From Hymenobacter artigasi (GTDB taxonomy: Bacteria > Bacteroidota > Bacteroidia > Cytophagales > Hymenobacteraceae), in contig NZ_JAAVTK010000007.1 in assembly GCF_012275535.1 (NCBI RefSeq), forward strand, positions 124,001 to 188,000: DNA of 64,000 bases, given 5' to 3'. The translations under genes and the position numbers were made by a program. This document shows positions 1-64,000 of this stretch, in pieces; within the stretch, counting starts at the first letter, position 1; the number at the start of each line of letters is the position of its first letter. The notes beneath the pieces were generated by a model. The model was not told where the DNA came from. It saw only the letters and a list, made by a program, of their open reading frames with translations, and did not search any database.

Positions 1-2
1 CC

Positions 3-1160
3 CGGGCGCAGGATACTACGATGACCCGCTTGCTGCGGGCAAACGTTTACCCCCTTACGGCGGCTAAAGCGCAGCTAAGCGGTACTGGCTGGGAACGGCT
101 GCAAGCCAGTATTGCCAAAAGCCAGTTTGTGCTGGTAGGAGAGGACCACGGGATGGCCCAGATTCCGCAGTTTACCCAAGCAGTAGCCCGCGAGCTGCAA
201 CCGGCCGCTTTCATCACCGAAATTGACCGTTATCAAGCCGGTGCCCTAACTCGCCTAACTGCCACACCTGGTCCGCCCACGGCCTATCTAAAGGCCAGCC
301 CGGGCGCGCTGTCATTTTTCAGTTGGGAAGAAGAGTATGAGCTAGCCCAGCAATTGCGGGCGCAAAAGGCTCAGATTATTGGCATCGAACAAGTGGGCGT
401 TTTCACGCCGGGCCGCTTCTTCGAGCAACTAGCGAACCAAGTAAGAAGCAAGACTACTCGTATCTACCTGCAGCAACGCCGCGTCGTTTATCAGCAGCAC
501 GACAATGAACAATCGCGTAGTGGTGGCCACGCATATAGCATGGTAATCCAACACCAATCAGCGCTCGATAGCTTGGTGGCGATAACGAAATCCGAAAGTC
601 CGGAAGTCCGCCGCATGGTGCAGGAGTATTTGCTGAGCTACCTTATCTACAAAGACCAGGTAAAGGGTTTAGACAGCCATCAGGCCCGGGTGAACCTGAT
701 GAAGCGCAACCTGTTGGAGGCCTTGCGCCCGCTGGCCCCACAGCCCGGCCAGCCGCTGCCCAGGCTGCTGTTCAAGTTCGGGGCCAGCCACATGGCGCGC
801 ATGCTCAGTCCCTGGGCGGGCATTACCGACGTGGGCAATCTGGCCCAGAACTTGGCCGACGTGCAGGATGCCCGCTCGCTGCACCTGCTGGTGATGGGCC
901 GGCAGGGCACCCAAGTGGGAGGCTTCAACCCCGACGACCCCAGCAAAAACGTCGTGCCTTTCGATATTTCGAAAGAAACCTACCTGAAGCCATTTGCCGA
1001 CATCACCACCGGCCCTGCCTGGCAGGTATTCGACCTGCGCCCGGCCCGTCGGGCCCTGCTGAACGACAAGCTGAAACTGACGGACCAGATGCTGGTTGCC
1101 TTGTTGCTAGGCTACGACTACTTCATTCTGATTCCGAATGCTACGGCCAGCCACAGCTAA
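3..1160 (+). CDS. GEDHG-motif protein, ChaN/erythromycin-esterase-like, 5' partial
   Basis: The frame is open to the window edge and reads RAQDTT before the first ATG at 21, which looks like the end of a signal peptide (ARAQ), so the true start probably lies outside the window. The visible protein has a FVLVGEDHG motif near residue 40, a FITEID motif about 30 residues later and a KFGASHMAR motif near residue 255. Paired Glu/His motifs of this kind are typical of the ChaN/TraB and erythromycin-esterase-like fold. No substrate can be assigned. The next gene is convergent. Confidence 0.6.
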   Translation, partial: RAQDTTMTRLLRANVYPLTAAKAQLSGTGWERLQASIAKSQFVLVGEDHGMAQIPQFTQAVARELQPAAFITEIDRYQAGALTRLTATPGPPTAYLKASPGALSFFSWEEEYELAQQLRAQKAQIIGIEQVGVFTPGRFFEQLANQVRSKTTRIYLQQRRVVYQQHDNEQSRSGGHAYSMVIQHQSALDSLVAITKSESPEVRRMVQEYLLSYLIYKDQVKGLDSHQARVNLMKRNLLEALRPLAPQPGQPLPRLLFKFGASHMARMLSPWAGITDVGNLAQNLADVQDARSLHLLVMGRQGTQVGGFNPDDPSKNVVPFDISKETYLKPFADITTGPAWQVFDLRPARRALLNDKLKLTDQMLVALLLGYDYFILIPNATASHS

Positions 1161-1239
1161 TATCCGTGGTTCTAGGTATGAATTAACAACGTCCAGCTTC
1201 GGCCAGCGCAGCAGGACGTTATTTTTGCTTTTAATAAAG

Positions 1240-3885
1240 CTACTTCACCGCATACATCACCGCCAGATAGTACAGGCCGCCCACGCTGGGGCCGCCGAGG
1301 TAGGACACGTAATAATTGTTGAGCAGGTTGCTGGCACCCAGCTTGAAGCGTAGGTTGGGCGCGGGCATGGAATAGCTGAGCTGAGCGTCGAGGGTGTGGT
1401 AGGCCGGCACGGTACCGTTCACCAAAAAGGTCTGGGAGTAGTAGCCCTGCTGCCAGCGGTAGTTGAAGCCGAAACCGAAGTTCTTGTAGGCGTTTTCGTT
1501 GCCCAGACTCAGGTTACAGGCCCAGCGCGGGGTGTTGAAGCTATCTTCGAGGCCGTCGCCGTTTTCGGTGCGGTCGAGGCGGGTGTAGGTGGTATTGGCC
1601 CCCACGAGGTAGCCACTGGGTAACACGTAGCGCAGACCCAGCGAGCCGCCATAGTTATACACCTGGCTCTGCGAGTTGGTCCAGAGGCGGTAGCGGGCCT
1701 GGGTAGGTGCCGGGCCGGTAAGGTTCGTGTTATTTAGGGCCGTGGCGATGGCGTTAAGGCCGGCATCGGCCGGCAGGGGTGCGCCGCCGCCGGAAGCTAC
1801 CGGCACGTAGGCCTCCACCTGCGCAATGAAGTCGCGGTAGGAATTATAGTAAAAATCGACATCGGCCAGCAGCCGGCCGCCCGGCCCGAAAGTGGCTTTA
1901 TAGCCGGCTTCCAGTGAGCGGATGTGCTCGGGCCTGAGGTAGGTGTAAGGATTCTTCACCAGCAAGCCTTGGTTGGCGGCAATGGCTTGGGCGCGCGTCT
2001 GGCCCTGCGTGCCGTTGATGCCCGCCGTCACGGCCGCGTTGAAGCGGTCGATGCTGCTGCGCAGGTAGCTGTTCTCAAACACGCCATCCGACATCACCCG
2101 CAGCCCGCCAATGCGCTTCACCTGCCCGCTGTTCACGTTCGAGAAGCCCTCAAACAGGCTCGGGAAGCGGTAGCCGCTCTGGTAGCTGAGGCGGAAGTTC
2201 TGGCGCGGCGTGGGCGATAGTACGGCCGTGAAGCGCGGGTTGAATTTCAGGTCGAAATAGTCGTTTTTATCGGCCCGCAGCGTGGCCGTGAGGCGCAGCT
2301 TCTCGGCGAAGAACCGACCGCCGGCCTGCACAAAACCACCCGTTTTGGCGTAGGTCAGGTTGTCATTGAGCGGGTCTTTGCCGGGGTTGGGGTTGATAAA
2401 ATAGTTGCCGTCGGGCACCACGATGTAGGTGCGGTGGTCGGCCCCGGCCAGCAGGTCGAGGGTGGCGGGCAGGTGCGCGCCGCCGCGCCGCAGGGCCTCG
2501 GCCAGGTTGGCCTGGGCCTCGGCGTGCAGCAGGCTGGCCCGCACGCGCAGGGCCGCGCCCACGTCCCAGTTGTTCACGTCCTGCAACTGGCTGAGGCGCT
2601 GGTTGAATGCCGCAGTGCCGGGCTGAAGGCGGCCGGCATCGGCGGCGGCGCGGGCACTGGCCAGGGCCTGGGGCACTGGCTGGCCGCTGGCCGTGGCCGC
2701 GTTCCAGGCCGTGGCGAAGTCGCCGTACCAGGCATTATCCGGCTTGTAGCTGCGGTCGAGGTTCTCGCCCATCGAGCGCAGGTTGTAGCTGCGGCCGGTA
2801 TTTTCCCGGGTGAAGTAAGCGCGGGCCTGCACCACGGGCGTGGTCAGGCTGAGGGCGTGCTGCTGCAGGCGGTAGTCCTGCAGGCGGAAGCGGTTGGAGC
2901 GCTGATACACATTGTCGAAACCGGCCACGCGGTACGTGTAGGACAGCTCCGTGCCGGGCCGGAAGCGGTAGTGCAGCGCCGCGTCGGCCTTCAGGGTCCG
3001 GAGGTTGTAATCGACCAAGTCCCGCTCGTCGTAGCCGGTGCGGGCCACCGAGTAGCTCTTGCCCCCCAGCGTGAGGTTGCGGCGGTCCGACGACTCGTTG
3101 CCGTAGTGGTTCACCTGGTCCTGGGCCGGGTTGCTGGCCCCAAATAGGCCGGTGGTGGCGTTGCCGTTGGGGTTGATGTCGGTCTGGTCGTTGGCCACCC
3201 AGTCGTAGCCGCGCAGAAAGGTGCCGTTCACCTTGAGCGCCAGCTTATCGGCCACCAGCACCCTGGCGTAGCGCAGGCTGGTTTCGGAGAAGATTTTGGC
3301 CCCGCTATACGGGTCGCCGACGTGGTTGACGCCGGTTTTCTGCTGCACGCTCAGGCCCTCGAAGCTGAAGGGGTTTTTCGTCCGGAAGTTGGCCAAGCCG
3401 TTGATGGCGTTCAGCCCGTAGAGGGCAGCGGCCGTGCCGGGCACAATTTCCACCGACATGATATCCAAATCGCTCGGCCCCAGGATATTCCCAATCGGCC
3501 CGCCGATGTGGGGGGCTTGGTTGTCCACGCCATCCACGAGCTGGGCAAAGCGCACGTTGGTGGTGTTGGTGAAGCCCCGGGCATTTAGCACCTTGAAAGC
3601 CAGGCTGGGCGTAAGCACCTGCACACCTTTGAGGTGCTCAATAGCATCGAAAAACGACGGGGCGGGCGTGAGCCGCAGCGCCCGCGCGTTGAGCTTTTCC
3701 ACCGTCACCGACGACTGCAAAAAGCTCTCCTCGACTTTGGAAGCAGACACCACTACTTCCTCCAAATCGACTTTCTGGTGGGTCGTATCGGCTGGAGCTG
3801 CCTGCTGGCCTTGCGCGGCAAATACGGATAGCCAGGCCGCTGCAAGCAGCACCAGGTGGGTGCCACGGAGTAAGAAGGGGAGCAT
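1240..3885 (-). CDS. TonB-dependent outer-membrane receptor, probably for molybdate or a related oxyanion
   Basis: The start is set at the ATG at 3885 because it begins a clean signal peptide (MLPFLLRGTHLVLLAAAW, then AAQG). The open frame extends upstream but would read through the operator. The mature protein begins with a TonB-box-like stretch (VDLEEVVVSASK), followed by a plug domain (about residues 55-180, with GPSDLDIMSVEIVPG and AALYGLNAINGLANF) and a long beta-barrel ending in an aromatic-rich C-terminus. About 881 residues is normal for this class. Upstream and in the same orientation lies a ModE-like regulator, and a Mo-box-like palindrome separates the two. The substrate assignment rests on this regulatory context, not on the receptor sequence. 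No ABC transporter for molybdate is visible nearby. Confidence 0.85.
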   Translation of the reverse strand: MLPFLLRGTHLVLLAAAWLSVFAAQGQQAAPADTTHQKVDLEEVVVSASKVEESFLQSSVTVEKLNARALRLTPAPSFFDAIEHLKGVQVLTPSLAFKVLNARGFTNTTNVRFAQLVDGVDNQAPHIGGPIGNILGPSDLDIMSVEIVPGTAAALYGLNAINGLANFRTKNPFSFEGLSVQQKTGVNHVGDPYSGAKIFSETSLRYARVLVADKLALKVNGTFLRGYDWVANDQTDINPNGNATTGLFGASNPAQDQVNHYGNESSDRRNLTLGGKSYSVARTGYDERDLVDYNLRTLKADAALHYRFRPGTELSYTYRVAGFDNVYQRSNRFRLQDYRLQQHALSLTTPVVQARAYFTRENTGRSYNLRSMGENLDRSYKPDNAWYGDFATAWNAATASGQPVPQALASARAAADAGRLQPGTAAFNQRLSQLQDVNNWDVGAALRVRASLLHAEAQANLAEALRRGGAHLPATLDLLAGADHRTYIVVPDGNYFINPNPGKDPLNDNLTYAKTGGFVQAGGRFFAEKLRLTATLRADKNDYFDLKFNPRFTAVLSPTPRQNFRLSYQSGYRFPSLFEGFSNVNSGQVKRIGGLRVMSDGVFENSYLRSSIDRFNAAVTAGINGTQGQTRAQAIAANQGLLVKNPYTYLRPEHIRSLEAGYKATFGPGGRLLADVDFYYNSYRDFIAQVEAYVPVASGGGAPLPADAGLNAIATALNNTNLTGPAPTQARYRLWTNSQSQVYNYGGSLGLRYVLPSGYLVGANTTYTRLDRTENGDGLEDSFNTPRWACNLSLGNENAYKNFGFGFNYRWQQGYYSQTFLVNGTVPAYHTLDAQLSYSMPAPNLRFKLGASNLLNNYYVSYLGGPSVGGLYYLAVMYAVK

Positions 3886-3894
3886 AAAAACAGT

Positions 3895-3918
3895 CGTTAT
3901 ATCCGTAAAGATATAACG
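3895..3918 (-). promoter_or_regulatory. Mo-box-like ModE operator
   Basis: This is a perfect palindrome: CGTTATATC, six bases (CGTAAA), then GATATAACG. It has the architecture and sequence of described ModE boxes (CGnTATAT-type half-sites with a short spacer). It lies between the stop of the ModE-like gene and the receptor ATG, ending 10 bases before that ATG. On the minus strand it contains TATCTTTA, close to the Bacteroidota -7 box TAnnTTTG, so bound protein would cover the promoter. Repression when molybdate is plentiful is inferred. Confidence 0.75.
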
Positions 3919-3934
3919 GATTGCTGCCTGCCAA

Positions 3935-4294
3935 CTACTCGTGCAGTCTGTTTGTTTCGCGGGCCATGAATTCCTGAAAACGGGCTTGCAAGGCCTGGAA
4001 CGCCACAATGGCAGCCTGGCCGGCCTCCGTTACAACTGCCCCGCCGCCTTTGGAGCCGCCGGTTTGGGTGCTCACCAGCGGGGTGGCCGCCTGCGCGTTC
4101 ATGGAGCTCACCAAATCCCAAGCGCGCTTGTAGGACATGCCCATGGCCTGCGCGGCTTTCGAGATGGAGCCCAGCGCGGCAATGTGCTCCAGCAGCTCCA
4201 GCCGGCCGATGCCGAGGAACCGGCCGTCGTCGGTTTCGAGCCAGAGGCGGCCGTTGAGGCGATAGGAGTGGGTGGGCCGCAGCAGGGATTTCAT
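3935..4294 (-). CDS. ModE-type winged-helix regulator, DNA-binding domain only
   Basis: The 119-residue protein contains the ModE N-terminal helix-turn-helix (about residues 25-100): GRLELLEHIAALGSISKAA, then AMGMSYKRAWDLVSSMN, then a GGSKGGGAVVTEAG wing. The C-terminal molybdate-binding MOP domains of E. coli ModE are absent, and the protein simply ends at residue 119. The ATG at 4294 is preferred over one 23 codons upstream because the upstream segment is Cys/Pro-rich and unlike the family. The gene sits directly before the TonB receptor with a Mo-box between them, so it is most likely that receptor's regulator. How it senses metal without MOP domains is unclear. Confidence 0.85.
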   Translation of the reverse strand: MKSLLRPTHSYRLNGRLWLETDDGRFLGIGRLELLEHIAALGSISKAAQAMGMSYKRAWDLVSSMNAQAATPLVSTQTGGSKGGGAVVTEAGQAAIVAFQALQARFQEFMARETNRLHE

Positions 4295-4549
4295 CCGGCA
4301 ATGATACACGCAACGGCCCTTTGCCGGGGCCATACTACAGCAGTTGCTGCATCTGCCGGGCATTTTCCACCCCCACAGCCCCGATGCCGTTGCTACCTTT
4401 CGGCTATGCCCGTCAGCCCCGGCTTATAGCGTAGTGTTGCCGCTTATGAAAAAAGCGGCACAACTGGTTACCGACCGATGTGCTGACGGCGCTGGTCCGA
4501 ACAAGGCAGCATTTTCCTGCTTAATGGTTTCCGATTAACCCTATTTCCA

Positions 4550-4951
4550 ATGTCTGTGATTGATAAAATAGCCTGGCTGCACCTGCGCGATGGCGCGGTG
4601 CTGAGCACCCGCAGCCACGGCAAAGACCGGTATTACTTCCCCGGCGGCAAGCGGGAGCCCGGCGAAACCGATGCCCAAACGCTGCTGCGCGAAATTGAGG
4701 AAGAGCTGACCGTGGCCCTCGACCCGGCCAGCCTGGTGCACGCCGGCACGTTTGAGGCTCCCGCCCACGGGCACCCGGCGGGCGTGCTGGTGCGCATGGC
4801 CTGCTACTACGCCGGCTACAGCGGTACGCTGCAGCCGGCCGCCGAAATCGCGGAGGTAACGTGGCTGACTTATCGGCACCGCGCCCAGGTATCGGCCGTA
4901 GACCAGTTGATTTTTGACTGGCTGCAAGCGCAGGGATTACTGGATGAATGA
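4550..4951 (+). CDS. Nudix hydrolase
   Basis: The 133-residue protein has a Nudix box at about residues 33-55, with G33, E39 and the REIEEE core at 47-52. The usual glycine near the end of the box is Thr54. Nudix enzymes hydrolyse nucleoside diphosphates linked to another moiety, using Mg2+ held by the REUXEE glutamates. The N-terminus (MSVIDKIAWLHLRDGAVLST) forms the first strand of the fold, so the ATG at 4550 is well supported. The substrate cannot be told from sequence. It appears to be a single-gene unit. Confidence 0.9.
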   Translation: MSVIDKIAWLHLRDGAVLSTRSHGKDRYYFPGGKREPGETDAQTLLREIEEELTVALDPASLVHAGTFEAPAHGHPAGVLVRMACYYAGYSGTLQPAAEIAEVTWLTYRHRAQVSAVDQLIFDWLQAQGLLDE

Positions 4952-5053
4952 GGCCGCCGCCAGCTGAGCCGTAACCAATTCATCATCCGGGAGTAAAAAC
5001 AGAAGCCCTGCTGCGCCCCGAACCGGCCGCCCGGGCTCACTTATCTCTCCGCT

Positions 5054-6394
5054 ATGATGCCAAAAAACGCGCCGCTATTGCTGGCCGGCCTGGGCCTGCT
5101 GGCCGCCTGCACTGGCCCCAGCAAACAGGAAAAGCAGGAAGCCGCCGCCAACACGCCGGCCCAAATCGTGACCACGCCAATGGCCGACTCTGTGTACCTG
5201 CCCGCGCCGTACGCCACCAAATCCGTTTCCAACCGGGTGAATATTCAGCCCTGGCCGGCCGGCAAAACGCCCGTAGCCCCCGCCGGCTTCACAGTGGCTG
5301 AGTATGCCGGCCAGCTGGACGGCCCGCGCTGGCTGTACGTGGCCCCCAACGGCGACGTGCTGGTGGCCGAAGCCAGCACCATTGCCATGAGCGTGCCCCT
5401 CAAAATAGTGGCCGCGCTGAAGCTCGACAAGTCCCGCTCGCTGCGCGACCACAGCGCCAACCGCATCACCCTGCTGCGCGATACCAACCACGACGGCGTC
5501 CCCGACGTGCGTACCACCTTCTTGGCCAACCTGAACCAGCCGTTCGGGATGCTGATTATGGGCAACTACTTCTACGTGGCCAATACAGATGGCGTGCTGC
5601 GCTTCCCGTACCAGCCGGGCGCTACCAAAATCACGGGCACGGGCCAACGCATTATGGGCCTGCCCCAAGGGGGCTACAACAACCACTGGACCCGCAACCT
5701 ACTGGCCGCGCCCGACGGCTCGAAAATCTACGTAACGGTGGGTTCGGCCAGCAACGTGCAGGAGCACGGGGCCGAGGAGGAAGTGCGCCGCGCCAATATT
5801 CTCCAGATAAACCCCGACGGCACGGGCGAGAAGGTATTTGCCAGCGGCCTGCGCAACCCCATCGGCCTGCAATGGCAGCCCGGCACCGGCAAGCTCTGGG
5901 CCGTGGTGAACGAGCGCGACGAGCTGGGCGATGAGCTGGTGCCAGACTACTTCACCAGCATACAGGAGGGCGGCTTCTACGGCTGGCCCTACTCGTATTT
6001 CGGCCAGAACGAAGAGCCCCGCCGCAAAAACGAGCGGCCCGACCTGGTAAAAAAAGCCTTGATGCCCGATGTAGCGCTGGGGGCGCACGTGGCCGCCCTC
6101 GGCCTCGCATTCTATGACAAAGACGCTTTCCCGGCTCGGTACCACAACGGGGCGTTCATCGGCGAGCACGGCTCCTGGAACCGCAAGCATTATTCGGGCT
6201 ATAAGGTGGTGTTCGTGCCCTTTGATAATGGTCGGCCCGGCCAGCCAGAAGATTTTCTTACCGGTTTCCTGGCCGGTGGCGATTCGGGAGATGCCTACGG
6301 CCGGCCGGTGGGCGTGGCCACGCTACCCGACGGCTCGCTGCTGGTGGCCGACGATGCCGGGGATAAAATCTGGCGCGTGCGTGTGGCTAATTAA
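5054..6394 (+). CDS. Sorbosone/aldose dehydrogenase-like beta-propeller lipoprotein
   Basis: The N-terminus is a lipoprotein signal (LLAGLGLLAAC, with the lipobox cysteine near residue 19). The remaining residues match the PQQ-dependent soluble aldose / L-sorbosone dehydrogenase family: GFTVAEYAGQLDGPRWLYVAPNGDVLVAE, then NRITLLRDTNHDGVPD, LNQPFGM, GLRNPIGLQW, FYGWPYSYFG and FIGEHGSWNR. These come from successive propeller blades and the active-site region. Such enzymes oxidise sugars in the periplasm with PQQ or serve as unassigned glucose/sorbosone dehydrogenases. No PQQ biosynthesis gene is in the window, so cofactor and substrate are uncertain. About 446 residues is usual for the family. 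It may relate to the carbohydrate locus that follows. Confidence 0.8.
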   Translation: MMPKNAPLLLAGLGLLAACTGPSKQEKQEAAANTPAQIVTTPMADSVYLPAPYATKSVSNRVNIQPWPAGKTPVAPAGFTVAEYAGQLDGPRWLYVAPNGDVLVAEASTIAMSVPLKIVAALKLDKSRSLRDHSANRITLLRDTNHDGVPDVRTTFLANLNQPFGMLIMGNYFYVANTDGVLRFPYQPGATKITGTGQRIMGLPQGGYNNHWTRNLLAAPDGSKIYVTVGSASNVQEHGAEEEVRRANILQINPDGTGEKVFASGLRNPIGLQWQPGTGKLWAVVNERDELGDELVPDYFTSIQEGGFYGWPYSYFGQNEEPRRKNERPDLVKKALMPDVALGAHVAALGLAFYDKDAFPARYHNGAFIGEHGSWNRKHYSGYKVVFVPFDNGRPGQPEDFLTGFLAGGDSGDAYGRPVGVATLPDGSLLVADDAGDKIWRVRVAN

Positions 6395-6415
6395 CTGCTG
6401 GTATGCCGGTAGACC

Positions 6416-6439
6416 AGCGCGGACTATAAAGTCCGCGCT
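6416..6439. repeat. Short palindrome after the dehydrogenase gene
   Basis: The arms are AGCGCGGACT and AGTCCGCGCT around ATAA, 22 bases after the stop codon. It resembles the inner part of the larger palindrome at 31264-31348. It may act as a transcript 3' end, although no T-run follows. Confidence 0.7.
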
Positions 6440-6510
6440 ACAACTCAACGCCCGCTGTTTGAATGGGTGCGTAATAGCACTAATCAAGCCAAGTTGAGAA
6501 GTGCCACAAC

Positions 6511-6664
6511 AGCCGCGTAGCGGCGACAGGTTTGTAGCAGGGCGGTGGACAAAGGAGGAAAAGCCGTGTAGCGGCGACAGAAAAAACGGGTGAATCTGTC
6601 ACCGCTACGCGGCTTTTTTCGGTTTACCCCTCTTTTTCTACAAACCTGTCGCCGCGCTGCGGCT
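6511..6664. repeat. Nested inverted repeat with inner terminator-like hairpin
   Basis: The outer arms 6511-6537 and 6638-6664 are complementary with a few mismatches (AGCCGCG...GTTTGTAG). An inner copy of the same motif forms a hairpin (6561-6580 with 6596-6615) followed by TTTTTT, so it can end transcription on the + strand. The element fills most of the gap between the convergent dehydrogenase and membrane-protein genes. Confidence 0.75.
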
Positions 6665-6690
6665 ATTCTGCAACTTGGGTTAAGTAAGCC

Positions 6691-8157
6691 TCAATTCGCG
6701 GCGGGTAAGGGCTTTTGGTAGTACAGCCGGGGCGATTCGATAATACCCCAGTGGTACATCATGTCGGTGTTTACATCCGACTTGTGGTAGTCGGTGAGCG
6801 GTTCCCAGCTCATGAGGGGGCAGTCGGAGGGCAGCAGCACGACCGGCGCGGCCGACTGGGCCAGCGTGGCGAATTGCTGCCGCTCGCAGGTGTTAAAATC
6901 GCGGGCCCGGGGCTTATCGGCCACCGTGAAGATGGCCGCGAAAACGGCCATGGCTGCCGCGTAGCGCCGCCGGGCCACGGCCGGCAGGTGCGTGAGTAGG
7001 TAGTAGCCCGACAAGGCAAAGCAGCCAATCATGCCCAGAATAATGGGTAGAATGCTGTCGCGCCGGATAACGTTTTCCCGGTAGGCGCGATAGCCGCCCA
7101 GTGGCAGCAGCAGGATGTAGACCAGCGCAAACACCCCCAGCCACTGCAGCGCCCGCTGGGCTTTGGCTCCCAGTGGCGTGCGTACGGAACGGGCTATCAG
7201 CCAGGCATTGATAAGTAGCATGAGCAGCAGCAGCGGCAATCCCAGCTTGCCCGTGAGCGCATCGTAGACTCCGAACGGCAGCCGGGCGTAGCGCTCGGAC
7301 AGGGGAATAACGGCCCACTCGTTTTCGGAATTATACCGGCCAATGTAGAGCGAGTACAGGCTCAGGGCGCTGAACAAAGCAAACAGGCTGACCTTGCGCC
7401 AGGGCAGTGCCCCCACGGCCACCGTGGCCCGCCGAAACCAGCCCAAGCCGCTAGCCAGCGTGGCAAAGTGCCCGCGCCAGGCCAGCAGTAGCGCCGTGGG
7501 GCACACCAGCAGCACCACGGCCGGAATAATCGGCCCGTTCAGGGCCAGCACCACCACCAGCCCCAGCAGTCCGACGTATTCCAGCGCCGACAAGCGCAAC
7601 GGTGTGCCATGCAGCGCCGCCCGCAAAAACGGCAGGAAAAACAGCAGCAGCAGGCTCATGGGCAGCGCGTAGAAGGCCGCGTACGTCACCGACCAGTCGA
7701 TGACGCCCATCTGGCCGCCGTAGCCCTCGGCCTGCAAAAGCGGGGTAATGAGCACTGCGGCCAGCAGAAACCTGCGGCCCAGCACGTTGCGCGAATTGCT
7801 GATGGCCACGGCCAGCACGTACACCAGCAGCGCGTGCACGGCCAGCTTCAGCAGGGCGCACGCCGCGTACACACTGTCGAGGGGGCTTAGCGCGCCTTGC
7901 AGCAGCAGGGGTACGCGCCGGAAGTATTCATGCAGGAGCAAGTGCGCAAAAAACCGGTTGGGGGCCGGGTAGCGCTCATGGCCCAGCAGCGCCCGCAGCC
8001 CAAATGGGTCGTGCAGCACCGTGCTGTAGGCCTTGCCCGGCAGCACAATGGCCGCGAGGTCGCCATCGAGGGGAAACTGAAAATATTGCCAGCCGGAGTA
8101 CGCTAAGTCGCCAATCAGAAAAAGGAGCAGGAGATAATGCCAGTTTCGCTTCAGCAT
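6691..8157 (-). CDS. Multi-spanning inner-membrane protein of unknown function
   Basis: I do not recognise a family. The protein of about 488 residues has roughly ten hydrophobic segments (for example LLLLFLIGDLAYSGW, VYVLAVAI, MSLLLLFFLPFL, LGLVVVLALNGPIIPAVVLL, LPLLLLMLLINAWLI) and a soluble C-terminal tail with a PVVLLPSDCPLMSWEPL stretch. The layout resembles bacterial membrane proteins tied to glycan or polysaccharide handling (glucosyltransferase-like), but no catalytic motif is evident. The start was put at the ATG at 8157 (MLKRNWHYLLLL); an in-frame ATG at 8208 is possible. It lies 85 bases beyond the mannonate dehydratase gene and could be the last gene of that operon or separate. 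Confidence 0.65.
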   Translation of the reverse strand: MLKRNWHYLLLLFLIGDLAYSGWQYFQFPLDGDLAAIVLPGKAYSTVLHDPFGLRALLGHERYPAPNRFFAHLLLHEYFRRVPLLLQGALSPLDSVYAACALLKLAVHALLVYVLAVAISNSRNVLGRRFLLAAVLITPLLQAEGYGGQMGVIDWSVTYAAFYALPMSLLLLFFLPFLRAALHGTPLRLSALEYVGLLGLVVVLALNGPIIPAVVLLVCPTALLLAWRGHFATLASGLGWFRRATVAVGALPWRKVSLFALFSALSLYSLYIGRYNSENEWAVIPLSERYARLPFGVYDALTGKLGLPLLLLMLLINAWLIARSVRTPLGAKAQRALQWLGVFALVYILLLPLGGYRAYRENVIRRDSILPIILGMIGCFALSGYYLLTHLPAVARRRYAAAMAVFAAIFTVADKPRARDFNTCERQQFATLAQSAAPVVLLPSDCPLMSWEPLTDYHKSDVNTDMMYHWGIIESPRLYYQKPLPAAN

Positions 8158-8242
8158 ACGGCGCAATAGGGGTAGAACGAGCCCGGCCACTGCGGCCGGG
8201 CCGGCCAAAATTACACCAGGCCGGGCCGGTAAACCCCGGAAT

Positions 8243-9409
8243 CTAGGTTAGGCTGCGGCTGATGCCCATTTCCAGCCCGCGCAGCTCAGCCAGCCCGCGC
8301 AGGCGGCCGATGGCCGAGTAGCCGGGGTTGGTTTTCTTGTGGAGGTCGTCGAGCATCTGGTGGCCGTGGTCGGGGCGCATGGGCAGGCTGATGTTGCGTC
8401 GGCGCATGGTCTGGATGAGGGCGCGCATCACGGCGTACATATCCACGTCGCCTTCGAGGTGGTTGGCCTCGTAGAAATTGCCGTCGGCATCGCGCTGGGT
8501 ACTGCGCAGATGAATAAAGTGGATGCGGTCGGCAAACTGGCGTATCATGGCGGGCAGGTCGTTGTCGGCCCGCACGCCAAACGAGCCAGTGCAGAAGCAC
8601 AGGCCGTTGGCCGGCGAAGGCACGGCGGCCGACAGTTCAGCCACATCCTCGGCGGTGCTCACCACGCGGGGCAGGCCCAGAATAGGGTAGGGCGGGTCGT
8701 CGGGGTGAATGGCGAGGTTGATGCCTACCCGTTCAGCCACCGGCACAATTTCTTGCAGAAACAGAATCAGATGCTCGCGCAGCCGGGCCGTGTCGATGCC
8801 GTCGTACGCATCCAGCGCCTGCTGGAATTGCTCCAGCGTGAAGCTCTCCTCACTGCCCGGCAGGCCGGCGATGATGTTGCGCTGGAGCTGCTCCTTCTCC
8901 CCGGCGCTCATGGCGGCGAAGCGGGCTTGGGCCTTGGCAAGTTCTTCGGGCGTGTAGTCCCGGGCAGCATTCCGGCGCTTCAGCAGCAGCGTATCGAAAG
9001 CCACAAAGGCCGCTTTCTCGAAGCGCAGGGCGCGGGAGCCGTCCTCGACTTCGTAGGCCAAATCGGTGCGCGTCCAGTCCAGGACGGGCATAAAATTATA
9101 CGTTACCGTGTAGATGCCGCAGGCCGCCAGGTTGCGCAGCGACTCCTGGTAATTGATGATGTAGTGCTGGAAATCGCCGGTGCGGGTTTTGATGTTTTCG
9201 TGCACGGGCACGCTCTCCACTACGCTCCATGTGAGGCCGGCGGCGCGGATAATTTCCTGGCGCTGCCGGATTTCGGCCTGGGTCCAGACCTCTCCATTTG
9301 GGATGTGGTGCAGGGCTGAAACCACATCGGTCGCGCCGGCCTGGCGGATATCGGCGAGGCTTACGGGGTCGTTCGGGCCGTACCAGCGCCAGCTTTGGAT
9401 AATGGGCAT
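8243..9409 (-). CDS. uxuA: D-mannonate dehydratase
   Basis: The 388-residue protein matches UxuA throughout: the N-terminal [59 protein letters not shown] and the C-terminal [12 protein letters not shown]. The enzyme removes water from D-mannonate to give 2-keto-3-deoxygluconate in glucuronate catabolism. It uses a divalent metal bound by conserved His/Cys/Asp residues, here in the HPDDPP, CTGSFG and RPDHGH regions. It follows the SDR oxidoreductase that would supply mannonate, and both end a leftward operon of secreted glycosidases. This points to uronic acid release by that operon. Confidence 0.95.
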
Positions 9410-9438
9410 TGTTGGGGAGGGATTTGGTTTCTACCAGC

Positions 9439-9487
9439 ACGTCATGCCTCGGTCTCTGCTTGATGCGCAGAATGCTCGGCATGACGT
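9439..9487. repeat. Inverted repeat between the mannonate oxidoreductase and uxuA
   Basis: The arms are ACGTCATGCC (9439-9448) and GGCATGACGT (9478-9487), with T residues following on the + strand. It is one of several palindromic elements in the window that begin with GTCATGC. Confidence 0.7.
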
Positions 9488-9510
9488 TTTTTTCGTTCAA
9501 AACAAACAGA

Positions 9511-10332
9511 CTAGACTCCACTAAAGGCATTAAATCCGCCGTCCACCACCACCGTTTCACCATTCACAAACCGCGAGGCGTTGCTGAGCAGGTAAATCAG
9601 CGTGCCGGTCAGCTCCTCCGGCTCGCCGAAGCGCTGGAAGGGCGTGTGGCTGATAAACTTGGTGGCCCGCTCGGTGTGCGAGCCGTCGGCGGCGATGAGC
9701 AGGTCGCGGTTTTGCTCGGTGAGGAACACGCCCGGCGCGATGGCATTCATGCGGATGCCACCGCCGTAGCGCAGGCCCAGTTCGGTGGCCATCCACCGGG
9801 TGTAGCCCTCGATGGCGGTTTTGGCCAGGGTGTAGCCCAGCACGCGGGTGAGGGGCCGCTGGGCAGTGATGGAAGAAATATTAACGATGGAGCCCGTGCC
9901 CTGGTCGGCCATCACGCGGCCGAAAACGGTGGTCGGAATCACGGTGCCGAACAGGTTCAAATCCACGGCCCGACGCGTGTCTTCAATGCCCACGTCGAAC
10001 AGGTTTTGGTCGGGGCCGATGGTGGCGCCCGGCATATTGCCGCCGGCCGCATTCACCAGCCCATCAATGCGGCCCCAGGTGCTCATTATTTTGTCGCAGG
10101 CTGCGGTCATCTGCCCCACGTCGAGCACATCGGCCAGTATAACCAGCGCCTCGCCGCCCACGGCCCGGATGGCGGCGGCGCGCGCTTCGGCCCGCTCGGC
10201 ATTACGGCCCATAATGGCCACTTTAGCGCCGGCCTCCGCCACCGCCAGCGACATCGACGCGCCCAGCACGCCGGTGGCCCCGGTGATAACGACGACTTTA
10301 TTGGCGAGCGAGAATTGGGATAGAAAAGGCAT
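9511..10332 (-). CDS. SDR-family D-mannonate oxidoreductase (fructuronate reductase)
   Basis: The protein is a classical short-chain dehydrogenase of 273 residues. It has a nucleotide-binding TGATGVLG motif at about residues 17-24, an NAAGG motif near 93, a catalytic serine in VNISSIT and the YTLAK tyrosine/lysine pair about 20 residues later. The closest known role is the SDR-type fructuronate reductase of glucuronate degradation, which interconverts D-fructuronate and D-mannonate with NAD(P)H. The assignment to mannonate comes mainly from the uxuA neighbour about 100 bases downstream. No uronate isomerase (uxaC) or KDG kinase is in the window. Confidence 0.85.
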   Translation of the reverse strand: MPFLSQFSLANKVVVITGATGVLGASMSLAVAEAGAKVAIMGRNAERAEARAAAIRAVGGEALVILADVLDVGQMTAACDKIMSTWGRIDGLVNAAGGNMPGATIGPDQNLFDVGIEDTRRAVDLNLFGTVIPTTVFGRVMADQGTGSIVNISSITAQRPLTRVLGYTLAKTAIEGYTRWMATELGLRYGGGIRMNAIAPGVFLTEQNRDLLIAADGSHTERATKFISHTPFQRFGEPEELTGTLIYLLSNASRFVNGETVVVDGGFNAFSGV

Positions 10333-10364
10333 AAGGTGTTGATATGTAGAAGTTGGTGGCGTCC

Positions 10365-10501
10365 GGTCTGACCGCCCTAGGCGGTCTGACCGGTTGTCGT
10401 TGTTTACCGGAACGTGCTCGCTTCAACCGGTCTGACCGGTTGTCGTTGTTTACCGTAACGTGCTTGCTTCAACCGGTCAGACCGCCTAGGGCGGTCAGAC
10501 C
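10365..10501. repeat. CCTAGG-centred inverted repeat, copy 1
   Basis: The 32-base arms (10365-10396 and 10470-10501) are complementary and contain GACCGCCCTAGGCGGTC, itself nearly palindromic. Between them a unit of about 50 bases, starting AACCGGTCTGACCGGTTGTC, is repeated. A second copy of the same family is at 22955-23064. It fills the gap between GH3 and the oxidoreductase gene. Confidence 0.85.
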
Positions 10502-10514
10502 AGGGCGGTGGTGG

Positions 10515-12785
10515 TTATGGCAGCAGCTCCAGCGTGCCGTCCAGCCGGATATCGTCTGAGGCACTGCCGACCATGAGGTTGAATTTGCCGGGTTCGGCCT
10601 GCCATTCCAGCTTGGCGTTGTAGAAGGCCAGCTTTTCTTTGTCGATGGTGAAGGTCACGGTTTTGCTTTCGCCGGGTTTGAGGCTGATTTTGCGGAAATC
10701 CTTCAGCTCCTTGAGCGGGCGTACTACGGAGGCCACGGGGTCGCGGAGGTAGAGCTGGGCCACTTCCTCGCCGGCTGTTTTGCCGGTGTTGGTGAGGGTG
10801 AAACTGACCTGCACCAACTCGCCGGCCTGCATTTGCGGGCGGCCGATTTTCAGGTCCGAATATTTGAACGTGGTGTAGCTCAGGCCGTAGCCGAAGGCGT
10901 AGCGCGGCGTATTGGGTGAGTCGATGTAGGCCGATTTGTAGCGGATGTCGCTGGGCCGGGTAATGGGGCGGCCGGTGTTGTACTGCTGGTTGTAGGCAAT
11001 TGGAATCTGGCCCACGCTGCGGGGGAAGGTGATGGGCAGCTTGCCGGCGGGGTTGTAGTCGCCATAAAGCACGTCGGCCAGCGCGGTGCCGCCTTCCGAG
11101 CCGGGCCACCAGGCGTAGAGGATGGCATCGGCCTGCTCGGCAATGGCGTCGAAGATGAGCGGGCGGCCACCGAATACGACTACCGCCACGGGTTTGCCGG
11201 TGGCTTTCAGGACTTTGAAAAGCTCCTCCTGCACGCCGGGCAGGTGGATATCGGTGCGCGATTTGGCCTCGCCGCTCATGTCCCAGCTTTCGCCCACGGT
11301 GAGGATGATGAGGTCGGCACTCTGGGCGGTGGCTACGGCCTGCTCGAAGCCGGCGCGGCTCTCGCCCGAAACCTCGCAGCCTTTGGCATAGCGCAGCTCG
11401 GTGGTTTTGCCGGCGCGTTGGCGCAGGCCGTCGTAGAGCGAGGTGATGCGGGTCGTGTCGGTGTCCACGGTCCAGCTGCCGTTGAGGTCGCGCCTGGCCT
11501 TGGCGAGGGGGCCGATGACGGCGATGCGGCGCAGCGTGTTGGCGAGGGGCAGGGTGGCGTTTTCGTTCTTGAGCAGCACCAGAGATTTCCGGGCCATCTG
11601 GCGGGCGGCGGCGCGGTTTTGCGGGTCGTTGAGGACTTGCTTTTCGCGCTTCTCATCCGAGAACCGGTAGGCGTCATCAAACAGGCCAAGCTCGAATTTC
11701 TTGCGCAGAATGCGGCGTACGGCATCATCAACTAAGTCAATTTTCACCTTGCCGTTGGTCACCAGCTGCTCCAGATTTTTATGGTAGGCGTCGCTTTCCA
11801 TGTCCATGTCGGAGCCGGCGGTGAGGGCTTTTTGGGCGGCATCGGCCTTGTCCGTGGCATAGCCCCAGTTGGCCATTTCGCCGATGGAGCCCCAGTCGCT
11901 CACCACGAAGCCGGGGTATTGCCACTGGCCTTTCAGGATGTCGCGCTGCAGGTAGGCGTTGCCGGTGGCCGGAATACCGTTCAGGGTGTTGAAGGAGTTC
12001 ATGAACGTGGCCACGCCGGCATCGGCGGCCGCTTTAAAGGGCGGTAGGTAGATTTCCCAGAGCTGCTGCTCGCTCATGTCCACGGCGTTGTAGTCGCGGC
12101 CGGCCAGGGCCGCGCCGTAGGCCGCGAAGTGCTTGGCGCAGGCCATCACGGCATCGGTGCCGCCCAGCGTTGAGCCCTGGAAACCCAGTACGCGGGCCTT
12201 CGCAATCTGGGCGCCGAGGTAGGTGTCCTCGCCCGCGCCTTCCATCACGCGGCCCCAGCGCGGGTCGCGCCCCACGTCCACCATCGGCGCAAACGTCCAG
12301 TGAATACCGGATGCGGCGGCTTCCCGGGCCGCCACGTGCGCGCCCAGCCGAATGGCATCCAAATCCCAGGAAGCGGCCTCGCCCAGCGGAATCGGGAAAG
12401 TGGTCTGGTAGCCGTGAATAACGTCGAGGCTGAACAGGAGCGGGATTTTAAGGCGCGATTTCAGGGCTTCAGCCTGGATTTCTCGGGTGTCCTTCACGCC
12501 CTTCACGTTCAGCATCGAGCCCACCTGCCCGGCGCGGATGCTGGCGAGCAGCGTGTTTTTGCGGTCGCTGGCCGGGCCGGTCACCTCGCGGCCGGAGTAC
12601 TGGTTGAGTTGGCCCACCTTCTCCTCCAGGGTCATCTGGGCCAGTAGGGCGGCCACGCGCCGTTCCACATCGGCGGGGCTGGCGGCGGTCGGGGCCGGGG
12701 CCGGTTTCTTCTTTTGCGCCCACGCTGCCTGGCCGGGCAGCAGGCCCAGCAACAGCAGCAGTGATTTAGGAAACGAAAAAGTCAT
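10515..12785 (-). CDS. bglX: Glycoside hydrolase family 3 beta-glucosidase, BglX-like
   Basis: The ATG at 12785 gives a proper signal peptide (SLLLLLGLLPGQAAWAQ); the open frame extends further without a signal. The mature protein has the GH3 N-terminal barrel (MTLEEKVGQLNQYSG, then GIHWTFAPMVDVGRDPRWGR and KHFAAYG) with the nucleophile Asp in GFVVSDWGS at about residue 297. The second alpha/beta domain follows (LVLLKNENATLPL, AVIGPLA), then a C-terminal fibronectin-III-like domain (VSFTLTNTGKTAGEEVAQLYL). About 756 residues is the usual BglX length. The enzyme removes terminal beta-linked sugars from oligosaccharides, probably in the periplasm. It is the fifth gene of the leftward operon. 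Confidence 0.93.
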   Translation of the reverse strand: MTFSFPKSLLLLLGLLPGQAAWAQKKKPAPAPTAASPADVERRVAALLAQMTLEEKVGQLNQYSGREVTGPASDRKNTLLASIRAGQVGSMLNVKGVKDTREIQAEALKSRLKIPLLFSLDVIHGYQTTFPIPLGEAASWDLDAIRLGAHVAAREAAASGIHWTFAPMVDVGRDPRWGRVMEGAGEDTYLGAQIAKARVLGFQGSTLGGTDAVMACAKHFAAYGAALAGRDYNAVDMSEQQLWEIYLPPFKAAADAGVATFMNSFNTLNGIPATGNAYLQRDILKGQWQYPGFVVSDWGSIGEMANWGYATDKADAAQKALTAGSDMDMESDAYHKNLEQLVTNGKVKIDLVDDAVRRILRKKFELGLFDDAYRFSDEKREKQVLNDPQNRAAARQMARKSLVLLKNENATLPLANTLRRIAVIGPLAKARRDLNGSWTVDTDTTRITSLYDGLRQRAGKTTELRYAKGCEVSGESRAGFEQAVATAQSADLIILTVGESWDMSGEAKSRTDIHLPGVQEELFKVLKATGKPVAVVVFGGRPLIFDAIAEQADAILYAWWPGSEGGTALADVLYGDYNPAGKLPITFPRSVGQIPIAYNQQYNTGRPITRPSDIRYKSAYIDSPNTPRYAFGYGLSYTTFKYSDLKIGRPQMQAGELVQVSFTLTNTGKTAGEEVAQLYLRDPVASVVRPLKELKDFRKISLKPGESKTVTFTIDKEKLAFYNAKLEWQAEPGKFNLMVGSASDDIRLDGTLELLP

Positions 12786-12981
12786 GCAATTGCGAAGGAA
12801 AAGCCCGGTCGGGACTTGGGAAAAGATATAGTGCTGTCTGGCGGCCACCGGCCACCGCTGCCCCGGCCGGGGCCTCATTTGTACGTTCCCACCATTCTCG
12901 TGAGGCGTAATTCCCGGCCGGGAAAGCGGTTTTCGGACTCCGGGATGGCCAGCGGCCGCCAGGTAAGCACAGGTTTGGGTT

Positions 12982-13062
12982 GTAGCGACGCATCCTGGCG
13001 TCTCGTCGTTGAACGATTTGGGCGAACGGCGCGGATGCCGAGGCGCCAGGATGCGTTGCTAC
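12982..13062. repeat. Inverted repeat supplying the GH-A gene stop codon
   Basis: The arms GTAGCGACGCATCCTGGCG (12982-13000) and CGCCAGGATGCGTTGCTAC (13044-13062) differ at one position. The outer end of the right arm contains the minus-strand TAG stop of the GH-A gene at 13059-13061. The element lies in the gap before the GH3 gene. Confidence 0.8.
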
Positions 13063-14492
13063 ATCGGTGGCCGACTATCAAAAAAATCGGCCAAGTGATA
13101 CATCTGTTGATTTAGCTCTTTCATTTGGTCGAGCAGCGCCGGGTAGGGCTCCAGGTTGTTGTCCACGATGCCCTTGTTGGCGTTGGTGTTCGAGGGCTCG
13201 GCCCCTACCAAAGTCGGGTCGTTGTCCTGGTATTTGAACCAGTGCCAGCCCACGCAATTCTTCGATTCGAGCAGGCCAAGGGTGAAATTCTGGTAAAAGC
13301 GGCCCCGGTCGGCCTGGGTCTTCACCACCCAGCCGGCCCCGGCGGTGTTGGCCAGGCCGGGGGCATCCTCGCCCTTCACGTACCACTCGGTAATGATGAA
13401 GGGCTTGCCGGCGGAAATTTCCCAGTCGCGCACCCAGTTCTTCTCGGGCGTCCAGTTGTTGTAGTAGTTGATGCTCACCGCGTCGAGGTACTTGCCTGCT
13501 ACCTTCATCAGTTCCGGATAGTAGCGCTGCGCGCCGTGGAAACGGCAGCCCAGGTACATGTGGTTGGGGTCGTACTTCTTCATCGCCGTGGCCACAATGC
13601 TGAAGTAGCGGTCGGCGGCGAAGGCCAGGAAGTCCTGCCGGTTCTGGTCGGTGATGGTTTCGAGGGTGATGCTGCGCTCATCGGCCCACTTTTTGGCGGC
13701 CACGTAGCCGGGCTCGGTGGCGGGCAGCGTCAGGTAGCCGTCGAGGTTTTTGCGCAGCAGTGGCATCTCGTTGTCGGAGAAATAGCCGAAAAGGTTCTTA
13801 TCCTTTTTGTTGCTGGCCAGCTTCCTGGCCTGCTCCTCCACGAACTCCGGGAAGCCGGGGTCGAAGGTGAAAATTACGTCGTTGGGGTAGCCCTTGTGGC
13901 CGGGCTGCACGTAGGTGCCGCCGCGCTTGCTGCCGTAGCCACTCATCAAATCGAGGTTGATGGTGTAGGCCAGCGGCTTATCCGCCCTGGCGTTTTCCGC
14001 CTGAATCTCCTTGGTGGCCGACCACGCGCCGGTGCCGTTGAAGCCATTGGCCAGGAGGAACTTGCGGGTAGCCGCCATCCAGCCGGCGCGGTCGCCGTAC
14101 TTGGCCTTCAGCGCCTTTTGGGTGCGCTCGGAGTTGCCGGGCTGCACGTCGTTGGGGGCGTTGTGCAGGTAGTAGTAGCCGTCGGGGTCCACGGCCCACC
14201 AGCGGTCAGCTATTTTCTCGACGTGGAAAAAGCCGGTGGCTTTGGTTTTCTTGTCGAGCCGCCCGCCGTACTTGTCCAGCTTGATGGTGGCCGGGGTGAA
14301 GCCTTGCAGGGTGGCGACGGTGCGTGTGGGGTAGTTCTTATACTCCGCGAAGCCCGCCTTGCCGTCGATGGTGGAGTTGTTGATGGTCTTTTTCGCGGCC
14401 ACGCGGAGGGTGTATTCGGCGCTGTCGCGGGAGGTTTGGGCGTGGGTGGTCAAACCTACCATTAGAAGTGCGAGTGTCAGCAGGCGGCTCAC
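13059..14492 (-). CDS. Secreted clan GH-A glycoside hydrolase, agarase-like
   Basis: The catalytic region resembles beta-agarase/GH50-type enzymes: RWWAVDPDGYYYLHNA (strand-1 motif), FGYFSDNEMPL with the probable acid/base Glu near residue 242, and FIITEWYVKG with the probable nucleophile Glu near 369, followed by GWHWFKYQDNDP. The start is ambiguous. The GTG at 14492 begins a short signal peptide (SRLLTLALLMVGLTTHAQ) and is preferred. An in-frame ATG at 14609 would translate a palindromic repeat into a Pro/Gly/Arg-rich leader. The stop codon lies in another repeat. It lies between GH2 and GH3 in the operon. Family number and substrate are uncertain. Confidence 0.78.
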   Translation of the reverse strand: MSRLLTLALLMVGLTTHAQTSRDSAEYTLRVAAKKTINNSTIDGKAGFAEYKNYPTRTVATLQGFTPATIKLDKYGGRLDKKTKATGFFHVEKIADRWWAVDPDGYYYLHNAPNDVQPGNSERTQKALKAKYGDRAGWMAATRKFLLANGFNGTGAWSATKEIQAENARADKPLAYTINLDLMSGYGSKRGGTYVQPGHKGYPNDVIFTFDPGFPEFVEEQARKLASNKKDKNLFGYFSDNEMPLLRKNLDGYLTLPATEPGYVAAKKWADERSITLETITDQNRQDFLAFAADRYFSIVATAMKKYDPNHMYLGCRFHGAQRYYPELMKVAGKYLDAVSINYYNNWTPEKNWVRDWEISAGKPFIITEWYVKGEDAPGLANTAGAGWVVKTQADRGRFYQNFTLGLLESKNCVGWHWFKYQDNDPTLVGAEPSNTNANKGIVDNNLEPYPALLDQMKELNQQMYHLADFFDSRPPM

Positions 14493-14494
14493 CT

Positions 14495-14596
14495 CACCCC
14501 CCGGCCCCCTCCCCTCTGGGAGAGGGGGAGCCAGACGCAGGTTCTTGGAATCGTTGAACGCACCCCCTCTCCCAGAGGGGAGGGGGCCGGGGGGTG
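14495..14596. repeat. CCCCGGCCCCCTCCCC-type inverted repeat at a gene start
   Basis: Two 34-base arms (14495-14528 and 14563-14596) are fully complementary and include GGCCCCCTCCCCTCTGGGAG. Read as protein in several frames it gives PPGPLPSGRG / PPLPEGRGPGG, a peptide often mis-annotated in genomes carrying this repeat. It sits just upstream of the preferred GTG start of the GH-A gene and ends about 10 bases before the end of GH2. Confidence 0.88.
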
Positions 14597-14605
14597 GGGT
14601 GTTTC

Positions 14606-16477
14606 TCATTTCCCGGTATCGTATTTAGCCGCCTGCTGCCGGTAATATTCCTGCAGCACATAAAATGCCTTCTTCTTCTGCCCGGTGTTAGAAATCAGGC
14701 CCTTGCGGTTAAACCCGTTCTGATACACCGGATGCTGCCGCCGCGTGGCGCGGAAGTCCACCAGAATCCAGGGCGTCATGCCGCGCAGGCCCTTGATGGC
14801 ACTCAGCATCTTGATTTGGTTCACGTAGAGCGCCTCCTGGTACTCCTCGCTCCAGCGGGTTTCGGCGTCGCCGTGGTAGCCGGCCAGGGCGCTGCCGCCC
14901 AGCTCGCTGATAACCACCGGCTTGTTGTACTTAATGTCGAAGGTGTACTTGGTGATTTCGCTGGGCTTGCCGCCCCAGTACCAGCCGGCATACTCGTTGA
15001 AGCTGGCCAGGTCTAGGAACTCGCCCAAGGGGTCGTCTACGTGCACCACGTTGTCGGGGGTGCGGTGCAGCTCCAGGGCGGCGGCGATGAGGCGGGTGTC
15101 GTCGAGGGCGCGGGCTTTGGTGGCCAGGCGGCTCATGAATTTCAGGCGCGGGTCGCCGAGCGGCGTTTCGTTGCCGATGGACCACACCACCACGCTGGCA
15201 CGGTTTTTCCCCATCGAAATCAGGTCCGAAAGCTGCTGCTCGGCGTTCTGGTAGGTGGTGGGGTTTTCCCAGGCAATGGTCCAGTACACCGGCACTTCGG
15301 CCCATACCAGCAGGCCCATCTCGTCGGCCAGCTTCAGCATGATTTCGTTGTGGGGGTAGTGGGCCAGGCGCACGTAGTTGCAGCCCAGCTCTTTGGCCCA
15401 GGTGAGCAGCATGCGCAGGTCGCCCTCGCCACGCGCCCGGCCCGGAATCAGCGGGTTCTCATCGTGAATGGAAATGCCGCGCAGAAAAATGGATTTGCCA
15501 TTCAGCAACAGGTCCTGCCCTTTGGTCTGAATGGTGCGGAAGCCAATTTTGTCCTGCACTGTTTCGCTGCCGTTGGTGAGCGACACGGCGTAGCGCGTAG
15601 GGCTCAGCGGCGACCACAGCTTCAGCTTTTTAGCGGGCAGCCGGAAGGTAGCGCGGCCTTCGCCGTCGGTTTTCAGAGTTTGCCGCAGGCCGGCTTCGGC
15701 AATGTTGAGCGTCACCGACTGGCCAGCTTTTTCGGGGCCATCGAGCTGCACGTAGCCGGCCAGGGTGCTGGCATCGTCCTTGGCCAGCTGCACCTTGTAG
15801 TCCACGATGAAGGTGCCGGGCGTTTCGGCAATGAATACGTCGCGGGTGATGCCGCCGTAGTTCCACCAGTCGGTGTTGATGGTGGGTACTTCCTCGGTGT
15901 GGCGGGTATTGTCGGCCTTAACCACCACGAAGTTGTCGCCGGTGGCGCTCAGCTTATCGGTGATTTCCAGCTGAATAGGTGTGAAGCCGCCCTTGTGCAT
16001 ACCCAGCTTCTTGCCGTTGAGGTAGATGTGCGACTCGTAGTTTATCGCCCCGAAGTACAGGAAATACCGCTTCCCCGCCGTGGGCTTCAGCTTGAAATCC
16101 TTCTTAAACCAGATGGTGCCTTCGTAGTACAGCAGCTTGATATCCTGCGAGTTCCAGTCGCCGGGAATCTGCATGGCGGCCGAGTGGTCGAAGTCGTACT
16201 CAATCAGCTCGGGCTCCTGCGAATTGCTGGGTTTCTGGTTGTCGTAGTAGCCGCCTTTGCCGGTGGCCGACTTGTCGAAGGCCTCGCGGCGGTAGTCATA
16301 AAAGCCGTTTTCGTAGGGGTCGATGATGTAGTTCCAACTGCCGTTAAGGCTGAGCACGCGGCGGCCCGGGGCATTCTGAATCAGGCTGGTCTGGGCCTGG
16401 GCGGCCGGGCCAGTGAAGAGGCTGAGGACGCCCAGAATGAGGGACAATAGCAGCTTCAGCGGAGTGGGTGGGGTCAT
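14606..16477 (-). CDS. Glycoside hydrolase family 2 beta-glucuronidase/beta-galactosidase
   Basis: A signal peptide (LLLSLILGVLSLFTGPAAQAQ) is followed by the GH2 sugar-binding domain (LNGSWNYIIDPY, IWFKKDF, HIYLNGKKLGMHKGGFTP), an immunoglobulin-like domain and the catalytic barrel (GISIHDENP, YVRLAHYPH, SVVVWSIGNETPLG). The acid/base Glu lies in the NE pair at about residue 437 and the nucleophile Glu in VVISELGG at about 525. The 623-residue length fits beta-glucuronidases rather than long LacZ enzymes. With uxuA and the mannonate oxidoreductase downstream in the operon, release of glucuronic acid is the most natural role, though beta-galactosidase activity cannot be excluded. Confidence 0.88.
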   Translation of the reverse strand: MTPPTPLKLLLSLILGVLSLFTGPAAQAQTSLIQNAPGRRVLSLNGSWNYIIDPYENGFYDYRREAFDKSATGKGGYYDNQKPSNSQEPELIEYDFDHSAAMQIPGDWNSQDIKLLYYEGTIWFKKDFKLKPTAGKRYFLYFGAINYESHIYLNGKKLGMHKGGFTPIQLEITDKLSATGDNFVVVKADNTRHTEEVPTINTDWWNYGGITRDVFIAETPGTFIVDYKVQLAKDDASTLAGYVQLDGPEKAGQSVTLNIAEAGLRQTLKTDGEGRATFRLPAKKLKLWSPLSPTRYAVSLTNGSETVQDKIGFRTIQTKGQDLLLNGKSIFLRGISIHDENPLIPGRARGEGDLRMLLTWAKELGCNYVRLAHYPHNEIMLKLADEMGLLVWAEVPVYWTIAWENPTTYQNAEQQLSDLISMGKNRASVVVWSIGNETPLGDPRLKFMSRLATKARALDDTRLIAAALELHRTPDNVVHVDDPLGEFLDLASFNEYAGWYWGGKPSEITKYTFDIKYNKPVVISELGGSALAGYHGDAETRWSEEYQEALYVNQIKMLSAIKGLRGMTPWILVDFRATRRQHPVYQNGFNRKGLISNTGQKKKAFYVLQEYYRQQAAKYDTGK

Positions 16478-16530
16478 GTGGAGGGAGGAGGAGGAAAGGG
16501 GTGTTAGTGAAATAGTATGGGGTGAAAAGT

Positions 16531-16630
16531 TGTCGTCCTGAGCTTGCGAAGGACCTTGTCACGCTCGTGCCAGTTGAATTACTGCAAACTGTTCTGCTGT
16601 CGGAAGGTCCTTCGCAAGCTCAGGATGACA
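16531..16630. repeat. Inverted repeat between susD and GH2
   Basis: The 27-base arms (16531-16557 and 16604-16630) pair with one mismatch. The core is CCTGAGCTTGCGAAGGACCT. The element is large enough to form a stable stem-loop in the operon mRNA. Confidence 0.85.
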
Positions 16631-16661
16631 GCCGCCCACCCATCCTGTTTTCACCAATTCA

Positions 16662-18164
16662 CTAGTTATAGCCGGGGTTCTGGGTCAGAATCGGGTTGGT
16701 CTGGATTTCCTGAATCGGGAGGGGAAACACCAGGTTGTTGGCGGTGATGGGCTTGATGCCGGTGCGCGCAAACAAGGCGTTCATCACGGGCAAGGCGCGG
16801 TCGGTGCGCACGAGGTCGAACCAGCGGTGGCCTTCGAAATTCAGTTCCAGGCGGCGCTCCAGCTCCAGGCGGGTGCGCAGGTCGGTTTGGCTGATGGTGG
16901 CGGGCAGGTCTACAGCCGGGGCGGCGGTAGCCACGGGCAGGCCGCGCGAGCGGCGGATGACGCGGTTCACGGCGTCGAGGGCGGCGGGGGTAAGGGTGCC
17001 GCCTTCGTTCACGGCTTCGGCGTACATGAGCAGCACGTCGGCGTAGCGCAGGATAATCCAGTCGTTTTCGGCGTCGTAGGCGCTGGTGGGCACGTCGCTG
17101 TACTTCTTGGTGTAGTAAAGGATGGCAGCGCCCGTGCCCGAAGAGCCGAAGGAAGCGGCGGCCCGCACATCGGAAGCGCCGCTGGTGGCAAAGGCGGCCA
17201 CCAGGTCGGGGTCTACGGAGTTGAACTGCTGGCCCTGGCTGGCGTTGTTGTTCACGGTGAGGGCCAGGGCGGTGGGCAGAATGGGCATAAACCAGGTGCT
17301 GAAGTAGCTGCCGATGCCCAAAGCACCCCGGCTGTAGCGGGCGGCGGCCAGGATTTCGGTGTTCATCTCGTTGTTGGTCAAAAAGATGCTGGCGTAGGTG
17401 GCCTGCAGCGCGTAGGCATTGCCGTCGATGACCTTTTTCAGGGCGGTGGCGGCCTCGCCGTACTTCTTCTGGGTTAGCAGCACTTTGCCCAGCAGGCCCT
17501 GCGTGGCCCCTTTGGTGGCGCGGCCCAGGTTGGCTCCGGTTTGGGTGGCGGGCAGGTTGGCTTCGGCAAAAGCCAGGTCCTGCTCAATCTGGGTGTACAC
17601 CTGGGCCTTGGGGGCACGGCCAAACTGGTAGGCATCGGGAATAGATGTGATTTCGCTGGTTACCAGCGGCACATCGCCCCAGATTTGCACGGCATTGAAA
17701 TACGCCAGCGCCCGGATGAAGCGCACCTCGCCGTAGAAGCGGTTGCGCGTGGCATCGGTGAGCTTCACGGCGCCGGCCCGGCTCAGGATGATGTTGCAGC
17801 GCGCAATGGCCCGGTAGGTCACCAGCCATTGGCTGGGCAGGCGCGGGTTGAGGCCGGAAAGGCTGAAGTCGTTGAACTCGTTGAGCGCCTCGCCCGACGT
17901 CACCGCAAAGCTGTTATCGGAGGGAATTTCGGCGTAGACGAACAGGCCCCGGTTGCTGCCATTGCCATACATGTCCTGTAGGGAGGAGTAGGCCGCCGTC
18001 ACGCCGGTCACGATGCTCAGCGAATCGGTATAGCCCAGGGAGCTGGGCAGGCGGGTAGGGTCGTTCAGGTCGATGAAGTCCTTGCTGCACGACGTGGTGC
18101 CCAGCGCGGCCAGGCCCAGCAGCGCGGCGAAGGACGCGCCTTTGAAAAGTTGAGATATAGTCAT
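16662..18164 (-). CDS. SusD-like glycan-binding outer-membrane lipoprotein
   Basis: The ATG at 18164 begins a lipoprotein signal (FAALLGLAALGTTSC), placing the lipid-bearing Cys near residue 26. SusD-family features follow: YSSLQDMYGNG, the N-terminal TPR region with VRFIRALAYFNAVQIWGDVPLV, and the C-terminal RYADVLLMYAEAVNEGG and ELNFEGHRWFDLVRT motifs. The 500-residue length is typical. SusD proteins sit on the cell surface and form a lid over a SusC channel to capture oligosaccharides. It lies directly downstream of the SusC gene, as expected, with a palindromic repeat between them. Confidence 0.95.
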   Translation of the reverse strand: MTISQLFKGASFAALLGLAALGTTSCSKDFIDLNDPTRLPSSLGYTDSLSIVTGVTAAYSSLQDMYGNGSNRGLFVYAEIPSDNSFAVTSGEALNEFNDFSLSGLNPRLPSQWLVTYRAIARCNIILSRAGAVKLTDATRNRFYGEVRFIRALAYFNAVQIWGDVPLVTSEITSIPDAYQFGRAPKAQVYTQIEQDLAFAEANLPATQTGANLGRATKGATQGLLGKVLLTQKKYGEAATALKKVIDGNAYALQATYASIFLTNNEMNTEILAAARYSRGALGIGSYFSTWFMPILPTALALTVNNNASQGQQFNSVDPDLVAAFATSGASDVRAAASFGSSGTGAAILYYTKKYSDVPTSAYDAENDWIILRYADVLLMYAEAVNEGGTLTPAALDAVNRVIRRSRGLPVATAAPAVDLPATISQTDLRTRLELERRLELNFEGHRWFDLVRTDRALPVMNALFARTGIKPITANNLVFPLPIQEIQTNPILTQNPGYN

Positions 18165-18230
18165 GGTGGGAATTGAATTAAGAGATTGGTGCGGAAAGCC
18201 CGTCATGCTGGATGGGCTGTCATGTAGCCG

Positions 18231-18332
18231 AACGTTCATGCAGAGCGCAGCGAAGCATCTTTACTGCTGTAGTAATCAATGCTGATGGCAACGAAGCGGG
18301 CAAGATGCTTCGCTGCGCTCTGCATGACCGTT
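18231..18332. repeat. Inverted repeat between susC and susD
   Basis: The 31-base arms (18231-18261 and 18302-18332) differ at one position and contain TCATGCAGAGCGCAGCGAAG. It belongs to the same broad TCATGC...GCATGA type as 53303-53408. It could set different amounts of susC and susD message. Confidence 0.85.
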
Positions 18333-18352
18333 CTGCTACCTGGCGTGGCGTT

Positions 18353-21300
18353 CTAAAAGCCCAGCTGCACGCCCAGCGTGATGGTGCGGGCCATGGGGTA
18401 GGCGCCCTGGTCTACGCCGTAGGTGGGGGCGGTGGTGTTGCCGTAGTTGTTGGCTTCGGGGTTGTAGCCGAAGTATTTCGTGAACGTGTACAGGTTCTGG
18501 ACGCTGGTGTACACGGCCAGGCTCTGCAGGCTGGCACGCTTTATCCAGTCGCCGGGCACGCTATAGCGCAGTGTCACGTTGCGCACGCGCAGGAACGAGG
18601 CATCGTGTACGTAGTAGGAGTTGAACACCGACTTGAGGGAGCCGCGGAAGGTGGCCAGGGGCGTTTTGCCATCGCCGGGGTTTTCCGGCGAGCGCCAGCG
18701 GTTCAGCACCTCCACGCGGGCGTTGGTGCCGCCGGCTCCGTTCACGGTGTAGCGGTCGGCCCCGTAGAGCACGTCGTTGCCCTGCGAGCCCTGCAGTGTC
18801 ACGGCCAGCGACAAAGCCTTGTAGCCGAAGGTGTTTTGCAGGCCGTAGGTGAATTTCGGGAACGGATTGCCGATAACGCCGATGTCGAGGGTATTGATAA
18901 CGCCGTCGCCGTTCACGTCCTTAAACTTGAAGTCGCCGGGCCGTACCACGGTGCCGCTGCCGGTCCATTTCGGGCTGGCGTCCACGTCGGCCTGGTTCAG
19001 GTAAATACCTTCCTGCTGATACCCGTAGAACACGCCCAGCGGCTGGCCCGGCACCACCCGAATGGAGCTGCCGTAACCAAATACGGCGTCATAGGTCAGC
19101 TGCTCGTTGGTGCCGGCCAGGGCAATTACCTGGTTGCGGTTCACGGAAAGGTTGGCCGAAGTGCTCCAGGTGAAATCTTTGCCTTGGAGGTTGGCCGTGT
19201 TCAGCTGGAACTCCAGGCCACGGTTGCGCACCTCGCCCACGTTGGCCAGCGCCCGCGACGAGAAGCCCAGAATGGCGGGGATATTGCGGTTCAGCAGCAG
19301 GTCGGTGGTGTTGCGCTGGTAGGCGGCCACGGTCAGGTAAATGCGGTCGCGGAACAGGCCCAGGTCGAAGCCGGCGTCGTACTGCGTGTTGGTTTCCCAG
19401 CTCAGGTTGCGCACGGCCACGCCGTTGGGCGAGAAGCCGAAGGCGCGGGTGCCGTTGCCGGCGCCAAACACGTAGTTGGCCCCCTGCTGGTAGTTCTGGT
19501 AGTTATAGTCGCCGATGTTGTTGTTGCCGGTCACGCCGTAGCTGGCCCGCAGCTTCAGCTCGCTGATGGCCGCAAACTGCTTGATGAAGGGCTCCTCGGC
19601 CACGCGCCAGGCCAGGGCTACGGAGGGGAAAGTGGCGTACCGGTTGTCGGGGCCGAAGCGCGACGAGCCGTCCGTCCGCAGGGCGGCGGTCAGAATGTAG
19701 CGCTCCTTAAATGCGTAGTCGAGCCGCCCGAATACCGACGTCAGCGCATTGGACGTGTTGAACAGGCCGGAGCCAAACAGCTGGCCGGCGGCCGTGGGGT
19801 ACTCGATGCTGGTGTTGGTGTAGGTGCCCGTCTGGCCCAGTACCGTGCTGCCTTCAGCCGTGTTGTACTGGGCCGCGTAGCCGGCCAGCAGGGTCACGCT
19901 GTGGTTGGTGGCGAAGGTGCGGTTGTAAGTGGCCGTGTTTTCCCACACCCAGTTCAGGTTGGTGCTGTTGAGACGGCGGGCGTCGATGTTGTTCAGCACG
20001 GGATTCGACAGGTTGGCTCCCTGGTTGCCGTTGGTGGGCAGCGTGGCGGGCACGTAAATGGCGCGGCGGGAATTCACCAGCTCGGCCCCGAAATTGGTGC
20101 GCAGGTGCAGGCCGCTTATCACCTCAAAATCGAGGAAAGTAGAGCCTAGAATGCGGGCGGCGTTGTTGCGGTCCTGGTACAGGTCCAGCGGGGCCACGGG
20201 GCTCAGCAGGTCGCCGGGGTTGGTAATGCCGTTCCGGGTACCGGTTTTCAGGCTGGCGTAGTCGCCGTTGGCCAGGCGCACCGGCACAATGGGCGGCATG
20301 ATGAGGGCGGCCGTAATGGAGCCGGTTTCGCCGCCTGGGCCACCGCCCGAGATATTGCCGCCGTTGTAGCTGCCCGAAGTGGGCACCACGTCGGTGCGGG
20401 TGAAGTTGGGGGCCAGGCTCAGGCCCAGCTTCAGCTTCTTGCTCAGCTGGGCATCGTAGTTGGCGCGCAGCGAGAAGCGCTCGAAGCCCGAGCCCTTCAC
20501 AATGCCGCTCTGCTTGAAGTAGCCGCCCGAGATGTAGAAGCGCGACTTGTCGTTGCCGCCGCTGGCGCTCAGCTGGTACTGCTGCTGCACGCCGGTCTGG
20601 AAAATCTCCTTCTGCCAGTCGGTGTCGGACAGGGTTTTGGGGTCGGTGGCCAGCAAGGCCAGCACATCGGTATTGGTCACCACTTGGCCACCGTTGGTAA
20701 CGGACTCCCGGAAGTAGTCCAGGAACTGGTCGCGGTTCAGTAGCTCCATGCGCTTGGCTACCTGCTGAATGCCCGTATTGGCCGAGAAGTTGAAGCGGGT
20801 AGTACCGTCGGTGGCCCCGCGCTTGGTGGTCACAATCACGATGCCGTTGCCGCCGCGCGAGCCGTAGATGGCGCAGGCCGCCGCGTCCTTCAAAATCTGG
20901 ATGCTCTGGATGTCGCCGGGCGCAATCTGCGCGTAGCTGTCGGCATTGTTGAGCGGGTAGCCGTCCACCACGTAGAGCGGGTTGTTGCCGGCCGAAATCG
21001 AGCCCAGGCCGCGAATGCGGATAACCGCGCTGGCCCCCGGCTCGCCCGAAGGCTCCGTAATCTGAGCTCCCGCCACCAGGCCCACCAGGGCTTCGGAAGG
21101 CGAGGCCACCGGAATCAGCTCTACCTGCTTGGCCGAGATGGTGGAAATGGACGTGGCCAGCATTTTCTTTTCCTGCACACCATAACCCACCACCACCACC
21201 TCGTCGAGGCCCCTGGTGTCGGGCACCAGCGCGGCGTTGATGGCCGTGCGGCCGCCCACGGCCACTTCCCGGGCCGCGTAGCCCACGAAGGTGAAAATGA

Positions 21301-21577
21301 GGGTGGCGTTGTCGCCGGCTTTAATGCTGTAGCGGCCGTCGGCATCGGTCTGGGTGCCGTTGCTGGTACCCTTTACGATGACGTTGACGCCGGGCAGGCC
21401 CGCGCCTTTCTCATCCACAATGCGGCCCGTAATCGTGATGTCGGCCCGCACGGCGCGGGGGATAGGGGGGAGGTCGGCGGCCGAGGCCAGGTGCAGGCCG
21501 AGGCCCAGGCTCAGGGCCGGGAGCAGCACCAGGGGCCGCAGGCAGCGCCGGAAATCAAGTCGTAAAGTGACCGTCAT
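18353..21577 (-). CDS. SusC-like TonB-dependent glycan importer
   Basis: The ATG at 21577 gives a signal peptide ending at HLASA. A CarboxypepD_reg-like domain follows (about residues 46-125, with GRIVDEKGAGLPGVNVIVKG and DGRYSIKAGDNATLIFTFVGY), then a TonB box (DEVVVVGYG) and a plug with IRGLGSISAGNNPLYVVDGYPL and ILKDAAACAIYGSRGGNGIV. The remainder is a SusC beta-barrel ending in an aromatic-rich tail (TITLGVQLGF). It imports oligosaccharides across the outer membrane with its SusD partner. It is the first gene of the leftward operon and has a LacI-type operator about 185 bases upstream. Confidence 0.95.
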   Translation of the reverse strand: MTVTLRLDFRRCLRPLVLLPALSLGLGLHLASAADLPPIPRAVRADITITGRIVDEKGAGLPGVNVIVKGTSNGTQTDADGRYSIKAGDNATLIFTFVGYAAREVAVGGRTAINAALVPDTRGLDEVVVVGYGVQEKKMLATSISTISAKQVELIPVASPSEALVGLVAGAQITEPSGEPGASAVIRIRGLGSISAGNNPLYVVDGYPLNNADSYAQIAPGDIQSIQILKDAAACAIYGSRGGNGIVIVTTKRGATDGTTRFNFSANTGIQQVAKRMELLNRDQFLDYFRESVTNGGQVVTNTDVLALLATDPKTLSDTDWQKEIFQTGVQQQYQLSASGGNDKSRFYISGGYFKQSGIVKGSGFERFSLRANYDAQLSKKLKLGLSLAPNFTRTDVVPTSGSYNGGNISGGGPGGETGSITAALIMPPIVPVRLANGDYASLKTGTRNGITNPGDLLSPVAPLDLYQDRNNAARILGSTFLDFEVISGLHLRTNFGAELVNSRRAIYVPATLPTNGNQGANLSNPVLNNIDARRLNSTNLNWVWENTATYNRTFATNHSVTLLAGYAAQYNTAEGSTVLGQTGTYTNTSIEYPTAAGQLFGSGLFNTSNALTSVFGRLDYAFKERYILTAALRTDGSSRFGPDNRYATFPSVALAWRVAEEPFIKQFAAISELKLRASYGVTGNNNIGDYNYQNYQQGANYVFGAGNGTRAFGFSPNGVAVRNLSWETNTQYDAGFDLGLFRDRIYLTVAAYQRNTTDLLLNRNIPAILGFSSRALANVGEVRNRGLEFQLNTANLQGKDFTWSTSANLSVNRNQVIALAGTNEQLTYDAVFGYGSSIRVVPGQPLGVFYGYQQEGIYLNQADVDASPKWTGSGTVVRPGDFKFKDVNGDGVINTLDIGVIGNPFPKFTYGLQNTFGYKALSLAVTLQGSQGNDVLYGADRYTVNGAGGTNARVEVLNRWRSPENPGDGKTPLATFRGSLKSVFNSYYVHDASFLRVRNVTLRYSVPGDWIKRASLQSLAVYTSVQNLYTFTKYFGYNPEANNYGNTTAPTYGVDQGAYPMARTITLGVQLGF

Positions 21578-21760
21578 AATTGGGGGGTGGGAGTTTGGTG
21601 ACAAGAAGTGGAGAAGCCAGCCGGCGCACGGCCCAGGGGGCGTGCCCATCGGGGGCAATGCAGGTCCGGAATGCAACAGTGGAGCTTAAAACCGGGGTTT
21701 TGCTCTGCGAATTACCGGGTTCTAAGCTGCTATCTAATGCAATAGCAAGCCTTTATTTAC

Positions 21761-21772
21761 GTAAACGTTTGC
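21761..21772. promoter_or_regulatory. LacI-type operator upstream of susC and lacI-like gene
   Basis: The sequence GTAAACGTTTGC has the AAACGTTT centre typical of LacI/GalR operators. It lies in the divergent gap between susC and the regulator gene, within TTTAC...GCAGCAAAT. The same core occurs at 28771 and 30866. No clean -33/-7 promoter pair could be picked beside it. Confidence 0.75.
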
Positions 21773-21885
21773 AGCAAATCGGGCCATTCCGGACGGTTAA
21801 TGGTTGAGGTTTGTAACTTGCCAGACATTCATCAGCCCATCCCAAAGGCTGTTTCCCCTTTTCTCTGTCCGAAAGCTGCCCCGTC

Positions 21886-22899
21886 ATGACGCCTGTGAAC
21901 CTGAAGTCGCTGGCTAAAGAGCTGAACATGTCCATCGCCACGGTGTCGCGGGCGTTGCGCGACAGCCACGAAGTATCCGAAGCCACCAAGCAGCGGGTGC
22001 GCGCCCTGGCCGCCGCCCGCCACTACGAGCCCAACGCCTACGCCAGCAGCCTGCGCCGCAACATCAGCAAAACCATTGGGGTCGTGATTCCCAAGGTGGC
22101 CAACCACTTCTTCGCGCTGGCCATCAATGGAATAGAGGAAGCGGCGCGGCAGGCCGGCTACCACGTCCTCATCTACCTCACGCACGACGACTACGAGCGC
22201 GAAGTCTCCATCGTGCAGCACCTCAAGGGCGGCCGGGTCGATGGGTTGCTGATGTCGGTGGCCAGCAGCACCCAGGATTTTGCTCACCTTCGGGGCCTGA
22301 AGGAAGCCAACATTCCCATTGTGTTTTTTGACCGGGTGTGCGCCGAAATCAACACCGCCAAAGTCACCACCAACGACTACGAAAGCGGCTACCAGGCCAC
22401 CGAGCACCTCATTCGGGCGGGCTGCCGGCACATTGCCCACCTGCTCATTTCCAATAACCTGTCCATCGGCCAGTTCCGGCAGCAGGGCTACCTCGATGCC
22501 CTCATGGCCCACGGCCACGCGCCCGACCCTGGCCTCATCCTGCACGGCGTGATGGACAACGAGCAGAACGTGGCCCTCATCCGCGAGCTGCTGCTGCGCC
22601 GGCCCGATATCGACGGCATCTTTGCCTCCGTCGAGCGGCTGGCCATCAGCACCTACCATGTGTGCAAGGAGCTGGGCCGCCGCATTCCGGAAGACATCAA
22701 AGTCATCGGCTTCTCCAACCTCGAAGCCGCCGCCCTGCTCGACCCGCCGCTGTCCACCATCACCCAGCCGGCCTACGATATTGGCCGCGAAGCCGCCAAA
22801 ATCCTCCTCCGCGCCGTGGAGAAGAAGAAAGCCGTGCTGCCCGGCCAAAGCGTGGTGCTGGAATCGGCCCTGTTTGCCCGCCGGTCTACGGCCGGGTAA
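21886..22899 (+). CDS. LacI/GalR-family transcriptional regulator
   Basis: The N-terminus is a standard LacI helix-turn-helix and hinge (VNLKSLAKELNMSIATVSRA, then HYEPNAYASSLRR). The periplasmic-binding-protein-like sensor domain follows (TIGVVIPKVANHFFALAING, GRVDGLLMSVAS, VFFDRV, IKVIGFSN). The 337-residue length is usual. The gene is divergent from susC, and AAACGTTTGC operators occur before susC and two further carbohydrate genes, so it probably represses or activates the whole locus in response to a released sugar. The effector is unknown; a uronate or oligouronide would fit the enzymes. Confidence 0.95.
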   Translation: MTPVNLKSLAKELNMSIATVSRALRDSHEVSEATKQRVRALAAARHYEPNAYASSLRRNISKTIGVVIPKVANHFFALAINGIEEAARQAGYHVLIYLTHDDYEREVSIVQHLKGGRVDGLLMSVASSTQDFAHLRGLKEANIPIVFFDRVCAEINTAKVTTNDYESGYQATEHLIRAGCRHIAHLLISNNLSIGQFRQQGYLDALMAHGHAPDPGLILHGVMDNEQNVALIRELLLRRPDIDGIFASVERLAISTYHVCKELGRRIPEDIKVIGFSNLEAAALLDPPLSTITQPAYDIGREAAKILLRAVEKKKAVLPGQSVVLESALFARRSTAG

Positions 22900-22954
22900 A
22901 AGTCCGGTATTCCGGTATCTAAAATGCTGGAAAAGTCGGCTGTAAGTCGTTGCA

Positions 22955-23064
22955 CCGGTCCGACCGCCCTAGGCGGTCTGACCGGTTGTCGCGAGGACGG
23001 CGCCAGTGCTTATTGGGCCGATGCCAACGACAACCGGTCAGACCGCCTAGGGCGGTCAGACCGG
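22955..23064. repeat. CCTAGG-centred inverted repeat, copy 2
   Basis: The arms 22955-22991 and 23028-23064 share their core (GACCGCCCTAGGCGGTCTGA) with the element at 10365-10501. The loops differ. It lies between the convergent LacI gene and the large glycosidase gene, where it may act as a transcript end. Confidence 0.85.
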
Positions 23065-23109
23065 CGCAACGCGACTTCCTAAACCGCTTCATCAGATGGC
23101 ATGACGTGC

Positions 23110-26100
23110 TTATTCCACCACCACGCGCCTGGCCAGCGTCTGCTCCTCGGCCTGCAAGCGCAGCGTGTACACGCCCGCCGCCAGCGCCGTGGTCTGGAAT
23201 TCGGCCGTGGCTCCGGCCGCATTCAGCGCAATGGTGCGACTCAGCACCACCTGCCCCAGCGCATTCAGCAGCGTGGCGTGCACGGCCGCCTGGCCCGCCA
23301 GCGGCGGCAGCAGCACCGTGAAGCGGCCGTGGGCCGGGTTGGGGTAGAGGCTCACTGTAGCAGCCGTCAGCTCCGGTTTGGTGGCCGTTACCGCAGCGGG
23401 GCGCAGCACTATGCTGAAGCGGCTCGTTCCCGCCGTGACCGAAGCCAGCGTGAAGGCGTAGCGCCCACCTGCCGCCAGCAGCTGCTGGGTACCTGTCAGG
23501 GCATCGCGCAGGTACACCGAAGTGCTGCCGAAATTGGCCAAATCAGCCACTTCAAACGTGAAGCTGCCGGCCTGCGGTACGCGTAGGTGCAGCGGTACTA
23601 CCACTTCGGTGGTGCCCAGCGGGGCCAGGCCGTTGATGGCCAGCGGGCGGGTGCTGCTCAGCGTGGCCAGGTCCAGGCCGGCGGGGTTGGATAGCTTGGT
23701 GGCATCGTATTCGGCATCAACGCCGGCCGTGGCTCCGGCTTGCAGGTAAAGGAATGCATCGTCGCTCAGGCTGGCCCCGGCCAGCTGCAGGTGCAGCTGC
23801 GGCCGGGTATCGTTCGCGCCGCGCCCAAACACGGGCTGCGGACCGAAGCTGGTGACGCGGTTGGCGTTGGTCAGGTTCACCGCGCCGGGCGTGCCGGGGG
23901 CGCTCACGCGGGCGAAGTAGCCCGAGCCGGCCACAATCAGCGGCGAAGTGCCCACGCCGTTGGCATAGCTGCGGTAAGTGCCGGCATACTGGCCGGTGCT
24001 TTGGTAAACGTACATGGCGGCGTCCATGCCGGGGCGCTGAGCGGCGGTCACAGTGCTCCAGTCCAGCGGGGCGGGGTAGGGGTTGCCCAGCAATTGCCAG
24101 CCAGCATCGGCATCGGTGCCCCGGCTGAGGGTGCCCGATGCCTGCGCGGCGTTGTTGAAGGTGCCGGTGAAGGCCACGGGCGCGGCCGTGGCGGGCGCGT
24201 TCACGGCGTAGCCGCGATTCGGCGTCATCAAATCCGTCGCCGCATCGGGCGAAAAGTAGCCCTTGTCGAACGCGCTATAGTTCGATGTCACCGTGGCAAT
24301 ACGGCCTTCATCGTACCCAAATACCGTGGGGAAGGGCGACACCGAGCCCGGCGTGGCGCTGGTGTTATAAGCCGGGTTGAACGTCGGGCTAAAACCCGTG
24401 GTAGCCAGGCTGCCAAACGTGGCCCCGGCCACCGGCGAGCTGAAGTGGCGGTAGGCCGGCCCGGTCACGCTGCTGGTGACGGCGCGCTGCATGGTGCCGC
24501 TGCCGGTTACCACGCCGCCGCTGTTGTCGAGCAGGGCCGTGCCATCGGCCGAGGACAGCAGCGTGAAGCCAAAGCCGCTAGTGGCGAGGTTGCCGCTTTG
24601 CAGGCGGGCCACCTGGGCAATGCGCACGCTTTGGCTCAGGGCGAGGCCGAGGGCGTTGTTCACGGTCAGGTTGCGCACCTGGCCGGGCAGGCCCGCGCCG
24701 GTGGTCTGGGCCGTGGTGCCGTTGTAGGTGTAAGTTGCATCGGCCGAAAAGGTGCGGGTGCCGCCCACCCGAATGGCCCCCGTAGCGCCCGTGGCCGCAA
24801 TGCCCGCCGGGTCGCAGATTTGCAGCTCGGCCCCGGCCTGCAGCGCGAAGCTGGCCGCGCCGCTCAACGTCTGGCAGTTGCTGCTGAGCAGGCCACCGGC
24901 CTGCACCTGCACCGTGCTGGCCACCGTGGTAGCGCCCAGCAGCGTGAGCGTGCCGCCGCTCTGCACCGTGATGCTGTTGTAGGTGCCGCCGGCCGACATC
25001 GTCTGGCCGCTGGCCACCACCAGGTCGGGGCCGGTCACGGCATTGCGCAGGCGCTGGATGTAGTCGATGTTGGGCTGGCCGAAACCGTAGCCCCAGTTGA
25101 AGGCGGTGCTCTTGCTCAGCGCACCCTTGTTGGCCCCGTTGTAGTCGGTCACGTCCTGGGCGGCGTTCAGGGGGTAGTGGAAGGTGCCGCCGCCCGCGTC
25201 GCCGCTGTCGGGCGAGGTCAGCTTGGCCCCCGTCACCGACTGGTACAGGGTAGAAGGGCCGCCGCTGCCGCCGGTTTTAGTGCCAAACGTGTGGATGGCC
25301 CCGGCCACGCCCGCCGCCGTGCCGGTCTTCACCATCACCATGTCGTACTGCGTGATGTTGAAGGCGTTGCCGGTGGCCAGGTTCGTGAGGTAGGTCGAAT
25401 TATCCAGCAGTAAATCCAGCGTGAAATCCGACGCGTTGGCATCCTCAACGTAGCCCGTGGGGCCGGCCAGCCGGCGCAGCACAATGGTGGTGCCGCTGCG
25501 CAAATCACTCCAGAAGGCCGTGTTGTTGAAGCGGTATTTGCCGCCGTTGTCGGCCGTGTTGTTGGTTTCGAAGTCCTTCACAATCAGGTTGCGCACATCG
25601 AGGTGGTCCTGAACCACGAGCAGCTCCATGGCGTCCTGGTTGCCGTTGGCGTCGTTGGTGGCATTATACACGCGGTTCACCACGATGGCGGGCGGCGCGA
25701 AAGCCTGATTGCGCAGCAGCTGAATGTAGCTGATGTTGCCCGTGCCGAAGCCGTAGCCCCAGTTGCGGCTGGTGCTGGTGCTGCTGGCCACGCTGGTGCC
25801 GTTGTAGTCGGCGGTGCTTTGGGCGGGGTTCAGCGGGTAGAGGAAGGCGCCCGTGCCCAGAGTGCTGCTGAACACCAGCTTCGGTCCGGTGAGGCCGGTG
25901 TAGAGCGCATTGGCGCTGCCGTTGTTCGAAACCAGGGCGTGCACCGGGTTATCAATCCCGCTGGCCGCGCCGGTTTTCAGCAGCACCATGTCGGTATTGG
26001 TCAGGTTGAAATTCTGGCCGGAGCCCGATAAATCCGCCAGATACGTGGTGTTTTCCATCAGCATGTCCACCGTGAAATCCGACGCATCCACATCCGTCGC

Positions 26101-28482
26101 GTAGCCGGTAATGCCCGAAGCCAGCCGGCGCAGAGCTATGGTGGTGCCCACGCGCAAATCCTTCCACAGCACATTGTCCCGGAACTGAATTTTACCGCCG
26201 GTGTCGCTGGTCAGGTTGCTCTCAAAATCCTTTACCACCAGCCCGCGAATGTCGAGGTGGTCCTGCGTCACGAGCAGCTCCACGGCATCGGTCGAGCCGT
26301 CCGAAGTCGAGCTGCCGTTGTACACGCGGTTCACCACGATGCCCGTCAGGGGCTGTTCCACAAACGTCAGCTTCGAGAAGTTGAGGCTGGCGCTCACAAT
26401 GTCAAACTTCAGCGTAGCATTGGGCGAGGCTTCTAGGTACACGTTGTTGATAACCAAATCCTGGTAGGTGCCGAAGCCGCCCGTGGCGGGCACGGCTACC
26501 GCGCCGGTGCGGTCCACATCGTTCACCGACAGCCGGAACGCGCCGGTCGAAGTAGCGCCCGTCGACACCCGCACCGTGACGCGGTAGAGGCCGGTGCGCA
26601 GCACGTTCACCGTGTATTTCAGCCACTCGCCGGTGGCCGAGTAGCCCACGTTGCCGTAGCCGCCATCGCCGTTTTCGGTGTCCACGCCCTCGGTGGGGCG
26701 GGGCACGGTGGGGTCGGTGGCCGCGCCCCGGTTAGCCGCGTCCGAGTCGTGGTAGGCCACGCCCTCGCCGCCATTGTCGTACTCCACGGCCCGCACCACG
26801 CCCGGAATCACGGGAATGGTGCTGGGGTAGGGCGTGCGAATGCAGGCACTCACCTGCACATAGTTCGACTTCGTGACGGTGATGGTCGTGTCCGGGTTCA
26901 CCAGCGTCATGGTCACGGTGGGGCTGCCGGGGCTGGCGTAGGTCACGGCCGGCGGGTTTTTGCCGTTGCCGGTGGCCGGCGTGGCGCCTGCCCCAAAATT
27001 CCAGCTTATCGACGTGAACTCGCCCAGTACCGTGGCCGCGTACGTCACGGCTTCCGGTGCCACGCAGGTAAAGGTTTTGTCGGCCGTGAAGCTGGCCAGC
27101 GTGAACGTCTGGCCGGGGCTGAGGTAGGTAGGCGGCAGCGTTTGCTGCGCGTGCTGTAAGGAATACACGATTTTTCGCGTCAGCGCACCCTGTGCATTAA
27201 ACAGCAAAACCAACGTCGACTGCGCATAAATCTTATCGTTGTAGAAATTACTGATGCCGGCCGGCACGTTGATTTTCAGGGCTGCCGCGCCCGGCACCGT
27301 GGCCGTACTCAGCTGCACCGTGAAATCGTAGTCTGTCGCGTCGCTTTCGTTCAGCACCATCACGGCCGTGGTGCCGTTATCGGTGCTGCTGAGCACCTTC
27401 ACCAGGGCCTGGTTGTCGGTAGCGTTGAGGTTGGTGCCGTGCAGGTTCTCCGACACCAGCATCTCGTGCCAGAACGCCGAGCGCGGCTTAACCGTGGCGG
27501 CCGTGGGGCCATCCAGATAGCCCAAATCGCCGGTGCCCCGGCCGCCGCTGCCCTCGTGAATAGACCACGGCTGCATCGACACGGCCTCATACTTCATGCC
27601 CACGCCAAACACCTCGGCCCAGAACTGCCCGTTCAGAAACGAATGCACGCCCACGCCCTCCACGGTGTTGGTGGCGGGGTTGGCGTAGTCGATGTTGAAC
27701 TCGGTGAGGGCCCAGCGCAGGGCACTGGCCCCGGTGCGGTTGTGCAGGGTGTTGGCGTTGGCCATCAGGCCCAGCAGGTTGGTTACGTTGCTGGTCAGGT
27801 TGTTGGTGCCCGTCACCACGCCGGCGCGGGTCTGGGTGCCGTTGAAAGGGTAGGTGTGAAAGGAAATAACGTCGATGTAGTAGCGCCCATTGGCATCGGT
27901 GCCGGTAATGTCGTTGGCTCCGCCCACCAGCGCGGGCATGTAGCCGCCGCCGTAGGAGGCATTTTCCGGCCCCACCGTCAGAATGGTGGGGTCCACGGCC
28001 TTCATGGCAGAGGCAAACGACTTGATGTAGGCTTCCACGCCCGCCACGCTCACCGGGTTGGTCTGCGAGGCGTTGTTCAGGTCGGGCTCGTTGCCAATAA
28101 TCCAGTACCGGATATTGCGGCCCCTCGTAACGTTCACGTACTGCACCACCTGGGCCGCCTGGGCCGCCGTGAACCGGCCGCGCCCTTCCGAAACCTGCAC
28201 CATGGGCTCGGCCCCGATGCGCCGGATGGAGTCAATCAGGGCAATGTATTGCGCGTTGGTCACCAGGTTGGAGTTCACGCCGTTGCCGCCAATGCGAATC
28301 ATTTTTACCTTCGACTGCTTCACCACAGGCCACAGCTGGTCGAGCTGTCCGTTGAACACCTGCGTGCCCAGGGCCGTGGGCAGCCAGGCATTCTGGCCGG
28401 CGAGGTAGGGCGAAATGGGCTGGCTGTGGCCAATGCGCAGCGTTAGCCAGCTTAGCAGCAAAATCGATAGCAGTTTCTTCAT
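23110..28482 (-). CDS. Large T9SS-secreted multidomain glycoside hydrolase with CBM6
   Basis: The ATG at 28482 starts a signal peptide (KKLLSILLLSWLTLRIGHS). Domains in order: a clan GH-A barrel with RYWIIGNEPDLNN (probable acid/base Glu about 131) and RWALTEFNIDY (probable nucleophile Glu about 262); a PKD-like domain (about 470-550); a CBM6 (about 560-705, VEYDNGGEGVAYHD, GEWLKYTVNV); two tandem copies of an unrecognised domain of about 215 residues (about 714-930 and 934-1152, each from VVNRVYN to YGFG..N..YIQ.LRN); a repetitive beta-rich stretch; and a T9SS type A sorting domain (VSLYPNPAHGRFTV to the end). The barrel resembles GH39/GH79/GH51 enzymes but the family is not certain. A LacI-type operator stands upstream. 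Confidence 0.85.
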   Translation of the reverse strand: MKKLLSILLLSWLTLRIGHSQPISPYLAGQNAWLPTALGTQVFNGQLDQLWPVVKQSKVKMIRIGGNGVNSNLVTNAQYIALIDSIRRIGAEPMVQVSEGRGRFTAAQAAQVVQYVNVTRGRNIRYWIIGNEPDLNNASQTNPVSVAGVEAYIKSFASAMKAVDPTILTVGPENASYGGGYMPALVGGANDITGTDANGRYYIDVISFHTYPFNGTQTRAGVVTGTNNLTSNVTNLLGLMANANTLHNRTGASALRWALTEFNIDYANPATNTVEGVGVHSFLNGQFWAEVFGVGMKYEAVSMQPWSIHEGSGGRGTGDLGYLDGPTAATVKPRSAFWHEMLVSENLHGTNLNATDNQALVKVLSSTDNGTTAVMVLNESDATDYDFTVQLSTATVPGAAALKINVPAGISNFYNDKIYAQSTLVLLFNAQGALTRKIVYSLQHAQQTLPPTYLSPGQTFTLASFTADKTFTCVAPEAVTYAATVLGEFTSISWNFGAGATPATGNGKNPPAVTYASPGSPTVTMTLVNPDTTITVTKSNYVQVSACIRTPYPSTIPVIPGVVRAVEYDNGGEGVAYHDSDAANRGAATDPTVPRPTEGVDTENGDGGYGNVGYSATGEWLKYTVNVLRTGLYRVTVRVSTGATSTGAFRLSVNDVDRTGAVAVPATGGFGTYQDLVINNVYLEASPNATLKFDIVSASLNFSKLTFVEQPLTGIVVNRVYNGSSTSDGSTDAVELLVTQDHLDIRGLVVKDFESNLTSDTGGKIQFRDNVLWKDLRVGTTIALRRLASGITGYATDVDASDFTVDMLMENTTYLADLSGSGQNFNLTNTDMVLLKTGAASGIDNPVHALVSNNGSANALYTGLTGPKLVFSSTLGTGAFLYPLNPAQSTADYNGTSVASSTSTSRNWGYGFGTGNISYIQLLRNQAFAPPAIVVNRVYNATNDANGNQDAMELLVVQDHLDVRNLIVKDFETNNTADNGGKYRFNNTAFWSDLRSGTTIVLRRLAGPTGYVEDANASDFTLDLLLDNSTYLTNLATGNAFNITQYDMVMVKTGTAAGVAGAIHTFGTKTGGSGGPSTLYQSVTGAKLTSPDSGDAGGGTFHYPLNAAQDVTDYNGANKGALSKSTAFNWGYGFGQPNIDYIQRLRNAVTGPDLVVASGQTMSAGGTYNSITVQSGGTLTLLGATTVASTVQVQAGGLLSSNCQTLSGAASFALQAGAELQICDPAGIAATGATGAIRVGGTRTFSADATYTYNGTTAQTTGAGLPGQVRNLTVNNALGLALSQSVRIAQVARLQSGNLATSGFGFTLLSSADGTALLDNSGGVVTGSGTMQRAVTSSVTGPAYRHFSSPVAGATFGSLATTGFSPTFNPAYNTSATPGSVSPFPTVFGYDEGRIATVTSNYSAFDKGYFSPDAATDLMTPNRGYAVNAPATAAPVAFTGTFNNAAQASGTLSRGTDADAGWQLLGNPYPAPLDWSTVTAAQRPGMDAAMYVYQSTGQYAGTYRSYANGVGTSPLIVAGSGYFARVSAPGTPGAVNLTNANRVTSFGPQPVFGRGANDTRPQLHLQLAGASLSDDAFLYLQAGATAGVDAEYDATKLSNPAGLDLATLSSTRPLAINGLAPLGTTEVVVPLHLRVPQAGSFTFEVADLANFGSTSVYLRDALTGTQQLLAAGGRYAFTLASVTAGTSRFSIVLRPAAVTATKPELTAATVSLYPNPAHGRFTVLLPPLAGQAAVHATLLNALGQVVLSRTIALNAAGATAEFQTTALAAGVYTLRLQAEEQTLARRVVVE

Positions 28483-28770
28483 CGGGGTGGGCATTTGGTT
28501 GATGGTTAGCGTGGAGTAGGGCAGGGGCGGCCCATACCGGCGAGGGCGTAGCGAGCCGGCCCGCCGAAATCATCGGCGGCGAATTGGAACCAGAAAAAGC
28601 AGGGGCTGAAACCAGCGCAGCCCACGTCGGCCGAAACGGCGCACATCGGCGCCGCCCGGGGCCGAACAGCGCTACCCGGCCGGGCCAAAACCGACCCGGT
28701 GAGGCGAACAAGTGGCTAAAGGTATCGGGCTGCCGCGCCTAAAAACTAGGAAGTTAGCGGATTTATCTAC

Positions 28771-28782
28771 GAAAACGTTTGC
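28771..28782. promoter_or_regulatory. LacI-type operator upstream of the large glycosidase gene
   Basis: GAAAACGTTTGC matches the susC operator in its core and also in flanks (TTTAT.TAC before, G.AAA.T after). It lies about 290 bases upstream of the glycosidase start. The rest of the 28483-28982 gap shows no other clear feature. Confidence 0.7.
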
Positions 28783-28982
28783 GGTAAAATCCGGTGAACC
28801 AGCATCTGCCCGGGCAGGCAGTACCCACCCTCGCTCGCCGCGTAGCGCAGCCGATGGCCCGCCGCCACGCGGCAAGCCAGAGCCACTGAAACCATGTGGT
28901 TTAGGCGTAGCTTGCGGCCGGCGTACTGGCCACGCCCCGCCTCCCGCCAGGAGGTTTCATCCAGTAAATTCACGGTTTCGCT

Positions 28983-29918
28983 TTGGCACAACATCAATCA
29001 AATCCCCCGCTCCGCCCTGGGGCCGCGCCGGCCCCCATCGTGCTGGCCGGGGCCACCGGCGACCTCGGCTTCCGCATTGCCCAGGAGCTGCTGAAGCGCG
29101 GCGCGGCCGTGCGGGCGCTGGTGCGGGTGGGCAACACCAAGCCGGAAGTCACGGTCCTGCAGGACCTGGGGGCCGACATTGTGCCGGTTGATTTCAACAG
29201 CGTCACGGCCCTTACCAAGGCCTGCGCGGGCGCGGCCTGCGTGGTGTCGGCGCTGTCGGGGCTGCGCGAGGTGATTGTGGGCACCCAAAAGCGCCTGCTC
29301 GACGCGGCCGTGGCGGCCGGCGTGCCCCGCTTCATCCCGTCGGACTTCTGCATCGACTACACCAGGCTGCCCGCCGGCTCCAACCGCAACCTCGACCTGC
29401 GCCGCGAGTTCAACCAGCGGCTCGACCAGGCCCCCATTCACGCCACGTCCATCCTCAACGGCATGTTTACCGACCTGCTCACCGGGCAGGCCCCGGTGGT
29501 GCTTTTCGGCCTGAAGCGGGTGCTGTACTACGGCGATGCCGACCAGCCGCTCGACTTCACCACCACGGCCAACACCGCCGAGTTCACGGCCGCCGCCGCC
29601 CTCGACCCCACCACGCCCCGCTACCTGCGCGTGGCCGGCGAGGTAGCCAGCATTCGCGGCCTGCAAAAAGCCGCCACTGCGGCCACTGGCACTCCCTTCA
29701 AGCTGCTGCGGGTGGGCGGCCTGTGGGTGCTGGGCACGATGATAAAAGTGACCAAAACCCTCATGCCGACCACCGACGACGTGTTTCCGCCGTGGCAGGG
29801 CATGCAGTACCTGCACAATATGTTCACCGGCCTACCCAAGCTCACCCCGCTCGACAACGCCCGCTACCCCGAAATCCGCTGGACGCCGGTGCGCGAAGTG
29901 CTGGCTGCCCGGAAATAA
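28983..29918 (+). CDS. NmrA-like NAD(P)-binding protein, possible aromatic alcohol reductase
   Basis: The Rossmann motif VLAGATGDLGFRIAQELLKRG begins near residue 20, followed by the isoflavone-reductase/NmrA-type continuation (ALVRVGN, GADIVPVDFNSV, VVSALSGLRE, VPRFIPSDFCIDY). About 311 residues is typical. The start is a TTG codon at 28983; no ATG precedes the Rossmann fold in frame, so TTG is the only near choice. The substrate is unknown and its relation to the carbohydrate genes is unclear. Its 3' end shares a double hairpin with the convergent gene. Confidence 0.8.
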   Translation: MAQHQSNPPLRPGAAPAPIVLAGATGDLGFRIAQELLKRGAAVRALVRVGNTKPEVTVLQDLGADIVPVDFNSVTALTKACAGAACVVSALSGLREVIVGTQKRLLDAAVAAGVPRFIPSDFCIDYTRLPAGSNRNLDLRREFNQRLDQAPIHATSILNGMFTDLLTGQAPVVLFGLKRVLYYGDADQPLDFTTTANTAEFTAAAALDPTTPRYLRVAGEVASIRGLQKAATAATGTPFKLLRVGGLWVLGTMIKVTKTLMPTTDDVFPPWQGMQYLHNMFTGLPKLTPLDNARYPEIRWTPVREVLAARK

Positions 29919-29920
29919 AA

Positions 29921-29990
29921 CCGCCCCCGCTCCATCCGTTTCCGGGCGGGGCGGGGGCGGCCAAAAACCCGGGGCTTCATCAGCCCCGGG
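29921..29990. terminator. Double hairpin between convergent genes
   Basis: The first stem is CCGCCCCCGC / GCGGGGGCGG (29921-29930, 29951-29960) and the second CCCGGGGCT / AGCCCCGGG (29968-29976, 29982-29990). They fill the 80 bases between the convergent NmrA-like and SusE/F-like genes. No strong T-run follows on either strand. Confidence 0.7.
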
Positions 29991-29999
29991 CGGCAAACA

Positions 30000-30671
30000 C
30001 TATTCTACCACCAGGCGGGTGGTCTGGGTCAGGGTACCGGTCTCCAGCTTCACCAGGTAGATACCCGAGGCGAGGTTCTGCAGGGGCAGGCTCTGGCTTT
30101 GCAGGCCGGCGTTCTGGCGTACGGCCGAGAACTGACGTACCGACTGGCCCATCAGGTTCTGCACCGTGATGGCGGCCGTAGCCGTAGCGGGCAGTTCGTA
30201 CGACACGCTGGCCGTTCCCGAAGCGGGGTTCGGCGAAACGGCCATTTTCAGGATAGCTGCGCTGGCCGACTGAGTAGCCGTAACGATAGAAAACGAATAA
30301 GCACCGCTCTGGTCGTTGAAGCGAACAGTGTAGCGGCCAGCCGGGGATACCGGGATGTTGGCACCATTGTACGTAACAGCGGCGGGAGCGCTGGTCGGGA
30401 ACGCCGTCGAGCCCCAGCTGTTAGCCCAGAGGTTGTCGGCGCGGAACTTCATCTCGTTTGCCGAGAATTGCATGGTAATCGTCCAGTCGTGGCCGCCGGC
30501 CACCGTCCGGGTCATCGCAATAGAGTTGTCCCAGCCGGTAGCGGCACCGGTTGGGCTCGTAGCCGTGCCGATAACACCGATGGTGCCGTATGATGCCAGC
30601 TGTGCCATCGAGGCGGTGGCGGAGAACATGAAAGCCAGCAAAAAGCCAAACTTGAGCGTAGATTTTTTCAT
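30000..30671 (-). CDS. Small secreted protein: SusE/F-like domain with T9SS sorting domain
   Basis: The ATG at 30671 starts a signal peptide (STLKFGFLLAFMFSATASMA). The next about 110 residues (GWDNSIAMTRT, MKFRADNLWANSWGS, GRYTVRFNDQSGAYSF) match the repeated SusE/SusF outer-membrane starch-binding fold as a single copy. A T9SS type A sorting domain ends the protein (MAVSPNPASGTASVSY, LASGIYLVKLETG). It is therefore probably a small carbohydrate-binding protein secreted to the cell surface. A LacI-type operator 195 bases upstream ties it to the nearby glycan locus. A TACTTTTG box (minus strand, 30711-30718) is a possible -7 element. Confidence 0.85.
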   Translation of the reverse strand: MKKSTLKFGFLLAFMFSATASMAQLASYGTIGVIGTATSPTGAATGWDNSIAMTRTVAGGHDWTITMQFSANEMKFRADNLWANSWGSTAFPTSAPAAVTYNGANIPVSPAGRYTVRFNDQSGAYSFSIVTATQSASAAILKMAVSPNPASGTASVSYELPATATAAITVQNLMGQSVRQFSAVRQNAGLQSQSLPLQNLASGIYLVKLETGTLTQTTRLVVE

Positions 30672-30865
30672 ATGGGTAATGGTTGAAAATGTTGGTTGGG
30701 AATTATGCACCAAAAGTAAGTCGGAATTGTGTTTTATTGTACCCGGCGTGATACAAAAATTTTGGCCTGAATGAGCAATGCTATGCTAAGATATATTCCG
30801 TCAAGCTACCTCAAGGCCCGAAAGTAGTTGGCTTACATACCTTCTCAGGGCCGTTTGGAGGAGGT

Positions 30866-30877
30866 ACAAACGTTTGC
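30866..30877. promoter_or_regulatory. LacI-type operator upstream of the SusE/F-like gene
   Basis: ACAAACGTTTGC carries the same AAACGTTTGC core as the two other operators, here within an extended palindrome (GTACAAACGTTTGCAC shows partial symmetry). It is the third site of the inferred LacI regulon. Confidence 0.7.
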
Positions 30878-31263
30878 ACTTTGGCGGGGCTTTTGCCAAT
30901 AAAATATTGCTATCGGGCAAAATAAAAAGGTCGTTTTGCTGAATTTTTTCTCGAATTTTATGCGCTAGCAGGCGAAATCGTCTCGCGGTGCTACCGCAAA
31001 TTGCCCGCCCCGGTGCCGCTGCCCCGCCGCCCGCCGCCAGCCAGCCCGGCCGCTGCTGGCAGAAACAGCCAGCAGCATCTCTTGCACCGGCCCGAACTTA
31101 TGAGCGCGTGCCGGGAATGATGCCCGGGGCGGTGCCTCCCGGCTCCGCGCTGCTTCCCAGTACCTTGTTGTCCGGAAAGCTTGCTGCTGCGCGTCAGCGG
31201 CGCTACAGCTTCCACTTTAGAGCAGATTTCGGGTTTATGTACAGCTTAGGAGGCCAGCAGGCA

Positions 31264-31348
31264 GTAGCGCGAACTTTGTAGTTCGCGTCCCCGCGCCGTC
31301 AGCGTAGTTCTAACGGCGCGGGGACGCGAACTACAAAGTTCGCGCTAC
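31264..31348. repeat. Perfect 36-bp inverted repeat
   Basis: The arms 31264-31299 and 31313-31348 are exact reverse complements (beginning GTAGCGCGAACTTTGTAGTT), with a 13-base loop. It lies in an 836-base gap between the SusE/F-like gene and the accessory region. The rest of that gap shows only the LacI operator. Confidence 0.9.
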
Positions 31349-31507
31349 GTGTACACGAATCTGAAAACTGCTCTAGTATCGGGCACGCGCCACAAGCGTG
31401 CACCATTGTGGAGAGGCGTTTGGCCAGCCGGCAACTTCTGCCCCCGCAACGCAGTATCTCTGTACAAACTGCAAACCAGGCTTTACGGCCTTCTTATTCT
31501 TCCGCTT

Positions 31508-32080
31508 ATGAGCAACGTGCACATTTTTTCCGCCGATACGGAAGCCACCCTCTGGCAGGAGGTAGCCGCTAATATTATCCAGGAAGGCAACTTGTTCGAC
31601 TACACCGCCGAGCTGATTCAGGACGGCTACCACATGCAGCTGGATATTGAGATTGACCTGGGCGGCGGCTTCGAGGGCGGTTTCCAGAGCACCCGAATGG
31701 CCGCTCTGGTGCCCAACCATACCCCCCTGCACTTTGCCCTGCACGAGCAGGACTGGCTGCACGAGCTGGGCAAGCTGCTGGGCATGACCGATGTGGAATT
31801 GGGCGACCCGGAGCTGGACGCCGCCTTCATCATCACCACCAACGATGTGGCCGCCCTGCGCGAACTGCTGCTGCCCGATGCGGCCCTGCGCCAGACCCTG
31901 CTGCGCCACCAGCAATGCCGCCTCACGCTGGCGCCCGCCTCCCACGAGGCTGGTGCCAACGTGTACCTCACCTTCACCAAGGAAACAGCCCTCACCGACC
32001 CCGCCGAGCTACGGGAGGTTTACCACGCGCTCTATACCCTGCTGCGGAAAATAGCCCCACTGCCGCATGCTACGACGTAA
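31508..32080 (+). CDS. Hypothetical cytosolic protein at the edge of the cassette array
   Basis: I do not recognise this 190-residue protein. It lacks a signal peptide or membrane segment, begins MSNVHIFSADTEATLWQEVA and contains acidic stretches (LDIEIDLGGGFEGGF, LGDPELDAAFIITTNDVAALR) and an ending rich in charged helices. The ATG at 31508 is preferred over an upstream in-frame start because the intervening codons look non-coding. It precedes the first conserved inter-cassette element and shares the orientation of all cassette genes, so it could be the first cassette or a chromosomal flank. Confidence 0.65.
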   Translation: MSNVHIFSADTEATLWQEVAANIIQEGNLFDYTAELIQDGYHMQLDIEIDLGGGFEGGFQSTRMAALVPNHTPLHFALHEQDWLHELGKLLGMTDVELGDPELDAAFIITTNDVAALRELLLPDAALRQTLLRHQQCRLTLAPASHEAGANVYLTFTKETALTDPAELREVYHALYTLLRKIAPLPHATT

Positions 32081-32210
32081 GGGCTCATCAGAGTAGAATG
32101 GGGGAAGCAATAGTGCCGGCCATCCCCGCCGCGCCCGCCGCCTACACCTCCGCCCTACAAGGGCTGTTCCCGCCCCGTCCTGCCCCCCCCCGCCCGCTGC
32201 GCCCGCCGTT

Positions 32211-32228
32211 GAAGAAACGGGAGCTTCT
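32211..32228 (+). promoter_or_regulatory. Inter-cassette element, copy 1
   Basis: GAAGAAACGGGAGCTTCT follows a C/G-rich tract (CGCCCGCTGCGCCCGCCG). It is the first of seven copies in the array; here the downstream CGTAACTTAG is replaced by CGGGTAAAAG and the next ATG is about 75 bases away. Confidence 0.7.
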
Positions 32229-32301
32229 CGGGTAAAAGCCGTAAACTTTCGGCTTATCTTCGTGGTATTACCGCTTAGAGCATTCAGCAACTTCTCGTTT
32301 T

Positions 32302-32478
32302 ATGGGAATCACCGATAATAAACCTGTCCGCCCTTTACCAACCGCCAGCACCGTTAAGATGACCAAGGGGGCGCGGCTGGCCCAGGCCCGCGAATATGCC
32401 AAGCAATTCGTGTTCGATACGCTCTCGGCGGAAGACCTGAAAAAGATGCGCCGCAACGCCTACGCTTATGCCATTTAA
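32302..32478 (+). CDS. Small basic protein, candidate antitoxin of an unknown pair
   Basis: The 58-residue ORF runs from MGITDNKPVRPL to MRRNAYAYAI. It is not recognised. It has a Lys/Arg-rich helical part (KMTKGARLAQAREYAKQF). Its last 11 bases overlap the start of the next gene (ATGCCATTTAA), an arrangement typical of translationally coupled toxin-antitoxin pairs. The gene was found by reading the sequence; its assignment as antitoxin is inferred from size, order and location among VapBC-like modules. Confidence 0.6.
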   Translation: MGITDNKPVRPLPTASTVKMTKGARLAQAREYAKQFVFDTLSAEDLKKMRRNAYAYAI

Positions 32479-33043
32479 GCGCACGCTGGGCGAAGGCTAT
32501 CCGTTTACATACCGCAAAGGGCCGTCTCACAAGGACGGCCCTTTGGTTTGCGTGCATCACTACACGTTCCGGACGCGCAAAAACCGTCGCTATTTAGACG
32601 ATGCTGAGGAGTATCAGCACCACACGTACGTGCTCAAATATTACCCGCTGTCGCACAAAAGCTCGCCCAATAAATATCGCGTGCTTACTAACGACGGCGA
32701 CGCTTTCCGGATTCTAACCACCTGCACGCAGGTCTTTCTCGATATCTGCCGCCGCGACCCGTTGGCATCGGCTGGTTTCGTGGGCGAAGCACTGGTAGGG
32801 GAGGGTGTGGCCAATACCAAGCGGTTTCGGGTGTACCTGCAAACCGTTTCCACCTTCATCGGCCCGAACCGCTTTATTCATCACCCCATGCCGGCCATCA
32901 GCGCCTATTTTCTGGAGTGCCGCGCCAACACAGAGCCGGGCTTGAAGGAAACAGTGGAGCAAATGTTCCGTGAGTTGTACATCGTGCCGCAAGCCCTGGA
33001 AGCAGAAAAGCCTTCACCGTTGGACAGCGGTAATGGCGGCTGA
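32468..33043 (+). CDS. Unknown protein, candidate toxin partner of the preceding small gene
   Basis: The 191-residue protein starts inside the end of the 58-residue gene. No known domain was recognised. Visible traits are an aromatic/His-rich N-terminal half (CVHHYTFRTRKNRRYLDDAEEY, HHTYVLKYYPLSHKSSPNKY), a RVLTNDGDAFRILTTC segment and a later FIGPNRFIHHPMPA stretch. It may be a new toxin or effector type. It has no transmembrane segment. Codon use is similar to that of the host. Confidence 0.6.
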   Translation: MPFKRTLGEGYPFTYRKGPSHKDGPLVCVHHYTFRTRKNRRYLDDAEEYQHHTYVLKYYPLSHKSSPNKYRVLTNDGDAFRILTTCTQVFLDICRRDPLASAGFVGEALVGEGVANTKRFRVYLQTVSTFIGPNRFIHHPMPAISAYFLECRANTEPGLKETVEQMFRELYIVPQALEAEKPSPLDSGNGG

Positions 33044-33106
33044 GTAGCCCCCGCTACGCCCGCCGCTGCCGGACCTAGCGCTTCTGCCCCCGCCGCCCCG
33101 CCCGCT

Positions 33107-33168
33107 GAAGAAACAGGAGACTCTGCGTAACTACCTCGAACTGATTTCCAGCACGCAGCGTATCTTAG
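33107..33168 (+). promoter_or_regulatory. Inter-cassette element, copy 2, with TATCTTAG box
   Basis: GAAGAAACAGGAGACTCTGC then GTAAC and, after about 30 bases, TATCTTAG (33161-33168) ending five bases before the next ATG. CCTAGCGCTTCTGCCCCC and a CCGCC tract precede it. The box resembles the Bacteroidota -7 element. Confidence 0.65.
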
Positions 33169-33173
33169 TAACG

Positions 33174-33353
33174 ATGAAAACGACTGCTCAATTTCTGCCA
33201 GATGCTTCGGCCCCTGATGTAGTGCTTAGCGAAGCACGCAAGCGGGCGGCATTCAAAGCCCTGCGCCAGCGCTATGAAGCGCATGAAAAGGCAACAGGGC
33301 TCAAGTCCAGCGAGGAGTTCACCAAACTGCAAGAAGCTGGCAAGCGTGCTTGA
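33174..33353 (+). CDS. Small helical protein, candidate antitoxin (copy 1)
   Basis: The 59-residue protein runs from MKTTAQFLPDASAPDVVL to KLQEAGKRA. It is predicted helical and basic (SEARKRAAFKALRQRYEAHEKA). It is not recognised as any named family. Its end overlaps the next gene, which starts with a GTG at 33346. Its protein sequence is repeated exactly at 36466-36645. Position, size and overlap suggest an antitoxin or regulatory partner. Confidence 0.6.
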   Translation: MKTTAQFLPDASAPDVVLSEARKRAAFKALRQRYEAHEKATGLKSSEEFTKLQEAGKRA

Positions 33354-33768
33354 AGACCCGCATTGTCTGCGGTGCGAGTGTGACCGACACGGTGGCTATG
33401 TCGAATACGGCATCCGACACTTGCACCCCGATTGGGACATCCTGACCCAAACCTATGAAATCCGCTCGATGACCGACGATGGGCGATTCATTTACCACAG
33501 CGACTTTCAGTTATTCCCGCTCGGTAGCAGCATCCCGGCCGATTTCAGCCGCTACCCGCGAGAAGCAAAAGCAGCCCTGTGGCAAGCCATTTTCCGGGTG
33601 AAGCGCTACTACTTGACCACGTTCGAGCCCGATATCGTGCAGCACCTCATCAAGCAGCCGTTTTCAGTGCCGCAGCGGTTCGCCTTCTACCGCCAGCACC
33701 TGAGCCTGTCCACCTACGACATCACCCACGACCGGTACAGCATCTGGTACGTGCTCCAAACAGAGTAA
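33346..33768 (+). CDS. Unknown protein, candidate toxin (copy 1)
   Basis: The 140-residue protein is read from the GTG at 33346, which overlaps the TGA of the small partner (GTGCTTGA). An in-frame ATG at 33274 would lie inside the small gene and gives a non-conserved basic leader. The protein begins VLEDPHCLRCECDRHGGYVEY and has a CxxCxC motif near its N-terminus, a dense aromatic core (TQTYEIRSMTDDGRFIYHSD) and an ending DITHDRYSIWYVLQTE. No family is recognised; a metal-binding N-terminus is possible. The same gene recurs at 36638 with a handful of substitutions. Confidence 0.6.
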   Translation: MLEDPHCLRCECDRHGGYVEYGIRHLHPDWDILTQTYEIRSMTDDGRFIYHSDFQLFPLGSSIPADFSRYPREAKAALWQAIFRVKRYYLTTFEPDIVQHLIKQPFSVPQRFAFYRQHLSLSTYDITHDRYSIWYVLQTE

Positions 33769-33831
33769 CCTCGTTGCCGCTGCCGCACCTAGCGCTTCTG
33801 CCCCCGCCTCCCCGCCCGCTGCCCCGCCGCT

Positions 33832-33860
33832 GAAGAAACGGGAGCTTCTGTGTAACTTAG
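33832..33860 (+). promoter_or_regulatory. Inter-cassette element, copy 3, with TAACTTAG box
   Basis: GAAGAAACGGGAGCTTCTG, then TG and TAACTTAG (33853-33860), ending four bases before the ATG of the first vapB-like gene. GAAG and CTTC can pair as a small stem, which could be an autoregulatory operator. No ribosome binding site fits in the remaining four bases. Confidence 0.7.
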
Positions 33861-33864
33861 ACCT

Positions 33865-34146
33865 ATGAAAATTGCCCTCGAATTAGAGTTTCCCGACGAG
33901 CAAGCGGCCGCGTTTATGCAGCGGCTGCAAAGCTTGCCAGGCCTCACGGCTCGCTTCTTGCGTCTGCGCCCTGAGCCGCAGGTCAGCCCTAGCGCGGCTG
34001 AAGTAACCGATGAATTAACCGAAGCCGAGCAAAAGGCCTTGCTGTATAAGGTATTTGGTAGCTGGCAATCGGATGTGAGTGGGGATGAAATGGTGCGCCA
34101 GATTTACGCTGACCGCCGCGACGAGCCGCGCGAAGTGAATCTATGA
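33865..34146 (+). CDS. vapB: VapB-like antitoxin, module 1
   Basis: The 93-residue protein begins MKIALELEFPDEQAAAFMQR and ends with an acidic/Arg tail (GDEMVRQIYADRRDEPREVNL). The same N-terminal and C-terminal signatures occur in the two later modules. It overlaps the PIN-domain gene by four bases (ATGA), the usual toxin-antitoxin arrangement. DNA-binding by the N-terminal part and toxin neutralisation by the tail are inferred from the class. The family is common in Bacteroidota next to PIN toxins but has no well-known name. Confidence 0.8.
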   Translation: MKIALELEFPDEQAAAFMQRLQSLPGLTARFLRLRPEPQVSPSAAEVTDELTEAEQKALLYKVFGSWQSDVSGDEMVRQIYADRRDEPREVNL

Positions 34147-34586
34147 GCCGCTTTTTACTTGACACGAACATCTGCATTCACTTCATCAACGGGCAGTTCG
34201 ACCTTGCGGCTAAGATTGATAAAATAGGGTTGACCCGTTGCTTTATTAGCAGCATTACCATTGCGGAATTGCTCTACGGCATTGCGAATAGCGCCCCAAC
34301 CCGCCAGCCAAGGAACAGGCAGAATCTGGCTGAGCTACAGCAACTTTTCAGCGGGCGTATCCTGACCTTCGAAAGTGCCTTGGAAACCTACGCCGTACAG
34401 AAAGCACACCTGAAGACTATAGGCCGGCTGCAAGGAGATTTCGACATGCTTATTGGGAGCACTGCACTCACGCACGACCTCACGCTTGTCACGCGCAACA
34501 CCCGTCATTTTGCCGAAATGCAAGGCATTGTGCTGGAGGATTGGGTCACCGAATACCTGGCAGGACAAATAAGTCTCAGCCAGTAG
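34143..34586 (+). CDS. vapC: VapC-like PIN-domain toxin, module 1
   Basis: The 147-residue protein carries the four PIN-domain sites: D7 in LLDTNIC, E42 in TIAELLYG, D101 in GDFDMLIG and the C-terminal TRNT near residue 119. PIN toxins cleave RNA (often initiator tRNA or rRNA) using Mg2+ at these acidic residues. It is translationally coupled to the upstream antitoxin by an ATGA overlap. All catalytic residues are present, so it looks functional. Confidence 0.92.
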   Translation: MSRFLLDTNICIHFINGQFDLAAKIDKIGLTRCFISSITIAELLYGIANSAPTRQPRNRQNLAELQQLFSGRILTFESALETYAVQKAHLKTIGRLQGDFDMLIGSTALTHDLTLVTRNTRHFAEMQGIVLEDWVTEYLAGQISLSQ

Positions 34587-34685
34587 CCCCGCCTCCCCGC
34601 CCGCTACCTGCGCCGCTGGCACGATACCACCGCTGCGCCCGCCGCAGCCGCCCCTACTGCTTCTGCCCCCACCGCCCCCGCCGCT

Positions 34686-34714
34686 GAAGAAACTCAAGCT
34701 TCTGCGTAACTTAG
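34686..34714 (+). promoter_or_regulatory. Inter-cassette element, copy 4, with TAACTTAG box
   Basis: GAAGAAACTCAAGCTTCTGC, then G and TAACTTAG (34707-34714), again four bases before the ATG. A TACTGCTTCTGCCCCC variant and CCGCC tract precede it. Confidence 0.7.
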
Positions 34715-34718
34715 TAGC

Positions 34719-35000
34719 ATGAGAGTTGCCCTAGAACTAGAGTTTCCCGATGAGAAAGCTGCGCTGTTCGTGCGGCTGCTGCAAAGCCTGCCGCCGGGCC
34801 TGACGGCCCGCTTTTCGCGCCCGAAACCCGGCCAATCGACAGATTTTGCCGAAGCCGAATCAACGGAGCTGACTGCCGCCGAGGAAAAGCAACTGATGCA
34901 CGAGCTATTTGGCGCGTGGAAATCCGATGTGAGCGGGGAAGAAATGGTGCGTGAGATTTATGACGCCCGGCAAAGCGACCACCGCGACGTGGAGCTATGA
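34719..35000 (+). CDS. vapB: VapB-like antitoxin, module 2
   Basis: The 93-residue protein begins MRVALELEFPDEKAALFVRL and ends SGEEMVREIYDARQSDHRDV then EL. It is a divergent paralogue of the module 1 antitoxin, strongest in the first 15 residues and the EEMV.EIY tail. It overlaps the following PIN gene by ATGA. Confidence 0.8.
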   Translation: MRVALELEFPDEKAALFVRLLQSLPPGLTARFSRPKPGQSTDFAEAESTELTAAEEKQLMHELFGAWKSDVSGEEMVREIYDARQSDHRDVEL

Positions 35001-35467
35001 GCCGCTATTTGCTGGATACCAACATCTGCGTTCATTACCTGAAAGCTGAGCACGACCTGGAAAACAAGGTGCTCGCGGTGGGTTTGCACAACTGCTTTAT
35101 TTCCGAATTGACCATTGCCGAAATGCTCTACGGCCTGGCCAAGTGCGACCCCACGTATGCCGTACAGCAGCGGCAACACATCGGCCAGCTGCGCCGCCTG
35201 TTCAATACGCGCGTGCTGCCGATTGCCGATGCCTTCGATTTGTACGGCCCGGAAAAGGTGAAACTGCTGGATAAAGTGAAGCGGGGCGAAATCGGCAAGT
35301 TTCCCGGGGAGTTCGATGTGCTCATCGGCTGCACCGCGCTGGCCCACAACCTGATTTTAGTTACGCGCAACACGCGGGACTTTGCGCCGCTTACTGGGTT
35401 GAGTTTAGAGGATTGGATAAATGATTCTCCGCTACCACCAGCCGCACCCCTACGGCAGTACCGTTAA
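34997..35467 (+). CDS. vapC: VapC-like PIN-domain toxin, module 2
   Basis: The 156-residue protein has D7 in LLDTNIC, E42 in TIAEMLYG, D107 in GEFDVLIG and the TRNT motif near residue 125. It carries a short insertion (DKVKRGEIGKFP) before the third acidic site compared with modules 1 and 3. Catalytic residues are complete. Confidence 0.92.
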   Translation: MSRYLLDTNICVHYLKAEHDLENKVLAVGLHNCFISELTIAEMLYGLAKCDPTYAVQQRQHIGQLRRLFNTRVLPIADAFDLYGPEKVKLLDKVKRGEIGKFPGEFDVLIGCTALAHNLILVTRNTRDFAPLTGLSLEDWINDSPLPPAAPLRQYR

Positions 35468-35569
35468 TAATCCCCCCGCTCGGTGCCCCCGCCGCTGAAG
35501 CACCTAGCGCTTCTGCCCCCGCCGCCCCGCCCGCTGCCCCCGCTGCCCCCGCCGCTAGCCCGATACCCC

Positions 35570-35587
35570 AGCTTCTGCGTAACTTAG
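35570..35587 (+). promoter_or_regulatory. Inter-cassette element, copy 5, with TAACTTAG box
   Basis: AGCTTCTGCGTAACTTAG, four bases before the next ATG. The GAAGAAACGGG half is replaced by CGATACCCC, so the right half alone is conserved here. CCTAGCGCTTCTGCCCCC occurs about 60 bases upstream. Confidence 0.7.
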
Positions 35588-35591
35588 TCAC

Positions 35592-35882
35592 ATGAGAGTC
35601 GCCCTTGAATTAGAGTTTCCGGATGAGCAGGCCGCTTCCGTCATGCGGAAGTTGCAGGACTTGCCGGAAATGACTATCCGCTTTTTGAAAACCGATGCAT
35701 TAGCGCCGCAGAGTCCGTTGGCTGTACAACATTTCATTGGGAAAGCCCCCTTGTCGGAACAAGAGCAAAACGAGCTACTCGATAAGGTATTTGGCTCCTG
35801 GCAACAGGAGGAAGGGGAGGAAAATTTGATGAGCCAGATTTACGGCTCCCGGCGCGATACCCCGCGGGAAGTAAATCTATGA
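35592..35882 (+). CDS. vapB: VapB-like antitoxin, module 3
   Basis: The 96-residue protein begins MRVALELEFPDEQAASVMRK and ends SQIYGSRRDTPREVNL, matching module 1 at both ends. The central part (about residues 30-60) is unrelated in detail to the other two. It overlaps the PIN gene by ATGA. Confidence 0.8.
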   Translation: MRVALELEFPDEQAASVMRKLQDLPEMTIRFLKTDALAPQSPLAVQHFIGKAPLSEQEQNELLDKVFGSWQQEEGEENLMSQIYGSRRDTPREVNL

Positions 35883-36325
35883 CGGCCTATCTGCTTGACA
35901 CCAACATCTGCGTTTACCTCATCAATGGCAAATACGAGTTGGCTTCCCGCTTAAAGCGCGCCAAGCTCCCCAATTGCTTTCTGAGCGAGTTGACCGTGGC
36001 TGAGCTGCTTTATGGGGTAGCCAACAGCGCACCCACGCACCAGTTGGCTAACCGCCAGCGCCTGGATGATTTCCTCTCCTTGTTTGAGGAGCGGATTCTG
36101 CCCATTTCTGATTCGCTGGAATCCTATGCCCAACAGAAAGCGCATCTAAAACGCCTGGGGCGCTTGCAAGGCGAGTTCGATATGTTGATTGGCAGCGTCG
36201 CGGTAGCCCATCGTCTGACGCTGGTCACGCACAACACTGCCCACTTTGCAAGTATGGCCGGTATCGTATTGGAAGATTGGGTACAGGAATACGAGGACGA
36301 GCAGGAATCGGCCAACGCCAAGTAG
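35879..36325 (+). CDS. vapC: VapC-like PIN-domain toxin, module 3
   Basis: The 148-residue protein has D7 in LLDTNIC, E42 in TVAELLYG, GEFDMLIG near residue 100 and THNT in place of TRNT. The two asparagine/threonine positions are kept. It is closest to the module 1 toxin (ANSAPTHQLANRQ versus ANSAPTRQPRNRQ). Confidence 0.92.
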   Translation: MTAYLLDTNICVYLINGKYELASRLKRAKLPNCFLSELTVAELLYGVANSAPTHQLANRQRLDDFLSLFEERILPISDSLESYAQQKAHLKRLGRLQGEFDMLIGSVAVAHRLTLVTHNTAHFASMAGIVLEDWVQEYEDEQESANAK

Positions 36326-36399
36326 CCCCCGCTGCGCCCTCGCAGCCGCCCCTAGCGCTTCTACCCCAACCGCCGCCCCGCCCGCTGCCCCCGCCGCTG

Positions 36400-36460
36400 C
36401 AGAAACGGGAGACTCTGCGTAACTACCTCGAACTGATTTCCAACACGCAGTGTATCTTAG
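36400..36460 (+). promoter_or_regulatory. Inter-cassette element, copy 6, with TATCTTAG box
   Basis: CAGAAACGGGAGACTCTGCG then TAAC and, about 30 bases later, TATCTTAG (36453-36460) ending five bases before the ATG, as in copy 2. Confidence 0.65.
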
Positions 36461-36465
36461 TAACG

Positions 36466-36645
36466 ATGAAAACGACTGCTCAATTTCTGCCAGATGCTTC
36501 GGCCCCTGATGTAGTGCTTAGCGAAGCACGCAAGCGGGCGGCATTCAAAGCCCTGCGCCAGCGCTATGAAGCGCATGAAAAGGCAACAGGCCTCAAGTCC
36601 AGCGAGGAGTTCACCAAACTGCAAGAAGCTGGCAAGCGTGCTTGA
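36466..36645 (+). CDS. Small helical protein, candidate antitoxin (copy 2)
   Basis: The protein is identical to the one at 33174-33353. Its start is set at the ATG at 36466 by the match to copy 1 and by the TATCTTAG box five bases upstream; a longer open frame from 36277 runs back through repetitive Pro-rich sequence of the inter-cassette element and is rejected. Confidence 0.6.
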   Translation: MKTTAQFLPDASAPDVVLSEARKRAAFKALRQRYEAHEKATGLKSSEEFTKLQEAGKRA

Positions 36646-37060
36646 AGACCCGCATTGTCTGCGGTGCGAGTGTGACCGACACGGTGGCTATGTCGAATAC
36701 AGCATTCGGCACCTGCATCCCGATTGGGACATCCTGACCCAAACCTATGAAATCCGCTCGATGACCGACGATGGGCGATTCATTTACCACAGCGACTTTC
36801 AGTTATTCCCGCTCGGTAGCAGCATCCCGGCCGATTTCAGCCGCTACCCGCGAGAAGCAAAAGCAGCCCTGTGGCAAGCCATTTTCCGGGTGAAGCGCTA
36901 CTACTTGACCACGTTCGAGCCCGATATCGTGCAGCACCTCATCAAGCAGCCGTTTTCAGTGCCGCAGCGGTTCACCTTCTACTGCCAGCACCTGAGCCTT
37001 CCCACCTACGACATCACCCACGACCGGTACAACATCTGGTACGTGCTCCAAACAGGGTAA
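36638..37060 (+). CDS. Unknown protein, candidate toxin (copy 2)
   Basis: The 140-residue protein starts at the overlapping GTG at 36638. It differs from copy 1 at a few residues (for example EYS for EYG near the N-terminus, FTFYCQ for FAFYRQ, PTYD for STYD, and the final TG for TE). The CxxCxC motif is kept. Retention of an intact frame in both copies argues that both are in use or that the duplication is recent. Confidence 0.6.
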   Translation: MLEDPHCLRCECDRHGGYVEYSIRHLHPDWDILTQTYEIRSMTDDGRFIYHSDFQLFPLGSSIPADFSRYPREAKAALWQAIFRVKRYYLTTFEPDIVQHLIKQPFSVPQRFTFYCQHLSLPTYDITHDRYNIWYVLQTG

Positions 37061-37200
37061 CCTCGTTGCCGCTGCCGCACCTAGCGCTTCTGCCCCCTGC
37101 CGCCCCGCCCGCTGCCCCCGCCGCTGGCACGATACTACAGCTTCTCTCCAACGCAACGCCCGGCAGCCCCCAACGTCCCCCGCCCGCTGCCCCCGCCGCG

Positions 37201-37228
37201 GAAGAAACGGGAGCTTCTGTGTAGCTTG
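37201..37228 (+). promoter_or_regulatory. Inter-cassette element, copy 7
   Basis: GAAGAAACGGGAGCTTCTGT then GTAGCTTG. The next gene begins about 100 bases further on, so the fixed spacing to an ATG is lost here. It marks the junction between the GC-rich array and the AT-rich operon that follows. Confidence 0.65.
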
Positions 37229-37326
37229 CCACAGCATAGAGAATGGATTCGTTCTTGATAGCCGGCTTGTGGCAGTACTGTGTATTAAAAGCCACTTAGG
37301 AGCATGGTTGTCATATAACATCGTAT

Positions 37327-38721
37327 ATGGAAAGACTAGATGTAAAGTTTTTTGGTCCTCTTAGGGATATTTCCTTAGACATCAAGGAAGTCAATATTTT
37401 AATTGGTCCTTCATCTACTGGTAAGAGTCTTTTAGCAAAGCTTTTTTTGTTACTCAAGGATTACGAACAAGTTAAAAAATTTACTACTTTCCAATCCGCT
37501 AAACACATTTTTGAGCGTTATGGCATGGGTGACATGCTGACAACGCAAACTTATATAAAATATGAATCTGATAACCATACTCTTATTGTAAATAAGGGTG
37601 CAGTTAGAAGGATAAAAAAGAAAAGTAGCTTGCTTAAGGCGTATAATTCCTTGATAAAAAACAGTGATATACTATCTGAAATAGATTCCGACGATTTAGA
37701 AGAGTACTTGAATCGTACGCTCTTCAATAGCATTAAGGTGCTAGTAACTCCAATGTACAGAAACATTGACCAGTTGCCATACAAACTATATTTTGAGCTC
37801 AAAACAATAGTTCATCTAAGTGGTGAAATTCTTGCGAGAGCAAAATATTATGCTTACACGGACTTGGATGAATTTGTGGATTCAATTCACTCTTATTCTC
37901 ACTTAGAAGAGAGTGACGACGAACTGCTTGCAGAGCTTTATGATGATATTGAAAGGTTGATTCAATATACAATATCGTTTTCGCAAAAGACAGTTCCGCA
38001 ATTAAAATCAGTTCAGAACACTCTGTATATTCCAGCAGAAAGGATTCTGTTTTCGCTTATTTCGGAAAAATACTTTACTCTAGAAAGTTCAAATGCCTCT
38101 TTGCCTAAGGCCTTGATAGATTTTGGGGTAATAGTAGAGAATGCGCGTAAGGGAAATCACATCTACAAGATTGATTTCATGCGCTTGGCCTATCAGTTTA
38201 AGGATAATAAGAATACAATTTCACATGATGAGTCTCGTTTCACACTTGCTAACGCGGCAAGCGGTATTCAAGCACTTGTACCCTTGTTCATGGCAATAGA
38301 TTTTACCAACAGAGTGTCTTCATCAAATAACAATCATTTTATCGTTGAAGAGCCTGAGCTAAATCTTTACCCTTCGCAACAAAAAGGCTTGTCCGAATAC
38401 CTTATAAAATCTTGCGCTCATGGTAATAATGGTATTACTATCACAACACATAGCCCATACGTATTGACTTCTATAAATAATCTGATTCAGGCTCATAATG
38501 CATATGTTGCTTTTCCAGCTAAGGAGTTAGATATTGAGGATATTGTTGCCAGGGAGTGTTGGTTGCCGTACGAAAAGGTTAGCGCATACTACATTAATGA
38601 GGGATATGCGCAAAATATTATGGATTCAGAAATGAAGGCAATAGGCGCAGTGCATATTGACGAGATTTCGGAAGAACTTGGTGAAGAATTTAACAAGCTT
38701 ACTGATATTATATATGGCTAA
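37327..38721 (+). CDS. ABC/OLD-like AAA ATPase of a candidate defence operon
   Basis: The 464-residue protein has a Walker A motif GPSSTGKS at residues 27-34, an ABC-signature-like NAASGIQALVPL near 308, a Walker B with FIVEEPELNLYP near 338-349 and a switch-histidine region TTHSPYVLTSINNL near 374. The middle 200 residues are a helical insertion. This is the AAA_15/AAA_21 type found in OLD nucleases and many anti-phage systems. No TOPRIM nuclease domain follows the ATPase. Instead the next gene, overlapping by eight bases, encodes a nuclease-like protein. The operon is strikingly AT-rich compared with its neighbours, which suggests horizontal acquisition. Confidence 0.88.
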   Translation: MERLDVKFFGPLRDISLDIKEVNILIGPSSTGKSLLAKLFLLLKDYEQVKKFTTFQSAKHIFERYGMGDMLTTQTYIKYESDNHTLIVNKGAVRRIKKKSSLLKAYNSLIKNSDILSEIDSDDLEEYLNRTLFNSIKVLVTPMYRNIDQLPYKLYFELKTIVHLSGEILARAKYYAYTDLDEFVDSIHSYSHLEESDDELLAELYDDIERLIQYTISFSQKTVPQLKSVQNTLYIPAERILFSLISEKYFTLESSNASLPKALIDFGVIVENARKGNHIYKIDFMRLAYQFKDNKNTISHDESRFTLANAASGIQALVPLFMAIDFTNRVSSSNNNHFIVEEPELNLYPSQQKGLSEYLIKSCAHGNNGITITTHSPYVLTSINNLIQAHNAYVAFPAKELDIEDIVARECWLPYEKVSAYYINEGYAQNIMDSEMKAIGAVHIDEISEELGEEFNKLTDIIYG

Positions 38722-39178
38722 GCTGGCTAAATTTACAATGGGAGGAATTGATAAATTCTTTCACATCTCCACTCACGGGTGCTTCTCTAATAGCACCACT
38801 GCCACAGAGAAGAACAAGACATTTAGGATAGCGAGAAAACCGAATGATTGGGTAACTAGAATAAAAGTTGATGGATGCTTGATAAATGGCAATATTATTA
38901 GATGTGATTTTGCTTTCGTTTTAGAAGATAAACAATCTATAATTTTTGTTGAGCTTAAAAGCGAAGACATTAATCATGCTTACGACCAGATTGTTAATAC
39001 AATAGCGTTTTTTAAATCTTTTATGTTGCTGGATAAACAGCAAATCGAAGGTTGTATTGTTAGCTCATCAGTGCCAAGACATGCTAATCTTAAATTTCAA
39101 TCACTTGTTGCGAAATTTAAAAAAGAGCATGGCACAAGTTTATCGAAACATACTAACCAGTGTATTAGGGGAATTTAG
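38714..39178 (+). CDS. Small PD-(D/E)XK-like protein paired with the AAA ATPase
   Basis: The ATG at 38714 overlaps the ATPase stop (ATGGCTAA). The 154-residue protein has D65 in RCDFAFVL, then E80 and K82 in IIFVELKSED, with a following AYDQIVNTI helix. This D-X14-ELK-plus-Gln-helix pattern is that of PD-(D/E)XK nucleases. The N-terminal part has two cysteines and several His residues and is not recognised. It is as AT-rich as the ATPase gene. A role as effector nuclease of a two-gene defence system is inferred. An upstream in-frame ATG at 38657 lies within the ATPase gene and is less likely. Confidence 0.72.
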   Translation: MAKLAKFTMGGIDKFFHISTHGCFSNSTTATEKNKTFRIARKPNDWVTRIKVDGCLINGNIIRCDFAFVLEDKQSIIFVELKSEDINHAYDQIVNTIAFFKSFMLLDKQQIEGCIVSSSVPRHANLKFQSLVAKFKKEHGTSLSKHTNQCIRGI

Positions 39179-39328
39179 ACAATCGTCTGTTGCGAAATTT
39201 TGACAGTATTTATTAACAATGTTTTGGCTTTTCCCGCCAAAAAGTCCGAAAAACCACCCTCGCACCCCATTTGCTAGTCCCTGCGTAGAGCTTCCCACTC
39301 GGAAGCCATTACCTAGCGACGAACGAAA

Positions 39329-41938
<2,610 letters not shown>

Positions 41939-41965
41939 TTCGTTGGAGTTGGTTTTGTAAATGGG

Positions 41966-42001
41966 AAAGCCCCGTCAGCGTTGTGCTGGCGGGGCTTTTT
42001 A
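41966..42001 (+). terminator. clpB rho-independent terminator
   Basis: The hairpin AAAGCCCCGTCAGCG / CTGGCGGGGCTTT is followed by T residues, 27 bases after the clpB stop. Two further copies follow the broken clpB ends. Confidence 0.93.
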
Positions 42002-42015
42002 TTGTTTAGTGATTC

Positions 42016-42206
42016 TAACTCTACTTTGGCAGGTTATCGGTTGGGTGTAGGGGCGGGGTCGTACCCGGTAGGGCTTGCCCCCGCCCGTTGTTCGCGCCAT
42101 GCCGACGGATTTCGTTCAACGGTGGGCGGGAACAAGCCTTACCGGGTACGACCCCGCCCCTACATCCTGGAAGCCTCAAGTAGCTCAACCTGCCAAAGTA
42201 GAGTTA
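42016..42206. repeat. Large nested inverted repeat
   Basis: The outer arms TAACTCTACTTTGGCAGGTT (42016-42035) and its complement (42187-42206) enclose inner arms 42047-42077 and 42133-42163 (core GGGGCGGGGTCGTACCCGGT). The last three bases of the right arm are the TAA stop of the next minus-strand gene. Confidence 0.85.
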
Positions 42207-42617
42207 ATTGTTGAAATACTTTCGCTTGAGTCTGCGACGAATTGCATTTGGTAATGTCTTGTTCTTTTCAAAATCATTTACAATTTTAGCTTCTTTGCTT
42301 ACACTAAATCGCACAATCTTTCCAAAACCAATTACGGCCGGTATTCCACCAAAAACAACTACAAAAACACCTGCTGGCACGGTGCCAACCGTGCTAATAG
42401 CAATGCGCGTGAAAATCACGGCGCCTCCAGTCAAAATATAGCCGCCGGTGCGATGGCTTTTAAACAACTTATGAATGGCTTGTACCGTGTCGGATGAAAC
42501 AGCAGGCGAAGTTGTTACAATGGGTGTAGAAGTAAGCGGCTGCGTATTCTGAGCCTGCGCAAAAGCGGAAGTAGAAATACCAAAAAGTAGTGCCGAAACG
42601 AGTAGGTGCTTATGCAT
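42204..42617 (-). CDS. Secreted/membrane small protein of the DTV-A-HK..R.GG family
   Basis: The ATG at 42617 begins a signal peptide (LLVSALLFGISTSAFAQA). The mature part has DTVQAIHKLFKSHRTGGYIL, two hydrophobic stretches and a basic C-terminal helix (LPNAIRRRLKRKYFNN). Related proteins are at 43458 and 51659, with broken ones at 42688 and 44187, which defines a local family. No function is known. The gene is less GC-rich than its surroundings. Its stop codon falls at the edge of the inverted repeat. Confidence 0.75.
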   Translation of the reverse strand: MHKHLLVSALLFGISTSAFAQAQNTQPLTSTPIVTTSPAVSSDTVQAIHKLFKSHRTGGYILTGGAVIFTRIAISTVGTVPAGVFVVVFGGIPAVIGFGKIVRFSVSKEAKIVNDFEKNKTLPNAIRRRLKRKYFNN

Positions 42618-42687
42618 TTCAAGTTTTAATAAAAGGAAGACTAGTTCCTGCAAGCTACAGATTGGTAAGGTAGTGCGGCCTGGCCGA

Positions 42688-42894
42688 CTACGCTGCCCGT
42701 CGCAGTGCGCGCCGCTCCACGCGTTCGCGGTAGTGCCGGGTGCGGTACATTTGGTGCAACACCGCAACGGTTTCAGCGGCAGTGTACTTGGTAGCACTGG
42801 TTTCGGGAGGAGAGGTATGGGATGCAGGAGTAGAGACGGCTTGTCCGCGGACGCAAAGCGAAAGAAACAGCAGGAGGCAGGGGAAGCGTAGCAT
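42688..42894 (-). pseudogene. Internally deleted DTV-family gene, copy 1
   Basis: The 68-residue frame has a signal peptide (RFPCLLLFLSLCVRGQA) and the family motif ETVAVLHQMYRTR, then jumps straight to HYRERVERRAL. That ending resembles the C-terminus of the full-length relative at 51659 (TYREKMERRG), so the middle of the gene appears to have been deleted. It could still be expressed as a tiny secreted protein, but a remnant is likelier. Confidence 0.65.
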
Positions 42895-43085
42895 TGGCGT
42901 TGGGTAGGTGTTTTGAAGGATAAACGGCACTTTGCAAAACGACCAAATCGCTATGTGCTAAACTTGTTTCAGAAGCCAGCTAGTATTAGAAACGCTTATT
43001 GCCTGACCGCGGCACGGCGGCGGTGGGCGTGAGACGAGGGGCAAGCGAGTTTGACTGATTACAGAGCGGGCGGGCCAGCATCCAG

Positions 43086-43342
43086 TTTCGCCAGATTCAG
43101 CAGCGCCTGGCCGAGGCCGGCATCCAGCTCGAAGCCACCAGCGAAGTGCTCGACCACCTGGGCGAAGCCGGTTTCGACCCGCAATTCGGCGCGCGGCCGT
43201 TAAAGCGCGTGCTCCAGCGCGTGATTCTGAACGAGCTGTCGAAAGATATTTTGTCTGGACGTGTTTCGAAGGATGCCGTGGTAGAAGCCGTGCTGGAAGA
43301 CGGCGCGGTGAAGTTCGAGAACGTGGAAATGCCGGCGGTGTA
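43086..43342 (+). pseudogene. clpB 3'-end fragment, copy 1
   Basis: It encodes the last about 85 residues of ClpB (from QIQQRLAEAGIQLEAT to ENVEMPAV) with an intact frame and changes such as DHL for DYL. There is no promoter, start or N-terminal part, so it is a duplication remnant. Confidence 0.9.
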
Positions 43343-43366
43343 ATTCCGGTAAGTGTTGTGAATGGG

Positions 43367-43403
43367 AAAGCCCCGTCAGCGTTGTGCTGGCGGGGCTTTT
43401 TTA
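43367..43403 (+). terminator. Copied clpB terminator 1
   Basis: It has the same hairpin and T-run as at 41966-42001. It now lies between the clpB fragment and the convergent gene at 43458. Confidence 0.9.
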
Positions 43404-43457
43404 TGGGTGAGATTTTTCTGCTTGCTAATTAGTCATTCGCTACTGCCAATCTGAAAA

Positions 43458-43913
43458 TTATTTAAGCGGGAGAAGACGTGCTGATACTAGTTCTTTTTCA
43501 ATTTTACTGGGTAACACATTGGTTTCTTGATACAACGCAATATTTAATTTCTCGATTTTCCTGGAATGATTTAACAGAGTATTACCACCAACAATCATTA
43601 AGGGTATAGAAATTACAAGTCCTATGCCCAAGCCGCCCGCAAAATTATAAAGACTTCCGTAGCTATTGTAGTTAGAGGGGAATTGAGCAGCAACTATCGG
43701 GGATACCTCCAAAGCCAAGGCACCAAGCCCTAGCAATGTAAAACCGCCCGCGCGGCGGGTGCGGTATATTTTGTGTAGTGCTGCAACCGTGTCGGCTGCT
43801 GTATACTGGGGTATGAGAGCTGCGGAGGTATTCATACTTGTCAGAGGATGAAGGGAAGCTTGTCCACAGACAGGAAATGAAAATAGCAGCAGAAAGCAGA
43901 GGACGCGTAGCAT
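43458..43913 (-). CDS. DTV-family small membrane protein
   Basis: The 151-residue protein has a signal peptide (RVLCFLLLFSFPVCGQA), the family motif DTVAALHKIYRTRRAGGFTL, two hydrophobic segments (GLGALALEVSPIVA and LGIGLVISIPLMIVGG) and a C-terminal helix that ends LVSARLLPLK. It is the intact relative of the fragments at 42688 and 44187, which share its N-terminal style. Function is unknown. Confidence 0.75.
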   Translation of the reverse strand: MLRVLCFLLLFSFPVCGQASLHPLTSMNTSAALIPQYTAADTVAALHKIYRTRRAGGFTLLGLGALALEVSPIVAAQFPSNYNSYGSLYNFAGGLGIGLVISIPLMIVGGNTLLNHSRKIEKLNIALYQETNVLPSKIEKELVSARLLPLK

Positions 43914-44091
43914 AGAACTCGGGTAAGTACTTCGAAATATACATTCTGGTTCTCGGACCGAGCAAGTTGTGGTGCGCTTAAATCGTAGCCGTATTGCTTG
44001 TAGAACCCCCCGTCGCCGCCGCGCCGGCCCCGGCGGCGGGGTGGGGGAGAAACCAGACGCCAGCGGCCGGCGTTATCTTTACTTCAACCAA

Positions 44092-44232
44092 ATGCCTCTG
44101 GCTATGTCCATTACCCTTGAGTTGAGCGACGAAGTGACGCAGCAGGCCAAGCAATATGCCCGGCAGCAGGGACGCAGCCTGGCCGACTACGCTGCCCGCT
44201 GCAGTGCGCACCGCTCCACGCGCTCGCGGTAG
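44092..44232 (+). pseudogene. Truncated antitoxin-like gene at a duplication junction
   Basis: MSITLELSDEVTQQAKQYAR followed by QQGRSLADYAA resembles the N-terminus of ribbon-helix-helix-type antitoxins. After LADYAA the frame enters the repeat copy and ends in CSAHRSTRSR. The last bases of the same gene, coding LADYAAR, also remain at 42679, so the junction is shared by both repeat copies. A TATCTTTA box stands upstream. Confidence 0.55.
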
Positions 44233-44393
44233 TGCCGGGTGCGGTACATTTGGTGCAACACCGCAACGGTTTCAGCGGCAGTGTACTTGGTCGCACTGGT
44301 TTCGGGAAGAGAGGTATGGGATGCAGGAGTAGAGACGGCTTGTCCGCGGACGCAAAGCGAAAGAAACAGCAGGAGGCAGGGGAAGCGTAGCAT
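44187..44393 (-). pseudogene. Internally deleted DTV-family gene, copy 2
   Basis: It is nearly identical to 42688-42894, with the same signal peptide, motif and HYRERVER junction, so the deletion happened before the duplication. Confidence 0.65.
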
Positions 44394-44580
44394 TGGCGTT
44401 GGGTAGGTGTTTTGAAGGATAAACGGCACTTTGCAAAACGACCAAATCGCTATGTGCTAAACTTGTTTCAGAAGCCAGCTAGTATTAGAAACGCCTATCG
44501 CCTGACCGCGGCACGGCGGCGGTGGGCGTGAGACGAGGGGCAAGCGAGTTTGACTGATTACGGAGCAGGCGGGCCAGCAT

Positions 44581-44841
44581 CCAGTTCCGCCAGATTCAAC
44601 AGCGCCTGGCCGAGGCCGGCATCCAGCTCGAAGCCACCCCCGAAGTGCTCGACCACCTGGGCGAAGCCGGCTTCGACCCGTAATTCGGTGCCCGCCCGCT
44701 TAAGCGCGTGCTCCAGCGCGTGATTCTGAACGAGCTGTCAAAGATATCCTCTCGGGCCGCGTGTCTAAGGATGCCGTAGTAGAAGCCGTGCTGGAAGACG
44801 GCGCGGTGAAGTTCGAGAACGTGGAGATGCCGGCGGTGTAA
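44581..44841 (+). pseudogene. clpB 3'-end fragment, copy 2
   Basis: It covers the same clpB segment as copy 1 but has a nonsense change (CCGCAATTC to CCGTAATTC) and a one-base deletion in the CTGTCGAAGG region. It cannot encode the ClpB tail. Confidence 0.92.
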
Positions 44842-44868
44842 TTCGTTGGAGTTGGTTTTATGAATGGG

Positions 44869-44903
44869 AAAGCCCCGTCAGCGTTGTGCTGGCGGGGCTT
44901 TTT
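44869..44903 (+). terminator. Copied clpB terminator 2
   Basis: This is the third occurrence of the AAAGCCCCGTCAGCG hairpin with T-run. Confidence 0.9.
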
Positions 44904-44945
44904 GGTTTAGATTTGACGCATTCATCTACCAATAATTCAAGATTC

Positions 44946-45338
44946 ATGAAAACGGCTTTCCCCAATTTCCTCTTGGCACTCTTCTTTTTATGCTTAGCGC
45001 ATGCTAATGCCAGTGCACAGAGTAATTCAGTCGCCAGTACCATGCCCGTGGCCGCCAATAGTGAAATTGCAGTGATGCGGGTATATGAAGGGCGAGGCAT
45101 GTACGGCTCTAGAATTGTAGTAGCCTATGAGAGCGGGAAAACCGATGAAGTAGCACTAAAGGACTTTAAGTCATCTGAATTTTACTCCAGTATGACGCAG
45201 CAAGTGCAGATAGCCATGTCCAAACTATATAAAGCGGGCTATGTACTGGTGCAAAGCACAGGCGGCGGCGGGATGAGCGAAACCAGTACCACTACCAACC
45301 TTATAATTATTGAGACTTTTGTTTTTCGTAAATCATAG
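44946..45338 (+). CDS. Small secreted protein of unknown function
   Basis: The ATG at 44946 gives a signal peptide (FPNFLLALFFLCLAHANASA). The mature part of about 105 residues includes EIAVMRVYEGRGMYGSRIVV and a Gly/Ser/Thr-rich loop (STGGGGMSETSTTTN) before a final strand. No family was recognised. It stands where the DTV-family gene stands in the other two units after a clpB terminator, but is on the opposite strand and unrelated. Confidence 0.7.
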   Translation: MKTAFPNFLLALFFLCLAHANASAQSNSVASTMPVAANSEIAVMRVYEGRGMYGSRIVVAYESGKTDEVALKDFKSSEFYSSMTQQVQIAMSKLYKAGYVLVQSTGGGGMSETSTTTNLIIIETFVFRKS

Positions 45339-45363
45339 TCCTTGTCTCAAAATTGCCCCTATC

Positions 45364-45546
45364 TGGCGCGAGTTTAGGCGCAGCCGTAACTCGTGACCAG
45401 CCATGACGTGGAGGCTGTGCCTCCACTGCCGCAACGCGGCAATAGCCAACTGCGCCGTTAGCACGTTCCAGCGCAAGTCGTTCTGTTGCGAGGCGCAGCC
45501 TCGCCCGGTGTTCAGGCACGAGTTACGCTGCGCTAAACTCGCGCCA
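45364..45546. repeat. Inverted repeat after the secreted-protein gene
   Basis: The arms TGGCGCGAGTTTAGGCGCAG... (45364-45395) and its near complement (45517-45546) enclose a smaller hairpin (GGAGGCTGTGCCTCC). It lies between convergent genes and may end both transcripts. Confidence 0.75.
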
Positions 45547-45567
45547 GTTACGCCAGTTGCAGAACAG

Positions 45568-45912
45568 CTAAGCGGTATAGCGCTGCCACGTTACGTAGCA
45601 GATGTAGCCGTTGAGCAGCATGAACAGGAAAGATGGCAGCGACAACCAAAAACCATCGCCGATTTTCATCCGCACGCCGAAGCCCAGCAGCATAAGCAGC
45701 GCCAGCCCTCCCGAAGCGAGCAGCAGAATGAGCGGCGAGATTAACCCGACGAGCAAGCCAACGGCACCCAGTAGCTCCAGTATCGCCGTCAGCGGCCCAA
45801 ATTTCTGCAAGCCGTAGCGCACAAACTCCTGCTGCAGCTGCGCCGATTTGAAATAGCTTATCCCGTAAAACAGAAACGAAATACTGGAAATCCAGATAAG
45901 GATAGTCGTCAT
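45568..45912 (-). CDS. DoxX-like four-helix membrane protein A
   Basis: The 114-residue protein has four hydrophobic segments (ILIWISSISFLFYGI, LTAILELLGAVGLLVGLI, LILLLASGGLALLMLLGF, FLFMLLNGYICYV) and the FKSAQLQQEFVRYGLQKFGP loop usual for DoxX-like proteins. The function of such small DoxX proteins is poorly defined. It follows a homologue four bases downstream of that gene's end, so the two form an operon. Confidence 0.8.
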   Translation of the reverse strand: MTTILIWISSISFLFYGISYFKSAQLQQEFVRYGLQKFGPLTAILELLGAVGLLVGLISPLILLLASGGLALLMLLGFGVRMKIGDGFWLSLPSFLFMLLNGYICYVTWQRYTA

Positions 45913-45916
45913 TTAG

Positions 45917-46267
45917 CTATACTGAAATCACGCCTGCATAAGCCGCCGCCACAAACAGCGACAGCAATAGCAGCACAAAAGAAGGAACATACTTGTACCA
46001 GGGGTTGCGCACTTTAATGTGCGCCAGTTGCGCGCATAGCATCAAAAAAGCCATAATAAGGGCCGGTACCAGTACCAGCTGCGGAAACCAGATGCCGGCA
46101 ATCAGCAGCGTAGCCAGCGAGATTTTGGTTGCGCCCACCATGTTGCGTACCAAATCCGGCAGCCCATACTGTTTGAATTCCTTAACGATGTTATCGAAAC
46201 GGAATACCCACACCACAACAATGGAAAGGGCGATGATGATTTGGGCGAGTACAACTATTCCACTCAT
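45917..46267 (-). CDS. DoxX-like four-helix membrane protein B
   Basis: The 116-residue protein has the same layout (IVVLAQIIIALSIVVVWVF, then FKQYGLPDLVRNMVGATKIS, then two further hydrophobic hairpins). It is the first gene of a two-gene operon of paralogues, which may form heteromers. Nothing around it shows the partner process. Confidence 0.8.
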   Translation of the reverse strand: MSGIVVLAQIIIALSIVVVWVFRFDNIVKEFKQYGLPDLVRNMVGATKISLATLLIAGIWFPQLVLVPALIMAFLMLCAQLAHIKVRNPWYKYVPSFVLLLLSLFVAAAYAGVISV

Positions 46268-47158
46268 ATTCGATATTGTTTAAGAGGTACGCATTCTCGC
46301 AGGTCACCACGGCAGCCCTCTTCCTGCCGACGCTTCCCGTCTCGTGGTAGAAGTTACACCGAGTTGTCTTACATCCTGGTGTACACTCTACGGGCTCAGT
46401 TTATATTTGGTTGATTGTCAATATTATTTCCTGCTCAATAGCTTGTGCTTTAAATGCGGCCGGGCCAGCGCTACTGCCGCGCTCAGTGACGGCCGGAGCG
46501 GGGAATAGGGTGCGGGGCCTGCCCACGCCCGTCGTCGAACGATTCAGGCACAAGCCGTTCAACAACGGGCTACTGCAATCACCTTGAGAATGCTTTTGAA
46601 ACAGCAATAGCTGATAAATGATTTTTTGCCTAAAGCCGGATTGCCTCATGTGTTTTCCGGTAGCGCCGGCGAGGGCTATGCGCCGCCTAATGGTCGTGCA
46701 ACCTTCTGCCCCAGGGGGCGACTCGTAATGGTGCTGGTTTTGGAAGCCGCTACGCAACGAAATGCAGGGCTGGGGCGCGGGTATTATACCCCACTTAACA
46801 GCTCAGAAAATACCTTTTGGGGTTGGGGTGGAATAACAAAATAGTGAAAGTGAATGTCGCGCTATGTCCCGCTTTTAGATGATTCAGCGTCAGTAAATAG
46901 GCCGTTGCCGGGGCGGGAAAAATAAACCGGGTGCCGGTCAGGCAAAAGCTCAGAAAAAGCCCCCATATTTACGCTCCCTTTTCTCATGTTATCTGCCAAC
47001 CCTGAAAATCTACTATGGTGTATCGCCTCAGGATTTGACAACCCAACCTTGCTTTCAGTACGGGCTTTCGGCGTTTGGCTGTTGACGTTTTACGTCAGCA
47101 GCCTGGGCTATTGCTTTTAACATTTTTCTCATTTTTCCCACCCTTTTCATTTTGCTTC
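46268..47158. other. Intergenic region without a convincing gene
   Basis: About 890 bases separate divergently arranged units. Open frames here show no start, composition or motif that supports a gene. A small palindrome TGACGT-TTT-ACGTCA at 47083-47097 lies 62 bases before the next ATG and could be an operator. Confidence 0.6.
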
Positions 47159-50100
47159 ATGCAGCATAATTTACCTTTTACCAATGCGTCGCAATCCCTG
47201 CTCGTGGGGAGCCGTCGGCCAGTGGCTGGCCGGAGCTGGCGGCCCATGGTGGCCGCGGCCCTGGGCTTGTTGTCCATCTCGGTGGGCGCTTCGGCCCAGA
47301 ACCGGGCTTTCCCCCTGCCGCAGGCGGCTGAGAAAGTAGCCCGGCCGCTATCGGCGGCCCCGGTCGCCGTGCAACCCGTGCGGGCGGTAGCGGCCCGGCA
47401 GGTGCTGTCCGCTATCAGCTCGACGGCGGCGGGCGGCAACTGGAGCGCCCCGGCCACCTGGGTGGGCGGCGTGGTGCCCACAGCCGCCGACGACGTAACC
47501 ATCGTGGCCGGAGCCACGGTGACGCTGGACGTAGCGGCGGCGGCGGCTTCGCTCAACATCGCGGCCACGGGCTCGCTGCTGACCTCGGCCACTACAGTCT
47601 ACCAGCTGCAAGTAGCCGGCGACGTGACCAACAACGGCGTGCTCGACCTGAGCAACAGCGCCACCATCGGCTCGGACCTGCGCTTTACGGGCGCGGGCAA
47701 CGCGGCCTTCACCGGCACGGGCACCACCGATTTGCAGACCGTGTCCCTCGCCAAATCGGTGCGAGCCGACATTGTGGAGATGAACCTGCCGACGCTGTCG
47801 GTGAAGGGCAGCACCACCTCGGGCGACGGCTTCCTGTCGACGCGCATCACCACCAACACCGTGGATGACATGACCGGCACCCTGAAGATTTCGGGTACGG
47901 CCACCATCAGCAACAAGGTGTTTAGCAACGCGGCTTCTTACTTTATTCCGGCCACTGGCGGCTTCTGGCTGAACAACGCCAACTTTACGGTAGCCAGCCA
48001 GACGGGCTCGCCAACGGTGAACGGCTCGCTGCGCATCTCGACTGGCACGTACAACGTGGGCAGTTCGATTGGCAACTCCATTCTGTTCGGTTCGGCGGCG
48101 GTCTACACCCAGGAGGGCGGCACGCTGAACACGGTAGGCCGTTTTGGCTCCTTTACCAGCGCTACGTCGGCGGCGGCCATGACTTTCACCCTGAACGGCG
48201 GTACCCTCAACGTGAGCACCGTGGGCAACGCGTCGGGCACGCCCTCGTTCGGCGTGAACGGCACCAACGTTGTTTCGGGCGGCACCATCAATCTGGTGCA
48301 GCGCAGCACTGCGGCCACCCCGCTCGACTACTACGTGGCGGGCACCTATACCTACACCGGTGGCACCGTGAACGTGGGCACGGCCGCGACGGCCACCAAC
48401 TTCGACTTCCGCATTCGCGGGACGTTTCCGAACCTGACCATCGACAACACGACCAACCCCAAGAGCGCCCTGTTGCAGGGCCAGACCAACGTGTATGGCA
48501 CTACGCTGACTACGCCCGGTGCCACGCTCAACCTGAACGGGCTCCTGTTGTTGCAGTTTGGCGCAGCCGTCACCAACAACGGTACGCTAACCGGTACTAC
48601 GGCGAGCAGCACGGTGTACTTCGCAGGCTCCGTGCCCCAGACGATGGGTGGTACGGGTACATTTAGCGTTATCCGCACCATCACCGTCGACAACAGCGGC
48701 GGCGGGGTTACGCTAAGCGTACCCGTGGTGACGACCCGCGTCAACCTCTTCACCGGTAACCTCAACGGCGGCAGCAACCTGACCATAGGCGACGCGACGG
48801 CTGCGTTTTTCGTTATCCAGATTGGGGTAACGAGCAACCCCAACACCAGCGGTTCGATTACTTCGGCCCCGACCTTTAACATTGGCAGCGGCGCATTGCA
48901 GCTGATTTATGCGCCGGAGCTGACGGCCCGCACTACCGGGTTTGAGATTCCGGCTACCCGCATTGTGGATGCCGTGAGCATTGCCAATCCGATGGGCGTC
49001 ATTCTGGCGGGCGGCAACCTGCTGGTGAATGCCAGCGGGGTATCGACGGGTTCGCTGTTGCTGAGCAGCGGCATCCTGACCACTTCGGCTACCAATAAGC
49101 TGACGCTGGGCACGGCCGCCGCAACGCTGCCCACCGGCTCGGCTACTTCGTATGTGAAAGGCCTCCTGGGCATCACCGTGAACAGTGCTACGGCCGTGGC
49201 CCGCACGTTTGCCGTGGGCGATGCCGCCGGCTGGCGGCCGGTAGTGGTTTCGGGCATTACCGCCGCCACCGACCAGGTATTTACCGCCACGGTCGTGAGT
49301 GGTGCCACGGGCGGCACCGGCGTTTCGCCGGTTACCAACCTGAACCCCACCCGCTACGTGCGCCTTGAGAACACGGCCAACCTGCCAGCCACGGCCACCG
49401 TGCAGCTGAGCTACGGCGCCGATGACGTGCTGGGCAACACCGCTACGGCGGTGGTGGCCCAGGCCGCTACGGCCACCGGCGCATATGCCTCCATCGGCGG
49501 CGCGGCGGCTACTGTTCCTGCTACGGGCTTGGTTTCGACCACGAGCCTGACGCCCGGCAACGACTTCTTTGTGCTGGCCAATACCGAAGGCGGCACCCTC
49601 AGCACCTCGGTGGCAGCGGTTTGCAGCGGTACCAATTCCGGCACCATCACGCTGGCCAGCAACGTGGGCACAATTGTGAAATACCAGGCCGACAACGGCT
49701 CGGGCTTCGTGGATGTGGCTGGTACCAATACCACCAGCACGCTGGCTTTCAGCAACCTGACGGCTACCACCACGTTCCGCGCCGTTATCCTCACTGCGGA
49801 TAGCCGCACCGTGTTTTCGGCTCCGGTAACGGTGACCGTGAACCCGGCCCCGACGGCTGCGCTGGCGGCTACTTCGGCTACTACGTTCTGCGGCCCGGGC
49901 TCCCTCACGCTGGCCGCTACGCCGGTTACGGGTGCTACCTACCAGTACCAGCTCAACGGTGCCAACATTACCGGGGCTACTTCGGCCAGCTACACCGCTA
50001 CGGTTTCGGCCAGCGGCAGCTACACGGTGATTGTGACCAGCGCTGCAGGTTGCACGGCTACCTCGACGCCGGTTGCCGTGACGGTGAACCCGGCCACTAC

Positions 50101-51574
50101 GGCCACGTTCGCCTACTCGGCCGCTACCTACTGCGCTACCGGCACCAACCCCACCGCTACGGTGACGGGCACGGCCGGCGGCACGTTTAGCTCGACCACG
50201 GGCCTAAGCATCAACGCTACGACCGGTGCTATCAACCTGAGCGCCTCGACCCTGGGCACCTATACCGTGACCTACAGCGTAAGCGGCATCTGCCCGTCGT
50301 CGGCTACGGCTTCGGTGACCATCACCTCGGGCCAGGCAGCTACCTTCAGCTACCCGGCTGCTACCACGTATTGCGCGGGCAGCACCAGCACGGTTTCGCC
50401 CACGCTGGGCACCGGCGCTTCGGCGGGCACGTTCACGTCCACCACGGGCCTGAGCATTAACGCCACCACCGGCGTTATCACGCTCAGCACTTCCACGGCT
50501 GGCACCTACACCGTGACCAACACCGTGGCTGCTGCTGGTTCTTGCGCTGCGGCTACGGCCACCACTTCGGTAACCGTCACGCCGGCCACTACGGCCACGT
50601 TCGCCTACTCGGGCGCTACATACTGCGCCACCGGCACCAACCCCACCGCTACGGTGACGGGCACGGCTGGCGGCACGTTCAGCTCCACTGCGGGCCTGAG
50701 CCTGAATGCCAGCACGGGTGCTATCAACCTGAGCGCCTCGACCCCGGGCACCTACACCGTGACCTACACGGTGGCCGGTGCCTGCGGTAGCTCGGCCACG
50801 GCTTCGGTCACCATCACGGCTGCTCCGACGGCTACGTTCAGCTACGCCACCACCACGGGCTGCGCTGGTTCGACCACGGCCGTAACGCCCACGCTGGGCA
50901 CCGGCGCTTCGGCCGGCACCTACTCCTCGACCACCGGCCTGGTGATTAACGCCACCACCGGCGCTATTACCCTGGCAACCTCCACGGCCGGCACCTACAC
51001 CGTGACCAACACGGTGGCTGCCGCTGGCGGCTGCGCCGCCGCCACGGCCACGGCCACCTTCACGGTGAACCCGCGCCCGGCTACGCCCACCATCAGCGTG
51101 GTGTACAATGGGACCACGACGACGCTGACCTCCAGCGCCACCACCGGCAACCAGTTCTTCCTCAACGGCGTGGCCATTGCGGGCGCGACCGGCCAGACCT
51201 ACGTGGTGAACGGCCTGCCCGCTCAGTACGGTTCCTACACCGTGACCACCACCAACGCCAACGGCTGCGTTTCGCTGCCCTCCACGGCACTGGTGGTAAC
51301 GTCCAGCGTGAAGCCGCTGGCCGGCACTTCGCTGAGCGTGTTCCCGAACCCCACCCACGATGGCAACCTCAAAGTGGAGCTGACCGGCTACCGCGCCCCA
51401 GCCGAGCTGACGGTGCTCAACGCCCTGGGCCAGGTGGTGTTTGCCGCCACGGTGCCCGCCTCGAACGGCACGACCACGCAGGCGGTCAACCTGACGCAGC
51501 TGTCCACCGGCATCTACATCCTGCGGGTGAAGACCGAAGGCGGCCTCGACACGCGCCGCGTAGTGAAGGACTAA
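47159..51574 (+). CDS. Large T9SS-secreted adhesin-like repeat protein
   Basis: The ATG at 47159 begins a long N-terminus with a hydrophobic segment (MVAAALGLLSISVGASA) that acts as a signal peptide. The first about 600 residues are beta-helix-like (GGNWSAPATWVGGVVPTAAD and repeated short strands). Four Ig-like modules of about 80 residues follow at about 977-1305 in an A-B-A-B pattern (A: ATFAYS..TYCATGTNPTA; B: TFSY....CAGST..V.PTLG). The C-terminus is a T9SS type A domain (LSVFPNPTHDGNLKVEL, LSTGIYILRVKTEGG). It is probably a surface or secreted structural protein. Ala/Thr/Gly/Ser dominate and charged residues are scarce. Confidence 0.85.
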   Translation: MQHNLPFTNASQSLLVGSRRPVAGRSWRPMVAAALGLLSISVGASAQNRAFPLPQAAEKVARPLSAAPVAVQPVRAVAARQVLSAISSTAAGGNWSAPATWVGGVVPTAADDVTIVAGATVTLDVAAAAASLNIAATGSLLTSATTVYQLQVAGDVTNNGVLDLSNSATIGSDLRFTGAGNAAFTGTGTTDLQTVSLAKSVRADIVEMNLPTLSVKGSTTSGDGFLSTRITTNTVDDMTGTLKISGTATISNKVFSNAASYFIPATGGFWLNNANFTVASQTGSPTVNGSLRISTGTYNVGSSIGNSILFGSAAVYTQEGGTLNTVGRFGSFTSATSAAAMTFTLNGGTLNVSTVGNASGTPSFGVNGTNVVSGGTINLVQRSTAATPLDYYVAGTYTYTGGTVNVGTAATATNFDFRIRGTFPNLTIDNTTNPKSALLQGQTNVYGTTLTTPGATLNLNGLLLLQFGAAVTNNGTLTGTTASSTVYFAGSVPQTMGGTGTFSVIRTITVDNSGGGVTLSVPVVTTRVNLFTGNLNGGSNLTIGDATAAFFVIQIGVTSNPNTSGSITSAPTFNIGSGALQLIYAPELTARTTGFEIPATRIVDAVSIANPMGVILAGGNLLVNASGVSTGSLLLSSGILTTSATNKLTLGTAAATLPTGSATSYVKGLLGITVNSATAVARTFAVGDAAGWRPVVVSGITAATDQVFTATVVSGATGGTGVSPVTNLNPTRYVRLENTANLPATATVQLSYGADDVLGNTATAVVAQAATATGAYASIGGAAATVPATGLVSTTSLTPGNDFFVLANTEGGTLSTSVAAVCSGTNSGTITLASNVGTIVKYQADNGSGFVDVAGTNTTSTLAFSNLTATTTFRAVILTADSRTVFSAPVTVTVNPAPTAALAATSATTFCGPGSLTLAATPVTGATYQYQLNGANITGATSASYTATVSASGSYTVIVTSAAGCTATSTPVAVTVNPATTATFAYSAATYCATGTNPTATVTGTAGGTFSSTTGLSINATTGAINLSASTLGTYTVTYSVSGICPSSATASVTITSGQAATFSYPAATTYCAGSTSTVSPTLGTGASAGTFTSTTGLSINATTGVITLSTSTAGTYTVTNTVAAAGSCAAATATTSVTVTPATTATFAYSGATYCATGTNPTATVTGTAGGTFSSTAGLSLNASTGAINLSASTPGTYTVTYTVAGACGSSATASVTITAAPTATFSYATTTGCAGSTTAVTPTLGTGASAGTYSSTTGLVINATTGAITLATSTAGTYTVTNTVAAAGGCAAATATATFTVNPRPATPTISVVYNGTTTTLTSSATTGNQFFLNGVAIAGATGQTYVVNGLPAQYGSYTVTTTNANGCVSLPSTALVVTSSVKPLAGTSLSVFPNPTHDGNLKVELTGYRAPAELTVLNALGQVVFAATVPASNGTTTQAVNLTQLSTGIYILRVKTEGGLDTRRVVKD

Positions 51575-51592
51575 TTAGCCTGCGCTAGTACC

Positions 51593-51629
51593 AAAAAAGC
51601 CCTGACCAGCATTGGTCAGGGCTTTTTTT
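51593..51629. terminator. Bidirectional terminator
   Basis: AAAAAAGCCCTGACCA pairs with TGGTCAGGGCTTTTTT. It ends the large T9SS gene and the convergent DTV-family gene. Confidence 0.93.
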
Positions 51630-51658
51630 GTGGATAAACGGGCGCGGAAGTCGGCGCA

Positions 51659-52582
51659 TTACCGGCGGCCCCGGCGCTCCATTTTTTCGCGGTAGGTGCG
51701 GCCGGCCGCAATGTGCTTGGGCTTGAGCTGGGCGCGCAGGGCAGGCGGGAGCGGATGGCCAGCCAGGTACTCGTCGTGCAGCAGCTTAAACTTGGCGTCG
51801 GAGTAGGGGGCATTGTGCACGAACATGTACGTGACGCCGCCTGTCATCAGCAGCAGGCCGAGGGCTATCTGGCCCGCCGGCGGGTCGCTGCTCTGGGTCT
51901 GGATGTAGGGCGAATTCGGAACGCCGGTTTTGGCGGCACCAGTCATCAGGCGGAGGCCGGGTAGGGCGAGTAGGATGGGCAGCTGCCCGACCAGCCGCTT
52001 GGCATTGAACAGACCCTGCACGGCGTCGAGCGTATCCTGCCGGGCGTCGGCCAGCGTCCGGGGCGGGGCTTCGGCCGCCGGAGTACCGGAAACCGGGGCC
52101 GGAACAGCGCCGTCGGCCGCCAGCGCACCAGTAGGGGCAGTACTATAGGCAAGCAGCGGATTTGGCGCGGAGGCTGTGCCGTGCAGTGGGGCAAAGTTGC
52201 CGTGCAGCCGGCGCTGAACGTCGATGGGCAGGTGGCCAGTGGCGGCCAGCTTCTGCAATACCCGGCGCTCACGCCCCCACCCGAACTGAATTAGCTTCTT
52301 GGTGCCCAGCACCGCCAGAGCCGAGCCGATGACGACACCGGGCATCCAGACGCCGGCACTGGTGGCCTGCTGGGCGGGAATGATGGAGGCCGCCGTGCCC
52401 GCTCCGCCAAACGCCAGCCACCCAAACCCGCCGCCGCGCCGGCTCTGAAACAGCTCGTGCACGGCCCGGGCCGAATCCTGGCGCGTGAGGTAGAAAGTGC
52501 CCGGGACCGGGTTGGTCGGGGCCTGGGCCCGCGCCGCGCCGAGGGGAAGCAGCAGTAAAAGCAGCTGGTAGCGTTTCAGCAT
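51659..52582 (-). CDS. Long DTV-family protein with two motif copies
   Basis: The ATG at 52582 begins a signal peptide (RYQLLLLLLPLGAARAQA). The 307-residue protein carries two halves that each begin with the family motif: DSARAVHELFQSRRGGGFGW near residue 35 and DTLDAVQGLFNAKRLVGQLP near 170. Each is followed by hydrophobic segments and a basic helix (LPIDVQRRLHGNF and LPPALRAQLKPKH). The C-terminus is TYREKMERRGRR, the ending also seen in the shortened copies at 42688 and 44187. Function is unknown. Confidence 0.78.
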   Translation of the reverse strand: MLKRYQLLLLLLPLGAARAQAPTNPVPGTFYLTRQDSARAVHELFQSRRGGGFGWLAFGGAGTAASIIPAQQATSAGVWMPGVVIGSALAVLGTKKLIQFGWGRERRVLQKLAATGHLPIDVQRRLHGNFAPLHGTASAPNPLLAYSTAPTGALAADGAVPAPVSGTPAAEAPPRTLADARQDTLDAVQGLFNAKRLVGQLPILLALPGLRLMTGAAKTGVPNSPYIQTQSSDPPAGQIALGLLLMTGGVTYMFVHNAPYSDAKFKLLHDEYLAGHPLPPALRAQLKPKHIAAGRTYREKMERRGRR

Positions 52583-52645
52583 AAATAGAAAAGGAAGTGG
52601 AAAAACGGCACAAGTTAGGAAGGCATCCCCCAAATCTGAAGCCGC

Positions 52646-52653
52646 TAGCTTTG
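52646..52653 (+). promoter_or_regulatory. TAnnTTTG promoter box four bases before ATG
   Basis: TAGCTTTG matches the Bacteroidota -7 consensus exactly and ends four bases before the ATG of the HupE-like gene, so the transcript is probably leaderless or nearly so. A -33 TTTG element is not clear. Confidence 0.6.
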
Positions 52654-52657
52654 CCGC

Positions 52658-53266
52658 ATGGCTTCCGTTTTCCAGACCTACCTGCAACTCGGCTTTTTGC
52701 ACATCTGCACGCCGCACGCGGCCGACCACCTCACGTTTCTGCTGGCCCTGTGCGCGCCCTACGTGCTGGCCGACTGGCGGCGCGTGCTGGCGCTGGTCAC
52801 CAGCTTCACGGTGGGGCACTCGCTCACGCTGGCGCTGGCCACGCTGGGCCTGGTGGCGTTTCGGCCGGCTATTATCGAGGCACTGATTCCGGTGACCATT
52901 ATCCTTACCGCGCTGTGGAATCTGCGGGGGGCTGGTTCGGCTTTGGTTCGGCCCACACTGCGCCCGGCTCCGGTGCTGGCCGCCGCGCCCAACGCGCTGG
53001 CCCTGGTCTTCGGATTAATTCACGGGCTGGGTTTTTCCAACTACCTGCGGGCGCTGCTGGGGCCGAACAGTAGGCCGGTGCAGGAACTGCTGGCCTTCAA
53101 TGTAGGCGTGGAGCTGGGGCAGGTGCTGATTGTAAGCGCCATTCTGCTGCTGGGTGCGCTGCTGTTGCGCGGCCTCGGCGTGCAGCGGCGCGACTGGCTG
53201 CTGACCACCAGCGGCGCGGCCCTGGGCATTGCTACGGTGCTGCTGCTGCAGCTGCTATGGCCGTAG
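52658..53266 (+). CDS. HupE/UreJ-like membrane protein
   Basis: The 202-residue protein has the family signatures: GFLHICTPHAADHLTFLLAL near the N-terminus, SFTVGHSLTLALA near residue 50 and FGLIHGLGFSNYLR near residue 120. It has about six hydrophobic segments. HupE/UreJ proteins are linked to nickel or cobalt uptake for hydrogenase and urease, but no such enzyme lies nearby and many Bacteroidota carry this type as a lone gene. Metal transport is therefore a cautious inference. Confidence 0.85.
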   Translation: MASVFQTYLQLGFLHICTPHAADHLTFLLALCAPYVLADWRRVLALVTSFTVGHSLTLALATLGLVAFRPAIIEALIPVTIILTALWNLRGAGSALVRPTLRPAPVLAAAPNALALVFGLIHGLGFSNYLRALLGPNSRPVQELLAFNVGVELGQVLIVSAILLLGALLLRGLGVQRRDWLLTTSGAALGIATVLLLQLLWP

Positions 53267-53302
53267 GGGCGGGGGCAGGGATTCAGGCGACGAAAAAGAA
53301 CG

Positions 53303-53408
53303 TCATGCCGAGCGTAGCCGAGGCATCTCGCGTGCCACTGCTAATCAAACACGTCTTCACGATTGGATTACTACCCCCCGCGAGATGCCTCGGCTGCACT
53401 CGGCATGA
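53303..53408. repeat. TCATGC-type inverted repeat
   Basis: The 30-base arms (53303-53332 and 53379-53408) pair with few mismatches and contain CGAGGCATCTCGCG. It lies between the HupE-like and M1-peptidase genes. A TAACTTTA box at about 53473, after the repeat, may be the peptidase promoter. Confidence 0.85.
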
Positions 53409-53536
53409 GGTTTCGATGGCTCTTCCATTTTCCCTTATTGCCCACTCGCCGCGCCCTTCCGCAACCTTGCCGTAACTTTAAGCGACCTTATCGGTCGCCA
53501 GTTTTTAATCTGATTTCTTCACTTCACGCTTTTTCT

Positions 53537-55897
53537 ATGCGTCGTCTTTTATTCGCCGGCTTGGTGCTGGCCGTGGCAGGGCAGGCACCCGCCATTGCCC
53601 AAACCACCAACTCCGGCACCGACAAATTTGCGCAGCTCGAAACGATGCTGCCCACCCCCAACAGCTACCGCACCGCCAGCGGCGCGCCCGGCACCGACTA
53701 CTGGCAGCAGCGGGCCGACTACGACATCAAAGTCACCCTCGATGATGCCAAGCAGGCCCTCACCGGCCGCGAAACCATCACCTACACCAACCTCTCGCCC
53801 GATGCGCTGCCCTACCTCTGGGTGCAGCTCGACCAGAATATCTACGAGAAAAACTCGATTGCCAACGCCACGCAGGTGGGCCAGCTGCAGGACAAGATGA
53901 CGTTCCAGGCGGTGGATGGCATGATGTCGGGCTTCGATGGCGGCTTCAAGATTGAGAGCGTGACCGGCAAGGACGGCCGCGCCCTGCACACCGTCACCAA
54001 CAACACCATGATGCGCATCGACCTGCCCACGCCGCTGCTGCCGCGCCAGGCCGTATCGTTCCAGGTGAAGTGGCACTACAACATCACCGACCAGTACAAG
54101 CAGGGTGGCCGCAGCGGTTTCGAGTACTTCGAGGCCGATAAGAACTACCTCTACGAGATGGCCCAGTTCTACCCGCGCATGGCCGTGTATTCCGACAACC
54201 AGGGCTGGCAGCACAAGCAGTTTCTGGGCAATGGCGAGTTCACGCTGCCTTTCGGTGACTACAAGGTGAGCATCACCGCGCCGGCCGACCACATCGTGGG
54301 CGCTACCGGCACGCTGCAAAATGCCGCCCAGGTCCTCACCGGCACGCAGCAGAAGCGCTGGGAGCAGGCCAAATCGGCCACCAAGCCCGTGCTCATCGTG
54401 AGCCAGGACGAGGCCGTGAAAAACGAAAGCAGCCGCGCCACCGGCACCAAAACCTGGACGTTTGCCGCCAAAAACGTGCGCGACTTCGCCTGGGCCAGCT
54501 CGCGCAAGTTCATCTGGGATGCCATGCAGATTAAGCAGGATGGCAAGCCCGTGATGTGCATGAGCTACTACCCCAAGGAGGGCAACCCCCTGTGGGGCCA
54601 GTACTCGACGCAGGTGGTGGCCCACACCATCAAAACCTACTCGAAATACACCATCCCGTATGCCTACCCCGTGGCCATTTCGGTGCACGGCCCGGTGGGC
54701 GGCATGGAGTACCCGATGCTGTGCTTCAACGGCGGCCGGCCCGAGAAGGACGGCACCTACTCGCAGCAGGTGAAATACGGGATGATTTCGGTGATTATCC
54801 ACGAAGTGGGCCACAACTTCTTCCCCATGATTATCAACTCCGACGAGCGGCAGTGGACGTGGATGGACGAGGGCCTGAACTCGTTCGTGCAGTTCCTGAC
54901 CGAGCAGGAGTGGGAGCGCAACTACCCCAGCCGCCGCGGCGAGCCCCGCAACATTGCCGCTTACATGGCCACCGCCGACAACCTGCAATCGCCGATTATG
55001 ATTAACTCGGAGTCGGCGCTGCAATTTGGCAATAACGCCTACGGCAAGCCCGCCACGGCCCTCAACATCCTGCGCGAAACGGTGATGGGCCGCGAGCTGT
55101 TCGACTACGCCTTCAAAACCTACGCCCAGCGCTGGGCCTACAAGCACCCCACGCCCGCCGACCTGTTCCGGACCATGGAAGACGCTTCGGCCGTGGACCT
55201 CGACTGGTTCTGGCGCGGCTGGTTCTACACCACCGAGCACACCGATATTGCCCTGGAGTCGGTGAAATCCTACAACGCCAGCACCCGCAACCCGCAGGTT
55301 GAAAACGCCCGCCTGCAGCAGCAGAAGGCCGCCGCGCCGCAGTCCATCACGGCCCAGCGCAACGCCACCGACATCCCCAAAACCCTGGTCGATGAGAAGC
55401 CCGAGCTGAAGGACTTTTACAACAACTACGACCCGCTGGCCGTGACGCCCGCCGACCAGCAGCGCTACACCGCCATGCTCGGCACCCTCACGCCCGAGCA
55501 GCAGCAGCGCCTCGGCGATTCGCAGAGCAATTTCTACGAGCTGAGCCTGCGCAACGTGGGCGGCCTGGTAATGCCCGTCATCGTGCAGATGACTTTTGCC
55601 GACAACACCCAGGAAATCCAGACCATTCCGGCCGAAATCTGGCGCAAAAACAACGCCCAGGTCACCAAGGTCATTGTAACCAAGAAGCCCGTCATCAGCT
55701 TCGTTATCGACCCCTTCCAGCAAACGGCCGATACCGATTTGAGCAACAACGCCTTCCCCCGTCAGCCCGCCGCTTCGCGCTTCGAGCTGTTTGAGCAGCA
55801 GCGGCCGCAGGCCCAGCCCAACCCCATGCAGCAGCTAAAAGCCACCGCCAGCCCCATGCAGAAGTTGGAACAGAAGCCGGTGGGCAGCGGCCAGTAA
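53537..55897 (+). CDS. Secreted M1-like zinc metallopeptidase
   Basis: The ATG at 53537 starts a signal peptide (RRLLFAGLVLAVAGQAPAIA). The protein of 786 residues has the gluzincin motif HEVGH at residues 422-426 and the third zinc ligand E445 in MDEGLNSF, an HEXXH-X18-E arrangement. The N-terminal beta-domain (YDIKVTLDDAKQALTGRETI) and GPVGGMEYPMLCFNGG (the substrate-binding GxMEN-like region, here GGMEY) fit M1 aminopeptidase-related enzymes. A Gln/Ala-rich tail ends the protein. It probably degrades peptides in the periplasm or outside the cell. Confidence 0.92.
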   Translation: MRRLLFAGLVLAVAGQAPAIAQTTNSGTDKFAQLETMLPTPNSYRTASGAPGTDYWQQRADYDIKVTLDDAKQALTGRETITYTNLSPDALPYLWVQLDQNIYEKNSIANATQVGQLQDKMTFQAVDGMMSGFDGGFKIESVTGKDGRALHTVTNNTMMRIDLPTPLLPRQAVSFQVKWHYNITDQYKQGGRSGFEYFEADKNYLYEMAQFYPRMAVYSDNQGWQHKQFLGNGEFTLPFGDYKVSITAPADHIVGATGTLQNAAQVLTGTQQKRWEQAKSATKPVLIVSQDEAVKNESSRATGTKTWTFAAKNVRDFAWASSRKFIWDAMQIKQDGKPVMCMSYYPKEGNPLWGQYSTQVVAHTIKTYSKYTIPYAYPVAISVHGPVGGMEYPMLCFNGGRPEKDGTYSQQVKYGMISVIIHEVGHNFFPMIINSDERQWTWMDEGLNSFVQFLTEQEWERNYPSRRGEPRNIAAYMATADNLQSPIMINSESALQFGNNAYGKPATALNILRETVMGRELFDYAFKTYAQRWAYKHPTPADLFRTMEDASAVDLDWFWRGWFYTTEHTDIALESVKSYNASTRNPQVENARLQQQKAAAPQSITAQRNATDIPKTLVDEKPELKDFYNNYDPLAVTPADQQRYTAMLGTLTPEQQQRLGDSQSNFYELSLRNVGGLVMPVIVQMTFADNTQEIQTIPAEIWRKNNAQVTKVIVTKKPVISFVIDPFQQTADTDLSNNAFPRQPAASRFELFEQQRPQAQPNPMQQLKATASPMQKLEQKPVGSGQ

Positions 55898-55950
55898 GCA
55901 CCTCACCCGGTTTCCTCTTCGCAGGAAACGAGGGCCAGCTGAAATTACAT

Positions 55951-56000
55951 TGACAAACAAGAAGCCCATTGCTGTTCAGCAATGGGCTTCTTGTTTGTCA
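55951..56000. terminator. Perfect 24-bp hairpin between convergent genes
   Basis: The arms 55951-55974 and 55977-56000 are exact complements (core AAGCCCATTGCTG / CAGCAATGGGCTT) with a two-base loop. It serves the M1-peptidase gene and the convergent cytochrome gene. Confidence 0.88.
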
Positions 56001-56035
56001 GGCTCCCCCACTCCGCAGGAGCGGGGGTTGGGAGG

Positions 56036-56707
56036 TTACGCCTTGCTGTTCGGCGCTTCGCCGCCTACCATGCGCGAAACTAGGCCGTGGTCCTCCTTGG
56101 TTTCGGCCCACACCACGCCCACCACGTGCAGCGCAATGAAGCCCATAATGAGGTACATCGTCACGTTGTGGATTTCTCCGGCGGTGTGGTGCATGGGGCC
56201 GAAGAAGGCCGTGTCCTCGTATATCATGATGAGGCCGGTGGCCACCATGATGGTGAGGAAGATATAAAACAGCGCGTAGGTGGTTTTGGCAAACAGAATT
56301 TTACCGGCCTTGCTCTTATCGACGGGTGGGGCGAGGCGGTAGCGGCGCAGAATCTCCATCAGCCGAGCCGAGAAGCGCAGCTCCGACGGCCCCGCGAGCT
56401 GCAGGCCCAGCCGCAGCACCCACAGGGCCACCAGTGCCCAGCCGAAATAGATGTGCCAGGTCCAGATGCGCTCGCTGATGATGTGCGCAAAAGCACCGCC
56501 CTGCTTCGCGGTTATCGTGACGTTGGCCTTGCTCATGGCCTGCTGGAACTCGGGCACCGCCGACTTGGATTTGACTATCACCTTCTGAAACAGAATGGTA
56601 ATCAATTGCAGGCTAATCAGTAAGGCATTGGCCCAGTGCCAAAACCGCAACGGGGCGCGGTAGTCTTTAATGGGGGCTTCGACGGCGGGGGCAACGGCTT
56701 GGTACAT
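56036..56707 (-). CDS. Cytochrome b561-type membrane protein
   Basis: The ATG at 56707 gives a 223-residue protein with four membrane segments and the haem-ligand histidines expected for the cytochrome b561 / hydrogenase b-subunit family: RFWHWANALLI, IWTWHIYFGWALVAL, HHTAGEIHNVTMYLIM and FIALHVVGVVWAE. It carries electrons across the inner membrane. The partner dehydrogenase is not in the window. The next upstream gene, an aminotransferase, is 22 bases away on the same strand but has no clear link. Confidence 0.88.
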   Translation of the reverse strand: MYQAVAPAVEAPIKDYRAPLRFWHWANALLISLQLITILFQKVIVKSKSAVPEFQQAMSKANVTITAKQGGAFAHIISERIWTWHIYFGWALVALWVLRLGLQLAGPSELRFSARLMEILRRYRLAPPVDKSKAGKILFAKTTYALFYIFLTIMVATGLIMIYEDTAFFGPMHHTAGEIHNVTMYLIMGFIALHVVGVVWAETKEDHGLVSRMVGGEAPNSKA

Positions 56708-56729
56708 AGCTGCGGTGGAGAATAAATGA

Positions 56730-57974
56730 TTAAGCAGGGAGAGCAATGGCAGCTTCTACGGCCGCAGCGGGCACGGGTTCGAGGCGGCCGGGATAGGCCA
56801 GCAGCGCGTGCGCCAGGCAGTAGAGCGCCGCCGCCAAATCGGTCTGGTTGATGACGTAGGCCAGGCGCACTTCCTGCCGGCCCAGGCCCGGCGTGCGGTA
56901 GAAGCCGTTGGCCGGCGACAGCATCAGGGTCTGATTATCGAGGGTGAAAGCTTCGAGCAGCCACTGGCCAAACTTCTCGGCATCGTCCACGGGCAGGCGG
57001 GCCACTACGTAGAAGGCCCCGCCCGGCACCGGGCACACCACGCCCGGCATGGCACGCAGGGCATTCACGGTAAGGTCGCGCCGGGCCTGGTACTCGGCGC
57101 GGGTTTCGTCGAAATAGGTGGCGGGCAGGTCGCAGGCGGCTTCGGCGGCAATCATTTCCAGTACCGGCGGGCAGACGCGCATTTGCCCGAAGTGAAACGC
57201 TGCCTGCCAGATGTTGGGGTTGCGCGTGACGAGCGCGCCTACGCGGGCCCCGCAGGCGCTGTAGCGTTTCGAAATCGTGTCGACCATCACTACGTGCTGC
57301 TCGCTGCCGGCCAGGCTCAGGGCGCTGGTGGCGTGGGCGCCGTCATAGCAGTACTCGCGGTAGGCTTCGTCCGAAATCAGGTACAAGTCGTGCTGCTTGC
57401 ACAGGCCCAGCAGGGCATCCAGCTCGTCGCGCCGGTACACGTAGCCGGTGGGGTTGCTGGGGTTGCAGATGAGAATAGCCCGGGTGCGAGGCGTAATAAC
57501 CGCCTCAAAATCAGCCATCGGGGGTAGCGCAAAGCCGTCCTCGATGTGCGCCGTCACGGCCACGATGCGCACGTCGGCTGCGATGGCAAAGGCCGTGTAA
57601 GCACCATAAAAGGGCTCGGCCACAATCACCTCATCGCCCGGGTTCAGGCAGCTGAGCATGGCGAAGAGAATGGCCTCGCTGCCCGCCGTGGTCACCATAA
57701 TGTCCTCGAAACGCGCCGGAATACCGGCGCGCCGGTAGTAGGTTTCCAGCTTGCGGCGGTAGCTGTCGGTGCCCGCGCCGGGGGCGTAGCCCAGCACCGC
57801 GATGTCGGCATTGCGCACGGCAGCCAGCATTTCGGGCGGCGTCAGCACATCGGGCTGGCCAATGTTGAGGGGATAAACGATTTTGCCCAGTTGGCGGGCG
57901 GCATCAGCATAAGGCAGCAGCTTGCGAAACGGCGAAACGGGCATGGCCTGCCCGCGCTTGGATACTTCTGGCAT
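56730..57974 (-). CDS. Class I/II PLP-dependent aminotransferase
   Basis: The 414-residue protein has the fold-type I aminotransferase landmarks: PLNIGQPDVLTPPEML, the SNPTGYVY motif, the PLP-binding DEAY region (LYLISDEAYREYCYDG), the Schiff-base lysine in TISKRYSACGARVG near residue 236 and a C-terminal arginine in GRQEVRLAYV. It is closest to aspartate/aromatic aminotransferases of the AspC-like subgroup. The precise amino acid substrate is unknown. Confidence 0.92.
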   Translation of the reverse strand: MPEVSKRGQAMPVSPFRKLLPYADAARQLGKIVYPLNIGQPDVLTPPEMLAAVRNADIAVLGYAPGAGTDSYRRKLETYYRRAGIPARFEDIMVTTAGSEAILFAMLSCLNPGDEVIVAEPFYGAYTAFAIAADVRIVAVTAHIEDGFALPPMADFEAVITPRTRAILICNPSNPTGYVYRRDELDALLGLCKQHDLYLISDEAYREYCYDGAHATSALSLAGSEQHVVMVDTISKRYSACGARVGALVTRNPNIWQAAFHFGQMRVCPPVLEMIAAEAACDLPATYFDETRAEYQARRDLTVNALRAMPGVVCPVPGGAFYVVARLPVDDAEKFGQWLLEAFTLDNQTLMLSPANGFYRTPGLGRQEVRLAYVINQTDLAAALYCLAHALLAYPGRLEPVPAAAVEAAIALPA

Positions 57975-58053
57975 AAAATCAAATTAAATCTCCGGCCGGC
58001 GCGGCATCGGCCACCAGCTTACTTGGTTGGCTAAATATACGGCTCGCAGTCCC

Positions 58054-59019
58054 TCACAAGCACTTCTTATACAGATTATACAGAATCCGGTTGTCGGCAT
58101 CGCTGAGCGGCGTACCTACGTTTTGCTGAATGAAATGCAGCTTAAACGCCCGGATAGCCGCCGGCAAATCCCGCGTGTCGTACCCGATAATGCGCAGCGC
58201 CTCGCGGGGGCTGAACACCGTAATCGGTCCGTTCAGCCGCGCCAGCTGGGCATCCACTTTGCTGGTGTCCACGGGCAGGATGGTGGCCATCGGCACATCG
58301 TCCGGGGCCGGCAGGGGTGGGGTGAGCAGGCGGCCGGCCAGGGCGGCGGCACTGTCGGCCACAAAGGGGCTGGGCAGCGGCCCGGCATCGTACCACAGGC
58401 CAAAACCGTTGGTAGCCAGCCGCTTCCAGGGAAACAAGGCGCTGGGGTCATTCTTGCGGCTGGGCGCAATGTCGGCATGGCCGATGAAGTTGGCCGCCGG
58501 AATATTGTAGGCTTTTTTCAGGCCGCCCAGAATGTGCATCAGGCTGGTAATCTGCGCTTCGGCAAAGGGCTCGGTGCCATTGTTATCCAGCTCAATCCCG
58601 ATGGATGAAGAGTTGATGTCCGTGGTATTGCCCCAGCGGGCCACGCCGCCGTGCCAGGCCCGGAGGTAGTCGTTCAGCATATGATACACCCGGCCGTCGC
58701 GCCCAATCACGTAGTGGGCGCTCACCTGCGTGCTGGGCAGGGTGAACGTCTTGAGCGTCTGGGCCGTGGAGTCCTGCGCCGTGTGGTGAATGACGACGTA
58801 GTTGGGCTTGCGCAAGTTGAAATTGGTGGTGCCCACCCAGTACTTGCCCAGCAGGCTGTCGCCGCCCGGCGTGGTGCCCGGCATGGCGCGCAGGGCCTCG
58901 GCATAGGCCTTCACCTGGGCTTTATACGACTTGTTGGTGGCGGCGTAGGGGTTGCGTTGGACGGCGCAGGCGGCCAGAGCGGCAGCGCAGGCCAGGCCCA
59001 GGCAGTGGCGAAGGGTCAT
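58054..59019 (-). CDS. N-acetylmuramoyl-L-alanine amidase lipoprotein (amidase_2)
   Basis: The ATG at 59019 begins a lipoprotein signal (LGLACAAALAACA). The catalytic domain has VVIHHTAQDSTAQTL (first zinc histidine), VSAHYVIGRDGRVYHM, AWHGGVARWGNTTDINSSSI and FIGHADIAPSRKNDP (second histidine and zinc Asp). These are the AmpD/amidase_2 signatures. The enzyme cuts the bond between muramic acid and the peptide of peptidoglycan, here probably at the cell envelope. The C-terminal 100 residues resemble a small peptidoglycan-binding helical region. Confidence 0.93.
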   Translation of the reverse strand: MTLRHCLGLACAAALAACAVQRNPYAATNKSYKAQVKAYAEALRAMPGTTPGGDSLLGKYWVGTTNFNLRKPNYVVIHHTAQDSTAQTLKTFTLPSTQVSAHYVIGRDGRVYHMLNDYLRAWHGGVARWGNTTDINSSSIGIELDNNGTEPFAEAQITSLMHILGGLKKAYNIPAANFIGHADIAPSRKNDPSALFPWKRLATNGFGLWYDAGPLPSPFVADSAAALAGRLLTPPLPAPDDVPMATILPVDTSKVDAQLARLNGPITVFSPREALRIIGYDTRDLPAAIRAFKLHFIQQNVGTPLSDADNRILYNLYKKCL

Positions 59020-59102
59020 CGGGCAAGGAAAAGTGTCGAGGAGAGAACAGCTAATTAGCGGTCCAAATTTCCGCAAAAAAGCCGGTGGCTCAACGTTCGC
59101 CG

Positions 59103-59885
59103 TTAATTGGTTGGGGCCTTGCGGAACAGAAAATGCGGAAATACCGTGATGCCGATGGTGGCATAGCCCCGGTTTTGCTTCAGGTCGCGCACCCCGGGGT
59201 CGTAAGTCAGGTTCGGGTCTTTTTCGTTGTAGCCAAATGTGCTCGACGTGCCCCAGCCCGCCTGCAGCTGCACGGGCCGGTTTTCGGCAGGGCCCGTGCC
59301 GAGCCGCACCCGCATAAATACCATCGGCTCGCTGCGGGTCATGCTGCTTAGGTCAACAGGGCTCCCAAGGTTGGTCAGGTGCGTGAAATTTACCTGCGTA
59401 ACGCGGTAGGCGGCTCCAAACGACAAGGCATCGCTGGCTTGCAAGATGCCGTAGGCTTCACCAAATACTTTGTTGTAGCGCGCATCAAATTCGTACTTAG
59501 TAGGATAGCCAAACAGAAAGCCGCCCTTGGAATAGGCTGCTGTACTCTGCGCCTGCCCGATGCCGCCCAATGCGCCCACCAGCCATTGGGTGCCCGGCTG
59601 CCAGTAGGTGCCCACGGCCAGGTCGTACTGGTGCCCACGGTAGTAGGTGCTGTCCCGCGATTTATCGCGCAGGTTGCTATACGCCGCCCGCACCAGCAGG
59701 TGCCGCACCGGCGAGTAGGTCGCCGCCACATCGGCCCGGCCATTGAGGTAGGTGCTGAGGGTGAGCTCGCCTTGGTTTTTATCGGTAATCTGCGGGGCCG
59801 CGCACTGCATAGGCATGTACACGACGCAGCTGGTTAGGAATAGGCTGAAGCCCGTACTCAGGAAAAGTAGTAGCCGTTGGCTCAT
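59103..59885 (-). CDS. Outer-membrane lipoprotein of unknown function
   Basis: The N-terminus is a lipoprotein signal (LLLFLSTGFSLFLTSC). The remaining about 240 residues alternate short beta-strands (RADVAATYSPVRHLLVRAAY, YDLAVGTYWQP, LVGALGGIGQA) typical of a small outer-membrane beta-barrel. No specific family was recognised. It follows the RNase Y terminator and stands as its own unit. Confidence 0.7.
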   Translation of the reverse strand: MSQRLLLFLSTGFSLFLTSCVVYMPMQCAAPQITDKNQGELTLSTYLNGRADVAATYSPVRHLLVRAAYSNLRDKSRDSTYYRGHQYDLAVGTYWQPGTQWLVGALGGIGQAQSTAAYSKGGFLFGYPTKYEFDARYNKVFGEAYGILQASDALSFGAAYRVTQVNFTHLTNLGSPVDLSSMTRSEPMVFMRVRLGTGPAENRPVQLQAGWGTSSTFGYNEKDPNLTYDPGVRDLKQNRGYATIGITVFPHFLFRKAPTN

Positions 59886-59943
59886 GAGTTCGATAGAAAA
59901 TAGGTGGGGTTTCGGGGCAGAGGGAAGTTAGGAAGTTAAGCAC

Positions 59944-59977
59944 AAAAAAGCCCCCGCAACTTTCGCTGCGAGGGCTT
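59944..59977 (-). terminator. RNase Y gene terminator
   Basis: On the minus strand the hairpin AAGCCCTCGCA / TGCGGGGGCTT is followed by TTTTT, about 40 bases after the rny stop. Confidence 0.88.
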
Positions 59978-60019
59978 CCGTGGTTTCTTTTCGACGCACA
60001 AGCTAAAGCTTATGCCACG

Positions 60020-61708
60020 TTACTTGGCGTAGGCCACGGCGCGCATCTCCCGGATTACGGTGATTTTAATCTGGCCGGGGTACTGCATTTCCTTCTCGAT
60101 TTTCTGCGAAATCTCGAAGCTTAGCTCGGCGGCGCGCTCGTCGGTCACGTTCTCGGCGTCCACCATCACGCGCAGCTCGCGGCCGGCCTGGATGGCAAAG
60201 CACTGGTTCACGCCCTTGAAGCCGTTGGCGGTTTCTTCCAGCTGCTTCAGGCGCTTGATGTAGCTCTCCATCATCTCGCGGCGGGCGCCGGGGCGCGAGC
60301 CCGAAATGGCGTCGCAGGCCTGTACCAGCGGCGAAATCATGGCCGTCATCTCAATCTCATCGTGGTGGGCACCGATGGCGTTTACCACGTCGGGGTGCTC
60401 TTTCCACTTCTTGGCCATCTCCATGCCCAGAATGGCGTGGGGCAGCTCGGGCTCCTCGGTGCTCACCTTGCCGATGTCGTGCAGCAGGCCGGCGCGCTTG
60501 GCTTTCTTCACGTCGAGGCCCATCTCGGCGGCCATGGTGGCGCAGAGGTTGGCTACTTCGCGGCTGTGCTGCAGCAGGTTCTGGCCGTAGGATGAGCGGA
60601 AGCGCATGCGGCCCACCATCTTAATCAGCTCGGGGTGCAGGCCGTGAATGCCCAGGTCGATGATGGTTTTCTCGCCAATCTCAACGATTTCCTCTTCAAT
60701 GTTCTTGCGGGTCTTCGCCACAATCTCCTCCACGCGGGCCGGGTGAATGCGGCCGTCCTTCACCAGCAAGTGCAGCGAGAGGCGGGCAATTTCGCGGCGC
60801 ACAGGGTCGAAGCCCGAGATGATGATGGCTTCCGGCGTGTCATCCACGATGATTTCAACGCCCGTAGCGGCTTCCAGCGCCCGGATGTTGCGGCCCTCGC
60901 GGCCGATGATTTTGCCCTTCACGTCGTCGCTTTCAATGTTGAAAATCGACACGCAGTTCTCAATGGCGTGCTCCGAAGCGGTGCGCTGAATGGTTTCCAG
61001 CACAATCTTCTTCGCGTCCTTGGTGGCCGTCAGCTTGGCCTGGGCCACGGTGTCCTTCACGTAGGAGCTGGCCTGAATCTGGGCTTCGTTCTTGAGGCTT
61101 TCTACCAGCTGCTCGCGGGCTTCGGCGGCGGTCAGGTTGGCAATGGTTTCGAGCTGGCGCTGCACCGAGTGCAATTGCTCGTCGGCATCGCGCTGCTTTT
61201 CTTCCAGCTCGGCCATCGTTTCCTCGTGGTCGAGGCGGCGCTTTTCGGCCTGGCTTTCCAGCTTGTCGCGCAGCTGCTGAGTGTCGGTCTGGTTTTTCTC
61301 GCGCTGGCGTTCGAGGTCGCTTTCCTTTTTCTGAAGCTGTTCGAGTTGACGCTGCGTGGTTTCGGTGAGCATCTTGATGCTCTGTTCCTGCTCCACCACG
61401 CCCTGGCGGCGCTGGGTCAGCTCGCCTTCCAGCTCGGCTTTGAGGCGGCGGCTTTCCTGGTCAAACTCGTTGCGCAGCGTCTTAAACTTGTTCTTCGACT
61501 GCTCCAGGCGCTCATCGGCCTGCTTGATTTTCTCGTCGCGAAGACGGTTGCCTTTCTCCTCCGCGTCGCGGAGGATTTGCTGGGCGCGGGCCTGGGCCTC
61601 GCCTTCATGGTCCAGCCGGGCTTTGCCGGCCAGCTGCCTGCCCACTACGATGCCCGCCACAAGGGCGACCACCGCGGTCAGCAAACAGTATAATATGATG
61701 GATGACAT
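60020..61708 (-). CDS. rny: Ribonuclease Y
   Basis: The 562-residue protein has an N-terminal membrane anchor ([20 protein letters not shown]), a long coiled coil (about residues 30-215), a KH domain ([20 protein letters not shown]) and an HD domain with [12 protein letters not shown] and the second GAHHDEIEM site. This is the complete RNase Y architecture. It starts decay of many mRNAs from the inner membrane. It sits just downstream of zapA and a coiled-coil gene, a common Bacteroidota order. Confidence 0.97.
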
Positions 61709-61839
61709 GTAATTATGGTTTTTGGGGTGGGGTAAAAACCATAACCAGGTAGAACGATTTTGCCCGGGCCGGGCGGAAGCGGCCGATTGCCGCGCCGCCC
61801 TGCCGGGCCAACGAGTTGTGTGCGTGCCGGGCGGGGGTA

Positions 61840-62133
61840 TTACCCCGTCAGCACCACGCCGGATAGTAGCTCGTCGAAACGAGCCAGCCGTTCGGTTAGC
61901 GCCGCATCGGTGCCATCCTTTTCCTTGCTCACTTTCAATTGGTCGGCCATTGTGGCCAACGCAACCATGGCCAGCAGGTCCTGTTTGTCCTGAATGCCGT
62001 AGCCTTCCCGGAATTCGCGCAGCTTGTCGCCCAACAGGCGGCCGGCCAGGCGCAACCGTTCCTCATCCTGCACGTCAACGCGCATGGGATAGTCCCGGTC
62101 AGCAATCCGAATTTTTATGGCTAATTCGCTCAT
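61840..62133 (-). CDS. zapA: Cell-division protein ZapA
   Basis: The 97-residue protein matches Zap[38 protein letters not shown] and a following helix [15 protein letters not shown]. ZapA stabilises FtsZ polymers at midcell. The 131-base gap to rny was examined and contains no obvious 6S RNA or promoter. Confidence 0.9.
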
Positions 62134-62172
62134 AGGGCGAAAGTTAAGGCAGGGGGGTGAGGGTCGTTCGGT

Positions 62173-62469
62173 TTAGTCTCTCAAATAGGCAAGACACTTA
62201 TCCAGTTCGCGGATGTATTCGTTGAGGCGCAGTTTAAGTTCGTTGGCGTGGGTGGGTTCCCCAGCTATGGTGTGTACAAGTTTAACGATATTTTCCTGGT
62301 TTTGGCGCTCTTTTAGCAGGCGGTCTTTCTCGCGCACGTCGGCGCGGAGCTGCTGCACGGTGGTGTTGGCATCGGCCAGGTCCTCGCGCAATTGCTGATA
62401 GGCAGCCACTAAGGTGGTAATCTGCCGCTCCAGGCGGTCTAGTTGCGCAAGCTGTTGGGAAGAGGCCAC
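62173..62469 (-). CDS. Small coiled-coil protein next to zapA
   Basis: The 98-residue protein is almost entirely coiled coil (LAQLDRLERQITTLVAAYQQ and LRADVREKDRLLKERQNQEN) with a C-terminal helix ELKLRLNEYIRELDKCLAYL. A gene of this size commonly precedes zapA in Bacteroidota. A ZapB-like role at the division site is suggested only by size, coil and location. Confidence 0.75.
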   Translation of the reverse strand: MASSQQLAQLDRLERQITTLVAAYQQLREDLADANTTVQQLRADVREKDRLLKERQNQENIVKLVHTIAGEPTHANELKLRLNEYIRELDKCLAYLRD

Positions 62470-62593
62470 GGGCGAATAAATTTTGGGTGAAGATAAAGCG
62501 GCGGGCCGAAAGCTACGCTTTACCCGGCGCTTGCTCGCGGCTTGTGCCTCAGCAAGGTTTGAATTTGGGCACGGATGCGGAGCAAAACAAGAA

Positions 62594-62691
62594 CGTCAGG
62601 CTGAGCGTGCCTTCACATTCCTACCACAGTCATAATCCATCAGTTAGGATTAGCTGCACAGTAGCAATGCGTCGACAAGCCCAGCCTGACG
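62594..62691. repeat. Weak inverted repeat
   Basis: CGTCAGGCTG (62594-62603) and CAGCCTGACG (62682-62691) are complementary, with a mostly unpaired interior. It fills the gap between the M16 peptidase and the coiled-coil gene and resembles a decayed member of the palindrome families above. Confidence 0.5.
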
Positions 62692-62725
62692 CTGCCTCAG
62701 CCGTCACGACGGCCCATTCGTTGAC

Positions 62726-64000
62726 TTAGCTCTTGCCTTTCTTGGTCTTGGTCTTGATTTTGCTGCCATCGTCGAACTGCTTCTTCATCTTTTCATCCGT
62801 CGGCGCGGCCATTTCCGTGGGGGCGGGCATGGGCATCTTTGTCATTTCGGCGGCCACGGGCTTGCCTTCCATGTCCAGCTGCACCACGGGGTAGCCCAGG
62901 GCCTGCAGGGCGGGCAACTGCTTGTCGTCGCCCACCACCACGATGGCCATTTTGTCGGCCGGCAGGTATTGCCTGGCGATGGCCTGCACGTCTTCCTTTT
63001 TCAGGTTTTTCAGAATGTCGGTCTGCTGCTGCACGTAGCTGGGGTCGAGGTTGTATTCGACGAGGCGCGACAGGAACCCGGCTTTCTGCTGGCCGGTTTC
63101 ATACTTCAACGCATCGCTCTGGCCGATGGACGACTGCACGAAGGCCAGCTCCTCATCGGAAATGCCGTTCGGGTAGTTCGAAATCTCGCTCATGAACTCC
63201 TTCACCGACGCGGCCGTGGCATCGGCGCGCACGCCGGCCTGGGCCGTGAACGGGCCGGCGTAGCGCGTGCCGGCAAAGCCCGAGCGGGCACCGTAGGTGT
63301 AGCCCTTGTTTTCGCGCAGGTTCAGGTTGATGCGCGAGTTGAAGGCGCCGCCGAGCAGGTAGTTGGCCAGGTAAGCGCGGTAGTACGGGCCGGTGGCGTC
63401 GTACTTCATATCGGTGAGGTAGCCCACCCGAATTTCGGACTGCGCCGCGCCGGGCTTGTTCACGAAATAAATGGTCGTTTTGTCGGGCTGCACACCAGCC
63501 ATGTCGGCCGGGATGGTCACGTCCTTCTTCGCCCAGTTTTTCAGGAAGCCCAGCTGCTTATCCAGCGTGGCCTGGTCCACGTCGCCCACGGCCACGAGGT
63601 AGCTCACGTTGGGCGCGTAGTAGGTGTTGTAGAAGCTCTTTACATCGTCGAGCGTGATGCTGCCCACCGAGGTGGTAGTGCCCGCCACGGCCGTGCCGGC
63701 AATGTTGTTGGAGCCGTAAACCAAGCGGTTGTAGGTGAGGTCGGCCATCACGGCGGGCTGGTTGGCGAAGTTGGCAATCAGCTCTATTTGCTGCTTTTTC
63801 ACGCGGGCAAAGTCGGCCGCGTCGAAGCGCGGGTGCAGCAGGCGTTGCTCCAGCAGGGCCATGGTGGCGGGCAGGTGCTTGGTCAGGCTCTGCACGTACA
63901 CAGTGGTTTCGTTGTCGCCGGCGTTCACCGACACCGATGAGCCCAGCTTGTCGAGGGCGGCCGAAAACTGCTCGCCGGTGTACTTCTCCGAGCCCTCGTT
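62726..64000 (-). CDS. M16 family (insulinase-like) peptidase, N-terminal part outside the window
   Basis: The frame is open through the window edge (reading NEGSEKYTGEQFSAALDKLG before VSVNAGDN), so the gene starts beyond position 64000. The visible part is the end of the first M16 domain and the second domain, with FRLPADKMAIVVVGD-like VVVGD, LLGGAFNSRINLNLRENKGY (the conserved R..Y pair) and a Met/Lys-rich tail (KMPMPAPTEM, KIKTKTKKGKS). The zinc-binding HXXEH would lie upstream and cannot be checked. Such proteins often work as secreted or periplasmic pairs. Confidence 0.9.
   Translation of the reverse strand, partial: NEGSEKYTGEQFSAALDKLGSSVSVNAGDNETTVYVQSLTKHLPATMALLEQRLLHPRFDAADFARVKKQQIELIANFANQPAVMADLTYNRLVYGSNNIAGTAVAGTTTSVGSITLDDVKSFYNTYYAPNVSYLVAVGDVDQATLDKQLGFLKNWAKKDVTIPADMAGVQPDKTTIYFVNKPGAAQSEIRVGYLTDMKYDATGPYYRAYLANYLLGGAFNSRINLNLRENKGYTYGARSGFAGTRYAGPFTAQAGVRADATAASVKEFMSEISNYPNGISDEELAFVQSSIGQSDALKYETGQQKAGFLSRLVEYNLDPSYVQQQTDILKNLKKEDVQAIARQYLPADKMAIVVVGDDKQLPALQALGYPVVQLDMEGKPVAAEMTKMPMPAPTEMAAPTDEKMKKQFDDGSKIKTKTKKGKS

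Follow-up and report, generated by a model that had tools for sequence, protein, structure and literature searches.

A putative ModE operator precedes a TonB-dependent receptor gene in Hymenobacter artigasi and links it to a predicted molybdenum regulon

We analysed a 64,000-nt stretch of the Hymenobacter artigasi genome (contig NZ_JAAVTK010000007.1, positions 124,001 to 188,000; hereafter the window), near one end of which two minus-strand genes flank a palindrome. The first gene (3935–4294) encodes a ModE-like regulator of 119 aa that consists of the DNA-binding domain only, assigned from matches to TIGR00637 and to PDB structures. The second (1240–3885) encodes a TonB-dependent outer-membrane receptor of 881 aa, assigned from the Pfam Plug and TonB_dep_Rec_b-barrel domains and from fold matches of its AlphaFold model. 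Read along the minus strand, the ModE-like gene runs from 4294 to 3935 and is followed, after a 49-bp gap, by the receptor ATG at 3885; an alternative upstream ATG would place the start of the ModE-like gene at 4363. The palindrome, CGTTATATC-N6-GATATAACG, occupies positions 3895–3918 (no strand assigned) and is annotated as a putative ModE operator (Mo-box) on the basis of its exact symmetry and its conservation. It is perfect, with 9-nt arms around a 6-nt centre, and its end lies 9 nt from the receptor ATG, which confirms the original prediction of a palindrome between a ModE-like gene and an outer-membrane receptor. The consensus operator of Escherichia coli ModE is ATCGCTATATA-N6-TATATAACGAT (PMC2700814). 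Comparison of this consensus with the sequence found here, CGTTATAT-N8-ATATAACG, revealed the same geometry as in the ModE regulon of E. coli and other Proteobacteria; when the operator is defined as CGnTATAT-N8-ATATAnCG, the site fits the definition, and 15 of its 16 core bases agree with the E. coli consensus. With up to three mismatches allowed, the window holds one match to the box, compared with 0.02 expected from shuffles. In the 5.5-Mb genome, no match with fewer than three mismatches was found apart from 3895–3918, the two matches with three mismatches are no more than the reversed-pattern control yields, and a scan with a sequence profile of the box returned 3895–3918 as the sole site.

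Analysis of the ModE-like protein indicated that it carries the N-terminal winged-helix DNA-binding domain of ModE and stops after this helix-turn-helix domain, without the C-terminal MOP/TOBE region that defines the long, E. coli-type ModE. It matches TIGR00637 with 85.2 bits (E 2.6e-24), below the cut-off of 98.5 bits, and the same model is matched by all 19 relatives. The best solved relatives are PDB 2ijl (E 9e-18), a 135-aa short ModE and the closest solved structure, and E. coli ModE (E 5e-15). Alignment to 2ijl and 1b9m showed that the recognition helix SYKxAWD and the GGxxGGG loop are kept. The TOBE/MOP domain (PF03459) is absent from the H. artigasi genome and from 46 Hymenobacter genomes, in a search that was positive in 12 of 14 control genomes; a separate MOP partner protein is rejected for the same set of genomes. 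The earlier claim that the regulator is a DNA-binding domain alone is thus borne out by its length and by the lack of any TOBE/MOP domain in the genome. How such a protein receives its signal had been called a puzzle, for which the short ModE of Agrobacterium and Sinorhizobium offers a published precedent. Hoffmann reportedly found in 2016 that this form (ModE-S) of Agrobacterium tumefaciens and Sinorhizobium responds to molybdenum cofactor (Moco) status, binds Mo-boxes, controls modABC and consists of the DNA-binding domain only. By this analogy, and because no MOP domain occurs in any Hymenobacter genome tested, the ModE described here probably reads cofactor status as well, with Moco-dependent DNA binding being an inference.

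The receptor meets the definition of a TonB-dependent transporter, an N-terminal plug followed by a C-terminal beta-barrel, with both PF07715 (residues 59–163; 3397–3711, minus strand) and PF00593 (residues 310–854; 1324–2958, minus strand) above the cut-off. Past the signal peptide lies a TonB-box-like stretch, VDLEEVVVSA (3742–3771, minus strand), which was identified by conservation and whose role is inferred; among 32 receptors, V45, A48 and S49 are invariant, and L41, E43, V44 and V46 are nearly so. The AlphaFold model (pLDDT 75) resembles BtuB, Cir and PfeA best, with Z scores of 28–29, and also matches ChuA, OprC, ZnuD and PqqU; Z scores across the whole set are 25–29 at 12–18% identity. 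The substrates of these nearest folds are cobalamin, ferric catecholates, heme, copper, zinc or PQQ. Since they are such a wide mix, no substrate can be called from the fold, and neither the receptor sequence nor its structure has a feature that identifies the substrate. The receptor fails the model of TonB-dependent heme receptors (TIGR01785), scoring 78.9 bits against a cut-off of 316.85. A second receptor family, 43–47% identical to the window receptor and with reading frames of about 960–1050 aa, is widespread in Hymenobacter.

The arrangement was then compared across 73 Hymenobacter genomes. The ModE-like gene is present in 59, and in every one of these a box with zero to three mismatches lies upstream of the receptor ortholog at constant spacing. 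Nine of the 14 genomes without ModE also lack the receptor ortholog; the remaining five retain a receptor (74–76% identical) without any box. In the receptor tree, these five genomes represent two independent losses, one of which has a box-bearing sister (G008). In five Hymenobacter genomes, ModE lies elsewhere or some way off (G032, G008, G054, G021 and G033), and the box remains at the receptor, as it does in five genomes of other families. Arsenicibacter, Spirosoma, Emticicia and Fibrella share the ModE-box-receptor arrangement, with receptor identities of 51–53%. Five genomes retain the receptor in the absence of ModE, and both are missing from nine Hymenobacter genomes that carry MOT1 and MoaA, so that the receptor is dispensable for some molybdenum users. 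Some copies of the genes discussed here are broken, namely a split receptor gene in G039 (L132) and one with an in-frame TAG in G064 (L137), for which assembly errors are not excluded.

Boxes of the same kind were found before recognised molybdenum genes in relatives. A weight matrix trained on receptor boxes alone was run on the 4–5-kb modA loci of the 20 ModA-bearing genomes, and in all 20 the best-scoring site falls at the modA promoter, 113–240 bp ahead of the ModA domain; most of the scores greatly exceed those of shuffles. A genome-wide profile search of 119 genomes, whose training set included the modA boxes, revealed extra sites before FdhD-FdhA, between FdhD and a PruR remnant/MOT1, and before an operon for a YagTSR-type molybdenum hydroxylase. 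Second boxes precede the YagTSR operon in five inspected Hymenobacter loci and, in relatives, also precede moaA. No profile site occurs in Hymenobacter genomes without ModE except in G037. Weaker matches appear in other families of the order; the three inspected (G039, G076 and G101) have no molybdenum gene nearby and look like chance. In several ModA-bearing relatives, a MoeB-like gene and moaA come after the receptor gene. A search for the box before modABC or Moco genes had been suggested. It was negative in H. artigasi itself, whose single site leaves its Moco cluster and MOT1 without a box in the own-genome scans, and positive in relatives, where modA (20/20), moaA, fdhD and YagTSR are preceded by one. 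Because the box is shared with modA, moaA, fdhD and the hydroxylase operon and is lost with ModE, we interpret it as the operator of a molybdenum regulon and the receptor as a part of molybdenum homeostasis; both assignments are predictions from sequence without binding data, and the transport of a molybdenum species is inferred from the regulon and the gene neighbourhood. The broader claim of ModE-controlled molybdenum uptake is likewise supported by the boxes before molybdenum genes and by the joint loss of box and ModE, with the substrate and the sign of regulation remaining inferences. A permease gene comes after ModE and a Mo-box in Emticicia, Arcicella and Flectobacillus (L231:6426-7181, L242:6465-7202 and L247:6511-7251); the one tested belongs to the TauE/SafE family, and these permeases are candidates for oxyanion transport within the molybdenum regulon.

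The genome of H. artigasi holds a Moco cluster that encodes an FdhA-like enzyme, FdhD, MoaC, MobA, MoaE, MoaA and a MOT1-type molybdate permease, and ModA was not found in it. The inner-membrane step is therefore likely to be carried out by the MOT1-type importer beside the Moco genes. Across the genus, MOT1 occurs in 52 genomes and ModA in 20; the two never occur together, and both are missing from one incomplete genome. ModE and the receptor occur alongside MOT1 as well as alongside ModA, and this exchange of importers under a constant receptor fits a role for the receptor one step earlier. Within the stretch that holds the Moco cluster, on contig C3 of this genome, a cobalamin riboswitch (Rfam RF00174, 78 bits; 47873-48099, L126:15873-16099) adjoins MOT1; an Rfam scan of the window returned no riboswitch.

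Computation establishes the operator together with its ties to ModE and molybdenum genes, and it places the receptor in this regulon. The mechanism that we consider likely is that a receptor under the control of a ModE operator imports a molybdenum species during shortage; repression, signal and substrate are all inferred. When molybdenum is sufficient, most likely read as Moco, the short ModE would bind the box and shut the receptor promoter; when molybdenum is short, ModE would release the box and the receptor would be made. Energy from TonB could then draw a scarce molybdenum species (free molybdate or molybdate bound to a chelator) into the periplasm, and a MOT1-type permease (as in H. artigasi) or ModABC (as in relatives) would pass molybdenum on from there to Moco enzymes. 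Against this reading, it has no experimental support, some molybdenum users do without the receptor, and a PruR-like neighbour of the receptor in 14 genomes is suggestive of a pterin and not of a metal.

It remains possible, though in our judgement unlikely, that the receptor imports something else needed together with Moco enzymes, such as a ferric siderophore, heme or another metal, and is merely controlled by ModE. The receptor does show weak sequence similarity to heme/hemoglobin and Cir-type receptors, and Azotobacter turns on three TonB siderophore receptors in the absence of molybdenum and vanadium (PMC9542535). However, no other target of the box, modA included, is as constant as the receptor, whose gene lies among Moco genes in several relatives.

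A small secreted single-domain PruR-like protein is encoded between the box and the receptor in 14 Hymenobacter genomes, and in some other Cytophagales the PruR-like gene directly follows or faces ModE. The protein matches PF00174, and in our reading the PruR-like proteins have no cysteine conserved family-wide that would resemble the molybdenum ligand of sulfite oxidases. Foldseek ranked the PruR pterin-binding proteins best for its structural model (E 5.5e-9 to 8e-8, Z 15–17), ahead of sulfite oxidases (Z up to 18). The PruR-like gene is fragmented in G028 (L131), where an assembly error is not excluded. Since this protein lies between box and receptor in those 14 genomes, a pterin or cofactor substrate stays possible: the receptor may import pterin, molybdopterin or finished Moco rather than molybdate, with the PruR-like protein as periplasmic carrier and a Moco-sensing ModE providing direct feedback. 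Cofactor import has parallels in BtuB, which imports B12, and PqqU, which imports PQQ, and both are among the structural neighbours of the receptor. We nevertheless regard this alternative as distinctly improbable, as the PruR-like gene is missing from the H. artigasi genome and most others, receptor-bearing genomes have MoaA, the H. artigasi genome has its own Moco synthesis cluster, and ModA has the same box in 20 genomes, which fits a shortage of molybdate. Only a low probability is likewise given to the fuller analogy with B12 and PQQ, by which the receptor, with the PruR-like protein where present, would serve TonB-driven salvage of pterin or Moco under repression by a ModE that senses the same cofactor.

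A possible Bacteroidota −7 element, TATCTTTA (consensus TAnnTTTG), lies inside the box at 3906–3913 on the minus strand, without a mapped start site. Of 60 receptor boxes, 52 contain an element that retains five or six of the six fixed bases, whereas shuffles give about 10; these elements fall in two registers, and the palindrome itself accounts for part of them. TTG at the distance of the −33 element showed no enrichment among receptor boxes. The overlap of the box with a −7 element, as originally proposed, thus has only partial support: it is recovered in most boxes but lacks the accompanying −33 signal. Repression of the receptor by ModE is likely because the −7-like element sits within the box, and it is not demonstrated, given the missing −33 enrichment. 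There is only a small chance, in our estimate, that ModE controls the receptor through tungstate sensing, or that it activates rather than represses: the ligand cannot be read from sequence, and ModE activates some promoters, for example that of E. coli moaA (PMC2408646), yet a box close to the start codon of the first gene that holds a −7-like element is in the position of a repressor site.

The arms of the box are conserved base by base, with paired changes between them no commoner than in shuffles, and conservation without covariation is as expected of a DNA site. An intrinsic terminator of modE or another RNA hairpin, suggested by a scan match in H. artigasi in which a stem and a T-run resemble a weak terminator, is rejected as hardly tenable, since the T-run is not retained in other genomes, the arms do not covary beyond shuffles, the box goes with the receptor when modE lies elsewhere, and the same site is found before modA and other genes. 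In the absence of binding data, an operator is the better reading of the palindrome.

The system resembles the ModE regulon of E. coli and other Proteobacteria in that modA is a target in relatives and the DNA-binding domain is homologous, and it differs in lacking a MOP domain, in having an outer-membrane receptor as its main target and in the absence of ModA from the H. artigasi genome. It shares the reduction to a DNA-binding domain with ModE-S of A. tumefaciens and Sinorhizobium; unlike ModE-S, which reportedly controls modABC and for which a Moco response is said to have been demonstrated, the ModE of the window has its box before a receptor. Among the receptors of similar fold, OprC (copper), ZnuD (zinc), BtuB (cobalamin) and PqqU (PQQ) are 11–17% identical in sequence and share the energy source by inference, and molybdenum is outside their known substrates, unlike the substrate proposed for the window receptor. 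The single-domain ModE of Desulfovibrio also lacks MOP, and how it senses is unclear; its predicted operator, CGGTCACG-N14-CGTGACCG, and its molybdate ABC targets (PMC545781) differ from those described here. In the literature searched, a single outer-membrane step for molybdate is described, the T6SS-ModA-IcmP route of Pseudomonas aeruginosa, which uses secreted ModA and an outer-membrane metalloproteinase (PMC8602904); that route has no TonB receptor and is not described as ModE controlled. In Azotobacter vinelandii, VnfA1 activates TonB siderophore receptors when molybdenum and vanadium are lacking (PMC9542535), so that receptors of the same type are induced by shortage, but not under a ModE box. 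ModE regulons are known, as are short ModE proteins and TonB receptors for metals other than iron. The literature searched, which left out most subscription journals, yielded no TonB receptor under ModE control and none that is the constant target of a ModE box.

As the most constant ModE target of the genus, the receptor would make the outer membrane a controlled step for these bacteria. Molybdate is generally thought to cross this membrane passively, and models of its uptake begin at ModA. The placement of the receptor in the regulon points instead to a dedicated outer-membrane door for molybdenum, usually assumed to be unnecessary, and suggests that environmental molybdenum may reach Hymenobacter in a form that requires active import. 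A new metal or cofactor may thereby join the substrates of TonB-dependent receptors, and a system with one target and one regulator is suited to working out how a MOP-less ModE senses its signal.

Several other repeated elements were observed in the window. Three repeat units, about 1.4–1.5 kb apart and up to 98% identical in parts, lie at 41674–44903, each preceding an identical 49-nt terminator-like sequence. Seven copies of a GC-rich repeat of 49–56 nt are spaced by about 700–900 bp at 32188–37226 and are probably Ala/Pro-rich coding linkers of a repeated gene family. The intergenic region 6500–6670 contains imperfect inverted repeats of GCCGCGTAGCGGCGACAGGTTTGTAG, perhaps a REP-like element or a double terminator. 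A palindromic element, GGTCTGACCGCCCTAGGCGGTCTGACCGG, is present in at least two copies (10363–10506 and 22948–23071), inverted and 12 kb apart.
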